NCBI GenBank assembly: GCA_938035945.1
Contig: CALHOU010000090.1
Span: 1 to 64,000, forward strand
Reading direction: 5' to 3'
DNA length: 64,000 bases
From: an uncultured Granulosicoccaceae bacterium
Lineage (GTDB): Bacteria; Pseudomonadota; Gammaproteobacteria; Granulosicoccales; Granulosicoccaceae
Every line of letters starts with the position of its first letter. Within the stretch, counting starts at the first letter, position 1. Shown piece after piece: positions 1-64,000 of this stretch. The position numbers were made by a program, and so were the translations under genes. The notes beneath the pieces are model-generated. The model made no database searches. It worked only from the letters and a program-made list of their open reading frames with translations, and was not told the DNA's origin.

Positions 1-82
1 ATGGGTAGCCGACCAGCTCGTTAAACACGCTTAAATTAGCGTAAGCTTAAGCGCCTAATTCTTTATTAGTGAGTTTGCTACT

Positions 83-301
83 TTGCGCTATCTAGACGGT
101 CAAGAACCCGACCCACTCTATCCCCATAGCGAAACCATGCACCACATGTTAACGCTCTCAATGGTCATGGCCATCATTATTGGCATTGTGCTTTTTATAC
201 TTGGGCGCCGCGGTAATGTGCTGTGGTTGAAAGTATGGAGCATATTACTGATCGTGCTCAGTCTGGCTTATTTAATTGCTGACGCTATCAATCTAGTTTG
301 A
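83..301 (+). CDS. Small two-helix membrane protein, unknown function
   Basis: A 72-residue product that I do not recognise. The frame is closed by a TAA at 56-58, so the start is either the TTG at 83 or the ATG 18 codons further in (residues MHHMLTL). Two hydrophobic stretches, about residues 24-42 and 48-66, are separated by a short basic loop (GRRGN), which predicts a membrane hairpin. No signal peptidase site or catalytic motif is visible. Downstream there is a possible terminator near 490-522. The hydrophobic pattern suggests a real gene, but family and role are unknown. Confidence 0.5.
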   Translation: MRYLDGQEPDPLYPHSETMHHMLTLSMVMAIIIGIVLFILGRRGNVLWLKVWSILLIVLSLAYLIADAINLV

Positions 302-489
302 CGGACCCAGATTCATTACCACGGACATAGAATGAATCCTAAAATTCTCAACGTACCCTACAACCTACAACACCAATAACGTTTGGGACCTGTCGCCGCT
401 TAAACGGTATTCAAATCTCAAGCTGGTTAATGCAACGGGAACAATCGTTGAGGATTGGAGCCCAGTCGAATTTGTAACTAGAGTGCAAG

Positions 490-522
490 GCCGCCCATAA
501 ATACCGGGGGGCTCTGTTTTTT
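490..522 (+). terminator. Possible rho-independent terminator
   Basis: GCCGCCC (490-496) can pair with GGGGGGC (506-512) with one mismatch, followed by TCTGTTTTTT. It lies about 190 bases after the small membrane-protein gene. The 302-549 stretch around it holds no convincing ORF. The stem is imperfect, so this is tentative. Confidence 0.35.
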
Positions 523-549
523 AAGAAGTGAACGTCTATATGGCTATGA

Positions 550-1038
550 CTAGCGTTTAAATTTCTGCCGACGACGACGTAGTCGTTCAACCTCGGCCTC
601 AGTGGTGGTCCGCCCTACTCCCCAGGTTAATGTGACTGACTTCGCCACTGCTGGGTCGCCGGCTTTATTAATTAGTGGCAAGTCTATCTGGTGTGCGTGA
701 AATTGAACTCGTAGCAAACTTGAAATTAAACCTTCAACCGAGCGGTGTCTTATCACATACAAACGACGGTAACGATGCACACGTAACTTACCAAACTCCT
801 TATTCAATATGGCACGCACCTGTTTTACCAGACCTACGTGAAAGGCTTCGCCGTATTCGTTTTTGATCCAGTCGAGGTTATCGATTTCCACTGAGGCCTG
901 ATAACTCAAATGACGACGCATGGACAACATTTGCGTCTGATAGGAAGCTCTAACTACTGATTTGTTTTTATCGGTGTTTCGGAAACCCGCTAGTTCAACA
1001 ACAGTGGCTGAAGATGAACTTAGACTAGTAGATGACAT
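550..1038 (-). CDS. Protein with a degenerate GGDEF-like domain
   Basis: About 162 residues from the ATG at 1038, which has a GGAG seven bases upstream; a further in-frame ATG lies at 1059. After a Ser/Thr-rich N-terminus the protein resembles a shortened GGDEF (diguanylate cyclase) fold. The segment 'ASVEIDNLDWIKNEYGEA' matches the usual 'DIDHFKxINDxYGHxxGD' block, and 'SVTLTWGVG' matches the late 'VTxSIGVA' strand. The signature loop is replaced by HRYRRLYVIRH, so there is no GG[D/E]EF, and the phosphate-binding GD after the YG motif is absent. It should therefore be catalytically dead. It could be a c-di-GMP/GTP sensor or an unrelated small regulator. The assignment rests on eye alignment only. 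Confidence 0.5.
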   Translation of the reverse strand: MSSTSLSSSSATVVELAGFRNTDKNKSVVRASYQTQMLSMRRHLSYQASVEIDNLDWIKNEYGEAFHVGLVKQVRAILNKEFGKLRVHRYRRLYVIRHRSVEGLISSLLRVQFHAHQIDLPLINKAGDPAVAKSVTLTWGVGRTTTEAEVERLRRRRQKFKR

Positions 1039-1256
1039 AGGGTCTCCGGACAAATGCATAAAGACTAAGGTACGGACTAAATTTTAAAGTGATTCGAAGC
1101 GATGCTGTAACAAACTTCGAAGACATTTTCGTGGAAGGAAATTCGTATTCACACGATTCAACCGTGCGAGGATTTTACCCTGTTGAATTGTTTTGCGGCA
1201 ACTCGTAAACGTCGTTTTGTGACGCCAATCTTTCGACGACTTATGCGTTTTTACTA

Positions 1257-1835
1257 TCAGACCGACAGGTCTACGCCGTTTGCGTTTTTTAGTATGTTAT
1301 ATAGTTCTGGTCTGTGCATTTTAACTTCAGCTGGTGTTAAACCTTCCAGTGAATGCGGAAACTTTAACCACTGTTCTGTTTCGTGCAAATAATAATCAGG
1401 CACCCTACTTGTTTGGTTACGACTAGGTTTGTAATACGGCACCGCAATACGAATGTCCTTGGGTAAATTGCGACGCAGCAGTACTTTTAATCTTTCGACT
1501 ACTGCATCAATGCTGCGACCCGTATCGAATACGTCATCAACGATTAACAAGTTATCGTCAGCTGACATTTTTTTAACCAAGTAACTCAAACTAAATACCT
1601 GCACTTCACTCGCTTGTTCATCAATGCTGTGATAGGAGGCAGTGCGAATCGCTATGTGATCACTCTCGATGCCGCGATACGCAAGTAATTCTTGCATAGC
1701 GATGCCCATGGGAGCGCCACCGCGCCATATGGCCACGATAAATGTGGGCCTGAAACCACTTCGGTACACATTCGCAGCGAGATGGAACGAATCCTCTAAC
1801 AGTTGTTGTGCATCAAGGTAGATTTTTTCAGACAT
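1257..1835 (-). CDS. Purine-type phosphoribosyltransferase (paralogue 1)
   Basis: A 192-residue type I phosphoribosyltransferase, probably salvaging hypoxanthine/guanine/xanthine by transferring ribose-5-phosphate from PRPP to the base. The PRPP-binding loop NLLIVDDVFDTGRS lies at residues 95-108 (two acidic residues, then D-T-G). The N-terminal 'FIVAIWRGGAPMG' block binds pyrophosphate, and the C-terminal YYLHETEQWLKFP region resembles the base-binding flap of xanthine/hypoxanthine enzymes. It is cytoplasmic. It diverges from a full-length paralogue across the 83-base region 1836-1918, which must carry both promoters. Substrate preference cannot be read from sequence. Confidence 0.88.
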   Translation of the reverse strand: MSEKIYLDAQQLLEDSFHLAANVYRSGFRPTFIVAIWRGGAPMGIAMQELLAYRGIESDHIAIRTASYHSIDEQASEVQVFSLSYLVKKMSADDNLLIVDDVFDTGRSIDAVVERLKVLLRRNLPKDIRIAVPYYKPSRNQTSRVPDYYLHETEQWLKFPHSLEGLTPAEVKMHRPELYNILKNANGVDLSV

Positions 1836-1918
1836 TTACGGTTGTTTTTATCCACATAGTGCCCGATAGCTGGGCGGTAGAGTACACTTAGTATATTGCC
1901 ACAACTTTCCCGCAGCAA

Positions 1919-2497
1919 GTGACAAACAAGCGTTTCATAACGGAACAAGAACTGCTCGAAGATGCGTACCGACTGGGTGTGCAAATTTTTAATAGCGGCT
2001 TTCGACCAAGCTTTATCGTTGGTCTGTGGCGGGGTGGCAGCAGTGTTGGTATTGCGGTTCAGGAATGCTTGCAGTACTTGGGCGTTGAAACCGATCACAT
2101 CGCCATTCGCACATCCTATCGCGGACTAGCCAGCTATCAACAAATGGTGGATAACGCACAAAATGAAATCAGGGTTCACGGCACTCAATATCTTTTGGAA
2201 ACGCTGAACCAAGAAGATTCTTTGCTCATCGTTGACGATGTGTTCAGTTCTGGATTAACTACCAGTGCGGTAGTAAACCGTTTGTCATCGCGTTTAAAAC
2301 TGAACACGCCAAAGGACATCAAAATTGCGACACCTTGGTACAAACCTGGCAGCAACCGTACCGAGCGAGCGCCGGATTTTTTCTTGCACGAATCCGAAGA
2401 CTGGTTAGTCATGCCTTACGAAATGGCAGGCTTAACCCATGCAGAAATCAAAAACAACAAAACGTTTCTGCAACCCATTTTAAACACGCTGGACTAA
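1919..2497 (+). CDS. Purine-type phosphoribosyltransferase (paralogue 2)
   Basis: A 192-residue protein collinear with the divergently transcribed neighbour: the SGFRP, WRGG, TDHIAIRT, LLIVDDVF, YKP and LHE blocks all recur. The PRPP loop is LLIVDDVFSSGLTT, so the usual D-T-G is S-S-G here. An insertion (about residues 67-80, YRGLASYQQMVDNA) separates the two. The start is a GTG. Thirteen bases after the stop begins the DUF368 membrane-protein gene, probably in the same transcript. The changed loop and insertion suggest a different base or a weakened enzyme; function is inferred from the family only. Confidence 0.85.
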   Translation: MTNKRFITEQELLEDAYRLGVQIFNSGFRPSFIVGLWRGGSSVGIAVQECLQYLGVETDHIAIRTSYRGLASYQQMVDNAQNEIRVHGTQYLLETLNQEDSLLIVDDVFSSGLTTSAVVNRLSSRLKLNTPKDIKIATPWYKPGSNRTERAPDFFLHESEDWLVMPYEMAGLTHAEIKNNKTFLQPILNTLD

Positions 2498-2510
2498 CGG
2501 CACCAAAGCG

Positions 2511-3428
2511 ATGACACAAGACGTAAGTATCTTTCTAAAAGGTTTGGCCATGGGTGCGGCCAATGTAATCCCCGGCGTATCCGGTGGCACCATCGCACTG
2601 ATCACTGGCATTTATGAACGCCTGATTAACGCAATCAAAGCGTGTGATGTCACAGCGATGAAATTATTTCTTGCGCGCGACTTCGCAAAACTATGGCAGC
2701 ACATTGATGGCCGGTTTTTAGCCGCAATAGGTTTAGGCGTGGTCGTTAGCATTGTCACCTTGGCTAAATTATTTGAATACTTGCTCGATGCGCATGAACG
2801 CTTCACCATGGCGTTTTTCTTCGGTCTGATTTTGCTTTCGCTCTACTATGTTGCCAAACGCATATCAGCGTGGACGCCTACTGTCATTGTGTCGTTGATT
2901 GTCGGTTCTGCAATTGCTATTGGCATTGCTCTACTAGCGCCCGCATCCGAGAACAGTTCATTTATTTATGTATTTGTTTGTGGCGTGGTGGCGATCAGCA
3001 GCATGATTCTGCCTGGTTTGTCCGGTTCGTTTGTTCTGATTATCATGGGTAACTACGCTCTGGTGTTGGGCGCGATCAGTTCCATGCAAATGAGTGTGCT
3101 CGTACCTTTGGCCTTGGGTTGCGTGGTAGGGCTTGTACTGTTCTCCCATGTTATTGCTTGGATTTTCAAGCACTACGAAAATCAGACACTAGCGCTTATG
3201 ACAGGCTTTGTATTAGGTTCACTGGTTGTAATCTGGCCTTGGAAAGAGGCCATCATGCAAACAGTGCAACGAGCTAACAAGCCACCTAAAGAAGTGGTCG
3301 CCAGTTATCAGTGGTACATGCCTGAATTGGCAAGCGCCAACACATGGATTTGCGCAGCGCTTATGGTTGCTGGGGCTGTGAGTATTTATTTGATGGAACG
3401 TTTTGCCGACAACACGCCGAAGGCTTAG
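2511..3428 (+). CDS. popT: DUF368 membrane protein (PopT-type undecaprenyl-phosphate translocase)
   Basis: A 305-residue polytopic inner-membrane protein. It opens with the DUF368 signature FLKGLAMGAANVIPGVSGGT (residues 8-27), and a second related GLSGSF motif (about 169-174) gives the inverted-repeat look of this family. Some eight to ten hydrophobic segments follow. DUF368 members, named PopT, are reported to recycle the carrier lipid undecaprenyl phosphate across the membrane for envelope polymer synthesis. The gene lies 13 bases after a phosphoribosyltransferase gene, and its stop overlaps the converging beta-helix gene by four bases. Family assignment is firm; the transport role comes from the family. 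Confidence 0.88.
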   Translation: MTQDVSIFLKGLAMGAANVIPGVSGGTIALITGIYERLINAIKACDVTAMKLFLARDFAKLWQHIDGRFLAAIGLGVVVSIVTLAKLFEYLLDAHERFTMAFFFGLILLSLYYVAKRISAWTPTVIVSLIVGSAIAIGIALLAPASENSSFIYVFVCGVVAISSMILPGLSGSFVLIIMGNYALVLGAISSMQMSVLVPLALGCVVGLVLFSHVIAWIFKHYENQTLALMTGFVLGSLVVIWPWKEAIMQTVQRANKPPKEVVASYQWYMPELASANTWICAALMVAGAVSIYLMERFADNTPKA

Positions 3429-5446
3429 TCACCAACCGAGAGTTTTATATCGTCGAGAATCATGCTTGAATTAGCTCGGCGATTAATCACTCGCACTTGC
3501 ACTGAGTGGCTACCGTTTGGAGCGCGCGCGTCAATGTGAGGTAGTCCAACAAACGACTGCACGCCCGAAGAGTCCGCTTGCGATAAATCCCTGCATTGCT
3601 CGCCCATTCGATTGCCCGATGCATCGCGAAAGACCAGACACCAAGTTCCATTCGGGTTGTTCACCCAACCATCAGCAACCGCGCGTTGCCCTTCGCGAAC
3701 GTTAATTCGCGGTCCGGTAATTTCGGCCCTTACATCGCTACAATCGGCCCCGCCTAACTTTAACTGCACGGCGCATTGACCAAAGCGCGACTCGGCACCA
3801 CAGCGCCTTGTTACCGACCCTGACGCGGAGCAATTCACAGCGCTCTGATATTGCCCACCCAGCGAATTGCCGCTTTCAAAACTTTCAAAATGCTGGGTGT
3901 TGATTTCACGGTTCCCAGACTTTTGCGCATTGCTTAAGTGTTCACCGTCGGTTGCGTTAAACAGAAGGTTGTTACGCACTTGCACATTGCTTAAACCGCT
4001 ATTGGAGTTTTGCGAAATACCAAACCCATCGTGATTTAGAATCTGGTTGCCGGTGATATCCACATTTTGCACCGATGCACGATTAGGCAAGCCTAGTTCG
4101 ATACCGCTAACGCCCGATCGATGCCGACGCTGTACAAAACAGTTTGAGCAGTAACCATCGCGAACAATGTTATCGCGTACAGTCACATTTGACGCCTGCG
4201 CCACATACACCTGCCCGCCACCAGTAAATCCGCTGCCGTATTTCGGTAGCACTTCCCACTGACCACGTCGATGATTGCGTGCAAAGAGATTGTTCGCAAC
4301 TAGGTTAGATGAGCGTGAACTGCCCGTAACGCCCAACAGAGCCAATCCGTTGGTCTGGTTATCGATAAAACTCGAGTGGGTGATTTGAATATTGCTAGAT
4401 GCATCTGAGCCATGCCCAATGTACATGCCCAACACACCTGAGTTGGTTAGGGAACTGTTTTCAAATTTGAATCCATTGGTGCCTTGAACGTAGAACGCAT
4501 AGCCTTTGCCATGGCTGATATCCGCTTTATTAAAACGAATGTTTTTCGAACTGCGAATGTGCACCATGCGTGGGCAATTATCAGTAACCCGACAACCACT
4601 CACAGTTTTATCATCGTCTAATCGAATATTGTTAACGGTGATGTTGGACGCATTACGCATATCCAGCAAACTGCACTGGCGCTGATTGTCTTTTCGCAAT
4701 ATGCGGTGTCCGTGCCCGGCGATTTCCAAATTTTGCACGCCATCCAAACGCACAATAGCACCACCGTTCGGACAACAATTACTGCCGCAGCTGATATCTT
4801 GCGCAATGTCGATGCGCTGGTATGCGCTCGCGTTGCGTACACAGGAAATCAAGTCACCAAGGCCTCGCGCAATACAATTATTATTGCCCTGAACGATATT
4901 GGAGCTGCTTGCTTGAACGATTGGTTTAGGCTCCGGCGTAGGCTCGGGATCATCATTTTGAATCGGCGTGGACGTGACCGGTGGCGGCGGGCTCACATCC
5001 TCATTACCTACACTGTCCCCGGAATTCGCTGAATTCGCATTAGGTACACTGTCCCCGGAATTGGAGGGGTAGATGCGTTTTATGGGGGGCTTGAAGTCGC
5101 CAGTGCGTAGTGTCAAGGTCACGGGGGCTGAGCGTTGGCCGGTGGCATCAACGGAAGTTAAGGTGTAACGGTAGGTTGAGGCACCGTCTAGGTTTGGTTG
5201 AAACAGACTACGCGCATCAAGTCTGCCCAGGTTTTCACCGTTACGCGACACTTCCACCAAGGTGCCAGATTTTGGCGTCCAGAACAGCTCCACAGCGCTT
5301 CGTGAATAGACCAGTGCGCTGACATCGTCAGGTGTCGAGATGGACTGAGCTTGCGCTTTGCCGGTAAAAGTGAATGTGTAGAAGCCAAGAAGAGCGAGCA
5401 AACAAACGGGTCGGCAAACACGATTGCATAAAATTTGATCAAGCAT
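3425..5446 (-). CDS. Secreted right-handed beta-helix protein with N-terminal Fn3-like domain
   Basis: A 673-residue exported protein. Residues 1-34 are a signal peptide ending AQA. Residues about 38-115 look like a fibronectin-III-type sandwich ('VYSRSAVELFWTP', 'YRYTLTSVDATGQRSAPV'). A Pro/Ser/Asp-rich linker (about 120-180) holds the duplicated motif NSGDSV. Residues about 185-515 contain the short repeated turns of a parallel beta-helix (many 'NIxxxNNxIxxN' units), as in pectate-lyase-like or PbH1 proteins. A Cys-rich beta domain closes the protein. No lyase catalytic set was identifiable, so substrate and activity are unknown; polysaccharide binding or cleavage is plausible. It follows the Bcr/CflA transporter gene by 49 bases on the same strand. 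Confidence 0.78.
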   Translation of the reverse strand: MLDQILCNRVCRPVCLLALLGFYTFTFTGKAQAQSISTPDDVSALVYSRSAVELFWTPKSGTLVEVSRNGENLGRLDARSLFQPNLDGASTYRYTLTSVDATGQRSAPVTLTLRTGDFKPPIKRIYPSNSGDSVPNANSANSGDSVGNEDVSPPPPVTSTPIQNDDPEPTPEPKPIVQASSSNIVQGNNNCIARGLGDLISCVRNASAYQRIDIAQDISCGSNCCPNGGAIVRLDGVQNLEIAGHGHRILRKDNQRQCSLLDMRNASNITVNNIRLDDDKTVSGCRVTDNCPRMVHIRSSKNIRFNKADISHGKGYAFYVQGTNGFKFENSSLTNSGVLGMYIGHGSDASSNIQITHSSFIDNQTNGLALLGVTGSSRSSNLVANNLFARNHRRGQWEVLPKYGSGFTGGGQVYVAQASNVTVRDNIVRDGYCSNCFVQRRHRSGVSGIELGLPNRASVQNVDITGNQILNHDGFGISQNSNSGLSNVQVRNNLLFNATDGEHLSNAQKSGNREINTQHFESFESGNSLGGQYQSAVNCSASGSVTRRCGAESRFGQCAVQLKLGGADCSDVRAEITGPRINVREGQRAVADGWVNNPNGTWCLVFRDASGNRMGEQCRDLSQADSSGVQSFVGLPHIDARAPNGSHSVQVRVINRRANSSMILDDIKLSVGD
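5009..5062. repeat. Two-copy 18-bp direct repeat inside the beta-helix gene linker
   Basis: The 18 bases at 5009-5026 recur exactly at 5045-5062. The period is 36 bases, i.e. 12 codons, so the frame is kept and the protein reads NSGDSV twice in its acidic linker. This is a recent in-frame duplication in a low-complexity spacer. Confidence 0.85.
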
Positions 5447-5495
5447 GGTGTACAGTCAGGCAAACGAAGCGCCAACAATGCCATTATTTTGACTC

Positions 5496-6704
5496 TCAAG
5501 CAAGTGACCGATACTGCTTGAATATCCAAAGCATAAGTACCACCAACACCACTGATAAAAAAACGGTCACTATTGCCATCGGCATTGCTGTACCGTCGTG
5601 CAAAACGCTCACCGCCACACCGGACAAAGCGGCAATACTTTGCTCTAGCCCACTGAGCAAAGCCGAAGCAGACCCTGCGTTAGATTTGATCGAGCGCAGT
5701 GCCCTGCTCGGCGCCACCGCAAACATCGGCCCCATGCCAAAGGTCATCAGTGAATAAGCGGCCACGAGCGATAGCGGGCTTAATTGATTGCTAACGATCA
5801 GTGCAATAAGCACCAAGCTACCCAGCACAACAAACGACATACCAGCGCCAAGCAGTCGCTCGGCCGGCCACCGATCGGCCAACCAGGAAGCTAGCATGCT
5901 GCCTATAAAAAAGCTCAGCACTATGCCCGCCTGATGGTAGCCAAACAGCTGCACCGGCACCCCCAGGTAGGTGATTAGCACAAACGGTGCAGCCGTCACG
6001 AACACGAACACCAGCCCTAAGCCTACGCCTAACAACAATGTGTGTGAAACAAACTCCGCATTACGCATTAATGATGCATAAGCACTTAGCACGCGCCGCA
6101 GGTTTAACGCATTGGGGTCCGGTGTTGTTGATTCGGGTAAGAATCGATAAACGACTAATGCAGCCACGATAGCCATGGTAGCGATAACCAAAAAGTTACT
6201 TTGCCAACCAAATGCGACGTGCAAGTAGCCGCCGAGTATAGGAGCCATTGCCGGAACGATGGCGATCACCATGCCAAGAAACGCCAGCGCTTTTACTTGC
6301 TGCTTCTCGTTAAACATATCTTTGATTACGGCTAAACCGATTACCGCCTCTGCTGCCGCGACCAACCCAAGAAACACGCGCGCCGCAATCAGTTGTTCGA
6401 TGGTTTGCGCCAACACGCACAGCACACAACCTGCTACCACGGCGGATAAAGAAGCTAAGATGACGGGCCGACGCCCAAATCGATCTGACAACGGACCATG
6501 AATAAGCTGTGCAAGACCAAACGCTAGCAGGTTAAGGCTGATGGTGAGCTTAACTTTGGTTGCAGTGGTTTCAAATTCCTTGGCTAAATCTGGCAAGCTT
6601 GGCGTGTACATGTCGGTAGACATAATGCTCACACTCGATGCAAGCACCAGAATGGTGACAACCAGTCCAATACTCGGAGGCTTTGATTGTTCTGTTGCTG
6701 ACAT
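5496..6704 (-). CDS. Bcr/CflA-family multidrug efflux transporter (MFS)
   Basis: A 402-residue, twelve-helix major facilitator of the drug:proton antiporter DHA1 group. Family marks are 'STDMYTPSLPDLA' in helix 1 and the loop 2-3 motif HGPLSDRFGRRPV (about residues 69-81). The family exports bicyclomycin, chloramphenicol, sulfonamides or small peptides from the cytoplasm. Length is normal for Bcr (about 400). The true substrate is not evident. The gene diverges from the DNA glycosylase gene at 6762 and is followed on the same strand by the secreted beta-helix gene. Confidence 0.9.
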   Translation of the reverse strand: MSATEQSKPPSIGLVVTILVLASSVSIMSTDMYTPSLPDLAKEFETTATKVKLTISLNLLAFGLAQLIHGPLSDRFGRRPVILASLSAVVAGCVLCVLAQTIEQLIAARVFLGLVAAAEAVIGLAVIKDMFNEKQQVKALAFLGMVIAIVPAMAPILGGYLHVAFGWQSNFLVIATMAIVAALVVYRFLPESTTPDPNALNLRRVLSAYASLMRNAEFVSHTLLLGVGLGLVFVFVTAAPFVLITYLGVPVQLFGYHQAGIVLSFFIGSMLASWLADRWPAERLLGAGMSFVVLGSLVLIALIVSNQLSPLSLVAAYSLMTFGMGPMFAVAPSRALRSIKSNAGSASALLSGLEQSIAALSGVAVSVLHDGTAMPMAIVTVFLSVVLVVLMLWIFKQYRSLA

Positions 6705-6761
6705 GTAAGTGGGTGCGCTTCAAGCTATGCTGTACAAGAATTGGAACACAGTTGTCGACCT

Positions 6762-7283
6762 ATGTCAGTGAGATCTTTTACTAGTATTTGTGACCAACAT
6801 ACGCATACACTTGTGCTCGGCACCATGCCAGGCACCGCATCACTCGATGCCGTTAAATACTATGCGCATAAACGCAACGCATTCTGGCCGATCATGCTGT
6901 CCCTGATAGACGAAGTGCCACCCAGCTATGCGCTTGCAATTGAAACACCTTACGCACAACGCGTGCAAAAGCTCACAGCGTTCGGTATTGGTTTATGGGA
7001 TGTACTAGCAGAGTGCGAACGCAAAGGCAGCCTGGATTCAGCGATTCAATCTGATTCTATTGTGGTCAATGATTTTAATCACTTGCTACAACAATACCCG
7101 AATATTAATACGATTCTGTTCAATGGAAAGACGGCGCAAAAACTCTTTCAAAAACATGTGATACCCGAACTAACAGGCATCGACCATATACAAACGCTCG
7201 ACCTACCCTCAACCAGTCCCGCCATGGCGAGTTTGAATCTACAAGAAAAGTCGCAGCGCTGGCACGCGGCAATTAAACGCTAG
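6762..7283 (+). CDS. DNA-deoxyinosine glycosylase (uracil-DNA glycosylase superfamily)
   Basis: 173 residues from the ATG at 6762; a TTG seven codons upstream is the alternative. The 'LGTMPGTASLD' block near the N-terminus and the following YYAHKRNAFWPIM are typical of the hypoxanthine/deoxyinosine glycosylase branch (TIGR04274-like) of the UDG superfamily. 'TILFNGKTAQKLF' and the C-terminal 'LPSTSPAMASLNLQEKSQRW' are the other conserved blocks. It would remove deaminated bases from DNA as the first step of base-excision repair. It converges on the MATE gene with an 11-base overlap at the 3' ends. Confidence 0.85.
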   Translation: MSVRSFTSICDQHTHTLVLGTMPGTASLDAVKYYAHKRNAFWPIMLSLIDEVPPSYALAIETPYAQRVQKLTAFGIGLWDVLAECERKGSLDSAIQSDSIVVNDFNHLLQQYPNINTILFNGKTAQKLFQKHVIPELTGIDHIQTLDLPSTSPAMASLNLQEKSQRWHAAIKR

Positions 7284-8619
7284 CCTCAATTCGATTAATT
7301 TGTTGCCGCAGTCGCAAACCCAGCAAGGCCGCCGACACACTCAAGCCAATAACCAACCCAAACCACAGTCCAAACACGCCCCAACCGCCATGGTGCGCCA
7401 ACCAGTATCCGATACCAAAGGCAATCATCCAATAGGAAAACAAATTGATGATCATAGGCACTGTGGTGTCTTGCAGCCCCCTCAGCATGCCAAGCAAAGT
7501 GGCCTGCAAACCATCGGATATTTGAAATAGAACGGCAATTAGCAACAATTGCGCTGCTAATGCGCGCACATCCAGATCGGTTGTGTAGACAGCCGGAATA
7601 AGGTGCCGGAACAGGAGTAAGACAATGGCTGTCAGCAGCGCCATTATGATAGTTAACAGAACCCCATTGAATACGCGCAACCGAATGGCATTAACTTGCC
7701 TGCGCCCATAAACACGACCAACGCGGGCGGTAAGTGCGAACGACAAACCCAACGGCAACATATAACAAAACGCAGTCGCACCAATCGCAATAACGTGGGC
7801 GCTGGCAGGTAAAGTACCCAACACACCTGATTGGTATGTGGTAGCCGCAAACAATCCTGCCTCGAAACACAAGGCAAAAAATATCGGTAACGATAAAACC
7901 AACATGGGTTTAATATGCGACCATTTAGGGTAGTCAACACTTGCAAACAAATTATAGCGTTGAAACGATGGCCCTCTTAACAGTAACAACAACGCTATCG
8001 CCATGCCCACAGTTACGGCCGAGGTCGCCAAGCCAATGCCGAACATGCCCAGTTTGGGAAAACCGAATAAGCCAAGCCCTAAACATAAGTCGACAACGAT
8101 ATTAATCGCCAAACCAAATACCTGAACAAGCAACACCGGGCGCGTGAGATTGGTGGCTTCACACACGTTGCGTGACGCCAGTACTAACGCAAGCGCGGGC
8201 ATGCTCCAACACGCACCCAGCAGGTAATCACTGATAGGCGGTATCAGCTCAGGGGCAAGTGATGTGGCATCAAGGTTTGCGCGAAGGAACAGGATAACGC
8301 CAGTTCCAATCGCACCAGCAATAACGCCAAGCCACAAGCCTTGCCGAAAGACTTCACCAACCGCGTTGCGGCGTCGGTTACCGATTAATTCAGACAGCTT
8401 AGGTGAAAGACCAGCCATCAAACCGATGCAGAGCAACGACACCATAAACCAAATGCCTGAACCAATACCGCCCGCTGCAAGTTCCACTCGGCCTAAACGC
8501 CCCGCTACCACGGCATCAACAAGACCGTTGCACATTTGCAATAACTGCGCACCGATCAATGGCGTAGCCATGATCAAGCAACGCTTCAAATCAGCGCGAA
8601 TGGTGTGTTGTTGAAACAA
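7273..8619 (-). CDS. MATE-family efflux transporter (NorM type)
   Basis: A 448-residue inner-membrane protein with about twelve hydrophobic helices in two homologous halves. It opens with the MATE helix 1 pattern ('ATPLIGAQLLQMCNGLVDAVVAGRLG', pieces of which recur in the second half) and carries 'ASRNVCEATNLTRPVLLVQ' mid-protein. MATE transporters expel cationic drugs or dyes by Na+ or H+ antiport; NorM is the gammaproteobacterial example. It is followed 24 bases further on the plus-strand side by the end of cobT, and it probably has its own promoter upstream of 8619. Confidence 0.9.
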   Translation of the reverse strand: MFQQHTIRADLKRCLIMATPLIGAQLLQMCNGLVDAVVAGRLGRVELAAGGIGSGIWFMVSLLCIGLMAGLSPKLSELIGNRRRNAVGEVFRQGLWLGVIAGAIGTGVILFLRANLDATSLAPELIPPISDYLLGACWSMPALALVLASRNVCEATNLTRPVLLVQVFGLAINIVVDLCLGLGLFGFPKLGMFGIGLATSAVTVGMAIALLLLLRGPSFQRYNLFASVDYPKWSHIKPMLVLSLPIFFALCFEAGLFAATTYQSGVLGTLPASAHVIAIGATAFCYMLPLGLSFALTARVGRVYGRRQVNAIRLRVFNGVLLTIIMALLTAIVLLLFRHLIPAVYTTDLDVRALAAQLLLIAVLFQISDGLQATLLGMLRGLQDTTVPMIINLFSYWMIAFGIGYWLAHHGGWGVFGLWFGLVIGLSVSAALLGLRLRQQINRIEASV

Positions 8620-8643
8620 ATTTTACGGTATCCGGATAACGGA

Positions 8644-10509
8644 TTAGTCTTCGGCGAACAACTCTACCAGCTGTCGCGTCATCACGTCAGCTAATTGCGA
8701 TACGTCATGAATAGTGGTCGCGCGTCGATAATATTTACTCACATCGTGGGCTATGCCGATGGCCACCAACTCGACTTCGTCTTGTCGCTCAATGGTGCCC
8801 ACTACATGCCGTAGGTGCTTTTCTAGAAAGCGCCCTGGGTTTGTTGACAAAGTGGAGTCATCGATTGGCGCACCATCAGAGATCATCATTAGAATTTTAC
8901 GATGCTCTGTGCGTTGCAGCAGCCGGCCATAAGCCCATTGCAAGGCCTCGCCATCGATATTTTCTTTCAATAAACCCTTACGCATCATCAAACCTAAGCT
9001 GCGCTTGGATTGACGGTATGGCATGTCGGCCGACTTATAAATAATATGACGTAAATCGTTTAGCCTGCCCGGATTTGCAGGATACCCAGCCTCGACCCAC
9101 CGCTCGCGTGATTTACCACCCTTCCAGGCCACCGTGGTAAAGCCAAGCACCTCTACTTTCACACCGCAACGCTCAAGCGTTGAAGCCAGGATATCGGCCG
9201 ATACGGCAGCCACTCGAATTGAGCGACCATGCATTGAACCGGAATTATCCAGCAACAAGGTCACAACCGTGTCACGAAAATCCGTGTCACGCTCTTGCTT
9301 AAAGGTGAGTGGTGCCAGTGGCTCGGTTAGCACACGAGTTAAACGCGAACAATCAAGCTGACCTTCGTCTTGATCAAAATCCCAACTGCGTTGCTGTTGC
9401 GCGAGCAACACCCTTTGCAGGCGATTGGCAAACCGCCCGACCAGTTTTTGCAAATCACCTAAATGTTGATCAAGCTGTTCGCGCAAACGAATCAATTCTT
9501 CTGTGGCGCAAATATCGGCGGGCCGAACCACTTCGTCATAGTCGGTGCTGTACACGTGATAATCGTTTTTCTCACGCTCTTTTAGCTCTAATTCTTTTAG
9601 ACGACGCTGCGCGCCCGGATTTTCAGATTGATCATCGGATACTTCATCAGGCTCTGCCGCATCGCCCGTGTCTTCTGCCTCACCCTGCTGTTCTTCGCCA
9701 CTATCAGACTCGTTGGCGTCATCCATGCCCATGTCGGTGTCGTCTGATTCATTCGATGGGTCTTGATCAACGGTTTCTTTTTCATCGGCATCATCGCCAA
9801 TCTCATCTTCTGAGTCGGGGTTTTCGCTATCGCCATGTTCGATTTTTAGGCTGCGCAATAGTTCGCTAAAAGCGCGCGCATAGTCCGCTTGCTGATCAAG
9901 TGTGAAGTTATTTTCTTCAAATGCCGGGTCTACATTCTCACCTAACCATTCACGCCAACCGTCCAAAGCATCCGATGCGGCCTGAGGCAACTCACCCCCT
10001 AGGCGCTCACGTACATACAGAGACAACGCATGTTCTATCCCGACGCGGTTCGAATCAGCATCAATTGCATTACTGTGTTTATGCTGAAGCGCATCGTTTA
10101 TGGCGCGGTAACGTTGATCAAGCGCGGCATTTAAATTGTCGGCAACGCCGTCGTACTGTTTTGCACCTAGCAATTCGATTCGTGTTTGTTCGGCCAACGC
10201 AAAACAGCGCTGAGACGTGTCGGTCTTGGGTTGCACGCGTTGGTGCAATTTAGAATCGTGAAACTGACGATGCAATGCCAAAGCATCACTTCTGCCTCGG
10301 GTTTCATTGCGTTGTTGTTCACTGGCATTTATTGGGAACGCTGGCATGGTTGCGGCGTTCAGATCAACATCTTCAGCCTGTTCATCAAACTCAATGTTAA
10401 TGCTAGGGTCGCTAGCGATCGCACGCGCACACGCTGTGGTCGACTGTTTAAAATCAGTCGCACCGCGTTCCGCATTCCGTGCAGGTTGATTCGAATTACT
10501 AGCCGGCAT
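8644..10509 (-). CDS. cobT: CobT-type cobaltochelatase subunit (VWA protein)
   Basis: 621 residues from the ATG at 10509, which overlaps the end of cobS by 11 bases; a longer frame to 10581 would run deep into cobS. The architecture is that of CobT: an alpha-helical N-terminus, a very acidic Asp/Glu linker (about 226-298), and a C-terminal von Willebrand A domain whose metal-ion site DNSGSM is at about 421-426, with a later '[12 protein letters not shown]' strand. In aerobic cobalamin synthesis, CobT, CobS and CobN together insert cobalt into hydrogenobyrinate diamide with ATP. Neither CobN nor other cobalamin genes are present in the window, so the pair could instead act as a MoxR-VWA-type chaperone, possibly for the adjacent divergent DNA-processing genes. 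Confidence 0.88.
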
Positions 10510-11485
10510 CTGCCTGCGGTAGCTCTTCACCGAACACGCGCTGATACAGTTCAGCGATAAGCGCCCGCTCCGCTGGGTCACACTTATTCAGGAACACTAA
10601 TTCAAACGCCAAGGTGGGTTCTTTAAAGAAGGTGAGGTTTTGTGTCCATGTGATAACCGTGCGTGGGCTCATCACGGTGGCAAGGTCACCATTTTTAAAT
10701 GCATTACGGGTTAAGTTGGCCAAGGCCACCATGTTCTTAACCAGACGTTCGCCTTCTGCATTTTGTAAGTGCGGTGCTTTAGCCAGCACTACACGCTCTT
10801 CAAGCTCTGCTGGTAAATAGTTTAGAACCGTGGTGATATTCCAACGATCCATTTGCGCTTGGTTGATTTGCTGCGTGCCATGGTACAAGCCTGTGGTGTC
10901 GCCCAAACCGACCGTGTTCGCTGTGGCGAAAAAGCGGAATGCTGGGTGTGGTGATAACACGCGGCTTTGATCAAGCAGCGTAAGCTTACCGGTGGATTCG
11001 AGTACTCGTTGAATAACAAACATAACATCGGGCCGGCCAGCATCGTACTCATCAAATACCAAAGCAACGTTGCGCTGATAAGCCCATGGCAAAATCCCAT
11101 CCTGGAATTCGGTTACTTGCTTACCGTCTTGCAGAACAATCGCATCTTTACCGATCAAGTCTATACGACTAACGTGGCTATCTAAGTTGATGCGCAAGCA
11201 CGGCCAATTTAAACGCGCCGCTACCTGCTCAACGTGCGTCGATTTGCCGGTGCCGTGGTAGCCACTGATTAGTACACGCCAGTCATTGGCGAATCCTGAC
11301 AAAATCGCAAGCGTTGTGCGTTTGTCGAAAATGTAGGTTGGGTCTAGTTCTGGCACACGCTCGCTGCGCTCACTGTAAGCGGGTACGGTGATGTCCACAT
11401 CAATACCAAATACCTCTGAAACAGAGACGGTCGTATCTGGCATTGGGCTTAACGATGCAGCGCTATTTTGGTTCGACTCCAGCAT
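10499..11485 (-). CDS. cobS: CobS-type cobaltochelatase subunit (AAA+ ATPase)
   Basis: A 328-residue AAA+ ATPase of the CobS/MoxR group. The N-terminal '[18 protein letters not shown]' is the CobS recognition segment. Walker A is GYHGTGKST (75-83), Walker B is LVFDEYDAG (142-150), and the sensor region '[19 protein letters not shown]' follows. Length and motifs match alphaproteobacterial CobS closely. With CobT it forms the ATPase ring that drives CobN. It is the first gene of a cobS-cobT operon whose promoter lies in the 169-base divergent region 11486-11654. Without CobN here, true chelatase function cannot be confirmed from this window. Confidence 0.9.
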
Positions 11486-11654
11486 GGAATGTAAGGCTCT
11501 TTATCCGGCTTAAAACCCCATCCTACACGCAGCGGCGAGCGCTGTGGTTGATCACGTGCAAAACAGGTCGAAAAATGTGAAGTTCACAATTCGCGCAGAC
11601 AATTCAGGTGCGATTAAGTAGCCCTGCTCGCAGCTCTCACATACACTAAGGCTC
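11486..11654. promoter_or_regulatory. Divergent promoter region, cobS versus primase-polymerase gene, with palindrome
   Basis: This 169-base gap must hold both promoters. It contains a perfect interrupted palindrome, TGTGAAGTTCACA, at 11576-11588, and the smaller palindromes TGATCA and CACGTG nearby (about 11549-11558). TACACT at 11642-11647 is a possible -10 element very close to the plus-strand start. The palindrome is a candidate operator for shared control. It is not a CRP site, because its half-sites are only three bases apart. Confidence 0.45.
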
Positions 11655-12899
11655 ATGGCCAGCACACACGAAATTATTGGCGAGGAATGGCGCGAACGAG
11701 CAACCGAACTTGCCGATTGGGCAGCACTTCGCCTGGTTAATCGTAAAGATGTCTGGGGGCAATACTCGGTTCCCACCCCAACCGAACGACGAGAAACCGG
11801 CAGAACCTACAAAGCCATGACGCTACCCGCCAAGGCCCAGCGCGGGGGCGACAAGGTCACCTTGGATAAACTGACTCGACACTTCGCCAGCCGCCGGTTA
11901 CGCAAACCACAATTGATTGGCCTGCACGCCAAATCAAAACAAACCACCAGTCGCTGGTTTGGATTGGATATCGATTGCCACGACCCCGACGCCCCAGAAG
12001 CCCAAGACCTGGCTCGACGAAACCTCAATGCCTGCGTGACCTGGTATCGCAAACTACAAGACATGGGGCACGACCCAATTTTGTTTGATTCCAATGGTGC
12101 CGGTGGTTTTCACATCTGGGTTTTGTTTGCCGAGCCTGCACCCACGGCTCAGGTGTTCAATTTCGCGCAATGGGTGGTTTCTGATTGGGAAAAACTGCAG
12201 CTCGAAAAATTACCAGAAACGTTTCCTAAAACCGTTAAAGATGGAAGCTTAGGCTCATGGTTCAGATTGCCAGGACTGCACCACACGCGCGATCACTATG
12301 CGGCCGTTTGGGCTGGTGATGATGGTTTGGATGACCCTTGGTTGACCGGACACGCCGCCATTGATGTGATGTTAGCCAATGTGCCTGGCCCGCCGCCCGT
12401 GATACCGGGTGAGCAAAACAATACAGCGCTAAAAAAATCAACAGTGAACAAACCCAAAGACGCCGAACCGGGTAATTCGCCGCCACCGAAAAGTGATCGC
12501 AGCTTTGCACGAAATCAAAAACCGCGAATATGCGTTGATTTAGATGGTGTATTGGCCGCTCGGGTAGAAGGCAGTGCCATCGGCCCACCGATAGACGGCG
12601 CTGTTGAATTTACCCGCAACATCGCCTCCCGCGCAGAGATCATTATTTTTACCGCACGTTTTTCAACGCGCAGCGCTAAACCCAGGAGCGAAAAATCAAC
12701 CAAGGAACTGGAAGCGCGAATTAAAAAATGGCTCGATGCACATGGCTTTAGCTACGACTCTATTAACACCACGCAGGCCAAACCCATAGCTTCGGCCTAT
12801 GTCGATGACCGAGCGATCAGCTGCCAACCCTTAAAGATGGGTATGCAAGCGTTCGACACCGCTTTGAATAGCATCGACGCTTTGTGTCATATTAAATAA
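11655..12899 (+). CDS. Primase-polymerase (AEP superfamily) fused to a HAD phosphatase
   Basis: A 414-residue two-domain protein. Residues about 85-235 look like an archaeo-eukaryotic primase/PrimPol catalytic core: the metal motif DIDCHD (105-110), then the SNGAGGFHIW motif (146-155) resembling the usual 'sGxGxHxW', then RLPGLHH (204-210). A Pro/Lys-rich linker (245-288) follows. Residues 290-400 are a HAD phosphatase: VDLDGV (294-299, nucleophile and acid Asp), FTAR (332-335, motif II), KP (376-377) and YVDDRA (382-387, motif IV). The predicted roles are nucleotide addition or priming, and removal of phosphates, possibly from DNA ends. It heads a plus-strand run of DNA-processing genes and diverges from cobS. 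Both domain calls come from motif reading. Confidence 0.75.
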   Translation: MASTHEIIGEEWRERATELADWAALRLVNRKDVWGQYSVPTPTERRETGRTYKAMTLPAKAQRGGDKVTLDKLTRHFASRRLRKPQLIGLHAKSKQTTSRWFGLDIDCHDPDAPEAQDLARRNLNACVTWYRKLQDMGHDPILFDSNGAGGFHIWVLFAEPAPTAQVFNFAQWVVSDWEKLQLEKLPETFPKTVKDGSLGSWFRLPGLHHTRDHYAAVWAGDDGLDDPWLTGHAAIDVMLANVPGPPPVIPGEQNNTALKKSTVNKPKDAEPGNSPPPKSDRSFARNQKPRICVDLDGVLAARVEGSAIGPPIDGAVEFTRNIASRAEIIIFTARFSTRSAKPRSEKSTKELEARIKKWLDAHGFSYDSINTTQAKPIASAYVDDRAISCQPLKMGMQAFDTALNSIDALCHIK

Positions 12900-12934
12900 G
12901 TATTTAACGTCCCACAAAACTATCAACTAACGCC

Positions 12935-13561
12935 ATGGCCCGCTCACTGTCATTCTCGATTAAGAACACTGAATTTGATGCAGAAATTATCAAAGTTGAT
13001 CGTTCTCATCTCTACGGTACGGTCAGTATTGAAACCGCTGATATGAACGGTGCGCGCTGCGCTGTGGCCACGCTCGCGGTGGACGGTAAAACGCTAATAC
13101 CTAAAGGCGGGACTGCCTTGGGCTATATAAACCCCGACGGTGAATGGGTTAGCCGCGATGAATTGCAACCGGTCGATCTGGATGGTGAGCCGGTCGAGGA
13201 AGTTGAATCAAGCTTCGACGCACCGATCGTGTTAGATAAAAAATGCGACGCTGAAGAATTTTTAAACCATAGCGTACGATTGGTTTATCGACTGGATGCC
13301 GAAGCGTTTCCAGCAGAACTTATGAGTGAATTAAAAGCCGGCACTCTTTTCCAATTCGGCTTTAGCTATCGTGGCGGCGTGGGCTACGACCCAGCCTTTA
13401 TACTCGGCGATGAAGATGACAATGTGTGGATGATGGTTACACGCGAAAACCGCGTTGAGTCGGTTGGCTTAGCACAAGCAGCCGTTTGTTACGGTGAAAA
13501 CCTGGATGAGGACACTGATGATGAAGACACCAGTGATAGCATCGACTTCAGCATGTTGTAG
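12935..13561 (+). CDS. Uncharacterised acidic protein of the PrimPol-ligase locus
   Basis: 208 residues that I do not recognise. It starts 35 bases after the PrimPol-HAD gene and ends eight bases before the next gene, so it is probably co-transcribed. There is no signal peptide or membrane segment. The body looks beta-rich, with several 'V.LDG..' strands and a 'GFSYRGGVGYDPAFILGDEDDNVW' region (about 148-171), and the C-terminal tail (about 188-204) is strongly acidic (EDTDDEDTSD). The tail could be a DNA mimic or a protein-docking segment. Its role in the locus is unknown. Confidence 0.6.
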   Translation: MARSLSFSIKNTEFDAEIIKVDRSHLYGTVSIETADMNGARCAVATLAVDGKTLIPKGGTALGYINPDGEWVSRDELQPVDLDGEPVEEVESSFDAPIVLDKKCDAEEFLNHSVRLVYRLDAEAFPAELMSELKAGTLFQFGFSYRGGVGYDPAFILGDEDDNVWMMVTRENRVESVGLAQAAVCYGENLDEDTDDEDTSDSIDFSML

Positions 13562-13569
13562 GAAACACT

Positions 13570-14280
13570 ATGCCAAATATTAATCTGTCAGATAAACGTA
13601 ATCGCGACGCTGTCGTCAAGGCTGAAAGTATTGGCGTTGATGAACCAATACGTTATCTCGGACCTAAAGGCGGTCAAACGTATACACGCCGCGTTTTAAA
13701 GTCGACTACAGCACACGACTACGAAACTTTATTTGAAGCACACGGTGACGCGGAAAATATTTCCCAAGCACTGATCAATGGTGACCCAGAAGTTGACATC
13801 GAACGCTTCGGGCAATTTTTATGGAACACCAGCAAAGTTTACATAACGCCCGATGAAGAACTCGTGTTTCGTGTACAACAAACCGAAGTGGTGCGCGACA
13901 CAACCGGTAAACTCATCACTAAACGCAATCGCGAAAGTGAAGAGCCGAATGTGGATGCCGATATTCCGCTGCGCTGGACGGGTAAATTAATTCCTAAAGC
14001 GCAAGCTATTCGCAAATTCGTGTTTACCGCCAAATTGCAGGTCGTGCACATCAACGGTCTGACTTATGACTTCCTGTATGCCATGGCAGAGGAGCTTGCC
14101 AAGGAAAAAAGCCTGATGCTGCTAGGCGCTGGCGAGGATGGCAAACAACCCTTGATATTTCGCCGCGGCTCGATTCCCTATCGGGCATTTCTAGAGGGCC
14201 GCGTGGTTGATAAACGCTACACACTACTATTGCATTTGAGCAATATGGAGTTAAAAAGACGAGTTTCGAACCGCGAATAA
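13570..14280 (+). CDS. Uncharacterised protein of the PrimPol-ligase locus
   Basis: 236 residues with no family I can name. An N-terminal 'IRYLGPKGGQTYTRR' block (about 27-41) is basic and Gly-rich. The middle has alternating charged helices. The C-terminal half ('RKFVFTAKLQVVHINGLTYDFLYAMAEEL', about 147-175, then 'IFRRGSIPYRAFLEGR') has alternating strands and helices, suggesting a compact soluble domain. It follows the previous gene after eight bases. It may be a nucleic-acid-binding partner of the PrimPol or ligase, but that rests only on position. An opposite-strand hemJ separates it from the ligase gene. Confidence 0.6.
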   Translation: MPNINLSDKRNRDAVVKAESIGVDEPIRYLGPKGGQTYTRRVLKSTTAHDYETLFEAHGDAENISQALINGDPEVDIERFGQFLWNTSKVYITPDEELVFRVQQTEVVRDTTGKLITKRNRESEEPNVDADIPLRWTGKLIPKAQAIRKFVFTAKLQVVHINGLTYDFLYAMAEELAKEKSLMLLGAGEDGKQPLIFRRGSIPYRAFLEGRVVDKRYTLLLHLSNMELKRRVSNRE

Positions 14281-14343
14281 AGCCATCCTGGACCTGCCAT
14301 CTTGAACCTGCCTTCTTGAACCTGATAGCCAAGTGGGCCAGTA

Positions 14344-14775
14344 TTAAAACGGTCTAACCACCACTAATATCACGATAAGAATTAATGCAATAAACGGCAA
14401 TTCATTTGCAAGCTTTAATTGCTTTGGTGTGATGGTCGCCTCACCGGCATCGATTGCTTTGCCCGTTTTGATGTAAAACCCGTGCAGCCCCGATACACAC
14501 ACCACCAAAAATAGCTTTGCCCAAATCCAACCGAACTGAAACACGGCAGGATTCTTCGCCAACAAGCCAATACCTAATACCCAAACCACAATCATGCTTG
14601 GCGTCATAATGATGCGGCGCAGCCGTGCTGAAGCATCGCTCATGGTGTCGAATAGCTCGCTACCCTTAGTCGCTGAGAGCTGATGGATTTTGTATCGCGG
14701 ATACACCAACAGCCCAGCCATCCATGCGACCACAAATATAATGTGCGCAGCTTTTAACCAAAGATACACGTTCAT
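14344..14775 (-). CDS. hemJ: Protoporphyrinogen IX oxidase HemJ
   Basis: A 143-residue membrane protein with four hydrophobic segments, the normal size of HemJ (UPF0093). It opens with the family signature 'LWLKAAHIIFVVAWMAGLL' (residues 5-23, including a conserved His) followed by YPRYKIH. HemJ oxidises protoporphyrinogen IX to protoporphyrin IX in haem synthesis, using the respiratory chain as electron sink. It is the only gene of the 11.7-17.0 kb stretch on the minus strand and splits the DNA-processing locus. No other haem genes are near. Confidence 0.88.
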   Translation of the reverse strand: MNVYLWLKAAHIIFVVAWMAGLLVYPRYKIHQLSATKGSELFDTMSDASARLRRIIMTPSMIVVWVLGIGLLAKNPAVFQFGWIWAKLFLVVCVSGLHGFYIKTGKAIDAGEATITPKQLKLANELPFIALILIVILVVVRPF

Positions 14776-14867
14776 AGCGCTTCGCCTTATTCATTAACAG
14801 ACAGTATTCACAGCCAGATAGTACACTGTTCGTATTAATTTAGAGCAGCCAACACGGCCTAGACCCT

Positions 14868-16331
14868 ATGCCATTACTGTCCAAACCGCTGACCCAAAAA
14901 ATCGGAGACTACGGCACCGGCAAAGCTGCAGAGTCACTGGCTGACCCTGCCAAACTACAAGCAACCCGCATGCGCAGGCGCCAGCTCAGCCGCATGACCA
15001 AAGCCTACGACCGCCCTACCGCAAAGGCCCGACTCCCTGAAACCGACTACGCGATCAGCCGTAAAGTTGACGGCGAATTTACCGTGTTGTTTTTCAGCGA
15101 GGGCGATGTCATCACATTAAACCCCGGTGGCACCTTGCGCGCAGGTGCGGCGTTTCATAAGGAGGCCGCGCAGCGTTTAGCCGATGCCGGAATCAAAGAA
15201 GCCATGCTCGGCGGCGAACTGCATGTCCGACATCAAGACGGCAGGCGCGAACGTGTGCACGATGTGGTGCAAGTAGCTCGCTCACCCGACAACCAGGAAG
15301 CTGTCGATAGTTTATGTTTCGCGGTTTTCAATATCTATGACATTGATGGTACCGACCTCTCCATGCACTACGACCAGGCCATGAGTCAGGCCAAAGCCCT
15401 GTTTGGTGAAGGCGACCGAATTTTTCCTGTTGAAATGCACGTTGGCAATCGCGACAAAGCGTTAGAGCTGTTTGATCAGTGGGTAGAACAAGAAGGTTCG
15501 GAAGGCATCGTCTTACGCAGTGATAGCGCTGGCATTTTTAAAGTGAAGCCTCGTCACTCCATTGATCTTGCGATCCTCGGGTATTCCGAAGGTGTGGATG
15601 ATCGGGCTGGCATGCTGCACAGTATGCTTATTGGTGTGGTGCGCGATGATCAACACGCACACATTGTTGGCCGCGTCGGTGGCGGTTATTCAGATGAGCA
15701 ACGCATCAGTCTCTTAAAGCAATTGCGCGAGCTGGATGTTGAAAGTGACTATGCCGAAGTCAACTCCGATCGCGTCGCCTACCGCATGATCAAACCGGGA
15801 CTTGTCGCTGAAATTTCCTGCCTTGATGTTATCGCCACCACTTCTCACGGTAGTCCGATTGATCGCATGGTGGTTGAGTGGAACGAAGAGGGTAGTGCTT
15901 GGCGAGGCGTGCGACGCTTACCGCTATGCAGTATTATTTCGCCGCAGTTTGTTCGCCTGCGCGAGGATAAAGCATTCAGCGCCGTTGATGTAGGGTTGGA
16001 GCAACTGGTTGATATTGTGAACATCCCAACCAGTGAACACGGCAAACTCGATGCATTAAATTTACCTCAGAGTACGATCTTGGAGCGCTCTGTGGCGACC
16101 AAAACGCTCAAAGGCGCCACCATGGTACGCAAGCTTCTATTGTGGCAAACCAATAAGGCCGAGGCATCCCGCGATTTCCCGGGCTATGTGTTGCACCTAA
16201 CCGACTACAGCCCAAATCGTAAAGAACCACTCAATCACGAGATATGCGTAAGCGACTCCGAAGAACAAATTCGCCAGCTATTTGTCGACTGGAAGACACA
16301 GTATTACAAGCGTGGCTGGGAAGAGATGTAA
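14868..16331 (+). CDS. ATP-dependent DNA ligase
   Basis: A 487-residue ATP-dependent polynucleotide ligase. Motif I is SRKVDGE (64-70) with nucleotidyl-accepting Lys66. GGELHV (115-120) supplies the motif Ia/II-like Glu, FAVFNIYDIDG (151-161) is motif III, EGIVLR (212-217) is motif IV and FKVKP (224-228) is motif V. The C-terminal half includes an OB-fold-like region ('IVGRVGGGYSDEQ'). No LigD-type polymerase or phosphoesterase domain is fused, and no Ku gene is nearby. Its stop is six bases before the EEP-enzyme gene, so the two are surely co-transcribed. The expected role is sealing nicks or breaks after processing by the locus partners. Confidence 0.85.
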   Translation: MPLLSKPLTQKIGDYGTGKAAESLADPAKLQATRMRRRQLSRMTKAYDRPTAKARLPETDYAISRKVDGEFTVLFFSEGDVITLNPGGTLRAGAAFHKEAAQRLADAGIKEAMLGGELHVRHQDGRRERVHDVVQVARSPDNQEAVDSLCFAVFNIYDIDGTDLSMHYDQAMSQAKALFGEGDRIFPVEMHVGNRDKALELFDQWVEQEGSEGIVLRSDSAGIFKVKPRHSIDLAILGYSEGVDDRAGMLHSMLIGVVRDDQHAHIVGRVGGGYSDEQRISLLKQLRELDVESDYAEVNSDRVAYRMIKPGLVAEISCLDVIATTSHGSPIDRMVVEWNEEGSAWRGVRRLPLCSIISPQFVRLREDKAFSAVDVGLEQLVDIVNIPTSEHGKLDALNLPQSTILERSVATKTLKGATMVRKLLLWQTNKAEASRDFPGYVLHLTDYSPNRKEPLNHEICVSDSEEQIRQLFVDWKTQYYKRGWEEM

Positions 16332-16337
16332 AAAACC

Positions 16338-17045
16338 ATGCGAATTTTAAGCTGGAATATTTTGCAAGGCGGTGGCAAGCGTAGTCACGACATTGCAGAT
16401 GCCATTCAGGCGTTGCAGCCAGATATCGCAGTGCTACAGGAATTTCGAAACAGCAAGGCAGCGGTACCCATTCTCGATGCCATCAAAGCACTTGGTCTCT
16501 CCCATGTACACAGAGCCTCAAGCGATGCGCGTAAAAACACAGTGATGATGGCCAGTCGTTATCCATTGAGCATTGCACCGGTTGTTACATCACTCGACGA
16601 TGACTTGTTATTTTGTGCACGTATTGAGTATGGGTCAGAACTAAACGATGAGCTCACTGTTTTTGCAGGCCACTTACCGCAAAAGAAAAAACAAATCCCC
16701 TACCTCGATGCCTTATACCAACTCGATGTTAAACAGTTCGACAAAGCCATGATCATTGGTGATATCAATTGCGGAATCCCGTATGAGGATTCGGACACCA
16801 AGAGCTTTGATAACACACATATATTTCAGTCAATTTTGGGCAAAGGCTGGATTGACAGTTGGCGCAGTAGAAATAAGAGCGCGAAAGAATTTAGCTGGGT
16901 AAGCTCACGTGGCAATGGGTATCGTTATGATCATTGTTTGTGTACGCCGCAGTTGGATGATTGCATAGAGTTGGTTACTTATAAACACGCGCTGCGTGGG
17001 CCAGGATTATCGGACCACAGTGCGCTGGTCTTGGATATTAAATAA
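16338..17045 (+). CDS. Endonuclease/exonuclease/phosphatase (EEP) family protein
   Basis: A 235-residue enzyme of the exonuclease III/APE1/DNase I fold. Metal and catalytic motifs are in order: SWNILQ (5-10), LQEF with Glu35, GDIN (141-144) and SDHSA (225-229). Length fits a single EEP domain. Members cleave phosphodiesters in DNA, RNA or lipids; next to a DNA ligase and a PrimPol, a role in trimming damaged DNA ends or abasic sites is the simplest reading. It lies six bases after the ligase gene and is the last gene of the unit, followed by a 14-bp inverted repeat. Confidence 0.82.
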   Translation: MRILSWNILQGGGKRSHDIADAIQALQPDIAVLQEFRNSKAAVPILDAIKALGLSHVHRASSDARKNTVMMASRYPLSIAPVVTSLDDDLLFCARIEYGSELNDELTVFAGHLPQKKKQIPYLDALYQLDVKQFDKAMIIGDINCGIPYEDSDTKSFDNTHIFQSILGKGWIDSWRSRNKSAKEFSWVSSRGNGYRYDHCLCTPQLDDCIELVTYKHALRGPGLSDHSALVLDIK

Positions 17046-17085
17046 ATCCAATTCAGCCGTAAAAAATTACTTACCTAAAAATAGC

Positions 17086-17130
17086 GCAGCACAATAGCCG
17101 GCAACAGAAAAGTGTTGGCTATTGTGCTGC
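17086..17130. terminator. Strong inverted repeat between convergent genes
   Basis: GCAGCACAATAGCC (17086-17099) and GGCTATTGTGCTGC (17117-17130) are perfect complements around a 17-base loop. The hairpin lies between the converging EEP and amidohydrolase genes, so it may stop transcription from both sides, although no clear T-tract follows on either strand. Confidence 0.55.
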
Positions 17131-17138
17131 ATTGGCTG

Positions 17139-17999
17139 CTATAAACCAAAAACGTTTACCGCATTGTCGTGCATCAGTTTTTGCAATTCATCAGGCGTAA
17201 AATCGTAACTCTCTATGGCGTCGCGCGCAGGTTTGAGATCAAACACCGGAAAATCAGAGGCAAATAGAAACTGATCAATGCCAATTTCTCGAATCGTCCA
17301 TAGCAACTCATCGGTTCGCGGAGAATTTGCGTACATCTGTGCTGTCGCCGAAAGATCGAAATATACATTGTTGTTGTAAAAGGGCCCCTTGGCAAACACG
17401 GCGAATAGAATCATCTCTGAAAACCGGTAACCAGCCATGTGCGCAAGCACAATTTTTGCCTCTGGGTTCGCAATGGCCAAATCGACGAACTTGCCTGTAG
17501 CGCCACCATCAGAGGCCGAAATCGAATCGAAAATAACCGGAATTCCCGCCTCGCCAGCCGCTTTCACGACAGCATTGACCCGTGGGTCATCGATTTTAAA
17601 GCCTTGATAAAAAGGATGTAACTTCAATGCTTTTGCACCCATTGCCGCTACGCGCTTAACCTCTTCAACTGCAATTTCTCCATCGAGCGGATGCACAGAT
17701 GGCACGGCGAAAAAGTCATCCGATTCAGCCGCTGTTTTAAGAATAAAATCGTTATAGCTGCGCATCGCGTTGGGGTCGGCTTTTTGTACCATTGCAAATA
17801 TGCCCGCTTTGGTCACACCGGCCTCTTTCATCTGTCGCCTTAATTCGATAACGGATGCATCAACATTCGGATTTAGCGCGCGCTCCATGCCCGGCGGCAA
17901 CAAGTGTGCGTGGCTATCAATAATTTGGTCTTGTGCGACGCTGAGTGATGAACCGAATGTGAACGCGGCGCAAATGCTCGCGCATAGAAAGTGTTTCAT
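17139..17999 (-). CDS. Exported amidohydrolase-family (TIM-barrel) protein
   Basis: 286 residues from the ATG at 17999, chosen because an AGGAGA ribosome-binding site sits just upstream and the protein then begins with a signal peptide (MKHFLCASICAAFTFGSSLSVAQ). The mature part begins IDSHAHLLPPGM, the metal-binding HxH of amidohydrolase-2-type enzymes. 'ALKLHPFYQGFKIDD', 'KIVLAHMAGY' and 'FLFASDFPVFD' supply the later Lys/His/Asp motifs. Likely a periplasmic metal hydrolase or decarboxylase of unknown substrate. The TetR gene 132 bases upstream on the same strand could regulate it. Confidence 0.82.
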   Translation of the reverse strand: MKHFLCASICAAFTFGSSLSVAQDQIIDSHAHLLPPGMERALNPNVDASVIELRRQMKEAGVTKAGIFAMVQKADPNAMRSYNDFILKTAAESDDFFAVPSVHPLDGEIAVEEVKRVAAMGAKALKLHPFYQGFKIDDPRVNAVVKAAGEAGIPVIFDSISASDGGATGKFVDLAIANPEAKIVLAHMAGYRFSEMILFAVFAKGPFYNNNVYFDLSATAQMYANSPRTDELLWTIREIGIDQFLFASDFPVFDLKPARDAIESYDFTPDELQKLMHDNAVNVFGL

Positions 18000-18131
18000 A
18001 GGATTGTTTCTCCTGCCACTTGTAGGGCGCTGAATCCCTGTGGTTTTGAAGCGAATGGCTCGAGCATGGAACCGGCCGAGTCTAGCCTTGTATATTAATG
18101 AGTAAACACTCATTTTACAAGCACCGGCTAA

Positions 18132-18698
18132 CTACTTCGCTATGCCACTCCAGATCAATTCAAACGTGGCATTAATGGTGCGCTTACTGATTTTCTGTTT
18201 ACCCATCGTGATTGAACGGGATAGCTGAGTGACAGGGGCTATGAGTACAGCCTGGATAGATTCGAACGGTGCTTGTTTCAATGTGCCATCGGCTATGGCA
18301 CGCGTGATGATCGATTTCATTTCTGCTTCGACCTTCACCAACTCCGGTTCGTCCATCATTGGACTTTGGGTGGCAATGGTTTCGGCAAACGCGAAGCGAC
18401 CGGGGTATGTGAGCGCAAAGTCGAGTAACGCAAACCAGACTTTACGTATGTTGGTGGTTGATGATGCGGTGTCGTCATAGTGCGACATCACCACATCGCG
18501 CACCATCAATTTGATTTCAACATAAACTTGGGAAATGAGCGCGTCTTTATTGGGATAGTACAAATACAGAGTACCTTGAGAAAGTTCAGCGCGAGTGGCA
18601 ATGCCGGCGATGGTTGCCCCCGACAGCCCACCCTCTACCACTTCTAAGATCGCCGCGTCTCTGATCGCTAAGCGCTTGTTTTCATCTTTCGTTCGCAT
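18132..18698 (-). CDS. TetR-family transcriptional regulator
   Basis: 188 residues. The N-terminal helix-turn-helix is typical ('GATIAGIATRAELSQGTLYLYYPNKDALI', about residues 20-48), followed by a divergent all-helical ligand-binding domain. TetR proteins usually repress neighbouring genes until a ligand binds. The nearest candidate target is the exported amidohydrolase immediately downstream on the same strand, or its own promoter upstream of 18698. The ligand is unknown. Confidence 0.9.
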   Translation of the reverse strand: MRTKDENKRLAIRDAAILEVVEGGLSGATIAGIATRAELSQGTLYLYYPNKDALISQVYVEIKLMVRDVVMSHYDDTASSTTNIRKVWFALLDFALTYPGRFAFAETIATQSPMMDEPELVKVEAEMKSIITRAIADGTLKQAPFESIQAVLIAPVTQLSRSITMGKQKISKRTINATFELIWSGIAK

Positions 18699-18768
18699 AA
18701 CAATGAAGGCGATTTATTCAATAAGTAATTGTCGCTGAGCTGAACAATAACAGAAATATCCTAGCCAA

Positions 18769-18798
18769 AAAAAAGCGCCCTAAAAAGGACGCTTTTTT
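18769..18798. terminator. Rho-independent terminator of the EF-G gene
   Basis: AAAAAAGCGCCC (18769-18780) pairs with GGACGCTTTTTT (18787-18798) with one mismatch. A/T tracts on both sides let it work in either direction. It sits 26 bases beyond the EF-G stop codon. Confidence 0.85.
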
Positions 18799-18823
18799 CA
18801 AACCAGAATCGAACCCCTACGCG

Positions 18824-20905
18824 TTACGAGTTGTTGCGTTCCTGTGCTTCTTTGATAACCACTTCAGCCACGTTCTTCGGACACGGCATGTAATGAGAAA
18901 ATTCCATCGAGAACTGACCACGACCTGAAGTCATGGTACGCAGGTCACCGATGTAACCAAACATCTCAGACAATGGCACATCCGCCTTAATACGAACACC
19001 GGTTGGCCCCGCTTGCTGATCTTTGATCATGCCACGGCGTCGGTTCAAGTCACCGATAACATCACCCACATGATCGTCTGGCGTGAACACATCAACCTTC
19101 ATCACAGGTTCTATAAGCTGCGGACCCGCTTTTGGGATACTTTGGCGGTAAGCGGCTTTTGCGGCGATTTCAAATGCCATTGCCGATGAATCCACCGCGT
19201 GGAAAGCACCGTCCATCAAAGTCACTTTGAAGTCCAAGCAAGGGTAGCCGGCCAACACGCCTTCTTCCATGCTGTTCTTAAAGCCCTTCTCAACCGCAGG
19301 CCAGAATTCACGAGGAACGTTACCACCAGTAACCTTCGATTCGAATTCAAAACCAGTACCTGGCTCACCCGGTGTGATGATGTAGTCGATACGACCGAAC
19401 TGACCAGAACCACCCGATTGCTTCTTGTGGGTGTAGGTGTCTTCAGTTTCTTGTGTGATCGTTTCACGGTAGGCCACTTGTGGCTTACCCACCTCAACTT
19501 CAACACTGTGTGTACGACGCAAGATATCAATCTTGATGTCTAAGTGCAGCTCACCCATTCCCATAAGAATGGTTTCACCACTGTCTTCATCGGTTTCAAC
19601 GCGGAACGAAGGATCTTCAGCGATCATCTTACCCAGTGCAACACCTAGTTTTTCCGATGCACTTTTATCTTTCGGTGATACCGCAATCGAGATAACAGGA
19701 TCAGGGAAGACCATCGGTTCTAGCGTTGCTGGGTTCTTCGCATCAGCCAATGTATGACCCGTTTGAACATTCTTCATACCCAACACAGCGCAAATATCAC
19801 CCGCTGTTGCAGATTCAAGCTCAATACGATCATCCGCACTCATTTCTACGATTCGACCAATACGCTCGTTCTTACCCGTGTAGGTGTTCACGACCGTGTC
19901 ACCCTTATTCAAGGTACCCGAATAAACACGCAAGAAAGTCAGTGCACCGAATCGGTCATCCATAATTTTGAATGCCAATGCGCGCATGGGACCCGCTGGA
20001 TCTACAATCGCAAAGTTACCCGTCTCATTACCTTCTAAATCCATTTCAGGTTGTGGTTTAACCTGAGTAGGATCGGGTAGGTAGTCAACAACGCCATTCA
20101 ATACGTTTTGAACGCCTTTGTTTTTGAACGCAGAACCACAGAACGTTGGGAAGAAATCCAAAGCGATAGTGCCCTTACGAATACACTTTTTCAGAGTTGG
20201 AATATCTGGAATCTCACCTTCAAAGTATTTTTCCATCGCTTCGTCGTCCTGCTCAAGTGCAGTTTCAACCAGCTTTTCACGCCACTCGGCCGCCAATTCG
20301 ACCATGTCAGCAGGAATGTCTTCTACTTTGTAGGCTTCAGGATTACCTGAGTCATCCCAGATGTAGGCTTTTTCTTCGAGTAGATCAACAACACCCACGA
20401 AATCGTCTTCTGTGCCAATTGGTAGCGTCATGGCGATGGTCTTAGCACCCAATACATTTTCGATTTGATCGACAACGCGGTAGAAGTCAGCACCCATACG
20501 ATCAAGCTTGTTGACGAAAATGATTCGCGCAACCTCTGATTCGTTTGCATAACGCCAGTTAGTTTCCGACTGAGGTTCTACACCACCAGAGCCACAGAAA
20601 ACACCGACGCCACCGTCAAGTACTTTAAGTGAACGGTAAACTTCGATGGTGAAGTCAACGTGTCCTGGGGTATCAATGATATTCAGACGGTGCCCGTCCC
20701 ACTGACAACTGGTTGCAGCGGACTGGATTGTGATACCACGCTCCTGCTCCTGCTCCATGAAGTCGGTAGTCGCTTCACCATCGTGCACTTCACCGGTTTT
20801 ATGAATTTTGCCGGTTAGTTTCAGAATTCGCTCAGTTGTAGTGGTCTTACCCGCGTCAACGTGGGCGAATATGCCGATGTTGCGGTAGTGCGAAAGGTCA
20901 GTCAT
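18824..20905 (-). CDS. fusA: Elongation factor G, FusA2-type
   Basis: 693 residues from the ATG at 20905; the longer frame has no homology upstream. This GTPase translocates tRNA-mRNA on the ribosome. G1 is AHVDAGKTT (14-22), G2/switch I is [10 protein letters not shown]3 is DTPGHVD and G4 is NKLD; domains II-V follow at full length. The '[14 protein letters not shown]' stretch, where canonical EF-G has CAVGGVQPQSETVW, and the absence of rpsL, rpsG and tuf nearby point to the second, FusA2-like EF-G. It is monocistronic, with its own terminator. Whether it serves elongation or recycling cannot be judged here. Confidence 0.93.
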
Positions 20906-21057
20906 GTCGGTACTCACGGAAAAATTTTGGAAAATCGTCAGGCAATATGGGGGCCGACGACCCATAATCATAGGCGTCGCCCAAGAAATTGAAAGCCATC
21001 GGCGGTAAACCCGCAATTGTATCCAAAAATAAGGCCATAGGGTGAGATCTGATACAT

Positions 21058-21597
21058 ATGAGTCATGAACCAGAACACGGTTCGACGGAAAGCTCGTCGA
21101 ACATCGGCAAATGGATGATTATCGGGTTCTGGCTCTTGATCTTGGCCTTTGCAACCTACTTTGGCCAAAAATGGATGGAGAAACGCTCGCGCGGCCAAAT
21201 TCCCATGAATTTCACAGCGCCCGATGGTAGGCGCAGCATCGGACTCGAGCTCGACAAGTGGGGCCAATACTTGGTGAAGGGTGAAATTAACGGCGAAACC
21301 GTCGCTTTTATCGTGGATACCGGGGCCACGGATGTCAGCATCACCGGAGAAATGGCTGAAAAACTGGGCCTGGAGTACGGTTCTGAAGGTTTGGCACTTA
21401 CCGCCAATGGCGTGGTCACCGTCTACGAAACCACGATTGACGAGCTCTCCATAGGTCAACTGACGCTAAAAAACGTGCGCGGAAGCATAAATTCGTCTAT
21501 GGATGGGGAGGTAGGATTACTTGGTATGACTTTTTTGCGGCATTTTGAGCTCATACAAAGGGACGGTTTTCTAACAATACGGGAACCCAACCAATAA
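21058..21597 (+). CDS. Membrane-anchored retropepsin-like aspartic protease
   Basis: A 179-residue clan AA aspartic protease (TIGR02281 type). A single transmembrane helix (about residues 17-36) anchors a periplasmic domain. The active-site motif is [12 protein letters not shown] (about 83-94) and a single domain is present, so it should dimerise like retropepsins. '[14 protein letters not shown]' near the end is the other conserved block. Its substrate is unknown. It diverges from the EF-G gene. Confidence 0.88.
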
Positions 21598-21761
21598 CCA
21601 TGGAACCAATAAGGCAATTCAAACTCTCACATGGTGTTGTTGTAACGGGTCGACGCTCTCATTTTTAAACTGTTGTGTAGCGCAAGCCATTGTTACCAAT
21701 GTAAAATAAGGGGCGCCAAGGCGCGAAAAATTTTTACGCAGGATAAAAAAGTCGGTTCAAG

Positions 21762-22628
21762 ATGCACATCACGCTTATTCTAATATTGACCTATATTGCC
21801 TGTTGCCTGCGAGTCGGTGCAGCCCCCTGGAAATACTTCCAGCTTAACGCGCGTTACTTTTCAAAAGACCAAGGTATTTTTTCAAAACTCTCTATCGACG
21901 CTCTTATCCCTGATCGCTGGCGCTTGCACCAAATTCCCGACGATCAATCCGTTGTTCCAGAGCGCTATCCTGTTTTTATGAAGCCCGAATGGGGTCAAAA
22001 CGCACACGGTATTCATCGCGCAGACAACTTCGAGCAGCTACAAGGTATTCGTCAACGTGTGCAAGAACAAGACGGCGAACAAAAGTACATTATTCAAGAC
22101 GGTGCACCTGGTGCGCGTGAATTCGAAATTTTCAGCATCGACGTGTCAAAGCACGACGGTGAGCACGACGTGGTCACCGTAACCGAAGCCGTGAACAATA
22201 CCGAGTCCTACCCGATAAACAGTAAGTACAACACCAACACACGTTATGTCGATATCTCGAAGAGTTTCAGCAGCGATAACTTAAGTGTGCTCGGTGGCTA
22301 CTTGGACGAAGTTGGTCAGTTTGCGATTTCCCGCATGAGCGTCAGAGCTGACTCACTCGATGATTTAGTGGCTGGCAAATTCCATGTCATAGAAATCAAT
22401 TTGTTTCTACCCATGCCCATCAACCTGCTCGATTCAAGTTACAGCTGGCGTGTGCGTTTGAACTTTATCCGCCGAGCCATGATGAGCCTTGCATTGGCAA
22501 CAAAAGCGATCAAGCCCGTAGAGAAGCCGCCGGCTATCTTTACTCGCATGATGTTGTACGGCCGTCGTAAAAGTACGCCTATGCGCAGTATCAACAAAAC
22601 TGCCGCTAGACGTTCGTCTCCGTTGTAA
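21762..22628 (+). CDS. ATP-grasp-like protein with N-terminal membrane segment
   Basis: A 288-residue protein starting with a hydrophobic stretch (residues 3-20), then ATP-grasp features: 'YPVFMKPEWGQNAHGI' (about 70-85) resembles the nucleotide-binding 'KPxxGxxGxGI' loop, and 'FHVIEINLF' (about 207-215) resembles the metal-binding 'ExN' strand. ATP-grasp enzymes ligate a carboxylate to an amine via an acyl phosphate. The fold is shorter than D-Ala-D-Ala ligase, so it may be specialised or partly degenerate. A second ATP-grasp gene follows after 26 bases and a transporter gene after that, suggesting a pathway for a small amide or peptide product. Confidence 0.65.
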   Translation: MHITLILILTYIACCLRVGAAPWKYFQLNARYFSKDQGIFSKLSIDALIPDRWRLHQIPDDQSVVPERYPVFMKPEWGQNAHGIHRADNFEQLQGIRQRVQEQDGEQKYIIQDGAPGAREFEIFSIDVSKHDGEHDVVTVTEAVNNTESYPINSKYNTNTRYVDISKSFSSDNLSVLGGYLDEVGQFAISRMSVRADSLDDLVAGKFHVIEINLFLPMPINLLDSSYSWRVRLNFIRRAMMSLALATKAIKPVEKPPAIFTRMMLYGRRKSTPMRSINKTAARRSSPL

Positions 22629-22654
22629 GCAGACCACATAGGCAAGGCAACCAA

Positions 22655-23563
22655 GTGAAGAAGATTAAGCAGCTGATCTACAAATGGATCAGCAAGCGAT
22701 TCATGGATGGTTGCAGTAACTATAATTCTTTAGCCGTTAGAAAAAGCAGCCGCTCCAAAGAACAAGCGCGAGCGATGTTTGCCAAGAACGATGTACCACA
22801 CGCACGTGGTCAAATTTTTATAAACCCGTTCAGCGCACAGAAATTTGCACAAGAGCACGGCTTTCCGTTGTGCATCAAACCCAATGTCAGCGGATTCTCG
22901 CGTGGCAGTCACTTCCCTATCACCAACAACAAAGAACTGTGGAAAGCAGCACTGATGGTTAAGGTGTGGTGGCCAAGTAGCGTCATTGAGCAGTACCTAC
23001 ACGGCGCTAACTACCGGGTATTGGCAACCCAAGACCAAATCGTTTCCATTATTCGTCGTTATCCACCGTTTATTGATGGCGATGGACAACACAGTATCGG
23101 TGATCTAATTGATTCGGAAAACGCAGTGCGTAAAGAAATGGATTTGCACCCAACCATTTACCCGATCAAAAAATCACCCGACGTGAGTGCGTACCTAGCC
23201 AAGCATGGCTTGAACTTTGACAGCGTCCCTGGCAAAGATGAGCGCATTTATTTGTTCAACCGTGTAGCTTTGGCACCTGGCGGCGTTGTTGAAACCATAG
23301 ATCAAAACGATGTTCCTGAAATAAACAAAACGCTTTTTCGCAATGTCGTTAAACAATTTGACGCAAGCCTGTTTGGTATTGATGTCATTTTTGAACACGG
23401 TATTGAACAAGACTACACAACACAAAAATGTATTTTCCTGGAAGTAAATTCTCGCCCGTATACCCGTATGCACGAAAAACCTCGCTATGGTGCGGTTGAT
23501 GATTTGCAGCCGTTCTACGACAAGATGGATGCTCTGGCCGTCACCGATACCAACACATTTTAA
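22655..23563 (+). CDS. ATP-grasp ligase, CphA/GshAB-like
   Basis: 302 residues from a GTG start. The ATP-grasp core is clear: 'FPLCIKPNVSGFSRG' (phosphate-binding loop), 'VIEQYLHGANYRVLATQDQIV' and 'GDGQHSIGDLID', as in cyanophycin synthetase and the ligase domain of bifunctional glutathione synthetase, then 'CIFLEVNSRP' (metal ligands E and N). It should form a peptide or amide bond using ATP. An N-terminal recognition domain is short, so the partner substrate is unknown. It is the middle gene of a three-gene run with the ATP-grasp-like protein before it and a major-facilitator protein five bases after. Confidence 0.78.
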   Translation: MKKIKQLIYKWISKRFMDGCSNYNSLAVRKSSRSKEQARAMFAKNDVPHARGQIFINPFSAQKFAQEHGFPLCIKPNVSGFSRGSHFPITNNKELWKAALMVKVWWPSSVIEQYLHGANYRVLATQDQIVSIIRRYPPFIDGDGQHSIGDLIDSENAVRKEMDLHPTIYPIKKSPDVSAYLAKHGLNFDSVPGKDERIYLFNRVALAPGGVVETIDQNDVPEINKTLFRNVVKQFDASLFGIDVIFEHGIEQDYTTQKCIFLEVNSRPYTRMHEKPRYGAVDDLQPFYDKMDALAVTDTNTF

Positions 23564-23568
23564 TTTCG

Positions 23569-24744
23569 TTGGATAACACGACAAAGCCTTTTCTGTTTTA
23601 CCAGTTTCTTGGTAGCCATTCGCTACTGATCGGCTTATTGCCATTTTACTTACCGGTTTTCTTGTGGGGATTAGGTTTAAATCTTGCCGACATAACGCTA
23701 TTGATTGGCGTGTCGGGTTTGAGTTTCTGTGCAGCACTATCAGCCTGGCAACGGGTCAGTCGACGCTTATCCTTGCGCAGCCTGATGGGGCTGACCTTTG
23801 CGCTCGAGTGTTTGTTGGTTGCCACAACCTTTTTTGCCAGTTCAGCCACTCTCGCCATTGTTGTACTGGGAATCGCAAATGGGCTGTATAACGGTTTTTT
23901 CTGGACGACCCAGCGCACCTTGTTTCTACAATTACTCGGGCGAAACGACACAGGTAAACGATACGGAAATTTCCAGATATTTGTCACGGTGTTTCTCAAA
24001 ATCGGCATTCTTATCGGTGGCTGGTCGCTTGAGGCCGGCGGACTACCTTGGCTACTAGCACTATCTGCCATAATCAGTGCGCTAAGTGCTTGGTGGTTTT
24101 ACCGCCATGCACAAACTCAGCCCTTGCATGACACAACTGCAGTTGGATTCGTTAAAGCATTAGGCTATGACGACAAACACCATTCGCGCTGGGTGTTTGG
24201 TGTGGATGGTTTTTTCCTGTTTCTTGAAAGTCACTACTGGACACTGTCCTTGTTTATGTTGGCTGATGAAAACTACACACGCTTTGGTGTGATCGTGGTC
24301 GTGTTAGCTTTGTTGTTTGGTTTATTATTTTATTTAATTAAAAATACCATCGATACCATCGCTGTGGGTTTGGTATTCCGCGTGGCTGTGTTTTTATATG
24401 CAGCATCTTGGATTATGCGTTGCTTTGTTAGTAACGAATTATCATCCAGTGTTTTGATGCTGCTATTACTGCTTATCACTTTTTGTTCATCGTTTTTTCG
24501 ATTGGCTTTTAACAAACGATTTTTCGATATTGCACAGGCCAACAATGGGGTTGAGTACTTGGTGATTAAAAGCTACCAATCTCAGTTTTACCTTGGTTGT
24601 GGGTTCATCATCATCGCTCTTGTTTTGGGCTTATCTAAACAAACAGGGGTTGATTCTTTGACGCCAATGTATCTGATTGCCGGTGTGGCCTCGTTCATCT
24701 ATCTGCTGTACCGATTACATCCGACCAAGCCAAGCAATTTGTAG
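23569..24744 (+). CDS. Major-facilitator-type transporter, putative exporter
   Basis: A 391-residue protein with about eleven to twelve hydrophobic helices. The start is a TTG five bases after the preceding stop, so translation is probably coupled. The loop after helix 2 ('WQRVSRRLSLRSLMGL') is basic, like the MFS 2-3 loop, but the classic GxxxDRxGRR signature is not intact. Next to two ATP-grasp ligases the most likely job is export of their product. It could also be an importer of a precursor. There is no recognisable subfamily. Confidence 0.72.
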   Translation: MDNTTKPFLFYQFLGSHSLLIGLLPFYLPVFLWGLGLNLADITLLIGVSGLSFCAALSAWQRVSRRLSLRSLMGLTFALECLLVATTFFASSATLAIVVLGIANGLYNGFFWTTQRTLFLQLLGRNDTGKRYGNFQIFVTVFLKIGILIGGWSLEAGGLPWLLALSAIISALSAWWFYRHAQTQPLHDTTAVGFVKALGYDDKHHSRWVFGVDGFFLFLESHYWTLSLFMLADENYTRFGVIVVVLALLFGLLFYLIKNTIDTIAVGLVFRVAVFLYAASWIMRCFVSNELSSSVLMLLLLLITFCSSFFRLAFNKRFFDIAQANNGVEYLVIKSYQSQFYLGCGFIIIALVLGLSKQTGVDSLTPMYLIAGVASFIYLLYRLHPTKPSNL

Positions 24745-24806
24745 CAGTTGATCATGGTGCATTGTTTTGTGCGCGTGTTATACTTCTTGCGAAAGCGAGT
24801 TTATCT

Positions 24807-26282
24807 ATGGTTGATTCAAACACCACCCCACCGGCTTTCACTGCAAAAGCCTTTTCCGATCCCACAGCGGCCGTTGATCGTTTAATTGAGATTTATGACC
24901 GTAATACTCGATTTTTGCGTTCCGCATTCGATCAGTATTTAAAAGGCAGCTTGCCCTACGGCAGGCATCGTGCGTATTACCCAGAAATTCGTTTTCAGAG
25001 CGACACCCATGCCCGTATAGATTCACGTTTATCGTATGGGCACGTTAACCAACCTGGGCAATATTCAACAACCGTCACCCAACCTGAATTGTTCCGTGGG
25101 TATTTGCGGCACCAACTCGGGCTGCTGATCAACAACCATGAGCTGCCCATAGAAATCGGCGAATCAAACATACCTATACCGTTGCATTTCGCGTTAGCGC
25201 CTGGCACCAAAGTGGTGGCTGATAGCGAAGCGGATATTAGCGTGTCGTTGCGTGATGCTTTCGATGTACCGGACATAGGTCATGTAAACGACTACATCGT
25301 TAATGGCACCTACGAACCTGCGCCAGGTGTGCCAAATCCGTTGTCGCCTTTTCCAGCACAACGGGTCGACTATTCTCTGCACCGGCTTATGCATTACTCG
25401 GCCACCAATCCTGAGCACTTTCAAAACTACGTGCTGTTTACCAACTATCAGTTTTATATTGACGAATTCTGTCGCATGGCCAAAGACATGATGGAATCGG
25501 GTGATAGTCCGTATTCTGCGTTTGTAGAACCTGGCAATGTCATAACCGCATCCGGCTCAACCCATCCCGAAGGCGAGCCGCTGAAGCAACTGCCACAAAT
25601 GCCGGCTTACCATCTAATTGGGCACAAAGGTCGCGGCATCACATTGATCAATATCGGCGTCGGCCCTTCGAACGCTAAAACCATCACCGATCACGTTGCT
25701 GTGCTGCGCCCACATGCATGGCTTATGCTCGGGCATTGTGCGGGACTTCGTACCTCTCAAGCTTTGGGCGATTATGTATTAGCTCACGCTTATGTACGAG
25801 AAGATAAGGTGTTGGACAACGACATTCCAGTATGGGTGCCCATCCCCGCTCTGGCAGAAATTCAGCAAGCACTAGAGGCTGCCGTGGCTGAAGTAACCGG
25901 ATTTGAAGGCTATGATTTAAAACGCATCATGCGCACAGGTACGGTTGCAACGGTTGATAATCGCAATTGGGAACTACAAGATCAACGCGAACCTGTACGC
26001 AGGCTTTCACAATCACGCGCTATTGCATTGGATATGGAATCAGCCACAATTGCTGCTAACGGTTTTCGATTACGCGTACCCTACGGAACTCTATTGTGCG
26101 TATCCGATAAACCCTTGCAAGGTGAACTCAAACTACCGGGCATGGCATCAAAGTTTTATCAAGATCAAGTCTCACAACACCTTGAAATCGGCATGCTTGC
26201 TTTAAAAAAACTCGCAGCCATGGGACCTGAGCGTTTGCACTCCAGAAAGCTACGTAGCTTTTTCGAAACAGCTTTTCAGTAA
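24807..26282 (+). CDS. amn: AMP nucleosidase
   Basis: 491 residues from the ATG at 24807, close to the 484 of E. coli Amn; an in-frame ATG upstream at 24762 lacks homology. The enzyme splits AMP to adenine and ribose-5-phosphate, adjusting adenylate pools. The N-terminal Amn-specific domain ('GSLPYGRHRAYYPEIRF') is followed by the nucleoside-phosphorylase-like domain ('LINIGVGPSNAKTITDHVAVLRPHAWLMLGHCAG', then 'ALDMESATIAANGFR' with the purine/ribose-binding Met-Glu). It has a separate start 62 bases after the transporter gene and may be independently transcribed. Confidence 0.93.
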   Translation: MVDSNTTPPAFTAKAFSDPTAAVDRLIEIYDRNTRFLRSAFDQYLKGSLPYGRHRAYYPEIRFQSDTHARIDSRLSYGHVNQPGQYSTTVTQPELFRGYLRHQLGLLINNHELPIEIGESNIPIPLHFALAPGTKVVADSEADISVSLRDAFDVPDIGHVNDYIVNGTYEPAPGVPNPLSPFPAQRVDYSLHRLMHYSATNPEHFQNYVLFTNYQFYIDEFCRMAKDMMESGDSPYSAFVEPGNVITASGSTHPEGEPLKQLPQMPAYHLIGHKGRGITLINIGVGPSNAKTITDHVAVLRPHAWLMLGHCAGLRTSQALGDYVLAHAYVREDKVLDNDIPVWVPIPALAEIQQALEAAVAEVTGFEGYDLKRIMRTGTVATVDNRNWELQDQREPVRRLSQSRAIALDMESATIAANGFRLRVPYGTLLCVSDKPLQGELKLPGMASKFYQDQVSQHLEIGMLALKKLAAMGPERLHSRKLRSFFETAFQ

Positions 26283-26292
26283 AATCTAGCGC

Positions 26293-27444
26293 CTACAGCA
26301 GTCGGTCACACATCGCTAGATAAACGGCATCGACAAATGTTCGGCCCAAAGCAACACAACGCTCTGGCGACCAACCGAGTTCGGGCATGGGTCGATTCGC
26401 CGTGTCTTTAAACGGCATCTCTAAGGTGTAGGCCGGACACCCATAAGTTTGTGCCACGCTATTACTGCAAAAACTTAAATTGGCGCTGTTGGGTTTGTTC
26501 CTTGGGTAGCCATGCTCGACTTGAAAATCTGGGTTCAATGAAGCCACGGTTCGCTTAAAGCCAATGAGCTGTTGGTCACGCGCCTCCGTCCAGCTCTCTA
26601 CCCCTTCCGTACCCGCAATAAAGTTATACGGCAAAGCCTCATCGCCATGGATATCCAAGCAGAGATCAACGCCGGTTTTACGCATATGTTCTTGCACTAA
26701 AAACACTTCCGGGCTGCGCTGCATACTCGGCTCTGCCCACTCTCGATTCAAGTTTGCACCACAGGCATTCGTGCGCAAGTGTCCACGAAAAGAACCATCG
26801 GGGTTCATGTTCGGCACAATATGAATATCCGCCAAATCACGCAAGGCTAGGCTTGTGGCATCGGTTTCATCGAGCAAGCGCTCTAGCCAGCCCTCTACCC
26901 ACCAAGACGCCATACTCTCACCAGGATGTTGCCGAGCGATACACCAAATTTGTGGCCGGTCGGCTTGGTTCGCTGTATCGCTCAAACTACCTAACTGCAA
27001 GTAATCCAGATCACGCCCATCAAGTGTTGTACCCAATGTTTGCATGCGTACCATCGGTTGATTCGCACACAAAGCAATAAACGAGTTAAGCCGATCCAGC
27101 GAGTAAGGAGCGAAGTACGCAAAGTAGATGGTGTCGTGCTCGGGTGTTATCGACCACGATAAATTGTTGTTATCGTAACTCGAAGGTGTGCGATACCAGT
27201 GCTCTAAATCGGTTGAGGTGGCCACATGGTAATTCGCCCAGCCGGCAGGATATGTTGTGGCTGATGCATTTTCGATAACAAAACGACACGGTGTATTTGC
27301 CGCTCCCGATACCTTGAAATAAAACCACTGCAAAAAGTCGCTTTGATGGTCTTTACGGATGTTCAGTCGAATATTGTTCGGGTCATCTAGCGAGATTACT
27401 TCAATATTGCCAGCATCGAAACTTGCGCTAATTGCGATTGTCAT
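26293..27444 (-). CDS. M14-family zinc carboxypeptidase (cytosolic CCP-like)
   Basis: A 383-residue metallopeptidase without a signal peptide. The N-terminal beta-sandwich (1-125, 'WFYFKVSGA', 'HDTIYFAYFAPYS') is that of M14 subfamily D/cytosolic carboxypeptidases. Zinc ligands are in RQHPGES (His and Glu), with the third His in 'CLDIHGDE'; 'GANLNREW' binds the substrate carboxylate, and 'YTLEMPFKD' supplies the catalytic Glu. It removes C-terminal residues from peptides in the cytoplasm; bacterial substrates are unknown. It converges on amn with 10 bases between the stops. Confidence 0.9.
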   Translation of the reverse strand: MTIAISASFDAGNIEVISLDDPNNIRLNIRKDHQSDFLQWFYFKVSGAANTPCRFVIENASATTYPAGWANYHVATSTDLEHWYRTPSSYDNNNLSWSITPEHDTIYFAYFAPYSLDRLNSFIALCANQPMVRMQTLGTTLDGRDLDYLQLGSLSDTANQADRPQIWCIARQHPGESMASWWVEGWLERLLDETDATSLALRDLADIHIVPNMNPDGSFRGHLRTNACGANLNREWAEPSMQRSPEVFLVQEHMRKTGVDLCLDIHGDEALPYNFIAGTEGVESWTEARDQQLIGFKRTVASLNPDFQVEHGYPRNKPNSANLSFCSNSVAQTYGCPAYTLEMPFKDTANRPMPELGWSPERCVALGRTFVDAVYLAMCDRLL

Positions 27445-27496
27445 TTGCTATCCGTTTAGACTTTGAAGGTTAAGAGATTATTTTTTAGGTAAAAAA

Positions 27497-27522
27497 AAAC
27501 CGCCCTCGTTAAAGGGCGGTTT
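27497..27522. terminator. Rho-independent terminator after the FAS1 lipoprotein gene
   Basis: AAACCGCCCT (27497-27506) and AGGGCGGTTT (27513-27522) form a 10-bp perfect stem with a six-base loop. The minus strand continues into a T-run, so it terminates the lipoprotein gene that ends at 27574. Confidence 0.9.
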
Positions 27523-27573
27523 ATTTTTCTTTCACGCAGTGGATACTGCGCTGATGTTACATATCAACCTCAA

Positions 27574-28308
27574 TTAAGGAGCTGAGATAACACCGTCGAT
27601 CATGTGAACGATAGTTGAACCACCGACAACCATAAGGTCAGCAGTTACAACAGCTGCACCACCAATAGTTAGTGGCTCAGTACCACCACCAGCGATCGCA
27701 ATTGCTGAAGCGTCGTTCATAGTGATAGTTGAACCACTTAGGCCAGTTGCCTGAGTTGAATCAACTGCACCAGTTGTGTAGATGTGAGTTTGAAGGTTAA
27801 CAGGACCAGTGTTTGCTGCTAGAGCTGCATCAGTTGGTAAGAAAACAGTCCAAGCATTTAGTGGATCATTCAAAGCCAGATCAAGACCTTCAGCTTTAAG
27901 TGCTTTAAGCGCTTCTAAACCACCATTTGCTTCAACAAGTGCAGTCAACGTACCAGGCATGTAACCACCAGGAGTTAGACCACCAGTATCGCCACCTGTG
28001 GTGTCGCCACCTGTAGTATCCCCACCGGTATCGCCAGCAGTTGCTGTATCACCAGCAGTTGCTGTATCGCCCGCAGTTGCTGTATCGCCAGCAGTTGCTG
28101 TGTCACCAGCTGTTGCTGTATCACCAGCTGTTGCTGTATCACCAGCTGTTGCTGTATCGCCAGCAGTTGCTGTGTCACCAGCTGTTGCTGTATCGCCAGC
28201 AGTTGCCGTTGTATCCACTGGTGGATCAGCGTCATCGTCGCTCGAACAAGCAACCATAGTCAAAGCAGACGCTGTTAACAGCGCAATTCCAAGACCTTTC
28301 TTAATCAT
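27574..28308 (-). CDS. FAS1 (fasciclin) domain lipoprotein with tandem repeats
   Basis: A 244-residue exported lipoprotein. The signal peptide ends in lipobox MVAC (lipidated Cys at about residue 21). Residues about 34-93 are ten copies of ATAGDT followed by GGDTTGGDT repeats, a flexible Thr/Asp/Gly stalk. Residues about 118-244 form one fasciclin domain ('TLTALVEANGG', 'WTVFLPTDAAL', 'LQTHIYTTGA', 'GSTIVHMIDGVI'). Fasciclin domains mediate adhesion or matrix contacts. Repeat number is likely to vary between strains. The gene is monocistronic with its own terminator. Confidence 0.9.
   Translation of the reverse strand: MIKKGLGIALLTASALTMVACSSDDDADPPVDTTATAGDTATAGDTATAGDTATAGDTATAGDTATAGDTATAGDTATAGDTATAGDTATAGDTGGDTTGGDTTGGDTGGLTPGGYMPGTLTALVEANGGLEALKALKAEGLDLALNDPLNAWTVFLPTDAALAANTGPVNLQTHIYTTGAVDSTQATGLSGSTITMNDASAIAIAGGGTEPLTIGGAAVVTADLMVVGGSTIVHMIDGVISAP
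28031..28210. repeat. Ten-copy 18-bp in-frame tandem repeat
   Basis: Ten uninterrupted units of 18 bases (plus-strand form TCRCCAGCWGTTGCTGTR with minor variants) encode ATAGDT on the minus strand. Two main unit variants alternate in blocks (CAGCAG versus CAGCTG), indicating expansion by slippage or unequal exchange. Reading frame is preserved with any copy number. Confidence 0.95.
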
Positions 28309-29066
28309 TCAGATATCCTCTTTAGAGTAAAAAATCTAACTTATGTTTATAGCTAGTCAACCACCGCGAGAGATGCTTCAACGCATTGTTCGCAAGTAGA
28401 ATTTCCCAAGCCATGGTTTAACGTAGCCTGTCAATCAGGCTTCCAATCCGGACCTACGTAAAATCTGTAAGCCTTCAACTAACCAGCCGAAGGTTCCATG
28501 AGAATACCCCTGGACCGACAAAGGATGTTACTTCACAACGAAAATAATTCAATGCAACCCGTAACAAAAACGATACGCCACACTCGGCACACATCCCCAC
28601 GGGTACTTAAACCTTTGTTTCGACTCGGAATTATAGCACCGCACCGGTCTATTGCAATCGTGAAATCAACATGCATTACAGCTATGAACCTGGTCAATTC
28701 ACTGAACAACCGCAAAAACTGCGACCCGCACAACATTCTATGCCATCGCGTTCTAGCGCAAACGAATCGAATGCTTTCAATGTTGTGATCTATCGCCGAC
28801 AATGGGCGGTAAATTTACCGGCTGCCAGAACAACCGAACAAAATAATGCCGCTATCGAAATCAACATGGGTTGAATGGATAAAAGAGTTGGCTGAGCTGA
28901 AATGCGGAAAAAAAGTCAGCCATCCTTGGCTCAATTTAGCTCCCTGCTTCAATACCACTTGGAGGAGGTTTGGTTAGCGACGATTCTCACTTGTGTCGCT
29001 GATGAATTAATTATAGCGATTTAGCCCCTATTAACGTGTGAAATTAATGCAATTCACTGTCGCCCT
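28309..29066. other. Gene-poor 758-bp stretch between the FAS1 gene and tmcA
   Basis: No convincing protein gene is present. Open frames of 60-96 codons on both strands overlap each other and have unnatural composition (many Asn, His, Arg). Visible structures are the small hairpin AGCCTG-TCAAT-CAGGCT (28425-28441) and the perfect 12-bp palindrome GGTAAATTTACC (28808-28819). The left end must hold the FAS1 gene promoter and the right end that of tmcA. Confidence 0.6.
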
Positions 29067-31187
29067 ATGTTCAGTAATCAAAAAACACTGCTTTCTTCTT
29101 TAAAAGATAGTTTAGCTATTGCCCAGTTGCATGGCTTTCGGGTGATGCTTGTGTTAGCTGGCCACAACGATAAACAGCAGCAGACGGCGCTCTCAGCGAT
29201 TAGCGAGTGCCTTATAGAGCCATCTGGCATTTTCTCGTTAGAAACTGAGACTCAGCGCACAGTCAACATAATGCACGTCCCAGACATGCATAGCAATAGT
29301 GATGTTTCCGATCAAATAAACGCATTGCTTGGAAGCGAATACAGGTGCTTAGTTTTTGACGCACATGGCGTATTTAATGAGCGCTTGTTCGCCGCAGCCG
29401 CTGGCACTGTTCAAGCTGGAGGGCTGCTTATTCTGCAAACACCTGCGTTGGAGATGTGGCCAGCAGCACAACAGGTTGATGGGATACCGTCTGCGTTTAT
29501 CACTCGGTTGGTCGCAAAAATAAAAGCACATTCGGTTTGCACGTTGTCCCTATCCGACGACGATCTAACCGAGCAAGCCATTTTCATTCGTGCTTCGAAT
29601 ATCCCCGCTTTATTTGTATCAACAGACATAGAACCGCCACGCACTTGGCAAAGCGAGCAGCAGAACCTAATTGAGTCGCTACTGGATAAGCTCTCAACTG
29701 ACACGGCATCGGTCAATGTCGTACAGGGCGATCGAGGTCGAGGCAAATCCGCATTGATAGGACGCACAATAAATAAGTTGATCAAGGCTGGCATTACCCC
29801 ACTTGACAACATTTGTGTAACTGCCCATCGCCGCAGCGCGGCCGATGTACTGATGAAACATGCCGGACACCCTTTACCATTTTTGCCATTGGATAGCGTG
29901 CTTGGAACAAGCCACGACATTCTGATTGTCGAAGAAGCCGGTGGCATTCCACTTGCGACCCTTGAACGGCTGCTCTATTGCGGCAAACAAATCGTTTTCG
30001 CCACTACTGTGCAAGGCTACGAAGGCTCGGGACGGGGGTTCGCCTTGCGCTTTTCAAGAATGCTCGATGCCACCAAACCGGGCTGGCTAAAGTTGAATCC
30101 AACTCAACCCATTCGTTGGTCAATAGGCGACCCGGTAGAGGCCTTCATCAATGATGCGCTGTTGTTGGAAACACAAATCACACCACTAACAGATGCAAAT
30201 ACTCAGTTGCTGCAAGCGGTACGAAGTCGCACTCGGTTAATTGACACATCGGAGCTTGTGGAAAACGATAAGTTGCTCAACGATGTTTTTGGATTGCTAC
30301 TACAAGCGCACTATCAAACAACCCCCACTGACCTGCGTAATTTGTTAGACCAAACCGATCTATTGGTGTTTGTCCAACATATTTATCTTGAAGATCTGGG
30401 CCATGTATTAACAGGTGCAGCGCTGGTTGCAATCGAGGGGGAAATAGCGCCGCACTTGCATACAGCAATAGTTCAAAAGCACCGCCGCCTGCCGGATCAG
30501 ATTTTGCCGCAATTGCTTGCGCAAACGATTGCCGATATCAGCACTCTGTCAACACGATTCGCTCGCATTGTTCGTATCGCAGTGCATCCAAACATTCAAG
30601 GTAACGGTTTTGGAACTGCACTTTATAAATCCATAGAGCAACAACTACCCAGATCGGCTTCCGTACCGCTTTGCCTGGGCGCAAGCTTTGGTGCAGATGA
30701 ACAAAGCCTATCGTTTTGGTTAAAACTGGGCCTTACACCCATACACTACGGCTATAAAAGCAATCCGCGTAGCGGGCTACGCTCAGCTTGCTTGCTGACC
30801 AGCGACGATGGCGAGATGCAAGATAAGATAGGCATCGCAGCAAGTGTGCTTAGCCACAATTTAGAAGCCATTAAAAATTTGCCCAGCATCGACAAAACGG
30901 TAATGGAAGCTTTGCGGGAGGCAAGCAATACAGCCATCAAACTGCGCGATAAGGTGTGCGCTCGCCTAATACATGCTTACAGCTTAGGGCATAGAAGCTT
31001 TTTCGACAGCGCAGGACTTATATTGACTTTTCCACCTTTGGCAAGCGATTCGGCGCTTCATCAACAAGTAATGACGCTCTTAATTGACTATGCGCAAATG
31101 CCACCGAAAACCCGCCGTGAGCAAGAGACTCAACTGCGACGACGGTTAATTGAGAACATTGATTTTGAGAGCAAAATCGGAAAATAA
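29067..31187 (+). CDS. tmcA: tRNA(Met) cytidine acetyltransferase TmcA
   Basis: A 706-residue enzyme (E. coli 671) that makes N4-acetylcytidine at the wobble position of elongator tRNA-Met, using acetyl-CoA and ATP/GTP. The order is an N-terminal DUF1726-type domain, then an RNA-helicase-like domain with Walker A GDRGRGKSA (about 222-230) and the DEAD-box-like VEEAGGIP, then a GNAT acetyltransferase domain with acetyl-CoA loop VHPNIQGNGFGTALY (about 508-522), and a C-terminal tRNA-binding tail. It appears monocistronic, preceded by a long gene-free region. Confidence 0.93.
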   Translation: MFSNQKTLLSSLKDSLAIAQLHGFRVMLVLAGHNDKQQQTALSAISECLIEPSGIFSLETETQRTVNIMHVPDMHSNSDVSDQINALLGSEYRCLVFDAHGVFNERLFAAAAGTVQAGGLLILQTPALEMWPAAQQVDGIPSAFITRLVAKIKAHSVCTLSLSDDDLTEQAIFIRASNIPALFVSTDIEPPRTWQSEQQNLIESLLDKLSTDTASVNVVQGDRGRGKSALIGRTINKLIKAGITPLDNICVTAHRRSAADVLMKHAGHPLPFLPLDSVLGTSHDILIVEEAGGIPLATLERLLYCGKQIVFATTVQGYEGSGRGFALRFSRMLDATKPGWLKLNPTQPIRWSIGDPVEAFINDALLLETQITPLTDANTQLLQAVRSRTRLIDTSELVENDKLLNDVFGLLLQAHYQTTPTDLRNLLDQTDLLVFVQHIYLEDLGHVLTGAALVAIEGEIAPHLHTAIVQKHRRLPDQILPQLLAQTIADISTLSTRFARIVRIAVHPNIQGNGFGTALYKSIEQQLPRSASVPLCLGASFGADEQSLSFWLKLGLTPIHYGYKSNPRSGLRSACLLTSDDGEMQDKIGIAASVLSHNLEAIKNLPSIDKTVMEALREASNTAIKLRDKVCARLIHAYSLGHRSFFDSAGLILTFPPLASDSALHQQVMTLLIDYAQMPPKTRREQETQLRRRLIENIDFESKIGK

Positions 31188-31275
31188 ATCTTTATCCTTT
31201 CAACCCTATTGCAACCGACTAGTTTCGCGTGTAATTTGAGTTTCTTTGCCTGCGGACGCTTCCCCTTATCACCCA

Positions 31276-32181
31276 ATGCCTACATCGAACACCACGTATA
31301 ACACAGATCAACAAAGCATTGAATGGCCAACACTGGCTGTATTCGCGTTCGCCTATGCCGTTTGGATTATATTAACGGTACTGCACAACCACCTGCACTG
31401 GAGTGTGTTAGTGCTTGTATTGAGTTATACCGTTGCTTTGCACTCTTCCTTGCAACACGAAGTCATACATGGGCACCCAACACCTTACATGTGGCTAAAC
31501 AAAGTGTTGGCGTTTCCTGCATTGGGCTTGGCAGTGCCATACGAACGATACGAGATATTGCACTTACAACATCACCGCAATTGGCTGATCACTGATCCAT
31601 TCGACGATTCTGAGTCGTATTTTTTAGCGCGCAAGCAATGGTTGAGTTGCGCTACCCCGATAAAAGCTGTTCTTAACTTCAACAACACCCTGATCGGCAG
31701 ACTGATTGTGGGACCGGCGATTATGGTTTTTCGGATGTTCATTGGTGAAATGAAATTGGCAAGAGAGCAACGTGATGTGGCCATCAGCTGGGCTTGGCAC
31801 TTACTCGGTGTAGCGCTGGTTATTTTTTACTTAGCAAGCACTGGTTTTCCGATTTTGTTTTACGTAGTCGGAGTAGCATACCCAGCCACCTCCTTATTAA
31901 TGCTGCGATCTTTCGGGGAGCATTTGCCAGAAGAGAACGTGGATCATCGGTCGGCAATCATTAAAACAAACGCGCTAATGCAACTATTGTATTTAAACAA
32001 CAACTATCATCGAGTGCATCACGATCATCCAGAAGTACCCTGGTATTACTTACCTGCGTTATATGAACAAAGCTATGCTGAGCACAACATCCATGTCTAT
32101 GATGGTTATTTAAGTTTATTCAAGCGCTTTGGCTTTAAACAAAGGTATCCTGTTGAACACCCGTTCCTGGCCAAAGATTGA
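31276..32181 (+). CDS. Fatty acid desaturase-family membrane protein
   Basis: 301 residues from the ATG at 31276; a TTG ten codons upstream is possible. It is an integral di-iron enzyme with the three His boxes HEVIH, HLQHH and NNYHRVHHDH placed among four to five hydrophobic segments. It would desaturate or hydroxylate a lipid or a small hydrophobic substrate using O2. The position next to a probable singlet-oxygen regulon that contains other lipid-modifying genes suggests membrane lipid remodelling, but no copy of the shared promoter was seen upstream. Confidence 0.85.
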   Translation: MPTSNTTYNTDQQSIEWPTLAVFAFAYAVWIILTVLHNHLHWSVLVLVLSYTVALHSSLQHEVIHGHPTPYMWLNKVLAFPALGLAVPYERYEILHLQHHRNWLITDPFDDSESYFLARKQWLSCATPIKAVLNFNNTLIGRLIVGPAIMVFRMFIGEMKLAREQRDVAISWAWHLLGVALVIFYLASTGFPILFYVVGVAYPATSLLMLRSFGEHLPEENVDHRSAIIKTNALMQLLYLNNNYHRVHHDHPEVPWYYLPALYEQSYAEHNIHVYDGYLSLFKRFGFKQRYPVEHPFLAKD

Positions 32182-32190
32182 GGCTTAATA

Positions 32191-32985
32191 GTGATTGCAT
32201 CTTTGCCCATGTACGATTGGCCTGAAACACGTGCACAGCTTGATCAGTTCTGGGCAAAACTTCAATCAGCTCTTGCGCAACATTGTGATCTTGTTCCAAC
32301 TCACTTGTCGCGAAGTGATGTGCATGAACAATGGCAACGCGACGACATGCTGCTATCACAAACCTGCGTATACCCTTTAGTCACTGAACTGCCTACAACC
32401 ACCGTAGTTGTTGGAACGCCCACATTTGCGGTTGATTATAGCGAGGGCGGACACTATGCCAGCGTGTTGCTGGTAGCGTCTACCGACAAACGTACCGAAC
32501 TAGCGCAATTTTCGCGAAGCACGTTAGCTTACAATGGCCCCGATTCTCAGTCGGGCTTTAACGCATTAAAATCCTTGCTGGTCGACGAACAACTGCTATC
32601 AGATGAGGCACCCATTTTCTTCGGTGATTCTGTCCGCACAGGTTCGCACAGAGCATCGATTGCAGCCGTTGCCAGTGGACGGGCGCACATCTGCGCAATT
32701 GATCCGGTGAGCTGGGCTTTGGCGCAACGTTATGATCAACATTGCCCACAAGTTAGAATCCTAAGAAATACCGCTTTCGCCCCCGCATTGCCTCTGGTGA
32801 CTAGCGCAGCAGCCATACCCGAACGACTTAACGAAGCACAATGGCGAGAGGTGGTAATGCAAGCGTTCGAACAAGCTATCGATTCAGCAACGCGCGAGCA
32901 CTTGCTGCTCAGCGGTATTAGCTATGTATCCAAAAGTGACTATTTAAAATTGCCAATCAGTAAGTTCGATATGATCACACTCTGA
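32191..32985 (+). CDS. PhnD-like phosphate/phosphonate-binding-type protein, cytoplasmic
   Basis: 264 residues from a GTG nine bases after the desaturase stop. The fold matches ABC phosphate/phosphonate substrate-binding proteins (PhnD-like): it opens 'ASLPMYDWPE', has 'FGDSVRTGSHRASIAAVASGRAHICAIDPVSW' (the usual 'G...S...A...G.AD.a.iD') and ends with a helical lobe. There is no signal peptide or lipobox, and no permease or ATPase gene is nearby. It is therefore a stand-alone cytoplasmic binder, perhaps a sensor or ligand carrier rather than a transporter part. It is probably translated with the desaturase. Confidence 0.72.
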   Translation: MIASLPMYDWPETRAQLDQFWAKLQSALAQHCDLVPTHLSRSDVHEQWQRDDMLLSQTCVYPLVTELPTTTVVVGTPTFAVDYSEGGHYASVLLVASTDKRTELAQFSRSTLAYNGPDSQSGFNALKSLLVDEQLLSDEAPIFFGDSVRTGSHRASIAAVASGRAHICAIDPVSWALAQRYDQHCPQVRILRNTAFAPALPLVTSAAAIPERLNEAQWREVVMQAFEQAIDSATREHLLLSGISYVSKSDYLKLPISKFDMITL

Positions 32986-33007
32986 GCGTCTGCTCATGCA
33001 GTTTGGC

Positions 33008-33034
33008 TGATCTAATTGTTTGGGTAAGTCGTAA
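33008..33034 (+). promoter_or_regulatory. Probable RpoE (ECF, ChrR-partnered) promoter for DUF6134-SDR genes
   Basis: TGATCT (33008-33013), exactly 16 bases, then CGTAA (33030-33034). The same spacing and near-identical boxes occur before the rpoE gene (38769) and, on the minus strand, before the DUF3833 gene (35277). The start codon of the next gene is 31 bases downstream. Confidence 0.7.
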
Positions 33035-33064
33035 TCGAAATTAAGTATCAACCAGGTAGCTCCT

Positions 33065-33748
33065 GTGTACAAATCAAACTGTCTCGCCTGCTTAACTTTT
33101 ATTCTCAGCCTTGCATGGCTGGCGTTCAGCCCTGCACACGGACAACAACTCCTGCCTTCCGATGCCGCCAAACTCTACCCCGATACCACGACCTACTCGA
33201 TATTTCGTAAGGGCAAGAAAATCGGCACGCACACGCTGAACATCAAAGCCGTTAATGATCGTATCGAAGTATCAGTCGACTCTAAAATAACGGTGAGAAT
33301 TCTGAAGGTTCCGGTGTTTCGGTTTCGATATATATCCGAAGAGATTTGGCAAGACAATCAACTTACCAGTGTTGATTCGACCACAACTACGAACAAAAAC
33401 GTGGAGTCGGCCAAATTGCAAAACTCAGGTGCGAACAGCACGCTAAGCTACAACGGGAAAAGTACAGAATCAGACTACATCGCTTACGCTACAAACCATT
33501 GGAATATTAGCGCAATTGAACAAAGTCATTTGTTCAACACAGTAAAGGGCGTTAAAAGCAGTGTTAAGGTGACAAATAAGGGCAATGACCTAATCACTAT
33601 TGGCGATCAGCAGCTTGCGACCAACCGCTTCTCATACAGTGGTGACTTAACGGTTGATGCATGGTACGACGAGAACAAACGTTGGGTAAAGCTTGAGTTC
33701 TTGGGCTCTGACTCGAACCCAGTTACCTACATTATCGACAACCCATAA
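33065..33748 (+). CDS. Exported DUF6134-family protein
   Basis: 227 residues from a GTG start. An N-terminal signal peptide (residues 1-26, ending AHG) exports it to the periplasm. The mature part is beta-rich ('TYSIFRKGKKIGTHTLNI', 'VPVFRFRYISEEIWQDNQL', 'RFSYSGDLTVDAWYDENKRWVKLEF') and matches the DUF6134 pattern. No enzyme motif is visible; a lipid- or ligand-binding barrel is possible. It begins a two-gene unit with the SDR gene (22 bases apart) and sits under a TGATCT-N16-CGTAA promoter, so it is probably part of the RpoE-ChrR regulon. Confidence 0.75.
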   Translation: MYKSNCLACLTFILSLAWLAFSPAHGQQLLPSDAAKLYPDTTTYSIFRKGKKIGTHTLNIKAVNDRIEVSVDSKITVRILKVPVFRFRYISEEIWQDNQLTSVDSTTTTNKNVESAKLQNSGANSTLSYNGKSTESDYIAYATNHWNISAIEQSHLFNTVKGVKSSVKVTNKGNDLITIGDQQLATNRFSYSGDLTVDAWYDENKRWVKLEFLGSDSNPVTYIIDNP

Positions 33749-33769
33749 ACATACACTAGGCTCAGCAAA

Positions 33770-34516
33770 ATGAATATATGGATTACTGGCGCAAGTAGCG
33801 GCATAGGCGCGGAGTTAGCAAACCAATATGCACAGGCTGGTCACACCGTTTTTGTCAGCGCAAGAAACGCCACCACGCTAAAGGCTATGGCAGCCTCATC
33901 GCAAAGCGTAAGTGGCGACATCATTGCCCTACCATTGGACGTGACCGACAATGACAGCGTACTAAGCGCTTTCGAACAAATGGAACAACATACAAATGCG
34001 CTTGACCTTGTTATTCTCAATGCCGGTTACTATGAGCCTGTAGAATTTGATGAGCTGACTTTGGAACACTTTGAAAAAACTTATGACGTTAATTTGATGG
34101 GTGTAGTACGTTGCCTATTACCCTCACTGAAATACTTTTCAGAAAACCAGGCTGGGCATATTGCCATTGTTTCATCGGTATCGGGTTATCGAGGCCTGCC
34201 AAAGGCTGCAGCTTATGGCTCTTCAAAGGCGGCACTCATAAATATGGCAGAATCCCTCAAGCCTGAGTGCAATGCCAACTCAATTAAACTCAGCTTGATT
34301 AACCCAGGTTTCGTTAAGTCCAAACTAACCGATCAAAACGAATTCGAAATGCCAGCGATTATGGAAACGGCCGATGCGGCTAAACGCATTGTCGATGGAT
34401 TAGCATCAAACGCGTTTGAACTGTCGTTCCCTAAGCGATTCACGTATTGGTTGAAGCTACTTCGAATTTTGCCTTACCGTTTGTATTTCTTGGTAACCGC
34501 CAAATTGGTTAAATAG
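33770..34516 (+). CDS. Short-chain dehydrogenase/reductase (SDR)
   Basis: A 248-residue classical SDR. The NAD(P)-binding motif TGASSGIG is at residues 6-13, the NAG strand motif is in 'VILNAGYY', and the catalytic Ser/Tyr/Lys are Ser in 'IVSSVSGYRG' and YGSSK (Tyr and Lys). The C-terminus ends with a hydrophobic stretch, suggesting a membrane-associated substrate such as a lipid. An SDR of this kind is a usual member of RpoE-ChrR clusters. It is co-transcribed with the DUF6134 gene. Confidence 0.9.
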   Translation: MNIWITGASSGIGAELANQYAQAGHTVFVSARNATTLKAMAASSQSVSGDIIALPLDVTDNDSVLSAFEQMEQHTNALDLVILNAGYYEPVEFDELTLEHFEKTYDVNLMGVVRCLLPSLKYFSENQAGHIAIVSSVSGYRGLPKAAAYGSSKAALINMAESLKPECNANSIKLSLINPGFVKSKLTDQNEFEMPAIMETADAAKRIVDGLASNAFELSFPKRFTYWLKLLRILPYRLYFLVTAKLVK

Positions 34517-34567
34517 GTAGGAGTAGCTGGGCGGCTAATAAACGCCGCCCATAACAAAACATTGTAC

Positions 34568-35188
34568 TTACGATACAACAGCCAATTTTCTAATCGGCAG
34601 ACTAGTTATTTCTTGCATAGCTAAGCAAGTTTCTGAGCCATCGTGCTTATAGTATTGCGTAGACACATTCCCAATACGTATACCCCACTTCTTCACCTCA
34701 GTGCTGTTGTGCAAACTGCGATCTGGCTGGAAAAACATGTAGTCATTCATTTTCAGCTTCCAGAACTTATCTTCAGCGATCATCACATTCATGATGTAGT
34801 GCAGCTTTAGTCCACTACCACTTTGCTCGCCAACAGCTGCACCTACCAGCGAATCTGACTCCGCCTTAAATTCACCGTTAGGTTGAATGCTGACTGACCA
34901 CACGCGGTCTTCTATGATCCCGTCTGAGTAGTAGAGTTTTTCCACCAAATCGAAAACGTCGCCTTTTTGCTCGCCATAAAAATCACCACAGAAATGTCGT
35001 TTCACATTTCCAAAACGATCAGCAAACCAACCCGATGCGCGCGTATGGCCCGAAAAGTATTCGACGAAATTGAACTCAGGTCCTTGTGTGCTTAATTGTT
35101 TAAAGTTCACGCTACTGCAACCGGTGAGCACGAACGCACAACACACACTTGCGACACAGCGCAAAGATAAGCGCATGGATAAACCCAT
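34568..35188 (-). CDS. DUF3833-family lipoprotein
   Basis: 206 residues with a lipoprotein signal: hydrophobic residues then LTGC (lipidated Cys at about 24). The mature part matches DUF3833 ('FNFVEYFSGHTRASGWFADRFGNVKRHF', then 'GDVFDLVEKLYYSDGIIEDRVW'), a lipocalin-like beta barrel often found beside cyclopropane-synthase-like and DUF1365 genes. It probably handles a modified fatty acid at the inner face of the outer membrane; that is inference. An RpoE-type promoter pattern lies 63 bases upstream. Confidence 0.85.
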   Translation of the reverse strand: MGLSMRLSLRCVASVCCAFVLTGCSSVNFKQLSTQGPEFNFVEYFSGHTRASGWFADRFGNVKRHFCGDFYGEQKGDVFDLVEKLYYSDGIIEDRVWSVSIQPNGEFKAESDSLVGAAVGEQSGSGLKLHYIMNVMIAEDKFWKLKMNDYMFFQPDRSLHNSTEVKKWGIRIGNVSTQYYKHDGSETCLAMQEITSLPIRKLAVVS

Positions 35189-35250
35189 GTGTAACCCCTT
35201 CTATTATCTCTCATGTTTTAAGTCCAAAGAACTTGCTCATTTAAAAGTGG

Positions 35251-35277
35251 ATACGACCATGCGGCGACGCTGGATCA
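35251..35277 (-). promoter_or_regulatory. Probable RpoE (ECF) promoter for the DUF3833 gene
   Basis: On the minus strand TGATCC (35277-35272), 16 bases, then CGTAT (35255-35251). This is the same arrangement as before the DUF6134 and rpoE genes. It lies between the 3' end of the cfa-like gene and the DUF3833 start, so this gene has its own entry to the regulon. Confidence 0.7.
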
Positions 35278-35304
35278 ATCGAAAGTGAGGAATTCAACGC
35301 AAAG

Positions 35305-36564
35305 TTACACTTTGCGAATTTTAAGCAATCCCACATTGGTGTGACCAATACTGAAACCGGTTTCGCAATACACAAGATAGTAGCGCCACATGCGTAAGAA
35401 ACGTTGGTCGAAATCCAAAGAGCGCACATCGTTCGACACCTGCTCAAAACGTAGCCGCCAATCTCGCAGCGTTTTCTCGTAGCTCTTACCAAACCAGTGT
35501 TGTTCTTCCAATTCAAATCCAGCTTTTTTAAATTGTTCTAACAAGCGCGTCTTGGTTGGCAGCATACCGCCTGGAAATATGTATTTTTGAATAAAGTCTG
35601 GCCGCGTTCGATACGCGTCAAATCGATCTTCTCGCATGGTAATTGTTTGAATCACAGCAGTGCCACCGGTATGTAATACATCGGCGAGTTTATTAAAGTA
35701 GGTGTCCCAATACTTTTCACCCACAGCTTCAAACATTTCAATCGATACCACATGATCAAACTTCCCGGTAACGTCGCGATAGTCCGTGTGCTCAAAACGC
35801 GTTTGTGCAGATTTATCCTGATCGTTACTTTGTGCTATGAAATTGTTCTTACGCGCATAGTCCAGCTGTTCGGCAGAAAGTGACACGCCGGTAACATCAG
35901 TATCGAAACGGCTGGCCAGTTGCTGGGCGAGCGTGCCCCACCCGCACCCTATCTCTAATACGGTGGCGCCTTTTTCCAACGCTAACAATTCACCGACACG
36001 GTTAATCTTATTTTGCTGAGCTTGTTGCAATGAATTGTTGTCGTTTTCGTAAATTCCTGAGGAATAGCTCATGCTTTCATCTAACCAAAGCTTGTAGAAG
36101 TCATTACCCAAATCGTAGTGAAAGGCGATATTCCGTTGACTGCCTTTGTGAGAATTTCGATTAGTCCAGTGCTGCCAATGATTTAACAACCGGGCCAAAA
36201 GCCCACCTCTAGTCGCAGGCCCGATGCGATGCTCATTACGCATAATGAGCGAAAACAAATGCGGCAGATCATCTGTATCCCATTCGCCACGCATATAACT
36301 TTCAGCAAAACCAATCTGACCTTCGGTAATAAGTCGCCGTAACGGTTGATAGCTGTGTAAGACCACGTTTGCATTTTGCTCGGTGCGCTCACTGCGCTGG
36401 CCGTAGACATTGGTTAAACCGTCCGGCCAAGTTAACGACAACTGTCCATCCTGAAAGCCGTGTAACACCTGTTCGAAACGATGCTTAATGCTTTTCGTTA
36501 CAACGGCGCTGACGCTGTTTTCGCGACCTGCTCGGGTCAGCGATTGATTATCTACATCTGCCAT
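35305..36564 (-). CDS. cfa: Cyclopropane-fatty-acyl-phospholipid synthase-like methyltransferase
   Basis: 419 residues from the ATG at 36564, seven bases after the DUF1365 stop. It is a SAM-dependent methyltransferase acting on unsaturated membrane phospholipids. The SAM-binding motif is 'VLEIGCGWGTLAQQLA'; 'YSSGIYENDNNSLQQAQ' and 'FDHVVSIEMFEAVGEKYW' are Cfa signatures; and 'IQTITMREDRFDAYRTRPDFIQKYIFPGGMLPT' includes the active-site Glu/Tyr region. In RpoE-ChrR regulons such enzymes make cyclopropane or furan-type fatty acids under singlet-oxygen stress. Last gene of the FAD oxidoreductase-DUF1365-cfa operon. Confidence 0.9.
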   Translation of the reverse strand: MADVDNQSLTRAGRENSVSAVVTKSIKHRFEQVLHGFQDGQLSLTWPDGLTNVYGQRSERTEQNANVVLHSYQPLRRLITEGQIGFAESYMRGEWDTDDLPHLFSLIMRNEHRIGPATRGGLLARLLNHWQHWTNRNSHKGSQRNIAFHYDLGNDFYKLWLDESMSYSSGIYENDNNSLQQAQQNKINRVGELLALEKGATVLEIGCGWGTLAQQLASRFDTDVTGVSLSAEQLDYARKNNFIAQSNDQDKSAQTRFEHTDYRDVTGKFDHVVSIEMFEAVGEKYWDTYFNKLADVLHTGGTAVIQTITMREDRFDAYRTRPDFIQKYIFPGGMLPTKTRLLEQFKKAGFELEEQHWFGKSYEKTLRDWRLRFEQVSNDVRSLDFDQRFLRMWRYYLVYCETGFSIGHTNVGLLKIRKV

Positions 36565-36571
36565 GAGTTTA

Positions 36572-37360
36572 TTATGGATTCTTGAGGTTGTTGCTGGAAA
36601 ACGATTGCTTTGCCTGGTGTGAGAACCAAGGGACTTTCTTAAGCCACAATCGCAATGCTTCCCAATGTATGCCAAGCACCACTTTGGCTGTGAGTAAGGG
36701 AATCGTGAAAAAATATCGCAATAATTTGGTGGTCGTTAACGCGTGTCGCTTTGCCGTATAGCTTGCTGTGAGTAAGTGCCCTTGCTCATCATGTGCTCGT
36801 ATGACAAGCACCTGTCGTTCATCAGGCACGTTCAATCGAAAATCATAGTGCATATCCATGTGTGCAAACGGTGACACAAACAGAGCTTTGCTCGTGGTTT
36901 GGTTTATCCACTCACCCGATAATCGCTCTTCATCGGTAACGGCTAAGGCATAGACGTGACGCTCACCAAAGGTGTTGTGCACTTCATGCAAAATAGCTAT
37001 AAGTTCATCGTTTACATCAAGACAATAAAACAAACTCAAGGGGTTAAACGTGTAACCACAAATTCGGGGGTAACAACTGAGTAGGATTCGATGCGGCTTG
37101 TGCTCGATGCCCGCCGCCGCCAGCTGGCGCTCGACGTAGTCTTCTAGTTTTTCTTTGACAGTGCTGTCTTTTTCGCCAAAATCTTTGTCGTAGAAACTAA
37201 AAAGATTCCAACGATTGCGCGAGAACAACCACAAACGGTTCTGCAGTTCATCGATTTCATCCAAGGCGAGTAACATAGAGAACACACGATAACGAAGCAC
37301 ATGCACAGCAGGCCTTAACCGCTTGTGATAGACCGTGCCTGCAAACAGAGCCGATTTCAC
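36572..37360 (-). CDS. DUF1365-family protein
   Basis: 262 residues from a GTG at 37360 that overlaps the preceding TGA (GTGA, four bases), with an ATG 26 codons upstream as alternative. DUF1365 marks are 'FAGTVYHKRLRPAVHVLRYRVF' at the start, 'RILLSCYPRICGYTFNPLSLFYC' (about 94-116) and 'LFVSPFAHMDMHYDF'. The biochemical activity is not established to my knowledge. The gene nearly always sits with a Cfa-like methyltransferase and a FAD oxidoreductase, as here, implying work on the same fatty acid modification. The overlap indicates coupled translation. Confidence 0.88.
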   Translation of the reverse strand: MKSALFAGTVYHKRLRPAVHVLRYRVFSMLLALDEIDELQNRLWLFSRNRWNLFSFYDKDFGEKDSTVKEKLEDYVERQLAAAGIEHKPHRILLSCYPRICGYTFNPLSLFYCLDVNDELIAILHEVHNTFGERHVYALAVTDEERLSGEWINQTTSKALFVSPFAHMDMHYDFRLNVPDERQVLVIRAHDEQGHLLTASYTAKRHALTTTKLLRYFFTIPLLTAKVVLGIHWEALRLWLKKVPWFSHQAKQSFSSNNLKNP

Positions 37361-38700
37361 GCGATTGCAACCTGTGCAGGTGCAGGCTTCGCTTGATGGG
37401 TCACGACTATCCGGTCTGATGGATTTTCCAGTTGCCATGGGCGCAAAACACCACCGAGTTGTTCAGCAACAGCAAAACCCGACTGCACTGCATCTTCATG
37501 AAAACCAGAGCCAAAGTAACTACCACAAAACCAAGTGCGAGCATCGCCTTGCAGCTGCCATAAGCGTTGCTGCGCCTGCATGGCTTGGGCATTAAACACA
37601 GGGTGTTCGTAGTCTGTTTCGAAAACAACACAACTGGGCTCGGGGCGAACCGATGGATTCAAGGTCACAAAATAGTTGTTCGACGACTTAAGGTTCTGCA
37701 ATAGATTCATCCAGTAACTAACGCAGACTTTATTGTGCATCGCCTTACTTTCAACATAGTTCCAACTGCACCACGCTCGTTTACGCACAGGCATGAATCT
37801 GGTATCGGTGTGCAAAATGGCACGATTGGACTCATAGGCAAAAGCACTTAATGTTTCTTGTTCAAGAGAACTGGGTGCGTCAAGCATCGCCAAAGCTTGA
37901 TCGGCATGAGCGGCAATAACGACATGATCAGCTTCGACTTGCTCGCCAGAATCAGAACTCACGATCACGCCAGCATCGTGGCGCATGATGTTGGCTGCGG
38001 AAAAATTTGTTTTGATATTGTTAGCACCGATAGCCTGTGCAACTTTATTAACATAGTTTCGGCTGCCACCTGTAACAGTACGCCACTGGGGTCGGTTACG
38101 CAGTTGCAGTAAACCATGATTATCACAAAAACGAATAAAGGATGCCGCCGGGTATGCCAGCATGCTATCGGTTGAAGATGACCATATGGCTGCTGCAAAT
38201 GGCATTAGATGATCATCGAGAAATGCTTTTGAGTAGTTACCGCGCTCAAGAAACTCACCGAGTGATAGATCGGCGTCCTGCGGAATATTCTGGGGTGCTT
38301 CGCGATAAAATCGCACCAGATCTTTAAGCATGGAATAAAAGCGAGGCTGCACAAGCAACGACGGTTGCGCCAACAACCCTAAGGGTGGTCCACCGGCATA
38401 TTCGAAATTTCCGTTGTCTCGCGAAACAGCGAACGACATATTGCTCGGTTCGGTGGCGACGCCCATGTCGTCGAACCAGCGCGTAAGATTGGGATAGCTC
38501 GGCTCATTGTAGACAATGAAGCCGGTGTCGATGTTTGGCGCATCCGCATCGCCTGTGATTTGGGTGTCGGCATGCCCGCCCAGCACAGACGCATGCTCTA
38601 ATAGGGTGACGCGATGCTGCTTTGCCAGCAACCACGCTGCGCTGAGCCCAGCGGCCCCGCTCCCGACTACCGCAATATGCATTTTCTTGAACGAATTCAT
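37357..38700 (-). CDS. FAD-dependent oxidoreductase (amine-oxidase/desaturase-like)
   Basis: 447 residues; the start is the ATG at 38700 or the one six codons later. The dinucleotide-binding motif VVGSGAAGLSAAWLL (about 10-24) and the adjacent 'VTLLEHASVLGGHADT' are those of flavin amine oxidase/phytoene-desaturase-like enzymes. In ChrR-type clusters this protein is linked to oxidation of modified fatty acids (furan fatty acid route in Rhodobacter). First gene of an operon with DUF1365 and cfa, divergent from rpoE. A weak minus-strand match to the regulon promoter lies upstream (TGACCC at 38749, CGCTT after 16 bases). Confidence 0.88.
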   Translation of the reverse strand: MNSFKKMHIAVVGSGAAGLSAAWLLAKQHRVTLLEHASVLGGHADTQITGDADAPNIDTGFIVYNEPSYPNLTRWFDDMGVATEPSNMSFAVSRDNGNFEYAGGPPLGLLAQPSLLVQPRFYSMLKDLVRFYREAPQNIPQDADLSLGEFLERGNYSKAFLDDHLMPFAAAIWSSSTDSMLAYPAASFIRFCDNHGLLQLRNRPQWRTVTGGSRNYVNKVAQAIGANNIKTNFSAANIMRHDAGVIVSSDSGEQVEADHVVIAAHADQALAMLDAPSSLEQETLSAFAYESNRAILHTDTRFMPVRKRAWCSWNYVESKAMHNKVCVSYWMNLLQNLKSSNNYFVTLNPSVRPEPSCVVFETDYEHPVFNAQAMQAQQRLWQLQGDARTWFCGSYFGSGFHEDAVQSGFAVAEQLGGVLRPWQLENPSDRIVVTHQAKPAPAQVAIA

Positions 38701-38768
38701 TGACCTATCTTACACTGTGGAAAAGCGCGGCAAAACACCACGTGGGTCACATTCGGCCCAATCCGGTA

Positions 38769-38795
38769 TGATCCATATACGCTATTAACACGTAA
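38769..38795 (+). promoter_or_regulatory. Probable autoregulated RpoE promoter
   Basis: TGATCC (38769-38774), 16 bases, CGTAA (38791-38795), 18 bases before the sigma factor ATG. It matches the pattern at 33008 and 35277. Autoregulation is usual for ECF sigma factors. Confidence 0.75.
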
Positions 38796-38812
38796 CCGGA
38801 TTCAAATAACCC

Positions 38813-39418
38813 ATGGATGCGCAGTTGCTCCAAACAGCAAAATCCCTAGACCCAGCCGCTCAGGCGCTAACACAGCGCATGCGCGACAATTTAGTGGCCA
38901 TTGGCAAGCACCGCGATGAGAATGCATTTCAGGATTTTTACGCGCATTTTTCAGGACGGATCAAGTCGTTTCTGATGGGAAAAGGCATGCAGGAATCTGT
39001 GGCAGAGGAGCTGTCGCAAGAGATCATGCTTATCGTTTGGCGTCGTGCGGAAAGTTACGACCCAGACAAAGCCGCGCCCAGTACCTGGCTGTTTACGATA
39101 GCCAGAAACAGACGCACAGATTATTTGCGTGGTAATTCGCGCATTGAAGTTGAGTTGGATGACGAGATGTTGGAAGTGGACAGCTCAGAGCCAACTCAGG
39201 ATGAACAAGTTGGATTGTCGCAGCAAGCGCAAGTGCTGGAAATGGCCATGAATAAATTGCCGCAAGAACAAAGACAGGTATTGCATTTGTCTTACTTCCG
39301 CGGTCAATCGCATGGCGCAATTGCAAAGTGGCTGGACCTTCCAATTGGCACGGTGAAATCCCGCATCCGTCTGGCCATGCAATCAATACGATCGGAAATA
39401 AAGTCCGAGGAGATTTAA
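38813..39418 (+). CDS. rpoE: ECF sigma factor of the RpoE-ChrR type
   Basis: A 201-residue RNA polymerase sigma factor. Region 2 is 'FQDFYAHFSGRIKSFLMGKG...AEELSQEIMLIVWRRAESYDP' with -10-binding 'STWLFTIARNRRTDYLR'; region 4 is 'LPQEQRQVLHLSYFRGQSHGAIAKWLDLPIGTVKSR' (about 148-183). The sequence resembles the ECF11 group partnered with ChrR. It would direct transcription of the surrounding lipid-modification genes on singlet oxygen or similar photo-oxidative stress. Its TAA overlaps the ATG of chrR by one base. Confidence 0.92.
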   Translation: MDAQLLQTAKSLDPAAQALTQRMRDNLVAIGKHRDENAFQDFYAHFSGRIKSFLMGKGMQESVAEELSQEIMLIVWRRAESYDPDKAAPSTWLFTIARNRRTDYLRGNSRIEVELDDEMLEVDSSEPTQDEQVGLSQQAQVLEMAMNKLPQEQRQVLHLSYFRGQSHGAIAKWLDLPIGTVKSRIRLAMQSIRSEIKSEEI

Positions 39419-40074
39419 TGAACACCTTGTCTCATCATCTAACCGATGAAACTTTACAAGACTACAGCGCAGGTGTACTCAATGCACCGATGGAAACATT
39501 GATAGCGTGTCACTTAACACTCTGCCCTAGTTGCCGCCAACGGTCGCAATTGGCCGACGCTATTGGTGGCTTAAGCTTAGGTGATGAGGATGCGGTGGCG
39601 ATGAAAGCTAGCGCCAGCGATATTTTGTCACTCGACAAAACGACGGCTCAAATAGATACCACGCCACCACCGATCGAAATGCAATTGCAAGGTGTACCAA
39701 AACCACTAGCGCGTTTGTTGCCCGGCCCCATGACCGAATTGCCATGGAAATCGTTTGGTCCCGGCATGAAGCAATTTAATCTTGGCTCCCAACCCCGAAA
39801 AGAAGGCGCGTTTAAATTGCTCTCGCTCGACCCGGGTTCACGCATGAGTAAGCACACACACCAGCATCGAGAGTTAACGTTTATCGTTAGCGGTTCTTAT
39901 TCAGATGAGTTAGGGCAATTTAAAGCTGGTGACATAGCGGATCTATCAGCTGATCACCACCATCGGCCTCATGTCGATTCGGATGTGCCATGCATATCTT
40001 TAATAGCAACCGATGCACCGGTAATTTTTGATGGACTGTTTGGAAAAATGGTACAACCGTTTGTTGGTATTTGA
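39418..40074 (+). CDS. chrR: ChrR-type zinc anti-sigma factor with cupin domain
   Basis: 218 residues from the ATG at 39418, overlapping the rpoE stop (TAATG). The N-terminal anti-sigma domain has the zinc ligands His6/7, His32, Cys36 and Cys39 (CHLTLCPSC). The C-terminal cupin domain carries the metal-binding set 'HTHQHRELTFIVSGSYSDE' and 'HHHRPHVDSD'. ChrR holds RpoE inactive and is degraded when singlet oxygen or organic peroxide is sensed through the cupin domain. A bidirectional terminator follows. Confidence 0.92.
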   Translation: MNTLSHHLTDETLQDYSAGVLNAPMETLIACHLTLCPSCRQRSQLADAIGGLSLGDEDAVAMKASASDILSLDKTTAQIDTTPPPIEMQLQGVPKPLARLLPGPMTELPWKSFGPGMKQFNLGSQPRKEGAFKLLSLDPGSRMSKHTHQHRELTFIVSGSYSDELGQFKAGDIADLSADHHHRPHVDSDVPCISLIATDAPVIFDGLFGKMVQPFVGI

Positions 40075-40104
40075 TCACCAACAACTTAAACTAACTGATG
40101 AACG

Positions 40105-40132
40105 AAAAATGGCGCTGTAAAGCGCCATTTTT
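40105..40132. terminator. Bidirectional rho-independent terminator
   Basis: AAAAATGGCGCT (40105-40116), loop GTAA, AGCGCCATTTTT (40121-40132): a perfect 12-bp stem between converging chrR and rfbB. Confidence 0.93.
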
Positions 40133-40154
40133 ATTTAGCATGTTGGTAGAACTT

Positions 40155-41252
40155 CTAGCCAGCTTTTGACAACTCTTCCGCTCGGTAACTCCCATCGAGC
40201 ACCGCTTGCCACCAATCACTGTTTTCCAAATACCAATCCAAGGTTTTTTCAATCCCGACTTCAAATGTCACTTTAGGCTCGTAACCCAATTCAGACTGGA
40301 TTTTATGCGTATCAATCGCGTACCGAAAATCATGACCGGCTCTGTCGGTCACATACGTAATCAATGAGTTCGATGCTTCGCCTTGCGATGCCGGGCACTC
40401 TGGGTACGTATTGCGCAAGTCCTGACTAGTTTCGAAACGTTTATCGATCAGTGAACAAATCAAATTAACAATGTCGATATTTGTCCATTCATTGCAACCA
40501 CCAATGTTATAGGTTTCACCGACACGACCTTTTTGCAGAACCAAGTCGATACCCAAGGCATGGTCTTCAACATACAACCAATCGCGGATATTTTTTCCAT
40601 CACCGTAAATCGGTAAAGCCTTACCATAAAGCACATTCAATATAACCAGCGGAATCAGTTTTTCAGGAAAATGATACGGACCATAGTTGTTAGAGCAATT
40701 GCTGGTAGTCACTTGCATACCGTAGGTATGATGGTAAGAGCGCACTAGAAAATCAGACGATGCTTTACTGGCCGAGTAGGGTGAATTAGGCGCATAGGCC
40801 GTCTCTTCAGTAAATGCTGGGTCTTGCATGGACAGCGTGCCATAGACTTCATCTGTTGATACATGATGAAAACGATGATCTTCCGGAGCCTGTTCTTCAA
40901 TTTGCCATACTTGCCGTGCCGCTTTTAGCAGGCTGTAGGTACCCATGATATTTGCTTCAATAAACGCATCCGGCCCAGTAATAGAGCGATCGACATGACT
41001 CTCTGCGGCGAAGTGCACGATGGTATTGATTTTATGATCGCGCAACAACTGCTTCATGTAGTCCGTATCGTTAATGTCAGCGTGCATAAGCTGACACTGA
41101 TCATCTAACACCCCGTCTAAGTTATGTCGATTACCGGCATACGTTAACGCATCAACCACAATAATTTTGTCATCTGGATGTTGCTCGCGAACGTAGCGAA
41201 CAAAGTTTGCCCCGATAAAACCCGCGGCGCCTGTTACCAGCATGCTTCTCAT
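40155..41252 (-). CDS. rfbB: dTDP-glucose 4,6-dehydratase
   Basis: A 365-residue extended SDR enzyme that converts dTDP-glucose to dTDP-4-keto-6-deoxyglucose, the second step of dTDP-rhamnose synthesis. NAD-binding motif TGAAGFIGANF (7-17), 'HFAAESHVDRSI', catalytic YSASK and 'HVSTDEVYG' are all present. Length is normal. Its start overlaps the rfbD stop by four bases (ATGA). Likely supplies rhamnose for surface polysaccharide. Confidence 0.95.
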   Translation of the reverse strand: MRSMLVTGAAGFIGANFVRYVREQHPDDKIIVVDALTYAGNRHNLDGVLDDQCQLMHADINDTDYMKQLLRDHKINTIVHFAAESHVDRSITGPDAFIEANIMGTYSLLKAARQVWQIEEQAPEDHRFHHVSTDEVYGTLSMQDPAFTEETAYAPNSPYSASKASSDFLVRSYHHTYGMQVTTSNCSNNYGPYHFPEKLIPLVILNVLYGKALPIYGDGKNIRDWLYVEDHALGIDLVLQKGRVGETYNIGGCNEWTNIDIVNLICSLIDKRFETSQDLRNTYPECPASQGEASNSLITYVTDRAGHDFRYAIDTHKIQSELGYEPKVTFEVGIEKTLDWYLENSDWWQAVLDGSYRAEELSKAG

Positions 41253-42109
41253 GTTAATTCTCTCATCATGTTACGCAGCTCTACGCGCCAATGCGCAGCC
41301 TGCAAGTCTAAAGTGTCCCAGGTACTGGTGAGCTCCAATACGCTGTAGTTTGGTCGTGCCGCAGGCGTCGGGTACTGATCCGTTCGCAGCGGTTTTACAA
41401 TGGCTTGCTTGTCCAATAAACCTAAAGCTACGCCCTCTTCCATTATGGCTTGAGCAAAGTCGTACCAACTTGCAGCACCAGCATCGGTCCAATGCATCAC
41501 GCCAGTGGCCTTAATATCAGCTGCGCGCCACATCGCCTGTGCTAAAGAATTGGCCCACGTAGGTGACCCGATCTGATCAGCAATCACACCCACTTCGCCA
41601 CGATCGGCCATTAGGCGAAGCATGGTTTTTACAAAGTTGTTGCCGTGCGATGAATAAACCCAAGCCGTTCGAAATACAGCCGCGTTGTTTGGCAGAATGG
41701 CAAATAATTGTTGTTCGCCAGCTAGCTTACTTTTACCGTACACGCTCACAGGCTCTGCCGGAGCATCTGTCTTAATCGGACTCGCTGAGCATTCTCCAAA
41801 AACAAAATCGGTTGATACATGTATAACATGCGCACCGTGATTTTTTGCAGCATTGGCTATGTGTGCGACACCATGCTCGTTAACGGCATAGGCAGCATCG
41901 ATATCGTCTTCGGCTTTATCCACAGCGGTATAGGCAGCAGCATTGATGACCACGTCTGGCTTACACTGATCCATGCACTGGGCAACGGCCTCAGCATCGG
42001 TGATGTCTAATCTGGGTTGTGCCGAATGGATCGACACACCACTGGGCTTGCTACGCTGCAGCTCCCAATACAATTGCCCTCTTTCACTGCCTGTTAACAG
42101 TACTTGCAT
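41249..42109 (-). CDS. rfbD: dTDP-4-dehydrorhamnose reductase
   Basis: 286 residues from the ATG at 42109, which gives the usual MxVLLTG start; a longer frame starts at 42127. It reduces dTDP-4-keto-rhamnose to dTDP-L-rhamnose with NAD(P)H. 'VINAAAYTAVDKAE', 'VHVSTDFVFG' and the catalytic 'YGKSKLAGE' are present. The nucleotide-binding motif is unusual: where TGxxGQLG is expected it reads TGSERGQLYWEL, so the third Gly is Tyr. The gene overlaps rfbB by four bases and is 214 bases downstream of rfbC. Confidence 0.92.
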   Translation of the reverse strand: MQVLLTGSERGQLYWELQRSKPSGVSIHSAQPRLDITDAEAVAQCMDQCKPDVVINAAAYTAVDKAEDDIDAAYAVNEHGVAHIANAAKNHGAHVIHVSTDFVFGECSASPIKTDAPAEPVSVYGKSKLAGEQQLFAILPNNAAVFRTAWVYSSHGNNFVKTMLRLMADRGEVGVIADQIGSPTWANSLAQAMWRAADIKATGVMHWTDAGAASWYDFAQAIMEEGVALGLLDKQAIVKPLRTDQYPTPAARPNYSVLELTSTWDTLDLQAAHWRVELRNMMRELT

Positions 42110-42323
42110 AGCTAAATCAATTATCAAATGGCCGGTTACTTCGGACTGCAGTCAAATAATAGTAGGTCGTCGAAGCGGTGCTGGTATTACTGGTAGAGGT
42201 GCAGGAAACGAGCCGAATCCACGAGCTTAAGAGCTCAATTGAAGCCAGAAAGGCCACAATTCGTCATTTATTTGGCAATTATCGGCTTGTCGAACCGGCT
42301 ACTGTGTGTCGCGGATGCTCTGG

Positions 42324-42872
42324 CTAGTCAAACACGTCCGCATCAGACAAACCGATCGCCGCTTCATCTTTGGCAGCCAATTGCGTTTCCACACCATCGA
42401 CCAAGGGCCAATCAATACCGACAGTAGGGTCATTCCACAACAAACTACGCTCGTAGTCTGGCGCATAGATGTCGGAGCACTTGTACTGAAAATCCGCCGT
42501 CTCCGACATCACGTAAAAACCGTGTGCGAAACCGGGTGGAATCCATAGTTGTCGCTTGTTTTCCGCCGAAAGAACCATACCCACCCATTGCCCAAACTGC
42601 GATGAGGATTTCCTCATATCAACGGCTACATCAAACACCTCACCAGCGGTGCAACGTACCAACTTACCTTGTGGATGCTTGATCTGATAGTGCATGCCAC
42701 GCAATACGCCCTGCGCTGAACGACTGTGATTATCCTGCACAAAGCTGATATCAAGCCCAGCGTTTTTAAACGCCGCTTCGCTCCATGTCTCCAGGAAGAA
42801 ACCACGGTCGTCGCCAAACACATTGGGTTCGATTAGTTTGACGTCATCCAGCTTGGTATCGACTACTTTCAT
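42324..42872 (-). CDS. rfbC: dTDP-4-dehydrorhamnose 3,5-epimerase
   Basis: A 182-residue cupin-fold epimerase, normal length, acting between RfbB and RfbD. 'FGDDRGFFLETW', 'FVQDNHSRSAQGVLRGMHYQ' (catalytic His) and 'WIPPGFAHGFYVMSE' are signature blocks, with the conserved Tyr in 'YKCSDIYAP'. It is first in the rfbC-rfbD-rfbB order. The expected rfbA (glucose-1-phosphate thymidylyltransferase) is missing: the 214 bases between rfbC and rfbD hold no gene. Confidence 0.94.
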   Translation of the reverse strand: MKVVDTKLDDVKLIEPNVFGDDRGFFLETWSEAAFKNAGLDISFVQDNHSRSAQGVLRGMHYQIKHPQGKLVRCTAGEVFDVAVDMRKSSSQFGQWVGMVLSAENKRQLWIPPGFAHGFYVMSETADFQYKCSDIYAPDYERSLLWNDPTVGIDWPLVDGVETQLAAKDEAAIGLSDADVFD

Positions 42873-42931
42873 GGCAGAAATTCGAAAATCAAAAGGCTAA
42901 GAATAGAACATCAAGCACAGTCTGTTCCAAG

Positions 42932-43396
42932 CTACGCTCCAGCCATGGCCATTATTATTTTCCACTCCTTTGCACTCACGGGCATAATCGAGAGGCGATT
43001 GCCCTTTTTTAAAAGCGTCATGCTTTCGAGCTTTTTATTTTGCTTTAATGCATCCAAGCTGACTATAGATTTGAACTTCTTTTTGTATTTCACATCGACC
43101 ATGCACCAACGGGGATTATCCTTGGTAGCCTTGGGGTCGAAGTATTTTGATTTTTTATCCAACGCGGTGAAATCATCATAGGCTTCCTTCACCACTTCGC
43201 AGGTACCAACAATACCGGGTACTGCACAACTGGAATGATAAAAAAACGCCATATCACCTTTTTTCATATCGTCGCGCATCATATTGCGTGCTTGGTAATT
43301 ACGAATACCATCCCAGTGATCTTTTTTACCTGGCATGGCGCGAAGATCATCAATGCTAAACGCATCAGGTTCAGACTTTAGCAACCAATAGTTCAC
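42932..43396 (-). CDS. EVE domain protein
   Basis: A 154-residue protein of the PUA-like EVE family (thymocyte nuclear protein 1 type). Typical features are the N-terminal 'YWLLKSEPDAFSIDDL', 'HWDGIRNYQARNMMRDDMKKGD' and 'AFFYHSSC'. EVE domains bind modified bases in DNA or RNA; in some bacteria they accompany restriction or RNA-modification systems, but no such genes are adjacent here. Probably monocistronic. Confidence 0.9.
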   Translation of the reverse strand: MNYWLLKSEPDAFSIDDLRAMPGKKDHWDGIRNYQARNMMRDDMKKGDMAFFYHSSCAVPGIVGTCEVVKEAYDDFTALDKKSKYFDPKATKDNPRWCMVDVKYKKKFKSIVSLDALKQNKKLESMTLLKKGNRLSIMPVSAKEWKIIMAMAGA

Positions 43397-43470
43397 GGCT
43401 TGTCCCTATCTAAAAATTGAAGGCGAATATTGAGAATTATAGGCAATACTTGTAGGCAAAAAAGGGCATA

Positions 43471-43499
43471 AAAAAGGGCACGACCAGCGCACCCTTTTT
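43471..43499. terminator. Probable terminator between Gly-rich and EVE genes
   Basis: AAAAAGGG (43471-43478) pairs with CCCTTTTT (43492-43499) across a 13-base loop. On the minus strand it follows the Gly-rich gene. Two more small stems lie between it and that gene: GCGGGA/TCCCGC (43505-43521) and CGGCAA/TTGCCG (43526-43539). Confidence 0.6.
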
Positions 43500-43550
43500 T
43501 GGTTGCGGGATTAGTTCCCGCTGTATCGGCAAACTTGCCGTGCTAATGCA

Positions 43551-43853
43551 CTACCCGCCGATCATACCAGCGATTGCTGAAACAATACCACCAGCGCCCG
43601 CACCCGCACCTAAACCACCCAGTAGTTGGCCGATGTTTAACTTACCACCGGCAGCTGCAGCACCTGCCGCCGCAGCATCACCGCCACGCCCCATCATGCT
43701 GCCCACTGCACCACCGCCAAGTAGACCACCGATTGGACCAGCAAGCTGACCAAGCATACCGCTTGCGCCACCGCCCATTAAACTTTGAACTAGCTCGCCG
43801 CCCAGAAAACCGCCGCCGCCACCAAGTAATGCTGAAATAATAGTACCTAACAT
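43551..43853 (-). CDS. Small Gly/Ala-rich hydrophobic protein
   Basis: 100 residues from the ATG at 43853, preceded by a GAGGAT ribosome-binding site; a longer frame to 43952 lacks one. The product is almost entirely Gly, Ala, Leu, Met and Ile, with dense GxxxG-like spacing ('MLGTIISALLGGGGGFLGG', 'LAGPIGGLLGGGAVGSMMG', 'GIVSAIAGMIGG'). This suits a membrane-inserting or self-assembling peptide. I do not recognise a family; holin-like, microcin-like or structural roles are all open. No immunity or export genes are adjacent. Confidence 0.6.
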   Translation of the reverse strand: MLGTIISALLGGGGGFLGGELVQSLMGGGASGMLGQLAGPIGGLLGGGAVGSMMGRGGDAAAAGAAAAGGKLNIGQLLGGLGAGAGAGGIVSAIAGMIGG

Positions 43854-44204
43854 ATCGAGTATCCTCGTAAAAAACTTAACTTCAACCTTCAGCATGCAGG
43901 GACATAATTGCAAACAACACATATGCAACAAGTCGAACGGAGTACAACACATGCATCAGGCTTAGCGATTTGGTTGTGTCCCTCGCCACTCCTGCGAACA
44001 TGATAAGCGCTAATGATTATTAAACAATACGTGTTACTGCGTTAAAGAAAGTTAATTGCGCTAAAACGCTATTATTAGTGCAATATAGTGAATTAAAACG
44101 CCGATATGTCATGGTTGTTTACAAATATACGCACATAAAAATGCGAACTAAAATTACTTAATTTAAATTTTTAACGTCACCTAATTGACATCGCACTCAT
44201 CAAC
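43854..44204. other. Gene-free 351-bp AT-rich region
   Basis: No supported gene. It holds the promoter regions of the diverging Gly-rich and Fe-S genes. AGGGACATAA (43898-43907) and TTGTGTCCCT (43974-43983) form a 10-base inverted repeat with one mismatch and a wide spacing. The right half is clearly more AT-rich than the neighbouring genes. Confidence 0.55.
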
Positions 44205-44918
44205 ATGCAATCAATCGAAATAAACAACGCGCTCGAGCAATACGGATTGTTATGCCACACTTTTTTTTATAACGATTTACCTGCGCATATCCAACAAACG
44301 CTCAGCAACGATCGCCGCATCCATTACGCAGACAGTTATCTAAGTTTGCTGGCGAACGCAGGCCCTGTTTTTTGGGCACGGTTAAAGGCAGGAGAGTTTG
44401 CAACCGATGCCGTTGATCGGTTTAGCGAATCCATTGCAATGGAATTAGTCGAATGCGCAAACCTATCCCAACATGCAAAAATTCTCTACCCTGGCGATGG
44501 ACCCGCGCCACTGATACAACTCGGGGAGCTTGCCCAATGGAGCACACCATCACCACTTGGCTTAGGCTTGCATAAAAAATACGGACCGTGGTTGGCCTAT
44601 CGTGCGCTGATAAAAACATCGGCGCCACTCACTGAAGTGCAAGCAATAACAAAGCGTAACGAAATAGTGTCGCCTTGCTTATCTTGCGAAACAACGCCGT
44701 GTGTCAAGCAATGCCCAGCACAAGCTGTATCGTTAGACCGGTCATTTAATATTGATAAGTGTGCAACGCACCGTATGCTTGAACACAGCGCATGCAAAGA
44801 ACAATGTCATGCACGCAATGCGTGCCCGGTTGGCAAGGAATTTATTTACTCTAAAGAGCAACGCGCGTATCACATGACACACGCGTTAGAGGCCTTGGTG
44901 CGTTGGGCGGCTAAATAA
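44205..44918 (+). CDS. 4Fe-4S cluster protein, QueG-like ferredoxin domain
   Basis: A 237-residue soluble protein. The C-terminal part has two clustered Cys groups: CLSCETTPCVKQCP (about 162-175) and, later, CATHRML...CKEQCHARNACPVG, consistent with two 4Fe-4S clusters like the ferredoxin part of epoxyqueuosine reductase. The N-terminal domain ('HYADSYLSLLANAGPVFWARL', 'ILYPGDGPAPLIQLGELAQW') resembles small QueG-like proteins, but the full cobalamin-binding core and HEAT repeats are absent. Electron transfer to an unknown partner is likely. Confidence 0.72.
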   Translation: MQSIEINNALEQYGLLCHTFFYNDLPAHIQQTLSNDRRIHYADSYLSLLANAGPVFWARLKAGEFATDAVDRFSESIAMELVECANLSQHAKILYPGDGPAPLIQLGELAQWSTPSPLGLGLHKKYGPWLAYRALIKTSAPLTEVQAITKRNEIVSPCLSCETTPCVKQCPAQAVSLDRSFNIDKCATHRMLEHSACKEQCHARNACPVGKEFIYSKEQRAYHMTHALEALVRWAAK

Positions 44919-44920
44919 AG

Positions 44921-47386
44921 CTAGCCATCGCCGCGCATACGCTCACCGTTTGGATCGTACTGGGCGCGGATGCTGGCTTTTGCCGGGTAGATCGTTCCAC
45001 CCACATCAATCGCCCATTTGCGGTTGTCTAACCACTCTTGGTTGATCTTATCAGTGTGTTTGATATAACCAAGCCCAACAGATGCACCTAAAGTGTGTCC
45101 ATAGTTACCCGAAGTCAGATAACCAATGCACTCACCATCAGCCATGATCGGTTCGTGATGATAAAAGATGGGCTCAGGGTCCTCTAATACGAATTGCACT
45201 AAGCGCTTATTAAAGTGAGAGCCTGCGGCTTTTTGTTTTGCGATGGCCTCATGCCCTTTAAACGCAATGCTCTTATCCATCGAGCAAACAAAGCCGATAC
45301 CTGCTTCCAGCGGTGTATCCTCGTCACCAATATCATGGCCGTAGTGAAGAAATTTCTTTTCGATTCGGCAGCTATCCAATGCGTGTAAACCGGCTAGGGT
45401 TAATCCGTGTGCCTTACCTGCTTCCCATAAAGAATCAAACACAGTGGTTGCCATCTCAACCGGGGCCATGATCTCCCAACCCATTTCACCGACAAACGAT
45501 ACGCGCGACACTCGCACAGGGGCATAGCCCACTTCACCCTCAACGCTTTTGCCGAAGGGGAACGCAGCGCTGGATAAGTCCATATTCAATAAAGGCTCTA
45601 ACATGGCGCGGCTATTTGGCCCCATCACACCCAGCATGGCCCATTGATTAGTGACATCGTTTACGAAGCAATGGCTATCGGGATTGATATGACGCTTTAA
45701 CCAATCAAAATCTTTACCCGCGTTTGCCGCCGCACCTATCGCCATGAATTCGTTCTGGCCCATACGAATCACGGTTAGGTCAGATTCAATCCCACCACGA
45801 TCATTTAAAAAAGTGGTGTAGACCATACGATCAACCGCAACATCGATATCAGCACTGCAAATATGTTGCAAGTTAGCCAAGGCATCTTTGCCTTGTATTA
45901 AAAACTTAGTAAACGTTGATTGATCGAATAACGCGACGGCTTCTCGAGCCGCTTTATGCTCTTGTGCTGAATACTCGAACCAGTTTTGACGCCCGAAACT
46001 GTATTCGTATTCGGGGCTTACACCTTCAGGCGCATACCAGTTGGGTCGTTCCCAACCCGCGGTTTGCCCAAAGCACGCATTGTGCTCCTTTAAGCGTTGA
46101 TGAATCGGTGATAGGCGAACGTTTCGCGCTGTTTCAAATTGCAGGAATGGGTAATGATTTGCGTACAGTAAACCCAGGGACTCTTCTACACGTTCTTCAA
46201 TAAACTTTTGCGTGCCCATAAACGGATACATGCGACGAATGTCGTTGCCCCACATATCCAACGGTGGCAATCCATCGTTCATCCATTCAGCACACACTTT
46301 GCCCAGGCCACCCGAGCTTTGAATGCCAACAGAGTTCAAGCCTGCCGCTACAAAGTAGCCTTGCACATCTGGTACTTGACCAACATGGAATTGATCGTCT
46401 GGTGTAAACGATTCAGGACCACAAAAGAATTGTCGCCAGCCCATATCGGCCAACATAGGCACACGTTCCATAGCATCTTCTAATACCGGCATTAACTGCT
46501 CTTCCATGTGACCTGGAAGTTCATCAAAACTAAAGTCGGCTGGAATGCCCTGCTGCCCCCAAGCGCGTGCATTCTTTTCGAACGCACCCACCAACAAACC
46601 ACCGGCATCTTCTTTAATATAAATGCATTTATCGTGATCGCGTAGCACTGGAAGATCAGGTTTAATGCGCTCGTCTTTTTCAGTGATAGCGTAATAGTGT
46701 TCGCAGGCATGCAAGGGAATATTAATTTTATTGCGCTTACCCAGTTCGCGTGCCCACATGCCACCGCAATTAACAACAAAGTCTGTTTTGATCGTGCCAT
46801 TAGCGGTTACAACGCCTGTGACTTTACCGTTTTCAATTAGTACATCTTCAACCAATACATTTTCCAGGCACTGCGCACCGCGTTGACGTGCTCCTTTTAT
46901 AAAGGCGGTGGTCACTTCAATCGGATTACCTTTACCATCGTGTTCTACAAATGTACCGCCAATGAGATCATCGAACTTCATTAACGGAAACAAGTTACCA
47001 ATCTCTTCAGCGGTGACAAGATCAACCTGGGTAACACCAAACGCATTGTTCATTGATGCCACTCGGCGCAGCTCTTCCCAACGATCTGTCGTGTGCGCAA
47101 TACTTAAACTACCCACTTGCCGAAAGCCTGTGGATTGTCCGGTTTCCTCTTCTAATTCATGCAACAAGTTCATGGAGTATTCGGTGAGCCGAGCGTGGCT
47201 TTCATTCGCACGCACAGTGCCGATCAAACCGGCGGCATGCCAGGTGGTACCGCAAGCAAATTGCTTGCGCTCTAACAACACAACATCCTGCCAACCCAAT
47301 TTAGCCAAATGGTAGGCCACACTCGCCCCGGTAACTCCGCCACCGATAATGACCGCACTCGCGCGTGTTGGAAATGCATCTGACAT
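44921..47386 (-). CDS. FAD-dependent dimethylglycine/sarcosine dehydrogenase-like protein (GcvT family)
   Basis: 821 residues from the ATG at 47386 (TGGAG upstream). The N-terminal FAD oxidoreductase domain carries GGGVTGASVAYHL and 'FACGTTWHAAGLIG', whose His would bind FAD covalently. A FAO_M-type linker domain is followed by a C-terminal aminomethyltransferase (GcvT) domain ('MVYTTFLNDRGGIESDLTV', 'GEMGWEIMAPVE', 'ALDSCRIEKKFLHYGHDI'). Such enzymes demethylate dimethylglycine or sarcosine and pass the one-carbon unit to tetrahydrofolate. Substrate choice (dimethylglycine, sarcosine, or an osmolyte derivative) is not resolved. Confidence 0.9.
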   Translation of the reverse strand: MSDAFPTRASAVIIGGGVTGASVAYHLAKLGWQDVVLLERKQFACGTTWHAAGLIGTVRANESHARLTEYSMNLLHELEEETGQSTGFRQVGSLSIAHTTDRWEELRRVASMNNAFGVTQVDLVTAEEIGNLFPLMKFDDLIGGTFVEHDGKGNPIEVTTAFIKGARQRGAQCLENVLVEDVLIENGKVTGVVTANGTIKTDFVVNCGGMWARELGKRNKINIPLHACEHYYAITEKDERIKPDLPVLRDHDKCIYIKEDAGGLLVGAFEKNARAWGQQGIPADFSFDELPGHMEEQLMPVLEDAMERVPMLADMGWRQFFCGPESFTPDDQFHVGQVPDVQGYFVAAGLNSVGIQSSGGLGKVCAEWMNDGLPPLDMWGNDIRRMYPFMGTQKFIEERVEESLGLLYANHYPFLQFETARNVRLSPIHQRLKEHNACFGQTAGWERPNWYAPEGVSPEYEYSFGRQNWFEYSAQEHKAAREAVALFDQSTFTKFLIQGKDALANLQHICSADIDVAVDRMVYTTFLNDRGGIESDLTVIRMGQNEFMAIGAAANAGKDFDWLKRHINPDSHCFVNDVTNQWAMLGVMGPNSRAMLEPLLNMDLSSAAFPFGKSVEGEVGYAPVRVSRVSFVGEMGWEIMAPVEMATTVFDSLWEAGKAHGLTLAGLHALDSCRIEKKFLHYGHDIGDEDTPLEAGIGFVCSMDKSIAFKGHEAIAKQKAAGSHFNKRLVQFVLEDPEPIFYHHEPIMADGECIGYLTSGNYGHTLGASVGLGYIKHTDKINQEWLDNRKWAIDVGGTIYPAKASIRAQYDPNGERMRGDG

Positions 47387-47533
47387 GTTTAAAACTCCAC
47401 AAAAACTCATAACAGCAAAGCATCAGGCATCGGCTGAATCGACCGATTACACAAGCTAAACTACACCGTGATGTTGTATCAAAAAAAGTCCCTCAACCCC
47501 TGATCAGAGTCATGGGAGGCATGGTGCCAGCAA

Positions 47534-48028
47534 CTATTGGGTATTTTGCCAGATCGTGGCGAAGGTGGTTGCGAACGCTTCCGGACTATCCAACAACCAT
47601 TGTTCCAGCTCAGAGCGCGTAACCCATTTGCCGTCGTCGATCTCACTGGCTTCGAGCGTGATTGGGTCGTCAGAGGTGGCCGCGTAGATGCGCACAAATT
47701 CATAACCATTATCGGCGGACGGGCTTAAACGACCAATTTCACGCAGAGCATCAACCGCCACCACCACTCCAAGCTCTTCGGCTAGCTCACGCGCCGCGCA
47801 AGCTTCATAGGTCTCGCCAGCATCGACATGGCCTGCGGCACTGGTGTCCCACAGGCCGGGGTTGGTGTCTTTTGTTTTGGAGCGCAGCTGCATGAAAATG
47901 TGTTGCTCAGAATTGAACAATAAAATGTGAGTCGCGCGGTGCATATGGTTTTCCCGGTGCACTTGAGCCCGGCTGGCCTGCCCAATGACCTCGTCCGCCG
48001 CATTCACAATATCGAGCATCTCTTCCAT
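47534..48028 (-). CDS. NUDIX hydrolase
   Basis: 164 residues if started at the ATG at 48028, which gives the family-like MEEMLDIVNAADEVIG; GTG 48034 and ATG 48019 are alternatives. The NUDIX box GHVDAGETYEACAARELAEELGV (about 65-87) has all the metal-binding residues. It resembles the YfcD/isopentenyl-diphosphate-isomerase-like group ('HRENHMHRATHILLFNSEQHIFMQLRS'). It hydrolyses a nucleoside-diphosphate-linked compound; the substrate is unknown. It diverges from dgt. Confidence 0.88.
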   Translation of the reverse strand: MEEMLDIVNAADEVIGQASRAQVHRENHMHRATHILLFNSEQHIFMQLRSKTKDTNPGLWDTSAAGHVDAGETYEACAARELAEELGVVVAVDALREIGRLSPSADNGYEFVRIYAATSDDPITLEASEIDDGKWVTRSELEQWLLDSPEAFATTFATIWQNTQ

Positions 48029-48128
48029 CGGCACAGCCTAACCGCGCTAAGGCAAAAAAGCCAGACAACAGGTTTTGCGCTTACAATACGTCGGTTGCAA
48101 CGACCCCATCACATTAGGAGCGTTTATC

Positions 48129-49460
48129 GTGAGCGTCTGGCTCGAACGACGATCAAGCACTAACTCGGATAAGGCACGCGGCTTTAATAGCACTCGCCCC
48201 GACTCTCAGTACCAGCGCGACCGTGCCCGAATTATCCACAGTGCATCGTTTCGCAGCCTACAGTCAAAAACCCAAGTGCTCGGCCTTGGCGAAAGCGACT
48301 TCTACCGCACGCGCTTAACCCACTCATTGGAGGTCGCACAAGTGGGCTCAGGCATTTGTGAGTGGCTGCGTGACCAGCCTGACAATAAAGACCGTGGTGA
48401 TTTGATTCCATCCTTTAGTTTAATTGAGGCGATTTGCTTAGCGCACGATATCGGTCACCCACCGTTCGGTCATGGTGGTGAGGTGGCCATGAACACGATG
48501 ATGCGCGATCACGGCGGCTTTGAGGGTAATGGCCAAACCCTTCGAATTATTGCGCGCTTGGGTGAATTCTCAGAGAACTGCGGGCTCGATCTAACCCGTA
48601 GAACCATGCTCGGCACTATTAAGTACCCTGCTTTCTATTCGGCCACAGCGCGTTATAACAAACCCGTGCACAGCGAAGAGCCGGCTGCGGGCACACAATA
48701 TCTAAACATTGATCATTGGGCACCGCCCAAGTGTATTTATGATGCGGAAAGTGATGTGCTGGACTGGCTGCTTGACCCGTTCAACAATGCAGACAGGGAT
48801 TTATTTCAGTCACTCACCAATCCAGAGACAGGTCACAGGCGCACACGCTTTAAACCGTTTGACACCAGCATTATGGAATTAGCCGACGACATCGCTTACG
48901 GTGTACACGACTTAGAAGATGCATTGGCGCTGAGCCTGGTTAGCCAGGATGCATGGATGAGCTCGGTATCAGCTGTAATATCGAAGATGGATGACAATCC
49001 AATAAAAGCATCACTGGATGAATACAACCGGTTGTTGTTTAGCAGTTCGGCGAATGACCGCAAACACGCCATCAGTAAGCTTGTGGGCTATTTCATTCTA
49101 AACATCCAAGTAGCCGAGCTCGAAGAGTTTGAAGACCCCATGTTGCGTTTGCAGGCGAAAATGGCACCTGAGGCTTATGAGATTCTTTTACTGATTAAAG
49201 ACTTTGTCATGGACCACGTGATTCTGCGCCCCGAGCTACAAATGCTGCAATACAAAGGGCAACAAGTCATGGTTAAGTTGTTCGAAATATTCGAGGCGAA
49301 CACCGATCGATTGCTGCCGGTGGATGTGTTTAAAGAGTATGAACAAGATGGCCATCGTGCCATTGCTGATTACTTATGCAATATGACCGATGTATCAGCT
49401 GGAAAGCTCTTTCACAAGCTACAAAGCCCAACCTCTGGTTCTATCTTCGATCGCAACTAG
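48129..49460 (+). CDS. dgt: dGTP triphosphohydrolase-like HD enzyme
   Basis: 443 residues from a GTG at 48129, chosen for the AGGAG eight bases upstream and the family-like start WLERRSSTNSDKARGFN. HD-domain metal ligands are in LTHSLEVAQ (His), LAHDIGHPPFGHGG (His-Asp) and 'ELADDIAYGVHDLED' (Asp). The enzyme cleaves dNTPs to nucleosides and triphosphate, tuning dNTP pools and sometimes restricting phage. It converges with rpsI over a shared terminator. Confidence 0.92.
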   Translation: MSVWLERRSSTNSDKARGFNSTRPDSQYQRDRARIIHSASFRSLQSKTQVLGLGESDFYRTRLTHSLEVAQVGSGICEWLRDQPDNKDRGDLIPSFSLIEAICLAHDIGHPPFGHGGEVAMNTMMRDHGGFEGNGQTLRIIARLGEFSENCGLDLTRRTMLGTIKYPAFYSATARYNKPVHSEEPAAGTQYLNIDHWAPPKCIYDAESDVLDWLLDPFNNADRDLFQSLTNPETGHRRTRFKPFDTSIMELADDIAYGVHDLEDALALSLVSQDAWMSSVSAVISKMDDNPIKASLDEYNRLLFSSSANDRKHAISKLVGYFILNIQVAELEEFEDPMLRLQAKMAPEAYEILLLIKDFVMDHVILRPELQMLQYKGQQVMVKLFEIFEANTDRLLPVDVFKEYEQDGHRAIADYLCNMTDVSAGKLFHKLQSPTSGSIFDRN

Positions 49461-49481
49461 CGCGTTTGTTGCACACATAAA

Positions 49482-49513
49482 AAAGCCCCAGGCTAAAAAC
49501 AACCTGAGGCTTT
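49482..49513. terminator. Bidirectional terminator between dgt and rpsI
   Basis: AAAGCCCCAGG (49482-49492) pairs with CCTGAGGCTTT (49503-49513) with one mismatch. A and T runs flank it on both sides, serving the converging genes. Confidence 0.85.
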
Positions 49514-49558
49514 GTACTAACACCAATTCGCAGCCATTGGCGGCGTTGGTGATAAAGC

Positions 49559-49951
49559 TTAACGCTTTGAGTATTGAGTTGCTTTACGCGCTTTACGTAG
49601 GCCAACCTTCTTACGTTCGACTTCACGCGAATCGCGGGTAAGGAAACCAGCGCCACGCAGTGTTGGGCGTAGTGCTTCGTCGTATGACAAAAGCGCTCGT
49701 GATATGCCTAAACGAATTGCGCCCGCTTGACCACTACCACCACCACCTTTAACGGTGATGTTGAAATCGAAGTTTGACAACATGTCAGTTCGCTCTAACG
49801 GCTGACGAATGATCATGTGGGCTGTTTTACGACCGAAGTATTCTTCGAGCGGCTTGCTGTTAACAGTAAACTGACCGCTGCCACTTTTCATGAAAACGCG
49901 AGCAGTTGAAGATTTACGTCGGCCTGTGCCGTAGTAGCTAGATGCTGCCAT
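49559..49951 (-). CDS. rpsI: 30S ribosomal protein S9
   Basis: A 130-residue S9, normal size. '[21 protein letters not shown]' at the start and the basic tail '[18 protein letters not shown]', which reaches the ribosomal P-site, are diagnostic. Co-transcribed with rplM, four bases downstream of it. Confidence 0.98.
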
Positions 49952-49955
49952 GGGT

Positions 49956-50390
49956 TTAGATCTCTAGAAGCGTTGGTTGCTGAGCGGCGTGATTGTGATT
50001 CTTATCAGCGAATACGCGCAGCTTTCTGTACATGTCACGACCTAAAGCATTCTTCGGCAACATGCCTTTGATAGCCAGTTCGATAATGCGTTCTGGATGT
50101 TTAGCCTGAAGATCTTCAAAGTTGATTGACTTCAAGTTACCGATGTAACCCGTGTGATGGTGATACATCTTGTTCTTTGCCTTATTACCTGTGACTTCCA
50201 CTTTCGCCGCATTGACGATGACGATGTAGTCGCCGGTATCAACATGTGGGGTGTATGTCACTTTGTGCTTACCGCGCAGACGGCGAGCTGCCTCTGTGGC
50301 TACGTTGCCTAGCGTCTTGCCTTCTGCATCGATAACGAACCATTCTCGTTTAACTTCGGCAGGCTTTGCGCTGATGGTGGTCTTATTCAC
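49956..50390 (-). CDS. rplM: 50S ribosomal protein L13
   Basis: A 144-residue L13. '[29 protein letters not shown]' and '[13 protein letters not shown]'-type block ('[19 protein letters not shown]') identify it. First gene of the rplM-rpsI operon; its promoter and any leader are in 50391-50550. Confidence 0.98.
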
Positions 50391-50571
50391 TACTGGTGCC
50401 TCGGGCGTTTACTCAATATTGAGCCTAGCCCGCCATTGTAGAGGACATTGTTACAGGACTCAAGCAGATATGATGAGTTATTGGGGCAAATTGGTGCCTA
50501 AATTATCGTTAATCTAGCACGGCAGTTGTGACACTGGAAATACGATCGGTAGACTCAAGACAGAAAAGAGT

Positions 50572-50597
50572 CAGCGCGGCTTAGGAAAGCCGCGCTG
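50572..50597. terminator. Perfect hairpin, possible osmC terminator
   Basis: CAGCGCGGCTT (50572-50582), loop AGGA, AAGCCGCGCTG (50587-50597). On the minus strand it is followed by TGACTCTTTTC, so it may end the osmC transcript 210 bases after its stop. On the plus strand the AGGA loop resembles a CsrA/Rsm target, which is speculative. Confidence 0.55.
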
Positions 50598-50630
50598 CAA
50601 ACCACCTTAATAGGAGGGAGGAGAAAAACT

Positions 50631-50690
50631 ATGCTTTCGCTCCCTCAGAGTTGCAATGGCTGGGCCAGAGTCCGGCCAAATGTAAACTAA
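50631..50690 (+). CDS. Candidate 19-residue ORF behind an extended ribosome-binding site
   Basis: ATG at 50631 follows TAGGAGGGAGGAG by seven bases and runs 19 codons to TAA. The product (starts MLSLPQSCNG, ends VRPNVN) has no recognised family. The ribosome-binding site can pair with CTCCCTC inside the ORF, so translation could be controlled by RNA folding. It may equally be an accident of a purine-rich tract. Confidence 0.25.
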   Translation: MLSLPQSCNGWARVRPNVN

Positions 50691-50808
50691 GCATCCCAAA
50701 CCTAGAACTGAATCAACCCACCCGTTTAGCCAGGGCTTAGGGCAAGACCGGCTTAAACTTTGGCCTACAGCCGCACCAGCAGACCTCACCAAAGACACAC
50801 GAATTTTC

Positions 50809-51249
50809 CTATTTTTGAACTGGCTCACCGTTCACGGCTGGCAAGATCTCGTGGGTCACCGTGATTTTGGCGGTTTTTTCCAACATCTTACTGGCGGAAC
50901 AGTATTTTTCTGCCGACAAAGAAACGGCACGTGCGACCTGTTTCTCACTCAGATCGTGACCGTAGACCTTGAAATGGGCATTTATTTCGGTAAAAACCGC
51001 TGGAATCTCGTCTGCACGCTCAGCTTTTAGCTCAATTTCGCAATCTGTCACAGCTTGGCGAGACTTTTGCAACATCAACATCACATCGAATGCAGTGCAG
51101 CCGCCGAGGCCCATGAGCAACATTTCCATGGGTCGGACGCCAAGGTTACGCCCTCCATGTTCTGGAGAGCCATCCATGACGACTGAGTGGCCACTGCCGG
51201 ATTCAGCGACAAAGGTCATATGATCCAACCATTTAACTCGAGATTGCAC
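50809..51249 (-). CDS. OsmC/YhfA-family protein
   Basis: A 146-residue OsmC-fold protein. It contains 'RPMEMLLMGLGGCTAFDVMLML' (catalytic-type Cys in GGCT) and the second Cys in 'SAEKYCSASKML', the peroxidatic pair of the Ohr/OsmC superfamily. The sequence is of the YhfA-like branch usually next to crp. Substrate is unproven; thiol-dependent peroxide reduction is the family role. Divergent from crp. Confidence 0.9.
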   Translation of the reverse strand: MQSRVKWLDHMTFVAESGSGHSVVMDGSPEHGGRNLGVRPMEMLLMGLGGCTAFDVMLMLQKSRQAVTDCEIELKAERADEIPAVFTEINAHFKVYGHDLSEKQVARAVSLSAEKYCSASKMLEKTAKITVTHEILPAVNGEPVQK

Positions 51250-51402
51250 AGTAAATTACCCTTCGTTGGCAGCATTGCTTGCGAAATAGCACCTATTTTA
51301 CTGAAGTTCTCAAATAAACGGCCGATCAATGTTTGACGGTTTAAGAAATAGCTCGGTCAGTAGTGACCTAGCGCAAACATTGAGTACGGAGAGAGACTGG
51401 AT

Positions 51403-52041
51403 ATGCTAGCGCCTCGTATAGCTCCACCACCTGTAGAGTGGATGGATATTTTTCTGCGGAGTAGTCACCGACGACAGTACCCTGCCAAAACCACGATTAT
51501 TCATCATGGTGATGTGCCAGAGACACTGTATTACATCGTTGACGGCTCTGTTAGTGTAGTTATCGAAGATGATGACGGCCGCGAAATTGTTCTCGCTTAT
51601 TTAAGCGCAGGTGATTTCTTCGGCGAAATGGGATTGTTTGAAGAAGACAGTCAACGCAGCGCATGGGTTGTCGCCCGTGTTAAGTGTGAGCTGGCTGAAA
51701 TGAACTATGACCAGTTCCGCCGCTTGGCCACTGAACAGCCTGAACTGCTGTATTCACTAACCACACAAATGGCAGCGCGTCTTCGTAAGACAAGCGTCAA
51801 GGTTCGTGATCTGGCGTTCTTGGATGTGACAGGTCGTGTTGCTTCTACACTGCTTGATTTGGCTAAAATGCCAGACGCAATTACACATCCTGACGGCATG
51901 CAGATTCGCATCACCCGTCAAGAAATTGCCCGAATCGTGGGATGTTCTCGCGAAATGGTAGGCCGGGTTCTTAAAGAACTTGAAGATCGTGGCCTTATCC
52001 ATGCTCGTGGCAAGACAATGGTTATATACGGCACCCGCTAG
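51403..52041 (+). CDS. crp: Crp/Vfr-type cAMP receptor protein
   Basis: A 212-residue global transcription regulator. The cAMP-binding barrel has [15 protein letters not shown] with the phosphate-contacting Arg-Ser, and the long helix has 'RLRKTSVKV' with the adenine-contacting Thr. The C-terminal helix-turn-helix is [25 protein letters not shown], nearly that of E. coli CRP, and the protein ends YGTR as CRP does. GGAGAGA precedes the ATG. The order trpC-crp-osmC is conserved with Pseudomonas (vfr). Confidence 0.95.
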
Positions 52042-52057
52042 CGTCGTATCCAAAGAT

Positions 52058-52085
52058 CAGGGCACAAGCGTGTGCCCTGGTTTTT
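52058..52085 (+). terminator. Rho-independent terminator of crp
   Basis: CAGGGCACA (52058-52066), loop AGCG, TGTGCCCTG (52071-52079), then GTTTTT. A perfect 9-bp stem 17 bases after the crp stop. Confidence 0.95.
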
Positions 52086-52109
52086 ATACCCATTTATACG
52101 CCGGTTTGG

Positions 52110-52922
52110 TTAGCCGATAGCAAAAAACTCAGCCAATGCACCACCCGGATCGGGTGCTCGCATAAACGCTTCCCCCACTAAAAACGAATTGACTTGGTGC
52201 TTTCGCATCAATGCAACATCGTCTCTGTTTAAAATCCCGCTTTCAGTCACCACGGTCGTCCCCTGCGGGATGGCATCCAACATATCAATGGTGGTATTAA
52301 GCGATACATCGAAGGTACGTAAATCGCGATTGTTAATGCCCAATAGCATCGGGGAGAGCGTCAAAGCACGATCAAGTTCCTGCCGGTCATGCACTTCAAC
52401 TAACACATCCATACCCAGCTCAACGGCCTGCATGTAAAGCGCCTGCATTTGTGTATCTTCCAGGGCTGCAACAATGAGTAAGATGCAGTCACTACCAATT
52501 GCACGCGCTTCACTAACCTGATACGAATCAACGATAAAGTCTTTGCGAATAACCGGTAACTCGCAAGCGTCTCTTGCGGCGATCAATGCCGCCTCGCTAC
52601 CCTGAAAATAGTCAGCATCGGTCAGTACCGACAAGCAAGCAGCCCCACCCGCCTGATAACTCTTTGCAATCTCGGCTGGTTGAAAATCTTCGCGGATAAC
52701 GCCTTTGCTCGGACTGGCTTTTTTCACTTCGGCAATCACCGCTGAGCGACCCGCTGCAAGCGCTGCATTCATGGCTGCACAAAAACCGCGTGGTGCACTT
52801 TGCGCTTTGCATTGTTCAAGTAAATCTTGTTCGCTTAATCGAGAAGATCGCTCTGCGATCTCTTCACTTTTTCGGTGCAGAATTTTTTTTAAGATATCTG
52901 GCACACCAGCTGCGGCACTCAT
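52110..52922 (-). CDS. trpC: Indole-3-glycerol phosphate synthase
   Basis: A 270-residue monofunctional TIM-barrel enzyme closing the indole ring in tryptophan synthesis. '[15 protein letters not shown]' (substrate-binding Lys), '[13 protein letters not shown]', '[13 protein letters not shown]' (catalytic Lys) and '[14 protein letters not shown]' are family blocks. It is not fused to TrpF. Its ATG overlaps the trpD stop (ATGA). Last gene of trpE-trpG-trpD-trpC. Confidence 0.97.
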
Positions 52923-53938
52923 GCTTTTAGACTCTGGCTAAAACTCACGAGCTGCGTTAATTTTTTCGCAGCAGCGCCACTGGCTAACACATCACTTGCC
53001 GCTTTTACGCCCTCTTCAATCGACTCAGCCACGCCGCCAACGTAAAGGGCAGCGCCTGCATTCATAACCACGATGTCCCTTGCAGCGCCGGCCTCATTAG
53101 CTAATACAGATTGAATCATCGCCAAGCTTTGCTCTGGTCCATCTACCACAATCGCATCGATCGGTTGCTCGTCTAGGCCAAACAAACCTGGGTTAATTTC
53201 ATATTGCGTGACTTGGCCATTTTTTAACTCAGCCACAACTGTTGGGCCGCTTAAACTGATTTCATCCATGCCACCATCGCCATGCACAACCAGCACATGC
53301 TCACTACCGAGTTTATTTAAAACATCGGCCATCGGCTTCACCCAGGCTTCATCAAACACACCGAGTAGCTGGCGACTAACACCGGCTGGGTTGGTTAACG
53401 GACCAAGTAAATTAAATACCGTGCGAACACCAAGCTCTTTTCTTGGACCAATCGCATGTTTCATTGCACTGTGATGCCGGGGTGCAAACATAAAACCCAC
53501 ACCGACTTCACTAACGCACTGTGCAACCTGCTCTGGATTGAGTTCGATATTGACACCGGCGGTTTCTAAGAAGTCAGCCGCACCCGACTTACTCGACACT
53601 GATCGATTGCCGTGTTTTGCAACCTTAACCCCAGCGGCGGCCGCCACAATCGCACAACAAGTAGAGATGTTAAATGTGCTGGTCGAATCGCCACCAGTGC
53701 CGACAATATCAATCGCCATCGGATCAACTTTCACAGCAGAGGCCAATTCGCGCATTACCTTTGCAGCACCTGCCACTTCATCAACGCTTTCACCTTTCAT
53801 ACGCAGTGCAGCGAGGAGCGCACCGATTTGCGCAGGCGTTGCCTCACCCGTCATAACCTGTTGCATCACATCACCCATGGCATCCATGGTCAAACTGCGC
53901 TTTGTAAATAATGCACCGAGTGCTTCTTGAATATTCAT
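52919..53938 (-). CDS. trpD: Anthranilate phosphoribosyltransferase
   Basis: A 339-residue homodimeric enzyme joining anthranilate to PRPP. '[28 protein letters not shown]' (PRPP-binding GTGGD), '[18 protein letters not shown]' and '[11 protein letters not shown]' are diagnostic. Four-base overlaps with trpG upstream and trpC downstream indicate coupled translation. Confidence 0.97.
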
Positions 53939-54534
53939 GCTAGTAATCCTGCGTAGGATAAAAAGTTCTTCATTAGTGCATGGCCGTGTTCGCTACTAAT
54001 GGATTCCGGGTGAAATTGCACACCCTCAACTAATTCGGTGCGGTGACGAACACCCATCACCTCTTCCATGTTGCCTGCATCATCAACCGTCCAAGCGGTG
54101 ACTTCCAGTGCTTTGGGTACCGACTCTGGGGCAATCACTAAGGAATGGTAACGCGTGACGGTAAACGGGCTGGGTAAATCGGCAAACACGCCAGTGCCGT
54201 TGTGGTGTACTTGAGACAACTTGCCGTGCATGATTTGTTTTGCGTGCGTGATCTTTCCACCAAAATGTTGGCCAATGCTTTGGTGGCCTAAGCACACACC
54301 CATGATGGGTAGCTTGCCAACGTAGGCATCGAGGGCGGCAAGCGTTATCCCTGCAGAGTCTGGATTGCCCGGACCTGGGGATAACAACAAGGCCACGATG
54401 TCATCACGGCGTAATTGTTCGACGCTGATTTGATCGTTTCGATATACCTCAACCTGTGCACCCAGCTCGCGTAGGTATTGCACCAAATTGTAGGTAAATG
54501 AATCGTAGTTATCGATAACCGCAAGCGTGCTCAT
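53935..54534 (-). CDS. trpG: Anthranilate synthase glutamine amidotransferase subunit
   Basis: A 199-residue class I amidotransferase that feeds ammonia to TrpE. '[13 protein letters not shown]', nucleophile Cys in '[15 protein letters not shown]' and the His-Glu of 'VQFHPESI' form the active site. It may also serve p-aminobenzoate synthase (TrpG/PabA), as no separate pabA is seen here. Overlaps trpE and trpD by four bases each. Confidence 0.95.
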
Positions 54535-56048
54535 GAGCGTACCTCCGGAGCAGTTTTCAGAAAATCGGGTTTAACCGTTAAACCCGACTCAGCCATCGCC
54601 ACTGCTCTTATAATGGCGCGGGCCTTACTCATGGTTTCATCCCACTCGGCATCGGGGTCGGAATCGTAAACAATGCCGGCTCCGGCCTGTACGTGCAATT
54701 CACCGTTTTGAATAACCGCTGTGCGTATGGCAATCGATGTATCCATGTTGCCATTCCAGGATAAATAACCAACCGCGCCAGAATAGATTCCGCGCTTAAC
54801 GACTTCGAGCTCTTGCAAAATTTCTAGCGCTCGAACCTTTGGTGCACCCGACAAGGTGCCCGCGGGAAAAGTTGCACGCAACACATCAACCGGACTCATA
54901 CCATCTTGAAGTTTCCCAATCACGTTAGACACGATATGCATCACGTGCGAGTAACGTTCAACGCTGAATTTATCGGTTACTTCAACCGTGCCTGTTTTGG
55001 CGATACGGCCGATATCATTTCGACCAAGGTCGATCAGCATAAGGTGCTCGGCCAGCTCTTTCGGGTCGGCCATTAAACTCTCTTCGTTGGCTAAATCCAG
55101 CTCTTCTGTTTCACCACGAGGCCGCGTGCCGGCTAGCGGCCTTACCGTGACTTCACCATCTTCTAAGCGCACTAAGATTTCGGGTGATGCACCCACGACT
55201 TGATGATCGCCAAGGTTTAAATAAAACATATAGGGCGATGGATTTAATATGCGCAAAGCTCTATATAAATCTAAGGCTGGTGCTTCAAACGGTACACTCA
55301 AACGTTGCGATAACACCACTTGCATGCATTCACCATCTTTAATGTACTGGCGAATTTTTCGTACTGCATCTTTATAGCCTTGTTCCGTAAAACCGCTTTT
55401 AAAATCCGTTTCTTCAACCGTTTTAGCTTGTCGCTTAGATTCTACCGGCGGCAAAGGTGTATGCAGCTGATCGTGCAGCTGATTAAGTCGAGCAATGCCG
55501 CGCTCATAGGCGTCTAACTTATTTGGGTCAACCAACACGAGCAAGGTGAGCTTGCCACTTAAATTATCGAACACAACCAACTCGTTGGCTTCCATCAACA
55601 GTATGTCGGGATTGCCTAAAGGATCCGGATGCGGGTTAGGCCCTAAACGCGGTTCCACCAAACGAACTGTGTCATAACCAAAGTATCCGACCAAGCCGCC
55701 TGTGACTCGCGGCAAACCATCGATGTCTGGCAATTTGAATTGTTGTTGGTATTCATCAATCCAGGTCAAGGGGTCGGCATGTTCGAACGATTCGGTTTGC
55801 ACACCGTCTTTTTCAATGGAAAGTTGATGCGCATGGATACGGATGATGGTTGAACACGGTAAACCGATTATCGAATAACGCCCCCATTTCTCTCCACCTT
55901 GGACCGATTCCAATAAAAAGGAGTACGGTTGATTCGCCAGTTTTACAAAAGTAGACAGCGGGTTTTCAAAGTCGGCAACGACTTCGCAGTGCAGCGGTAT
56001 TCGGGTGTAGCCTTGCGCGGACAAACGCGCGAATTCATTGGGAGTCAT
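54531..56048 (-). CDS. trpE: Anthranilate synthase component I
   Basis: A 505-residue chorismate-using enzyme. The N-terminal regulatory domain includes LLES (about 44-47), part of the tryptophan feedback site. The catalytic domain has '[23 protein letters not shown]', '[11 protein letters not shown]', '[13 protein letters not shown]' and '[18 protein letters not shown]'. First gene of the trp operon. No leader peptide with clustered Trp codons was seen upstream, so attenuation by a trp leader is not supported. Confidence 0.97.
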
Positions 56049-56437
56049 GATCGGGTTCCTGACAAATTTTCAATACAAATCGGGTGGCCAGCTAACAACT
56101 GGCAACATACAGCTATGCGCGATCTAGAGTCGCCAACGCCCGGGGATTTGCATTGTAAAAACGTGCATCAGGTAAAAGCCCTATTTGCGGTTTAAAAACA
56201 GACCCACAGGCACCTGCCCATGGTCTTGTGCGTACTATCCCAATATGATCCTCAGGCGTCAAGCATAAAAAGGCTCGAAAGTTGAGTAAACGGGCAATTT
56301 TGTGGATTTGGTTTGTTCCTGTGCCAGAGCCGCTATTATTAGTGCTACCTGATACTATTTTGCTACTTGTTAAGGGTTGTCCGGTTGGTTGCCCATTTGG
56401 TGGCCAACAAGCACCCTCACTTTTTAGGTTTTTTGCC
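56049..56437. other. Divergent 389-bp intergenic region, trpE versus fumarase
   Basis: No supported gene. The fumarase frame stays open back to 56282, but residues there look unlike any fumarase. A short stem GCCAG/CTGGC (56087-56103) lies in the trpE leader. I see no Trp-codon cluster and no clear operator. Confidence 0.6.
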
Positions 56438-57970
56438 ATGACATTGATTAAACAGGACGACTTGATTGACAGCGTAACCGATGCGTTGCAGTTCATTTCC
56501 TACTACCACCCAAAAGATTACATAGACGCTGTGCACGCAGCCTGGGAGCGCGAAGAATCTAAGGCAGCCAAGGATGCGATGTCGCAAATCCTGATTAATT
56601 CGCGCATGTGTGCAGAAGGTAAGCGTCCCATCTGCCAGGATACTGGCATCGTCACCGTGTTTATGCGGGTCGGCATGAACGTGCAATGGGAAGGCACGAT
56701 GGATTTGCATGCCATGGTTAATGAGGGTGTGCGCCGCGCTTACCTCATGCCCGATAACAAATTGCGTGCATCGATTTTGGATGATCCAGCCGGTGCACGC
56801 AAAAACACAGGCGATAACACGCCAGCTGTTATTCATATCGATATTGTTGAAGGCAATGAGGTCCATGTTGACATCGCTGCCAAAGGTGGCGGTTCAGAAA
56901 ACAAATCAAAGCTTGCCATGCTCAACCCAAGCGATAGCATCGTTGATTGGGTTGTTAAAACGGTACCAACCATGGGTGCGGGTTGGTGTCCACCGGGCAT
57001 GCTAGGTATTGGCATTGGTGGAACGGCGGAAAAAGCCTGCGTTATGGCCAAAGAATCCTTAATGGATGCTGTGGATATTCAAGCGCTTAAAGATCGCGGC
57101 CCGAGTAACCGCATTGAAGAGCTGCGTTTAGAGATTTTTGAACGAGTTAATGCCCTGGGCATCGGTGCGCAAGGCTTAGGCGGTTTAACCACCGTCGTGG
57201 ATGTGAAGATCAAAGACTATCCAACCCATGCAGCGTCTTTGCCTGTTGCGATGATTCCAAACTGTGCTGCCACACGCCATACCCATTTTGTGCTCGATGG
57301 TAGCAGTGCGTACCAACAGACACCACCAAAGCTTGAAGATTGGCCTTCTATTACTTGGGAAGCTGGCGCGGATTCAAAACGCGTAAACTTAGATACTATA
57401 ACCCCAGAAGAAGTCGCCACTTGGAAAAGCGGCGAAACCTTGTTGCTAAGCGGTCGCATGTTAACCGGCCGCGATGCAGCGCACAAGAAAATCCAAACCC
57501 TGTTAGCCAACGGTGAAGGTTTACCCGACGGCGTCGATTTTAAAAATCGGTTTATTTATTACGTAGGCCCCGTTGATGCGGTTCGTGATGAAGCCGTTGG
57601 ACCCGCTGGCCCGACAACGTCCACGCGCATGGATAAATTTACGGAAATGATGCTGGCCGACACAGGCCTCCTAGGCATGATCGGCAAGGCCGAGCGTGGC
57701 CCGACCGGGATTGACGCAATAAAGAAACATTCGGCCGTTTATTTAATGGCCGTCGGTGGCGCCGCTTACTTGGTTTCCAAAGCCATTAAAGAAGCACGCG
57801 TTGTGGCGTTTGAAGAATTGGGTATGGAGGCGATACACGAATTTGTGGTGGAAGATATGCCAGTTACCGTGGCCGTGGATTCAACCGGTGATGCAGTACA
57901 TCAAAGTGGCCCCGCCCTATGGCGCGGAAAGATCGAGAGCGGTGAAGTCAAACCTGTTTACTTTGTATAA
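56438..57970 (+). CDS. fumA: Fumarate hydratase, class I (iron-sulfur)
   Basis: 510 residues from the ATG at 56438. It interconverts fumarate and malate in the TCA cycle using a 4Fe-4S cluster. Cluster Cys residues are in 'RPICQDTGIVTVF', 'MIPNCAATRHTHFVLDG' region and 'GAGWCPPGMLGIGIGGTAEKA'. The C-terminal beta domain ('LLLSGRMLTGRDAAHKKI', 'YYVGPVDAVRDEAVGPAGPTTSTRMD') is fused as in FumA/FumB. Oxygen-sensitive type. Monocistronic. Confidence 0.94.
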   Translation: MTLIKQDDLIDSVTDALQFISYYHPKDYIDAVHAAWEREESKAAKDAMSQILINSRMCAEGKRPICQDTGIVTVFMRVGMNVQWEGTMDLHAMVNEGVRRAYLMPDNKLRASILDDPAGARKNTGDNTPAVIHIDIVEGNEVHVDIAAKGGGSENKSKLAMLNPSDSIVDWVVKTVPTMGAGWCPPGMLGIGIGGTAEKACVMAKESLMDAVDIQALKDRGPSNRIEELRLEIFERVNALGIGAQGLGGLTTVVDVKIKDYPTHAASLPVAMIPNCAATRHTHFVLDGSSAYQQTPPKLEDWPSITWEAGADSKRVNLDTITPEEVATWKSGETLLLSGRMLTGRDAAHKKIQTLLANGEGLPDGVDFKNRFIYYVGPVDAVRDEAVGPAGPTTSTRMDKFTEMMLADTGLLGMIGKAERGPTGIDAIKKHSAVYLMAVGGAAYLVSKAIKEARVVAFEELGMEAIHEFVVEDMPVTVAVDSTGDAVHQSGPALWRGKIESGEVKPVYFV

Positions 57971-58071
57971 ACGGATTTACGTTTCGTTTTAGCTGTTTTG
58001 TCCTAAACTTAATGCCAATAGCGGGCAGCAATACGCACTGCCCGCGCATCACAATAACCGGACAAGCAGAC

Positions 58072-58437
58072 ATGCAACACTTCGCGCCTACGCTCATTCG
58101 TATCCGCACCACCCTGGCAATGGTATTCATCACCGTGGTGCTGGCCAGTTGCGCAAGCGCAGGTGGCGATGGTGGTTACAGTGGTGCGGCAGCACGCGCT
58201 GGCGGCGGTAAAATTCAAGCGTGTAAAAGTGGTGATCAACTTATCAGCTCATCTAATCAGTGCTTACAAGACGGCGCTGCGTGCTATGAGCTATCGAATG
58301 GTAAGTGGTGTACCGGAGAGCGCGGCAATACCTGCCCTGCCGGTTCTGCCGAAATTCCAGCAGGCGCTGCCTGCCCGCGCGGCACTCGTTGCATTCAATT
58401 TGGTGAGGGTTTGAACTGCGCCATCCAGATTAGATAG
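58072..58437 (+). CDS. Small Cys-rich lipoprotein
   Basis: 121 residues from the ATG at 58072. The signal ends with lipobox LASC (Cys at about 27). The mature part has about eight Cys spread evenly (QAC, QCLQDGAACYELSNGKWC, NTCPAG, AACPRGTRCIQ, LNCA), which suggests a disulfide-knotted periplasmic domain with two similar halves. I do not recognise the family. It follows fumarase by about 100 bases and converges on rpe. Confidence 0.7.
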   Translation: MQHFAPTLIRIRTTLAMVFITVVLASCASAGGDGGYSGAAARAGGGKIQACKSGDQLISSSNQCLQDGAACYELSNGKWCTGERGNTCPAGSAEIPAGAACPRGTRCIQFGEGLNCAIQIR

Positions 58438-58469
58438 CGCAAAGAATCATTCGCAAATTTTTTAAACGC

Positions 58470-59150
58470 TTAGGCAATCGCATCACGCATTGCGCTAATC
58501 ACTGAATCATAGCGGTTCGGATCAGCATCGGATGATGCGTTAAAAATAGCTGAACCTGCGACAAAGGTATCCGCTCCTGCTGCGGCTATGTCAGCGATGT
58601 TATCCACTTTTACACCACCATCGACTTCAAGCCGAATATCGCGACCAGAATTGTCGATTAACTTTCTGACTGTACGAAGTTTATCTAAAGTATGCGGGAT
58701 AAATGCTTGTCCACCAAAACCTGGATTAACCGACATCAATAACACAATGTCGATCTTATCCATTACATGTTCCAGCACACTTAGTGGTGTGGCCGGATTA
58801 AACACCAAGCCACTTTTTAAGCCGGCATCACGAACTAATTGCAATGAGCGATCAACATGCTCAGACGCTTCGGGATGAAACGTTATACAACTCGCACCGG
58901 CATCCACAAAGTCGCCAATTAATCGATCTACCGGTGACACCATTAAATGCACATCAATGGGTGCTGTTATGCCGTGCGATCTTAAAGCGTCACATACCAA
59001 TGGACCGATCGTCAGATTGGGCACGTAGTGATTATCCATCACATCAAAATGCACCCAATCAGCGCCCGCGCTGAGCACGTTTGTGACTTCCTCGCCAAGG
59101 CGGGCAAAATCTGCTGACAAAATAGATGGCGCAATAAGCGGTGCTTGCAT
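58470..59150 (-). CDS. rpe: Ribulose-phosphate 3-epimerase
   Basis: A 226-residue TIM-barrel enzyme interconverting ribulose-5-P and xylulose-5-P. '[17 protein letters not shown]' at the start, '[17 protein letters not shown]' (metal His and Asp), 'VHLMV', '[11 protein letters not shown]' and 'LEVDGGVK' are the complete set. It is normally followed by gph and trpE in gammaproteobacteria; gph is absent here. Confidence 0.97.
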
Positions 59151-59272
59151 GAACTGACCTAAAGAATGATTCGATTAGGCGCACACTTTAGCCGTTTTAG
59201 CGCGAATGCGCGACCTGCACAAATCCGTTTTCGGGCCGATATAGAACTAACGTTCACGCTTTAAGTTATTTA

Positions 59273-60559
59273 ATGGCTCAAGCCAGCATCAATCAACAGT
59301 CGCTGTCGCCCATATTCCGGCTAGATAGCCCTGAAACGCTCGATTATCAGGCCATAGAGGCCACTGCAGCGAAACCTCAACGAGGCGCCTGGCGCTACCT
59401 TGCGTCCATATTCGACACAGCTAGCCAGCGTTACTGCCAGCAGTTTTCCATTGAGCCAGATTCAACCCTGTGGCGATTACGATACCGCAGCGTGGATGGT
59501 TTCGACGAGCAGATTATTGACGATCCAAGCGTGTTGATCTGGGCATTGGAAGCCTTGCAAATACAGCTTTGGGGTGATGAATATCACAAAATTCCAAACC
59601 GGCAAAAACGATTTACTTGGGCGCATAAACCGTTTGATCAGGCAGTGACGTTAAAGGTCGTGCAAACGGTTAATGGCGATGCTCTGCAATTCGACTTAGA
59701 ACCCATGCGGCCTATGCCGCCACTGCTCGACGAGATGAATTTAACGCCAAGCCAGTTACAAGAGTTGCGTGCTCGGCTTAAACACAATCATGGCATGGTT
59801 TTGATCACGAGCCCTGACCCTTGCATGCTGGATGACGTGATGTTGGCGATTAACCAAGAACTTATTTCACCTGAATTAAAGTTGTTGTCAGTGCATGAAC
59901 GACATCGTTACAGCCTGCCAAGAACCATGCAAATCGATTTACCCGCGCAAGGCGATAAAGCACACCATGCGGTTTGGCAAAACGCATTGGATATTTATCA
60001 CGACGCTTTGCTCATTGGAGCACCAGTGCCGGAACAGTTTCAAGAGCACATTGCCAACAATTGCGATCAAGGTGTTTTAGCTATTCAAACGCTTCGGGTT
60101 AACCGGGCTGCAGATTCGATAGATATGCTAAACGCCAACATTATTCGTCGTGCACCGCTGCATCGCTCCATCAACAGCGTCTTACAGCACCATCCAGTAC
60201 GCGGTATTTGTAGCCATTGCGCTGAACAGGCAATACTAAACGTCTATGAACAAGCCTGGTTAGAACAATTGCGTACACCGGTTACGGAGAACGTGATTGG
60301 TTGGCTTGCTGACGGCAACACCGAACAATTTATGACAAGCCACGGCTGTGATGCGTGTGCCAACACCGGCGCAGCAGAACCATTAGCCGTATTTGATCTT
60401 ATTTATCGTGATGAAAAAACAAACCAATTTCCTAATGATGGCGCTAAGAGTGCGTTTAGCGAAACCATCCATCCCTTACAGCGTCAGTTGATGTCTTTGG
60501 CGAAAGCCGGTCGTACAACACTGTCCGAAGTTATTCGCGTACTAGAGAACGCGGCTTAA
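59273..60559 (+). CDS. GspE/PilB-like secretion ATPase homologue lacking ATPase motifs
   Basis: A 428-residue protein that follows the layout of type II secretion/type IV pilus ATPases. An N2-like domain (about 55-150) is followed by 'HGMVLITSPDPCMLDDVM' (173-190) where Walker A (GxTGSGKTT) should be. 'DALLIGAPVP' (244-253) stands in for Walker B DxIMVGEIRD, and 'AIQTLRVNRAADSIDML' for the His box. The C-terminal zinc motif is kept: CSHC (313-316) and CDAC (359-362), then 'AVFDLIYRDE'. ATP hydrolysis should be lost, so it is probably a regulatory or structural paralogue. No other secretion genes are adjacent. Confidence 0.72.
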   Translation: MAQASINQQSLSPIFRLDSPETLDYQAIEATAAKPQRGAWRYLASIFDTASQRYCQQFSIEPDSTLWRLRYRSVDGFDEQIIDDPSVLIWALEALQIQLWGDEYHKIPNRQKRFTWAHKPFDQAVTLKVVQTVNGDALQFDLEPMRPMPPLLDEMNLTPSQLQELRARLKHNHGMVLITSPDPCMLDDVMLAINQELISPELKLLSVHERHRYSLPRTMQIDLPAQGDKAHHAVWQNALDIYHDALLIGAPVPEQFQEHIANNCDQGVLAIQTLRVNRAADSIDMLNANIIRRAPLHRSINSVLQHHPVRGICSHCAEQAILNVYEQAWLEQLRTPVTENVIGWLADGNTEQFMTSHGCDACANTGAAEPLAVFDLIYRDEKTNQFPNDGAKSAFSETIHPLQRQLMSLAKAGRTTLSEVIRVLENAA

Positions 60560-60615
60560 TGCCAATCACAGGCTACACCTGTTTTTTTTCACGCCAGTAA
60601 AACCACCGACCAAAA

Positions 60616-60637
60616 AAAAGCGCCCTAAGGCGCTTTT
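60616..60637. terminator. Bidirectional rho-independent terminator
   Basis: AAAAGCGCC (60616-60624), loop CTAA, GGCGCTTTT (60629-60637): a perfect 9-bp stem between the converging GspE-like and kpsS genes. Confidence 0.92.
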
Positions 60638-60678
60638 ATATACTATTGTCGGTTCTCCAGTGATTCAGGAACGCTTGC

Positions 60679-61992
60679 TTACGCCGCCTTCGCATCATCA
60701 GAGCGATCATCGCCGCTAGGCATAACATCAAGCCCGGCAACCACTCGCAGCTTCGGTGTTCTTGATGTGTCGATACGATCCTCCACATAAGAGTGTTCAG
60801 CCAGTAACTGCTCCGACCAAATTAAACCCGAGATAGATTCTTTGCTCATTGGCTTATACATATTGCCGTTGAGCTGATTTTGCCTAACCAGGAAATTACG
60901 CAAGCGGGCGAACATATCTTTATCCACCTTACCTGACTTTCGCCAGAATGCTTTCAATGATGATTGAGACGTGATGCCTGGTAAGTTGTAAATGGCTTTG
61001 CCTAAGGTCTTAACCGGCGTGCCGTGAAATAACGAGGACATTCCTACGGTGCTGTTAATCACAACGGTGCCTTGCGCGTTTTTCAGCAAGGTGGGCAAGC
61101 ATAGGTCGTGTACGTAGAACACCCTGCCCTGTAAGCCTAGCTCACTGACTAAATTGTTGAACAAGTTCGTGTAGTCGGTATAGCCGCGATCGAGCGGATG
61201 GTGTTTGAACACGATCGCTTTGTTCTTCGGCGCGTGCCTGGAAAACGAGGTAAGCACATCGCCAATAAAATGTTCGATGGAGTTGTAGTCTGAATGTACG
61301 ACAACTTGCATATCGCAATGCACTTGAAGCGGACAGACAAAATAGTTGCCTTCAAACTCAGGCAACAAGTTTCCAAGTACACGCCGTTCTTTTCTTTGAT
61401 AGCGAATTTTACGAAAACCGGAAATTATCCAGCGAAAGCCCTCAGGCAACCAGCGAAAATCACGGTGATGCTGATAACCTGGGAACAGTTTTTTGCGGTA
61501 GGCGCTGGCCAGATAATACATCATGGAATAGATGGCAACCAAGGAAAACACATTGATTGAAAATTCAGATTCGTTAACAGTGGAGTCGGTACTTCTGGGA
61601 AGCGAAAACCCTTTAGCGACCATGGGTGAATGGCCGTTCACGCCATCCTCTTCCAAGGTGATAAAGTTAGGGCGAATATACCCTTCTTCAAATACAAATA
61701 CACGAACATCATTGCGCTCAGCAACTTCACGTGCAATGCGGTGATAGATTCGACAGTCGCCGAACAAGTAAATTCGTCCAATGTTTTTATTAATGATAAG
61801 ACGCTCAAGAAATGCGTCCCAGTGTTCTAGTTCACCAGCGTAGTCTATTGCACCTGGTTGACGGTAAAACAGCTTATCGCCACCGTTTAAATTGACCTTG
61901 TGAACATTGAACCCACGCCCATTAAGTTCTTCGGCGAAGCGAGAGAAAAACGGACCTATCGGTCCTTGCAGTAACAATACATCACGGCGCAT
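60679..61992 (-). CDS. kpsS: Capsule beta-Kdo transferase KpsS
   Basis: A 437-residue cytoplasmic glycosyltransferase. KpsS adds the first beta-Kdo to the phosphatidylglycerol anchor of ABC-exported (group 2) capsules. 'VLLLQGPIGPFFSRFAEELNGRGFNVHKVNLNGGD' opens the protein, then 'IYLFGDCRIYHRIA', 'VFEEGYIRPNFITLE', 'KAIVFKHHPLDRGY' and 'VVINSTVGMSSLFHGTPVKTLG', all typical. Its ATG overlaps the kpsC end by 11 bases. Confidence 0.92.
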   Translation of the reverse strand: MRRDVLLLQGPIGPFFSRFAEELNGRGFNVHKVNLNGGDKLFYRQPGAIDYAGELEHWDAFLERLIINKNIGRIYLFGDCRIYHRIAREVAERNDVRVFVFEEGYIRPNFITLEEDGVNGHSPMVAKGFSLPRSTDSTVNESEFSINVFSLVAIYSMMYYLASAYRKKLFPGYQHHRDFRWLPEGFRWIISGFRKIRYQRKERRVLGNLLPEFEGNYFVCPLQVHCDMQVVVHSDYNSIEHFIGDVLTSFSRHAPKNKAIVFKHHPLDRGYTDYTNLFNNLVSELGLQGRVFYVHDLCLPTLLKNAQGTVVINSTVGMSSLFHGTPVKTLGKAIYNLPGITSQSSLKAFWRKSGKVDKDMFARLRNFLVRQNQLNGNMYKPMSKESISGLIWSEQLLAEHSYVEDRIDTSRTPKLRVVAGLDVMPSGDDRSDDAKAA

Positions 61993-64000
61993 ATCGAAGT
62001 CCCCTTACGATGTTTGCCATCTTGTTCAACTGCCTTGCGGACCAGCCGCTCGATTGGATCTTATTCATAGCTCTATGGCTTATTATTGTTTGCACCAGAT
62101 CTTCTGGTGTTGTGAACTCTCCGGTCTCGATGTCGACGTATCTTGGATACGCAATCAGCGACAGGTACACCAGTTCATCCAGCGTTCTGCGACGCTTTCG
62201 TCGCGCTATCGGTTGGTGATCTTCCGTCAACCCCCAACCTGCATAAAATGGTGCTCCGTAAGCCACCACACGCTTGCCTCTTATAAGTGCTTCGAAGCCT
62301 GATAGCGATGTCATCGTATGTAATTCATCGCACGCTTCAATACAATCAACGATCGATCCTTCGGTTTCAACGGCATTCGCCTGTTCGCGCAACACAGTTT
62401 CGTCGATAGCACCTTTGCGGTTTCCCGCCACCACATCCGGATGTGGCTTGTAGCAAATCCAGGCATCCGGCCTGGCTTGTCGTACCGCTTTTAACAAATC
62501 AACGTTTGTGTGAACCTTGTCACAACCTCGACGTATTGATTCGTCGTCTTCTACCTGCCCAACCACCAGAACATGCGCTTTGCCAGCAGCAGGTAACAGT
62601 AAGTTACTTTTTGTGCCTACGTTATATTTCGACAGGCGCGAGGATAAGATGAGCTTTTTTAGTGCAACCGCACGAAATATTTCAGCAGGCGTGCAATCAC
62701 AATCATTCAATAAGGCTTCCAAATCGCTCTCGCGCGCTGGATCGAAGTACAGGCCACGTCCATCAACTACCAGAGACGCTGGCGCATTGAAATCAGAACC
62801 CAAGCCCATCGAGCGTAGAAAGCCATCTTCAAGCCGAAATAAAGGCAAATCGTTAGCGACTTGAACCTGCTCGGGTTTGATGTTGCTAAACCCTCGGTAA
62901 CCCCAAGTCACCTTGGCTCGATTAGAAGTGTGCACCAGTGAACGTTTTTGAAACGTGACTGTGCCATCGGGAGAACGCAAAAATTGCCGTACGTATTTGC
63001 GTTTCCACGCCGTGATGCCCACGCATTCGAAATGGTGCGCATTCTTGGCAAACATGGACTGTTGCAGCTCAACATGTTCTAAGCACTGGTGTAGCTGCCA
63101 GGGCTGACCGGTTACCGGGTTACAGTAACGCGCAAGCGCAATATGGGATGCATAAAATAATTGATCGATGCTGCGGGTACGAATCCGACGCGCCACCGGT
63201 GCGCGATCATCGCTTAGGCCCCACCCCGCATAAAACGGTTGACCAAATACAGCAACGGGTTTGTTGCACAACAATGCTTCATAACCTAATTGGGAAGTTC
63301 CAACATAAACCTTATCAACCCGTTTAAGCATGGCGATAGGATTAACCGCATCAGCACTGATTTCAAGATTAAGTTTTTCAGCATACTCTTTTAGATAACC
63401 TTCTCGGCGGCCGCTGACCACATCGGGATGCATGCGAACCACAACGCGCGCGTCAGGGTTTTCGTCAACCGCACTTTGCAACATACGTTCGAATCCACTG
63501 GCATCCATACCACCGTATCGAACCGACGCATCATCGCGGGTTTGATCAATCACCATGACACAAGGTTTGGTTGGATGAGCTTGTGCGCTTGAGGCGATGA
63601 TATTGCTTTGCAGCGATGTGAAATTATATTTAGTGATATTGCTGGCGATTAGGCGTTCACGGCATTGCTTTGCATAGCTCAGTTTTTCGCTGTCCGCCAC
63701 GGCAGAGAATTCATCATCACTTAGATTTAACAGGTTTTCTAAGTCGTTCGGAACCGAGCTATCGTAGTAAACGCCGGTTGTGTCCTTTAATATTGAATAA
63801 CAGGTTCTTGAATGGGGATTACTAGCACTGGAGCGTATCCAACCGTCTTCTAAATATTGCACGGGTAAGTTGTGCTCGCGGGCGTACAGTAACGCGGCTT
63901 GCGTGTTGGATTTTCTACCCCAAACTAAGACACAACTTGGCTCCACTTCTTGTGCACGCGCTTCGGATGGCGACAATGCAAGATCAACATCCGCGAACAC
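61982..64000 (-). CDS. kpsC: Capsule beta-Kdo transferase KpsC (N-terminus at window edge)
   Basis: 672 residues are visible; E. coli KpsC has 675. KpsC extends the poly-beta-Kdo linker on group 2 capsule lipid anchors. Two homologous glycosyltransferase modules repeat the same blocks: 'YLEDGWIRS' then 'FRLEDGFLRSMG', 'VVRMHPDVVSGRREGYL' then 'YKPHPDVVAGNRKGAI', and 'YVGTSQLGYEALLCNKPVAVFGQPFYAGWGL' then 'MTSLSGFEALIRGKRVVAYGAPFYAGWGL'. The frame runs to the last base; alignment suggests about 15 N-terminal residues lie outside. Operon with kpsS. Confidence 0.92.
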   Translation of the reverse strand: MFADVDLALSPSEARAQEVEPSCVLVWGRKSNTQAALLYAREHNLPVQYLEDGWIRSSASNPHSRTCYSILKDTTGVYYDSSVPNDLENLLNLSDDEFSAVADSEKLSYAKQCRERLIASNITKYNFTSLQSNIIASSAQAHPTKPCVMVIDQTRDDASVRYGGMDASGFERMLQSAVDENPDARVVVRMHPDVVSGRREGYLKEYAEKLNLEISADAVNPIAMLKRVDKVYVGTSQLGYEALLCNKPVAVFGQPFYAGWGLSDDRAPVARRIRTRSIDQLFYASHIALARYCNPVTGQPWQLHQCLEHVELQQSMFAKNAHHFECVGITAWKRKYVRQFLRSPDGTVTFQKRSLVHTSNRAKVTWGYRGFSNIKPEQVQVANDLPLFRLEDGFLRSMGLGSDFNAPASLVVDGRGLYFDPARESDLEALLNDCDCTPAEIFRAVALKKLILSSRLSKYNVGTKSNLLLPAAGKAHVLVVGQVEDDESIRRGCDKVHTNVDLLKAVRQARPDAWICYKPHPDVVAGNRKGAIDETVLREQANAVETEGSIVDCIEACDELHTMTSLSGFEALIRGKRVVAYGAPFYAGWGLTEDHQPIARRKRRRTLDELVYLSLIAYPRYVDIETGEFTTPEDLVQTIISHRAMNKIQSSGWSARQLNKMANIVRGLRYAP

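Follow-up and report, generated by a model that had tools for sequence, protein, structure and literature searches.

Organization of the locus

The window, that is, the whole stretch of 64,000 nucleotides from an uncultured Granulosicoccaceae bacterium analysed here, carries five uninterrupted open reading frames on the plus strand within 5.39 kb. They encode protein A, an AEP-HAD (PrimPol-HAD) protein (positions 11655-12899, 414 aa); protein B, a predicted Ku-fold subunit (12935-13561, 208 aa); protein C, a second predicted Ku-fold subunit that begins 8 bp after B (13570-14280, 236 aa); an ATP-dependent DNA ligase (14868-16331, 487 aa); and an EEP enzyme of the exonuclease III / AP endonuclease fold (16338-17045, 235 aa). 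The genes for CobS (10499-11485) and CobT (8644-10581) lie on the minus strand, and their NCBIfam matches were strong, slightly below the cut-offs (556.2 bits against 558.55 and 679.3 bits against 759.05, respectively). The PrimPol gene and cobS/cobT are divergent and 169 bp apart. The plus-strand gene set of about 5.4 kb divergent from cobST, which an earlier note on this DNA had described, was confirmed. Also on the minus strand, hemJ (UPF0093; 14344-14775) occupies part of the 587 bp between the genes for C and the ligase. The G+C contents of the five genes (0.456-0.528) and of the window (0.484) are alike, and a scan for promoters and terminators gave no more sites than in shuffled sequences.

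Neither CobST nor HemJ was retained as a part of the system, because both adjoin the module in Granulosicoccaceae loci only (for hemJ, the window, L008, L009 and L010). In L010 (3103-10000), about 7 kb of other genes separate C from the ligase, and gene clusters of this interval are found upstream of hemJ-ligase in L008.

The predicted enzymes

Protein A consists of an AEP domain (approximately residues 1-245) and a HAD phosphatase domain (approximately residues 285-395). As a domain-level assignment only, the former matched AEP-TOTE (PF22548, 5.8e-7, 29.8 bits, above the cut-off of 27), the sole AEP family of Pfam with a match at E<=1. It also matched PDB entries 7nqf/7nqd (3e-4), which are entitled 'TPR_REGION domain-containing protein' and which we take to be a CRISPR-associated PrimPol. 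The HAD domain matched PDB 1xpj (1.7e-8) and phrog_1238 (1.6e-14) and, weakly, phage polynucleotide kinase (phrog_415, 1.4e-4). Residues D105, D107 and H153 of the AEP domain and D295, D297, T333, K376, D384 and D385 of the HAD domain, presumably of catalytic type, were invariant in 12 aligned sequences. A full-length PrimPol-HAD was detected in one other genome among 369 of the class (two further matches were partial) and in none of two genomes of the same genus and one of the same family. In a planctomycete MAG (L021:6977-9949), PrimPol and C are split into several frames, by decay or by sequencing indels.

The ligase has an adenylation domain with a KVDG motif at residue 66, an OB fold and, at the C-terminus, a conserved extension some 110 residues long. 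It matched DNA_ligase_A_C (PF04679, 8.2e-11), RNA_ligase (PF09414, 1.9e-7) and DNA_ligase_A_M (PF01068, 3.8e-6), and the PDB matches listed were DNA ligases, including DNA ligase 1 and 4. The match to NHEJ_ligase_lig (TIGR02779; E 1.2e-16) reached 60.8 bits against a cut-off of 227.75, and by this sequence comparison the ligase is related, not equivalent, to the NHEJ equivalog. Residues K66, D68, G69, E117, K225 and K227, which we regard as catalytic-type residues, were invariant across 26 aligned ligases. No other ligase of this kind was found in a 398-genome sample of the phylum at E<=1e-10, and in the ligase tree the Pseudomonadota sequences formed one group with full support.

Except for L147, the ligases of the loci described below have the KxDG motif, the adenylation domain and the OB fold. 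In L147 (8024-8740, genome G919), only the C-terminal approximately 238 residues, lacking the adenylation domain, are encoded beside B and C, and a gene resembling an NAD-dependent ligase is located nearby (10335-12410); either this copy is decaying or the C-terminal part acts in its own right. In L145 (2404-5535, genome G920), the ligase is fused to a stretch of about 300 residues without recognised similarity and an AAA ATPase (PF00004, 4.3e-40), and type I restriction genes (ResIII/EcoEI_R_C, N6 methylase) come after this fusion. Lysine-rich tails are present on some ligases and on some C proteins.

The EEP enzyme matched Exo_endo_phos (PF03372, 9.4e-11), exoDNase III models of NCBIfam (about 1e-13) and exodeoxyribonuclease III in the PDB (2.3e-13). 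N7, E35, D142, N144, D226 and H227, which are presumably catalytic-type residues, were invariant in 11 aligned sequences.

Proteins B and C

The earlier note had pointed out two unrecognised proteins embedded among the enzymes. In fact, neither B nor C had a match at E<=1 in Pfam (including PF02735), NCBIfam or PADLOC; C had none in PHROGs either, where B had one weak match (7.7e-3), and a PDB sequence search with both gave nothing convincing. At the sequence level, neither hhalign, including three settings with wider alignments, nor HMM scores compared with those of shuffled and reversed sequences as controls gave significant evidence of homology to Ku, and a resemblance between B and the Ku bridge noted by eye was disregarded. 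Among the alignments, A5 comprised 23 of the 28 relatives of C, A6 comprised 21 of 23, including L002, and A10 comprised 25 of 29 ligases; sequences truncated at a contig end, and those whose start was doubtful, were excluded.

The predicted models of B and C, however, both show the beta-barrel core fold of Ku. All of the 50 Foldseek matches listed for each model were Ku or Ku-containing entries, and the confident BFVD matches of B were Ku only. Core ranges in Ku80 numbering were among the best structural matches of the B and C models when re-ranked by VIA-align, a comparison confined to the families in Foldseek's own list. Both models have an insertion of about 80 residues between the second and third strands, at the position of the Ku bridge; it is of low confidence, with helices in C, and the bridge of mKu spans residues 23-91 and is formed of beta-hairpins (PMC12784962). 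Under the membership rule, neither protein is placed in PF02735; judging from the models, they are predicted Ku-fold proteins which probably work like Ku.

Both proteins are bare cores of approximately 190-330 residues. B ends in an acidic C-terminal tail with a D-F-x-x-hydrophobic tip, reminiscent of peptide tips such as that of the SSB tail; of 32 sequences, 30 have D-F at positions -5/-4. One relative of C (L036:8370-9926) has a long lysine-rich extension and a SAM domain (PF00536, 2e-13).

Co-occurrence, gene order and distribution

A ligase-seeded scan of genome contigs identified 29 loci in 29 genomes, from Pseudomonadota (13), Planctomycetota (9), Verrucomicrobiota (3), Myxococcota (2) and Acidobacteriota (2); since the scan used two short peptide patterns from a two-sequence alignment, these loci are a sample and not a census. 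The gene for C was on the ligase contig in 28 of the 29 loci (cut by the contig end in three) and on another contig in L071. The gene for B was on the ligase contig in 22 loci and, counting 22 of the 23 genomes searched (the exception being G751) and six others at the locus, in 28 of the 29 genomes. In L020 and L035, B is encoded elsewhere in the genome though the DNA beside the ligase locus was available.

PrimPol-HAD was encoded at the ligase locus in 11 of the 29 cases, in pieces in L021. Genome-wide, it was present in 22 of 28 genomes (16 of 22 searched, five at the locus, and that of L017, G775, whose contig coordinates are the same as those of G244), with the genome of L015 outside this count. 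The genome-wide search did not find it in G751, G755, G756, G761, G762 and G763, including both Myxococcota, and in Planctomycetota and Verrucomicrobiota it was, where found, mostly on a contig other than that of the ligase.

The EEP gene followed the ligase gene in 11 loci, all from Pseudomonadota, and was elsewhere in the genome of L022; in total it was found in 12 of the 13 Pseudomonadota genomes, the 13th (G775) giving a weak match only (5.2e-6). The 16 genomes searched from other phyla yielded two weak matches (9.7e-7 and 6.5e-6) and no close relative. EEP was therefore rejected as a core part outside Pseudomonadota, and is an accessory of the Pseudomonadota version of the module.

As an independent test, a C-seeded search of 392 genomes from the phylum of L025's genome gave seven positives, two of them already known. 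On all five new stretches, the order was B, C, ligase with no change of strand; the ligase of L147 is represented by its C-terminal part only. PrimPol-HAD was not found in these stretches. B preceded C on the same strand in all of the 29 stretches holding both, with a gap of 0-120 bp except for L016 and L022 (27/29), and the frames of C and the ligase overlapped by 1-8 bases in 19 of 34. As this gene order is common to several phyla, the arrangement of the locus is not due to chance, and B and C are the most tightly linked parts of the module. Pairwise distances of B, C and the ligase were correlated (r 0.93-0.94 over 25-27 loci, for B of at least 180, C of at least 200 and ligases of at least 400 residues), which, at the level of sequence, shows shared descent and nothing more.

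In genome G244, a gene for a secreted-looking protein lies 3' of B and runs off the contig end (L002:3589-4203), and another such gene precedes C and likewise runs off the contig end (L005:1-459); the two may be parts of a single large gene separating B from C.

The earlier note had named conserved co-occurrence of all five genes, with or without cobST, as support for a system. The set passes this test: B, C and the ligase recur together across phyla, EEP is an accessory of the Pseudomonadota version, and CobST adjoins the module in Granulosicoccaceae loci only.

Canonical Ku in genomes with the module

The genome containing the window (86% complete) had no match to PF02735. The statement of the earlier note that the set is 'without Ku' is thus correct at the profile level; at the level of the predicted fold it probably is not, and the notion of a 'Ku-independent' pathway is probably wrong, given that the tightly linked B and C have a predicted Ku fold. 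Among the 29 module genomes, PF02735 was detected in one (G762, with L063 at C75:11500-12036), which is the sole genome with both the module and canonical Ku. For comparison, 249 genomes sampled from the window's own phylum included 43 with PF02735, and the 392 genomes from that of L025's genome included 46; none of the seven C-positive genomes was among these 46. The scarcity of canonical Ku in module genomes fits replacement, weakly, because 3 to 5 of 29 would be expected. Since B and C escape the Pfam Ku profile, genomes that it scores as Ku-negative may hold a complete end-joining pathway.

A putative end-joining pathway and its alternatives

Considering the gene content, the co-occurrence and order of the genes, the conserved catalytic-type motifs and the predicted Ku folds, we think it likely that the module serves non-homologous end joining in bacteria by means of a divergent Ku made up of two subunits. 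B and C, each with one Ku-core domain, would pair as a ring threading onto broken double-stranded DNA ends. The ligase, which is often translationally coupled to C, and PrimPol-HAD would be recruited to the bound ends, possibly via the acidic DFxx-hydrophobic tail of B. As for the presumed chemistry, the HAD domain would restore the 3'-OH as a 3'-phosphatase, as would EEP in Pseudomonadota by AP-endonuclease or 3'-end cleaning activity; the AEP domain would fill gaps or add a few nucleotides, and the ligase would seal and so complete the joining. The earlier note's reading of the locus as a DNA-end-processing set akin to bacterial end joining, in separate proteins, is borne out by the enzyme domains and their recurring co-occurrence.

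The predicted barrel of B and C is common to Ku, SPOC domains and Integrator INTS13/14, and instead of forming an end-threading ring the two proteins could act as a scaffold, or bind peptides, in a complex for single-strand or base-excision repair that is built around the ligase. We consider this unlikely, as the listed Foldseek matches and the confident BFVD matches of B point to Ku, both proteins have the insertion at the bridge position, and no close relative of EEP was found in the 16 genomes searched outside Pseudomonadota. To our knowledge, plain SPOC domains have no insertion of the Ku-bridge type, and SPOC chains are in line with this in being shorter (123-148 residues). It is extremely improbable that the module repairs RNA, with the ligase sealing RNA and HAD and EEP healing its ends: RNA_ligase does score slightly above DNA_ligase_A_M and the HAD domain has a weak similarity to phage polynucleotide kinase, but DNA_ligase_A_C matches the ligase as well, the PDB entries listed for it are DNA ligases, and its partners are a primase-polymerase and predicted Ku-fold proteins.

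The earlier note had also raised a phage- or plasmid-response module. An anti-phage or anti-plasmid conflict system processing foreign DNA would agree with the above-cut-off match of protein A to AEP-TOTE (named for the 'TOTE conflict system'), with the patchy distribution, including the absence of PrimPol from two genomes of the same genus, and with the planctomycete copy that adjoins type I restriction genes and bears the ligase-AAA fusion. Against it, PADLOC at E<=1 gave no match for the ligase, EEP, B or C, the PrimPol/RT matches of A were weak (5.9e-4 to 2.3e-2), and the G+C content of the module matches its surroundings. The nearest 77 of 191 flanking proteins were scanned: no PADLOC family occurred in more than two of them among the 25 of 102 families listed, and no Pfam family in more than three among the 25 of 93 listed, the latter ranging over metabolic, kinase, helicase and restriction families as well as planctomycete DUFs. 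Neither three scans of viral contigs with A, C and the ligase (two to six short peptide patterns each, which would miss distant relatives) nor tblastn searches of phage and plasmid records with A and C as queries gave any relative beyond HAD-domain matches, and the module was accordingly rejected as phage or plasmid cargo. A response to phages or plasmids is thus not supported, and we regard a defence function as very unlikely.

Returning to end joining, a broader proposal, for which we see a reasonable though lesser case, is that the module represents a second Ku lineage, unrecognisable by sequence, in at least five bacterial phyla: an obligate B/C heterodimer that works with a dedicated ligase and PrimPol-phosphatase, in parallel to Ku-LigD. 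The two-subunit ring would then either have arisen independently of Ku70/80 or preserve an early split of the Ku family. If this is true, bacteria would offer a small and tractable heterodimer to set beside Ku70/80, one that would inform how a two-subunit Ku comes about. The different end-processing parts (HAD phosphatase, EEP and AEP-TOTE-type polymerase) would help to ask which activities end joining needs, and the module may be useful for genome-engineering tools.

Comparison with known systems

No description of this module was found among the papers listed in searches of open-licence PMC literature, which does not cover preprints. A 2025 survey of Ku evolution started from 122 bacterial species and a Mycobacterium Ku (PMC11936186). 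Separate but operonic Pol, Lig and PE with a homodimeric Ku are known (PMC4797286). The module resembles such bacterial and archaeal (AP-)NHEJ systems in combining a (predicted) Ku-fold protein, an AEP polymerase, a phosphatase-type domain and an ATP-dependent ligase. It differs in having two distinct predicted Ku-fold subunits in which no sequence similarity to canonical Ku could be detected, a polymerase domain that matches AEP-TOTE, a C-terminal extension particular to its ligase (which scores 60.8 bits on the NHEJ ligase model, with a cut-off of 227.75) and EEP as an accessory. No PE domain was detected in the five proteins with Pfam or NCBIfam, and a HAD domain fused to the polymerase is present instead.

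The pairing of two different Ku proteins is best known from eukaryotes, and B and C resemble Ku70/80 in being two different predicted Ku-core subunits, which would pair likewise; unlike Ku70/80, they are bare cores of about 190-330 residues with no room for the vWA domain. Multiple Ku paralogues occur in rhizobia and Streptomyces, for which heterodimers have been speculated (PMC5124664). Those genomes likewise have more than one Ku protein; however, the paralogues are recognisable Ku-domain proteins, whereas B and C are not, and are encoded 0-120 bp apart (27/29). Finally, the AEPs of PF22548 and PDB 7nqd/7nqf are related in sequence to the AEP domain of protein A, which differs from them in being fused to a HAD domain and associated with B, C and the ligase.
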